A stretch of 6,339 nucleotides of DNA from Candidatus Eiseniibacteriota bacterium (GCA_023132135.1 JAGLYR010000006.1:1-6339), one strand, 5' to 3'; positions 1 through 6,339 are shown, counted from the stretch's first letter. Notes: generated from the sequence alone by a model not told the origin. Made by a program: numbers and translations.

Positions 1-22
1 TCACCCTGTCACCTGTCACTGG
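1..22. repeat. Intergenic heptamer-type repeat, copy 1 (cut by window edge)
   Basis: The first 22 bases match positions 4676-4697 at 21 of 22 positions, differing only at base 9 (T here, C at 4684). The unit is built from GTCACCT/GTCACTG-like words spaced 7 to 8 nt apart. The match runs right up to the window edge, so the element probably continues upstream. After base 22 the two copies diverge completely. It is non-coding and lies upstream of the candidate promoter of the synthase gene. It resembles low-complexity heptameric intergenic repeats known from other bacteria; no function is visible. Confidence 0.7.
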
Positions 23-82
23 ATCCATGCATCGGCCTTCTCCCTGCTTCGTCCTCGGTTTTCCTCACATTCGCCTTTTGCC

Positions 83-111
83 TTGACACTACCGCCCCCA
101 CCGTGTACTCA
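83..111 (+). promoter_or_regulatory. Candidate sigma70-type promoter for the synthase operon
   Basis: A perfect -35 hexamer TTGACA is at 83-88. The -10 is less clear. TGTACT at 104-109 matches four of six consensus positions with a 15-nt spacer, and TACTCA at 106-111 has the ideal 17-nt spacer but a poor match. Either choice would start transcription near 115-120, leaving a leader of roughly 35 nt before the TTG at 152. This is the only -35/-10 pair I see upstream of the five-gene run. Confidence 0.4.
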
Positions 112-140
112 AGCCATGTAGCATTCGCTACCGCCTTCAT

Positions 141-148
141 GGGAGAGG
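141..148 (+). promoter_or_regulatory. Ribosome binding site deciding the TTG start at 152
   Basis: The purine-rich GGGAGAGG at 141-148 contains GGAG six bases before the TTG at 152. It supports TTG as the start over the downstream in-frame GTG codons at 182 and 218, neither of which has a comparable site. The ATG at 139 just upstream is in a different frame, which gives no recognisable protein. Confidence 0.6.
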
Positions 149-151
149 ATA

Positions 152-1246
152 TTGCCCAAACGGAGACAGCGATCCTCGTCAGTGATCTCGCCTCCGCAGC
201 TGGAGACCGGGGAGACCGTGGCTTCGGTTGTGGAAAAGTCCTTCCTGGCCTACAACAGCCGGAGACTCGGGGAGGCCTGCCGTCTGTTTGTGGAGAAGAT
301 AGCCAGGCCCAGGACGCGGATTGCCCTGGCCATCTCCGGTGCTCTCACGCCTGCCGGATTGGGGGCCTCGTGCATCGTTCCTCTCATTGACCACGGGTGG
401 GTGGACTGGATTGTCTCGACCGGTGCGAATCTCTATCACGACCTGCACGTGACTCTCGGTTTTCCGCCGCAGCGGGCTCCCCGGGATGTAGATGATGCCC
501 GCTTGCTGGAGGAGGGCCAAGTCCGCATATGCGACATTCTCCTTCCAATGGAAGCGTTACTCGAGACAGATTGCTTCATAAGAGACACCGTCGGAGCGGC
601 GGTCGATGAGGGAAGGCTGAAAGGACCCTGCTCATCGGCGGATGTTCATCGGCTGTTGGGAGAGGCGCTCATTGCAAAGGACCTGCGGTCGGTGGAGAGG
701 AGTATTCTCGCTGCGTCTGTGAGGTGGGACGTCCCCGTGTATACGGGAGCCGCTGGCGACTCGTCCATCGGCATGAACCTGGCCGCGCTGGAGCTGGCCG
801 GGCGGCGGGTCGGCCTGGAAGGCGCCAGAGACGTCAATGAAACCGCTGCTTTTGTGTACGACATCAAGCGTTCGGGCGGACGGTCAGCCGTCGTGATTCT
901 CGGGGGGGGCACTTCGAAGAATTTCGCTCTGCAAACAGAACCCCACGTCCAGGAGGTTCTCGGGTTGGATGAGAGGGGCCACGACTTCTTCATCCAGTTC
1001 ACGGATGCGAGGGAAGATACCGGTGGGTTGAGCGGGGCGACTCCTTCCGAGGCGGTGACGTGGGGCAAGGTGGATCCGGACCGGCTGCCCGACACGTTGG
1101 TTTGTTACGGGGACTGCACGATCCTGGTGCCGCTGTGGACGGCCTACTTGCTGGAGCGGTGCCGGAAACGCAAGCCTTCTCGAATCTGGAAAAGGCGGGA
1201 CGCGTGCTTGAAACGACTGGGCGCGGATTACGCGTCGCGGCGCTAG
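152..1246 (+). CDS. Deoxyhypusine synthase family protein (bacterial homospermidine-synthase-like type)
   Basis: The 364-residue protein has the deoxyhypusine synthase fold signature throughout. Seen in it are an NAD-site segment STGANLYHDLH at 89-99, GDSSIGMN at 202-209, GGGTSKNF at 251-258, and the catalytic block SGATPSEAVTWGK at 294-306. K306 falls where human DHS has its active-site lysine (K329), with E300 and W304 also kept; the later YGD at 319-321 matches the human YAD. This family transfers the aminobutyl group of spermidine via NAD and an enzyme-imine. Eukaryotes and archaea use it on eIF5A; bacteria lack that substrate, and characterised bacterial members make polyamines such as homospermidine. 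Human-type residues H288 and D316 appear replaced by N257 and L293, which fits a non-eIF5A substrate. Length is normal for the family (human about 369). The C-terminus after 336 is strongly basic. It is cytosolic by family and is first in a probable five-gene unit. The family call is firm; the exact product is not. Confidence 0.9.
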   Translation: MPKRRQRSSSVISPPQLETGETVASVVEKSFLAYNSRRLGEACRLFVEKIARPRTRIALAISGALTPAGLGASCIVPLIDHGWVDWIVSTGANLYHDLHVTLGFPPQRAPRDVDDARLLEEGQVRICDILLPMEALLETDCFIRDTVGAAVDEGRLKGPCSSADVHRLLGEALIAKDLRSVERSILAASVRWDVPVYTGAAGDSSIGMNLAALELAGRRVGLEGARDVNETAAFVYDIKRSGGRSAVVILGGGTSKNFALQTEPHVQEVLGLDERGHDFFIQFTDAREDTGGLSGATPSEAVTWGKVDPDRLPDTLVCYGDCTILVPLWTAYLLERCRKRKPSRIWKRRDACLKRLGADYASRR

Positions 1247-2382
1247 CTTTCACCCTGGGACTGGGCCCTCTGATTACTCCGGGCGCCTGCGAGGACCGGG
1301 GAGATGTACCGGAGGAGTGTGCCGAGCCACTGCAGTGGCTGGCCAGCGCCGAGGACACTCCTAACGACAATGGTTCGTCTCTCACAATCCGTTGGATGGC
1401 AGCTGGAGATGTTCCTCAGAGCACGCCGGTGCGGATTCTCCGGCAGGCCGAAGGCGACACCGCATTGTGTGAGATGGGTCGGGCGAAGCTGGGGGATGGC
1501 ACATACGAGGACAAGAGCGGTTTGGAAAGGGGCCGGCGATACCGGTATCGGTTGCTGGTTCCGCCTGGTTCGGGACTGGCCCACTCGGCCGAAACCATGT
1601 GGGTCGCGCCGACAGCCCAGTGGTTTGACGGCGGCGGGATCGCTGTCGCCATAGCCATCTCCATCTTCTGCCTGTTGGTACTTGTTTGCATCATTCGAGC
1701 CCGACGCGGCGCGGACGTGTTCATCCGGAGAATCCCGGGCCTTGAGGCAGTGGACGAGGCCATCGGGCGGGCGACCGAGATGGGAAAACCCATTGTGTTC
1801 TCGCCGGGAATCGATGAGGTGGACCAACCGGGGACCATCGCGGGACTGGCCATTCTGGGGAATGTCGTTGAGCGAGCCGCTGCCAATGGAACCCGCACAA
1901 TCGTACCGAACCGCGATCCCGTGGTGATGACGGTGACGCGGGAAATCGGACGGGAGGCCTGCCTGGTTGCGGGCCGTCCGGAACTGTACCGGGACGAGGA
2001 CTTCTACTACGCGACCTACAGCCAGTTCGGCTACGCGGCCACGGTGGCGGGTACCATGGTCCGGGAGCGTCCGGCGGTCAACTTCTTCATGGGGAACTTC
2101 GCGGGGGAAGCACTTATTCTTGCAGAAACCGGCTATTCCACCGGCGCGATGCAGATTGCGGGATGCGATGCGGACACACAGCTGCCCTTTTTCATTACGA
2201 CCTGCGACTACACACTCATTGGGGAAGAGCTGTACGCAGCGGCGGGATATCTGTCCCGGGACCCGGTGCTTCTGGGAAGTCTGAAGGGACAGGACGTGGG
2301 CAAACTGATCCTTATCGCCGGGATGATCGCCGGAGTCGTGCTGGCGGTCCTGGGCGTGGATATCGGGTCCTTTCTGAAATGA
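1204..2382 (+). CDS. Membrane protein with fibronectin-III-like domain and DUF6754-like domain
   Basis: A 392-residue protein from the GTG at 1204. An N-terminal hydrophobic segment (about 11-28, ending PGAC) is a signal peptide or anchor. Residues 41-136 look fibronectin-III-like: a DTPNDNGSSL turn, an RW strand, then RYRYRLLVPP and SAETMWVAPTAQWFD. A membrane helix at 145-164 is followed by the basic RARRG. Residues 170-365 are an alpha/beta domain that I associate with DUF6754, and a second helix lies at 367-386. By positive-inside reasoning the FnIII part is outside and the second domain cytoplasmic. The frame is open back to 1060, but GTG 1204 is preferred: it alone gives a clean signal segment, AAAGG lies 8 nt upstream (1191-1195), and the next start-like codon is ATG 1396, inside the FnIII region. 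It overlaps the synthase gene by 43 nt in another frame. The function is unknown; the domain name is recalled from family knowledge and needs a profile search. Confidence 0.8.
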   Translation: MLETTGRGLRVAALAFTLGLGPLITPGACEDRGDVPEECAEPLQWLASAEDTPNDNGSSLTIRWMAAGDVPQSTPVRILRQAEGDTALCEMGRAKLGDGTYEDKSGLERGRRYRYRLLVPPGSGLAHSAETMWVAPTAQWFDGGGIAVAIAISIFCLLVLVCIIRARRGADVFIRRIPGLEAVDEAIGRATEMGKPIVFSPGIDEVDQPGTIAGLAILGNVVERAAANGTRTIVPNRDPVVMTVTREIGREACLVAGRPELYRDEDFYYATYSQFGYAATVAGTMVRERPAVNFFMGNFAGEALILAETGYSTGAMQIAGCDADTQLPFFITTCDYTLIGEELYAAAGYLSRDPVLLGSLKGQDVGKLILIAGMIAGVVLAVLGVDIGSFLK

Positions 2383-2397
2383 GCGGGAAACACGCTG

Positions 2398-3036
2398 ATG
2401 AGCAGAACAGCCGCCATCATCATCGCCTTTGTCCTGGGTCTCTTCATGATGATCCAGTTCTTCATTCCCCATCCCGCTGTCACCGGGATCTATAACACAC
2501 TCCTTGACATCAAGCAGATCGTTCTTGGGTGCGCTTTCATACTGGGAGTGCTGAGCCTCATCCGCTTTCATGCCGGGCGGATCAGGCAAAAGCAGGCAGG
2601 CGGGTGGTACAGCTCGGCGGCATTGCTGGGTCTTGCCGTAATGGTGGTGATGGCGCTGGTCTGGGGTACGGAGGACGGACCCTACCGCTGGATGTTCAAC
2701 AATGTGCAGGCGCCGATGCAGGCCACGATGTTCTCACTCCTGGCTTTCTTCGTGGCAAGCGCGGCCTACCGGGCCTTCCGGGTCCGAAACCTGGACGCCA
2801 GCGTTCTGTTGGCCGTGGGTGTGGTCGTCATGCTGGGACGGGTGACACTCGGGACCCTGTTATCATGGGACATCGGTGGGCAGACCCTCAGCTTGGCGGG
2901 CGCCTCGGAATGGATTCTTCACAGTGTTAATGTTGCTGCAAAACGGGGCATTCTGATTGGAGTGGGATTGGGGATGATCGCCACGGCGCTGCGCATCATC
3001 ATTGGTCTGGAGCGGACGTATCTGGGAAGAGACTAG
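2398..3036 (+). CDS. Uncharacterised six-helix membrane protein
   Basis: The 212-residue product is almost entirely membrane-embedded, with likely helices near 4-23, 38-56, 72-89, 107-127, 133-153 and 183-203. Charged loops are short. Recognisable blocks are the loop NNVQAPMQATMFSLLAFF at 101-118 leading to AYRAFRVRN at 123-131, and a C-terminal VNVAAKRGILIGVGLG followed by ALRIIIGLERTYLG. No catalytic motif or known transporter signature is seen. ATG 2398 starts 15 nt after the preceding stop. Its ribosome site is weak (GCGGG lies too far upstream), so translation may depend on coupling to the previous gene. An ATG at 2379 overlapping the upstream stop is in another frame and is rejected. 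It probably supplies the membrane core of a complex with its neighbours, by gene order only. Confidence 0.85.
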   Translation: MSRTAAIIIAFVLGLFMMIQFFIPHPAVTGIYNTLLDIKQIVLGCAFILGVLSLIRFHAGRIRQKQAGGWYSSAALLGLAVMVVMALVWGTEDGPYRWMFNNVQAPMQATMFSLLAFFVASAAYRAFRVRNLDASVLLAVGVVVMLGRVTLGTLLSWDIGGQTLSLAGASEWILHSVNVAAKRGILIGVGLGMIATALRIIIGLERTYLGRD

Positions 3037-3053
3037 GCGACAAGGCGAGAAGC

Positions 3054-3060
3054 GGAGGAG
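3054..3060 (+). promoter_or_regulatory. Strong ribosome binding site deciding the ATG start at 3065
   Basis: GGAGGAG at 3054-3060 sits 4 to 6 nt before ATG 3065. The open frame extends back to 3002, inside the preceding gene, but no comparable site is found for that earlier start. The site therefore fixes the start at 3065. Confidence 0.75.
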
Positions 3061-3064
3061 GCGG

Positions 3065-3910
3065 ATGTTTTCCGCGCAATCAATTGCTGAGAAACTTGCC
3101 GCTCTTGATCGGCGAATCATTTTCCTGCTGGTCGGAATCGTCGTGCTCATTCCGCTGCTCGTTCCGCTGGATCTGCCGGTCGTGGTCTCGAGGGAAACGC
3201 GGGATTTCCACGATGAGATTGAGGCGTTGAGCGACAGCGCGGTGTTGATGCTGGCAATCGACTACGAACCGGACACAATGGCCGAGCTGGACCCGATGAC
3301 GCTGGGCGTTCTCAGGCACTGTTTCCGCAAGGGTGTCCGGGTAGTGGCCCTGAGCCTGTACGCGGGTGCTCCCGGTATCGCTCAGCGTCTCCTGGAGAAG
3401 GCGGCGGGCGAGTACGGCCGCGCCTACGGAGAGGACTACATCTACCTGGGATACAACCCTGACTGGTCGGGTACGATGTTGAGGCTGGGCGAAAGCATCA
3501 AGGCGACCTACCCTAAGGATCAATGGGGAACACCGAGTGTGGATCTTCCACTCCTGAAGAATGTGGATTCATACGATGATGTGGATCTCCTGGTGTGCAT
3601 CAACGGGAGTAAGTACGCAGAATTCTGGGCGGCCTATGCCCAGGCGCGGTACGGCCAGCGAATGGTCTCGGGCAACACGGCCGTCATGTCGGTGTTCATC
3701 TACCAGTACTACAACACCGGACAGATCTCGGGTTTCCTGGGTGGGATCAGGGGAGCGGCGGAGTACGAGAAGATGCTCGGACTCCCGGCGGACGGAACGA
3801 TCGCGATGGGGTCACAGTCGTGCGCGCATGTGCTCATCGTGTTGCTGATCATAGCGGGAAATGTGGGTTACCTGCTCGCTCGCAGGGCGAAGCGAAAAGG
3901 TAGCATCTGA
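3065..3910 (+). CDS. Uncharacterised protein with an alpha/beta domain between two membrane helices
   Basis: The 281-residue protein starts at ATG 3065 after a strong GGAGGAG site. A short basic N-terminus (DRR at 15-17) precedes a membrane helix at about 19-39. Residues 40-250 form a soluble domain with alternating predicted strands and helices: AVLMLAIDYEP at 59-69, VRVVALSLYAG at 91-101, EDYIYLGYN at 123-131 and DLLVCINGS at 174-182. A second helix at 255-272 is followed by the basic tail RRAKRKGSI. Both ends carry positive charge, which suggests the domain faces the periplasm or exterior. The domain shares an order of landmarks with the C-terminal domain encoded at 1204-2382 (see findings). 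No nuclease, kinase or hydrolase motif is recognised. It lies 28 nt after the previous gene and 27 nt before the next. I do not recognise the family by name. Confidence 0.85.
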   Translation: MFSAQSIAEKLAALDRRIIFLLVGIVVLIPLLVPLDLPVVVSRETRDFHDEIEALSDSAVLMLAIDYEPDTMAELDPMTLGVLRHCFRKGVRVVALSLYAGAPGIAQRLLEKAAGEYGRAYGEDYIYLGYNPDWSGTMLRLGESIKATYPKDQWGTPSVDLPLLKNVDSYDDVDLLVCINGSKYAEFWAAYAQARYGQRMVSGNTAVMSVFIYQYYNTGQISGFLGGIRGAAEYEKMLGLPADGTIAMGSQSCAHVLIVLLIIAGNVGYLLARRAKRKGSI

Positions 3911-3937
3911 TACTCCGGATTTGGATTGCAGGACGGC

Positions 3938-4570
3938 ATGCACATCTCCTCCGACATCGGCATCTGGATCGCGGCTCTGGGTACGATAGCGATCTTCAGT
4001 TTTCTTTATAGGGAAAACCCGGTGTTCCGGTTTGCCGAGCACCTGCTGGTTGGCGTCTCGGCCGGATACTACCTGGTCCAGTATGCTCACTCGGGGCTGA
4101 TCAAGAAGTTCTGGTATCCGCTCACAGCGGGAGGCAATTACTGGCTGGTGTTCGGGGCGCTCCTCGGTGCGATGATGTTCCTGAAGCTCAACCGGAAAAC
4201 GCGAGGTTGGGGGAACATCCCGGTTGCCTTCTACGTAGCCACGGGAGCGGGCTATCTTATCCCGTCCGTGATGAAGTCAATGGTGCTTCTCCAGGTCGGG
4301 GGAACTATCCGGAATCCCTTCGCTGCTGGAAACAGTGCCGGGGACGCAATCACGACGATCGTCATTTTCGTCGGTGTCATCTGCACTCTGGTCTACTTCT
4401 ACTTCTCTGCTCGCCGGACAGGCGTGGTCAAACACGTTTCCCGGGTCGGCATGCTCTTCCTCCTGGCCGGGTTCGGGGCCACCTTCGGTTACACTGTCAT
4501 GGGCCGGATTACTCTCCTCATCGGGCGATTCCAGTTTCTGCTTCGAGATTGGCTGGGTGTAGGAATCTAG
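3938..4570 (+). CDS. Uncharacterised polytopic membrane protein
   Basis: The 210-residue product has likely membrane segments near 7-23, 33-50, 66-83, 94-112, 138-156 and 169-187, ending in an amphipathic region. Distinctive blocks are ENPVFRFAEHLLVGVSAGYY at 26-45, followed by LVQY, and GATFGYTVMGRITLLIGR at 180-197, followed by FQFLLRDWLG. These read like strongly conserved family motifs, with H35 and several Gly and Arg residues in or beside membrane segments, but I cannot name the family. The start is uncertain. ATG 3938 is preferred because AGGA at 3930-3933 lies 4 nt ahead; a TTG at 3926 in the same frame would add MQDG. It is the last gene of the tight run, and a perfect 7-bp hairpin overlaps its stop codon. 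Confidence 0.85.
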   Translation: MHISSDIGIWIAALGTIAIFSFLYRENPVFRFAEHLLVGVSAGYYLVQYAHSGLIKKFWYPLTAGGNYWLVFGALLGAMMFLKLNRKTRGWGNIPVAFYVATGAGYLIPSVMKSMVLLQVGGTIRNPFAAGNSAGDAITTIVIFVGVICTLVYFYFSARRTGVVKHVSRVGMLFLLAGFGATFGYTVMGRITLLIGRFQFLLRDWLGVGI

Positions 4571-4588
4571 CCTGAATAACCCAGGCTA
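4568..4588 (+). terminator. Hairpin at the end of the five-gene run (possible terminator)
   Basis: TAGCCTG at 4568-4574 pairs perfectly with CAGGCTA at 4582-4588 across a 7-nt loop, and the left arm includes the stop codon TAG. No run of T follows, so it is not a classical intrinsic terminator. It could protect the 3' end of the transcript, or act with Rho or another factor. Its position exactly at the end of the operon is the main support. Confidence 0.4.
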
Positions 4589-4663
4589 TAACCGGCGTGA
4601 TTGATGGGGAGCGCAAGCGGCGGACAGCAGCATTCCCCAATCTTGGCCTGCATTTCTCACCAG

Positions 4664-4755
4664 CCTCGTCGCTTGTCACCCTGCCACCTGTCACTGGGTT
4701 GAGGCCGGCCCCCGTCGGTGTGACGAGGGCGAGTGACAAGTGTCGAGTGTCGAGG
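4664..4755. repeat. Inverted heptamer-type intergenic repeat, copy 2
   Basis: The left arm at 4664-4697 carries GTCAC-like words at 7 to 8 nt steps; its part 4676-4697 is the near-identical copy of window bases 1-22. The right arm, about 4721-4755, carries the same kind of words on the opposite strand (GAGTGAC, AAGTGTC, GAGTGTC at exact 7-nt steps from 4731). CTCGTCGCTTGTCAC at 4665-4679 can pair with GTGACAAGTGTCGAG at 4733-4747, giving 13 Watson-Crick pairs, one G-T and one mismatch, over a 53-nt loop. It could be an intergenic repeat family, a transcript 3'-end structure or a protein-binding array; the sequence does not decide. Confidence 0.65.
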
Positions 4756-4856
4756 AAATAGGGCAGCCTGGCGCGCGCAGGCACGGCGGAAGCTATCCAC
4801 GTCGGCGGATTTGTTCCGCGTGTGTGCGGTTTTGCCCATTCGGGCCGGTGGGTATG

Positions 4857-4885
4857 TTGACCGCGCCGTTAAACTCTGGTAAGCT
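4857..4885 (+). promoter_or_regulatory. Candidate promoter for the TPR gene
   Basis: TTGACC at 4857-4862 matches five of six -35 consensus bases. At the ideal 17-nt spacing lies TAAGCT at 4880-4885, which keeps the T1, A2 and T6 of the -10 box but not the middle. A start near 4892 would leave a leader of about 27 nt, just enough for the ribosome site. It supports the TPR gene being its own transcription unit. Confidence 0.4.
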
Positions 4886-4905
4886 GCCGCCGATAGCAGG
4901 GATGG

Positions 4906-4911
4906 AAGGAG
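4906..4911 (+). promoter_or_regulatory. Ribosome binding site deciding the TTG start at 4919
   Basis: AAGGAG at 4906-4911 ends 7 nt before TTG 4919, the optimal distance. An in-frame TTG at 4913 is only 1 nt away and too close. The chosen start gives a well-formed signal peptide, which independently supports it. Confidence 0.65.
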
Positions 4912-4918
4912 TTTGGTT

Positions 4919-6339
4919 TTGCGCTTGCCTGTTGGCATCAGTTGGACGAACGCTGTGTGCGTGCTGCTCCTGGTTGGTCTGGCCACGCGGGACGCCGGAG
5001 CTGTCTGCGGAAATGAGGAAGAGCATTTCCTCCATCGGGCCCGCTCTCTGGTGGAAGAAGGAGAGGCCGGAAGGGCGCTGTCCGTCCTGAGAGACGGACT
5101 GGAGTCGTCGCCGGAGGAAGTCCAGGGATGGTTGCTTGTGGGGCGGATTCTGGGCGAGCTGGGTGGCTACGAGGGAGCGGTGGAAGCCTACGGGAGAGTT
5201 GCAAGGGATCTCCCATTGCTGGGGGATTGTGCGCTTCTTCTCCGGAGCGATCTTGCTCTGGAGCAGGGACGGACGGCCGACGCGGAATCCGGCTATCGCG
5301 ACGCATTGCGGGAGTTCCCTGGATCGCCCCATGCCCGCCGCGCGTTGCTGGGACTGGGCCGGGCGGCCAGTGCTGAGGGGCATTGGCGGCGGGCGGCTGA
5401 GGCTCTCGATGAATTCCTGGCCAGGAGAGGTTCCAAAGAGGAAACGATAGAAGCACTCCAACTCCTGGCGGCGGCCCGCCTGGCTGAGGACGATTGGCTG
5501 GGAGCGCAGGCCGCCTACTACGAGCTGTGGAAGGACCACCCGGGGAGCGAGGAGGCGGCAATGGCCGCCGAGGCGCTGGAGTTCCTCCGGACAACGCAGG
5601 GGCTGGTGCCACCGGTGCTGACGCCGGAACAGAGATTCGGGCGGGCGGAAAGGCTGAGGCGGGCGGGGAGTCTCAATCAGGCGGCCGCGGAGTTCGAGAA
5701 GATCGTGCGATCAAGCCCGGAGTGCGAGCTGGTTCCCGAGGCTGTCTATGAGCGTGGCATGATCTACTTCCGCCTCGGGGAAAACGGGCGGGCGATGGAG
5801 TGCCTGAAGAGCCTTGTGAAGCGCTATCCGGCTTCGGGTGCGGCGCCGGACGGGCTATATCTGATGGCCCGTATCCACTGGCGAAAAGGGTTCCGGCACC
5901 GATTCCTCTCGGCCTGCGAAGACGTTCTCGAGAGATACCCGGACACGCGCGCCGCGGAGAACGCCCAGTTTGCGCTGGGAGTTTTCTACATGGAGCGAAA
6001 CAAGCGTGACAAGGCGCTGGCGGCATTTCATGGAACTATCTCCGGGGATCCGTCCCACTCGCGCCGGCACGACTCACTCTGGAAGCTGGGCTGGCTGGAA
6101 TACCGGGATGAGAGATTCGAGGAAGCATTCGCGAGTTTCTCTCTTCTGGCCACCGAAGCTACATCGGGCTACCGGAAGGCGTCGTTGTACTGGTCTGCGC
6201 GGTGCCAGGAAAAGCTGGGTAACCGGGAGGAGGTCGAAGAGATCCTGCGCAGAGTTGCGGCGTCCTACCTTGGCGACCACTACGGGATCCAGGCCGGTGA
6301 GAGGCTCCTGGCGATGGGAGCTGGGGACATCGGGGATCG
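4919..6339 (+). CDS. Secreted TPR-repeat protein, possible N-terminal part of a Slt-type lytic transglycosylase (3' end outside window)
   Basis: The frame is open from TTG 4919 to the window end, giving 473 complete codons and no stop, so the gene is partial. Residues 1-28 are a signal peptide: R2 near the start, a hydrophobic core around VCVLLLVGLA (13-22) and an AGA cleavage site at 26-28, so the protein is exported. The rest is almost wholly helical, with TPR-like pairs beginning near 36, 69, 104, 137, 175, 236, 272, 309, 346, 382 and 421, each showing the small-residue and aromatic spacing of TPRs and often a Pro near the end (FPGSP, YPASG, YPDTR). Residues 421-465, with ASLYWSARCQEKLG and then SYLGDHYGIQAGERL, resemble the last superhelix turns before the catalytic domain of soluble lytic transglycosylases, which cleave peptidoglycan in the periplasm. 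That catalytic domain would lie beyond the window. Alternatives are a BamD/YbgF-like or purely scaffolding TPR protein. TPR and export are firm; the enzyme assignment is tentative. Confidence 0.85.
   Translation, partial: MRLPVGISWTNAVCVLLLVGLATRDAGAVCGNEEEHFLHRARSLVEEGEAGRALSVLRDGLESSPEEVQGWLLVGRILGELGGYEGAVEAYGRVARDLPLLGDCALLLRSDLALEQGRTADAESGYRDALREFPGSPHARRALLGLGRAASAEGHWRRAAEALDEFLARRGSKEETIEALQLLAAARLAEDDWLGAQAAYYELWKDHPGSEEAAMAAEALEFLRTTQGLVPPVLTPEQRFGRAERLRRAGSLNQAAAEFEKIVRSSPECELVPEAVYERGMIYFRLGENGRAMECLKSLVKRYPASGAAPDGLYLMARIHWRKGFRHRFLSACEDVLERYPDTRAAENAQFALGVFYMERNKRDKALAAFHGTISGDPSHSRRHDSLWKLGWLEYRDERFEEAFASFSLLATEATSGYRKASLYWSARCQEKLGNREEVEEILRRVAASYLGDHYGIQAGERLLAMGAGDIGD

Follow-up and report, generated by a model that had tools for sequence, protein, structure and literature searches.

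The window analysed here, a stretch of 6,339 nt, is the whole of contig C302 in a source genome of 3.4 Mb and 345 contigs. Four tightly packed open reading frames on the plus strand span positions 1204-4570: gene 1 (1204-2382, GTG start), gene 2 (2398-3036, ATG start), gene 3 (3065-3910, ATG start) and gene 4 (3926-4570), for which a TTG start was called at 3926, although the ATG at 3938 is likelier because it fits the family consensus MxxxxxxGxW. The intergenic gaps are 15, 28 and 15 nt, the last becoming 27 nt with the later start, and they agree with the spacing of 15-28 nt given in an earlier, sequence-only reading of this DNA. That reading had also described four consecutive genes, encoding a protein with FnIII-like and DUF6754-like parts, a six-helix protein, an alpha/beta domain held between two helices, and a polytopic protein; the reading frames, Pfam matches, structural models and profiles confirm this description.

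Upstream lies a deoxyhypusine-synthase-like gene (152-1246) whose end shares 43 nt with gene 1. With the homospermidine biosynthesis protein model it scores 440.6 bits, against a cut-off of 450, and in other genomes it does not recur beside the module. On the other side, a TPR-repeat protein with an N-terminal hydrophobic segment and matches to BamD/YbgF-like models (4913-6337) is truncated by the contig end. A 22-nt intergenic element, TCACCCTGYCACCTGTCACTGG, occurs at positions 1-22 and 4676-4697 of the window; the genome holds 11 exact copies of it, and the reversed control gave 0.

Gene 1 is a clear member of DUF6754 (PF20539; E 8.5e-105, 349.9 bits against a cut-off of 27, positions 2-251 of 257). 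Its product comprises an N-terminal signal or anchor, an FnIII-like domain predicted to be periplasmic, a transmembrane (TM) segment at residues ~146-164, the six-stranded Rossmann-like DUF6754 domain, and a C-terminal TM segment at ~369-387. The FnIII-like part matches PF00041 in 4 of 31 homologues (best 3e-11), and beyond DUF6754 and fn3 the gene 1 homologues have no Pfam match. Gene 3 likewise encodes a six-stranded alpha/beta domain between two TM helices, the second with a conserved His and GN. The single-chain AlphaFold2 models of genes 1 and 3 (pLDDT 91.0 and 95.4, respectively) share a common order of TM segment, helix, six alternating strands and helices, and TM segment. Family-averaged profiles give six hydrophobic segments in gene 2, with a predicted N-in/C-in topology and conserved ATMFSLLAFFxASAAYRAFR and GIERxYLG motifs, and six or seven in gene 4, which carries conserved SFLYKDNPFYKFAEHLFVG and FGASFGYTVMARISLLIGR. 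The four motifs that had been proposed as family signatures rather than random hydrophobic sequence all fall within conserved blocks (AYRAFR, GxERxYLG, FAEH and RISLLIGR). The window proteins of genes 2, 3 and 4 match no curated Pfam or NCBIfam family, and their homologue sets give weak, scattered matches that vary from one protein to the next. Paralogy between genes 1 and 3, or between genes 2 and 4, was considered and rejected, as profile comparison gave no signal (hhalign probability ~2%).

Foldseek searches with the gene 1 and gene 3 models returned nothing at E <= 0.001. In VIA-align, gene 1 resembles Sir2 (Z 12.3, rmsd 3.4, 142 aligned), phosphoheptose isomerase (~10), transhydrogenase dIII (Z 10.0, rmsd 3.3, 142 aligned) and CODH epsilon (9.3), and gene 3 resembles MT0777 and CODH epsilon (both Z 9.9) and TrkA (9.1). 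RCK/TrkA matches of both genes, at Z ~9, lie amid many unrelated Rossmann-like folds. These scores point to a Rossmann-like fold, possibly DHS-like, and do not indicate a function. The conserved DUF6754 residues (PG, QF, GxFxAES, AGT and CDYTLIGEE) sit near strand ends in the model, which suggests a putative ligand site. No solved relative of genes 2 or 4 was found by sequence, the match of gene 2 to 6cfw_B (Mrp subunit F; E 0.42) being at noise level. Inside-positive flanks place the DUF6754 domain of gene 1 in the cytoplasm (K+R 4.6 on the domain flank vs 1.1 outside), and the charge bias of gene 3, whose N and C flanks score 4.1 and 3.9 vs 2.1 and 2.7, indicates that its domain is probably periplasmic.

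A scan of genome contigs for DUF6754 yielded at least 560 confirmed relatives. The 80 kept for taxonomy come from Nitrospira and its relatives, WOR-3, Stahlbacteria, TA06, Latescibacterota, Eisenbacteria, Edwardsbacteria and Poribacteria, and from anammox (Brocadiales) and other Planctomycetota, Gemmatimonadota, Armatimonadota, Zipacnadia, Methylomirabilis and CSSED10-310. The module spans at least a dozen phylum-level lineages; DUF6754 was not found in any of the 14 control genomes. Protein 3 occurs in 43 of 145 whole genomes, nearly all from different families and genera, one of the 43 (G026) being a weak match in a genome without DUF6754 or gene 4. The recurrence of the four-gene order in distant phyla, which the sequence-only reading had named as support for its proposal, is borne out: complete, contiguous 1-2-3-4 units are present in 106 of 121 neighbourhoods, with 120 complete modules in total and median gaps of 9, -1 and 3 nt. 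The arrangement in the window therefore did not arise by chance. Most of the remaining 15 neighbourhoods are truncated at a contig end. Scattered or single homologues are rare; among incomplete loci, gene 1 stands alone in three (L075, L114 and L128), gene 3 alone in one (L066), and one (L070) has no recognisable gene 4.

Modules also occur in tandem arrays of two or three, and 25 of the 42 genomes with DUF6754 carry two or more DUF6754 genes, a few of these counts reflecting genes split between contigs. Tandem copies are about 50% identical and each is inherited as a unit: for all four genes, copies 0 and 1 of locus L045 pair with copies 0 and 1 of locus L137. Divergence is correlated among the genes (r 0.73-0.91). 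At three loci (L050, L119 and L148) extra copies of gene 3 adjoin the module, which would fit a diversification of this subunit.

Clustering of the flanking genes shows that the module keeps company. A barrel-sandwich (BSH) protein lies directly upstream of gene 1 in 46 loci, at a median of 5.5 nt before the module, a MutL/GlmL-like ASKHA ATPase lies upstream in 38-39 loci, and a protein of ~123 aa (S123) is among the flanks in 24. The commonest order is S123-MutL-BSH-1-2-3-4; one genome (G015) has S123-1-2-3-4-MutL-BSH, and many loci have the module with no adjoining MutL or BSH. In the source genome, which has one module, one MutL and one BSH, the partners lie outside the window because they are encoded on another contig, C332. 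The earlier idea of the four genes as one system is thus supported, but the unit that they form is not self-contained: its usual companions are an ATPase, a BSH protein and a protein of small size.

The association extends to whole genomes. Among 145 genomes, 42 encode DUF6754 and 39 encode BSH (counted at E below 1e-50), and all 39 of the latter have both (Fisher p 3e-32); for DUF6754 and MutL the corresponding p is 2e-25. Kinship would inflate these figures only moderately, because the 145 genomes are mostly one per family. Genomes have a single canonical BSH and, as a rule, a single MutL of the long form, set against up to six membrane modules. Most genomes with MutL and no module have a shorter, GlmL-like form (455-510 aa), one (G094) having the longer form. 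MutL and BSH are fused in several proteins. Five such fusions (L155-L159; ~860-1015 aa, or 881 aa where a contig end truncates the gene) come from genomes that also possess separate MutL and BSH genes, and their neighbours are housekeeping genes.

The partner ATPase matches PF13941 (E 8.6e-131), the Pfam family of GlmL/MutL from B12-dependent glutamate mutase, and the ASKHA motifs DxGSTTTK, DIGGATTD and GSGGxL are present in 35-38 of 39 homologues as well as in the copy from the source genome. It differs from GlmL in length (~600 vs ~460 aa), in the genes that it adjoins (BSH and membrane genes), and in score, a Nitrospira homologue reaching 242.4 bits with the GlmL equivalog model NF040745, below its cut-off of 475. 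The glutamate mutase genes GlmS/GlmE were not among its recurrent neighbours, which are BSH, module genes and sometimes gcv. The BSH protein is weakly similar to Biotin_lipoyl and, as a likeness to the barrel-sandwich proteins RnfC/NqrA, to RnfC_N (21.2 bits, below the cut-off of 25.6); the remaining Rnf/Nqr subunits are not among the recurrent neighbours. No solved relative of MutL or BSH was found by sequence. A role for BSH as a lipoyl or biotinyl carrier was considered and set aside, as the 46-member BSH consensus has no invariant lysine, and the LplA gene beside some loci is accounted for equally by GcvH.

Composition and membership tests separate the module, at the level of sequence, from ABC/ECF, TrkH, Rnf and GlmL systems. 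In ECF transporters a shared energiser serves several substrate modules, and the likeness is one of logic only, with one energiser set per genome and several membrane modules. Genes 1-4 of the window have no match to ABC_tran, EcfT or S-component families, and the homologues gave only below-threshold TMD0_ABC noise among ABC families (best E 0.026). The proton-translocating transhydrogenase PntAB and TrkH-TrkA also combine a membrane protein with Rossmann-like domains and give middling fold matches, but the module has no sequence family match to them and a different subunit plan, and its two domains seem to lie on different sides of the membrane; TrkH is not among the matches listed for gene 2 and gene 4 homologues at E up to 0.1. 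A clear match of the set to a known transporter or secretion complex, which would have spoken against a new system, was not found for genes 2-4.

Overall, we believe that genes 1-4 very probably encode a single hetero-oligomeric inner-membrane complex. In this complex genes 2 and 4 would form the membrane core, gene 1 would supply a Rossmann-like domain in the cytoplasm and an FnIII-like arm in the periplasm, and gene 3 would supply a domain of similar structure facing the periplasm. What the data show directly is the order of the genes, their co-occurrence, the MutL-BSH fusions, the conserved ATP motifs and the folds of single subunits; from these we infer the physical complex, the docking of MutL/BSH on the conserved DUF6754 domain, ATP coupling and transport. 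Mean pairwise identity is highest within the module for the cytoplasmic part of gene 1 (62%) and lowest for its FnIII/TM1 part (27%), and the greater conservation of the gene 1 domain relative to that of gene 3 (40%) is what contact between gene 1 and a common partner would predict. Coupling of the MutL/BSH ATPase to the membrane complex is, on balance, the better bet: the GlmL-type ASKHA ATPase and its BSH adaptor would work the complex from the cytoplasm, and ATP turnover would drive a conformational change through the core. That the outcome is transport is a tentative preference, and a doubtful one taken by itself; in the likeliest form, the complex would import or export a small solute that it recognises from the periplasm. 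For the explanation as a whole, a four-subunit complex worked by MutL/BSH for small-solute uptake or export, we see the chances as evenly balanced. A single ATPase and adaptor would then serve several modules, with specificity residing outside. Carried furthest, the proposal would define a new class of ATP-driven transporter in which one GlmL-type ASKHA ATPase and a barrel-sandwich adaptor energise interchangeable four-subunit modules of differing specificity, an ECF-like division of labour but from unrelated parts; we regard this as speculative and, as it stands, unlikely.

Of the other explanations, the one that fares best, though we think it improbable, makes MutL/BSH an ATP-driven chaperone or reactivase that remodels or repairs the membrane complex, which would itself be an enzyme or a sensor. 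In its favour, the ATPase belongs to the MutL/GlmL family, GlmL being described as a reactivating chaperone of glutamate mutase (PMC4682846), and two genomes, G065 (a single contig) and G084, have the four module genes with neither MutL nor BSH detected, as might be the case for a dispensable helper. These two genomes indicate in any event that the partnership with the ATPase is not universal. However, no B12-enzyme or metal-binding signature was found in the module, and MutL/BSH co-occurs with it more tightly than a repair helper requires.

Somewhat less likely is a nucleotide- or redox-linked complex coupled to one-carbon metabolism, in which gene 1 would use its Rossmann-like domain to bind NAD(P)(H) or a similar nucleotide and so tie the glycine cleavage system to the membrane. 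On contig C332 of the source genome, S123-MutL-BSH directly follows gcvT-gcvH-gcvPA-gcvPB, genes identified by reading their sequences rather than by family search, and precedes an ADP-forming acyl-CoA synthetase. Locus L137 has the order gcvT-H-PA-PB-S123-MutL-BSH-1234-1234-LplA, and gcv genes lie beside S123-MutL at 6 of 59 MutL loci, compared with 2 of 83 loci lacking MutL. The leading fold matches of gene 1 (Sir2, transhydrogenase dIII and CODH epsilon) would fit as well. At the same time, gcv genes are not nearby in 53 of the 59 MutL loci, and their link to MutL/BSH is suggestive rather than general; the fold scores are middling, with SIS, RCK and other Rossmann-like folds nearly as high; the gene 3 domain probably faces the periplasm, which offers no NAD(P); and neither conserved Cys pairs nor a flavin motif were seen.

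We consider it unlikely, more so than either of the above, that the complex is an ion channel, or a transporter of cations, whose gating depends on RCK-like domains in the cytoplasm and in which MutL plays a regulatory part: RCK/TrkA folds do appear among the matches of genes 1 and 3, and TrkH, DUF819 or citrate-type transporters lie downstream in single module loci, but the latter occur once each and are not conserved, generic Rossmann matches are common at Z ~9, and no signature of a channel is seen in gene 2 or gene 4. Where MutL is missing, the neighbours of the module are highly mixed and reveal no recurring pathway. Finally, a conserved, co-regulated cluster without a single physical complex would accommodate genomes in which the parts are scattered, such as G142 (gene 1 with BSH, MutL, gene 3 and gene 4 at separate sites of a single contig) and G067 (three contigs), but is very improbable given that all parts are kept even there, that divergent tandem copies are inherited as units and that the genes diverge in concert.

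Regardless of the specific mechanism, the four-subunit complex and its ATPase seem to be a conserved membrane machine so far undescribed. In the open-licence literature we found no paper that names DUF6754, and searches that included GlmL/MutL-like proteins returned no description of such a system; Pfam gives DUF6754 no function, and its entry omits the three partner genes and MutL/BSH. Complexes that span a dozen or more bacterial phyla and contain three unnamed subunits are rare. Occurrence in Nitrospira and anammox planctomycetes, together with the lack of any match in the 14 control genomes, may explain why this one was overlooked. If MutL powers the module, an ATPase of the actin/Hsp70 type, from the GlmL branch, would be driving a membrane machine, which to our knowledge is not a known role for the GlmL family.

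Two further genes recur around the module. A protein of ~150 aa with hydrophobic segments, one copy of which was searched and had no Pfam match, is encoded mostly upstream of S123-MutL in eight loci (L038, L044, L056, L063, L071, L081, L092 and L124). The second, found after the module in 19 loci, encodes a Memo-like protein (AmmeMemoRadiSam B) whose N-terminus resembles PqqD; nearly all of these loci are from Nitrospira/Nitrospiraceae, among them L083, L085, L088, L095-L097 and other Nitrospira loci.
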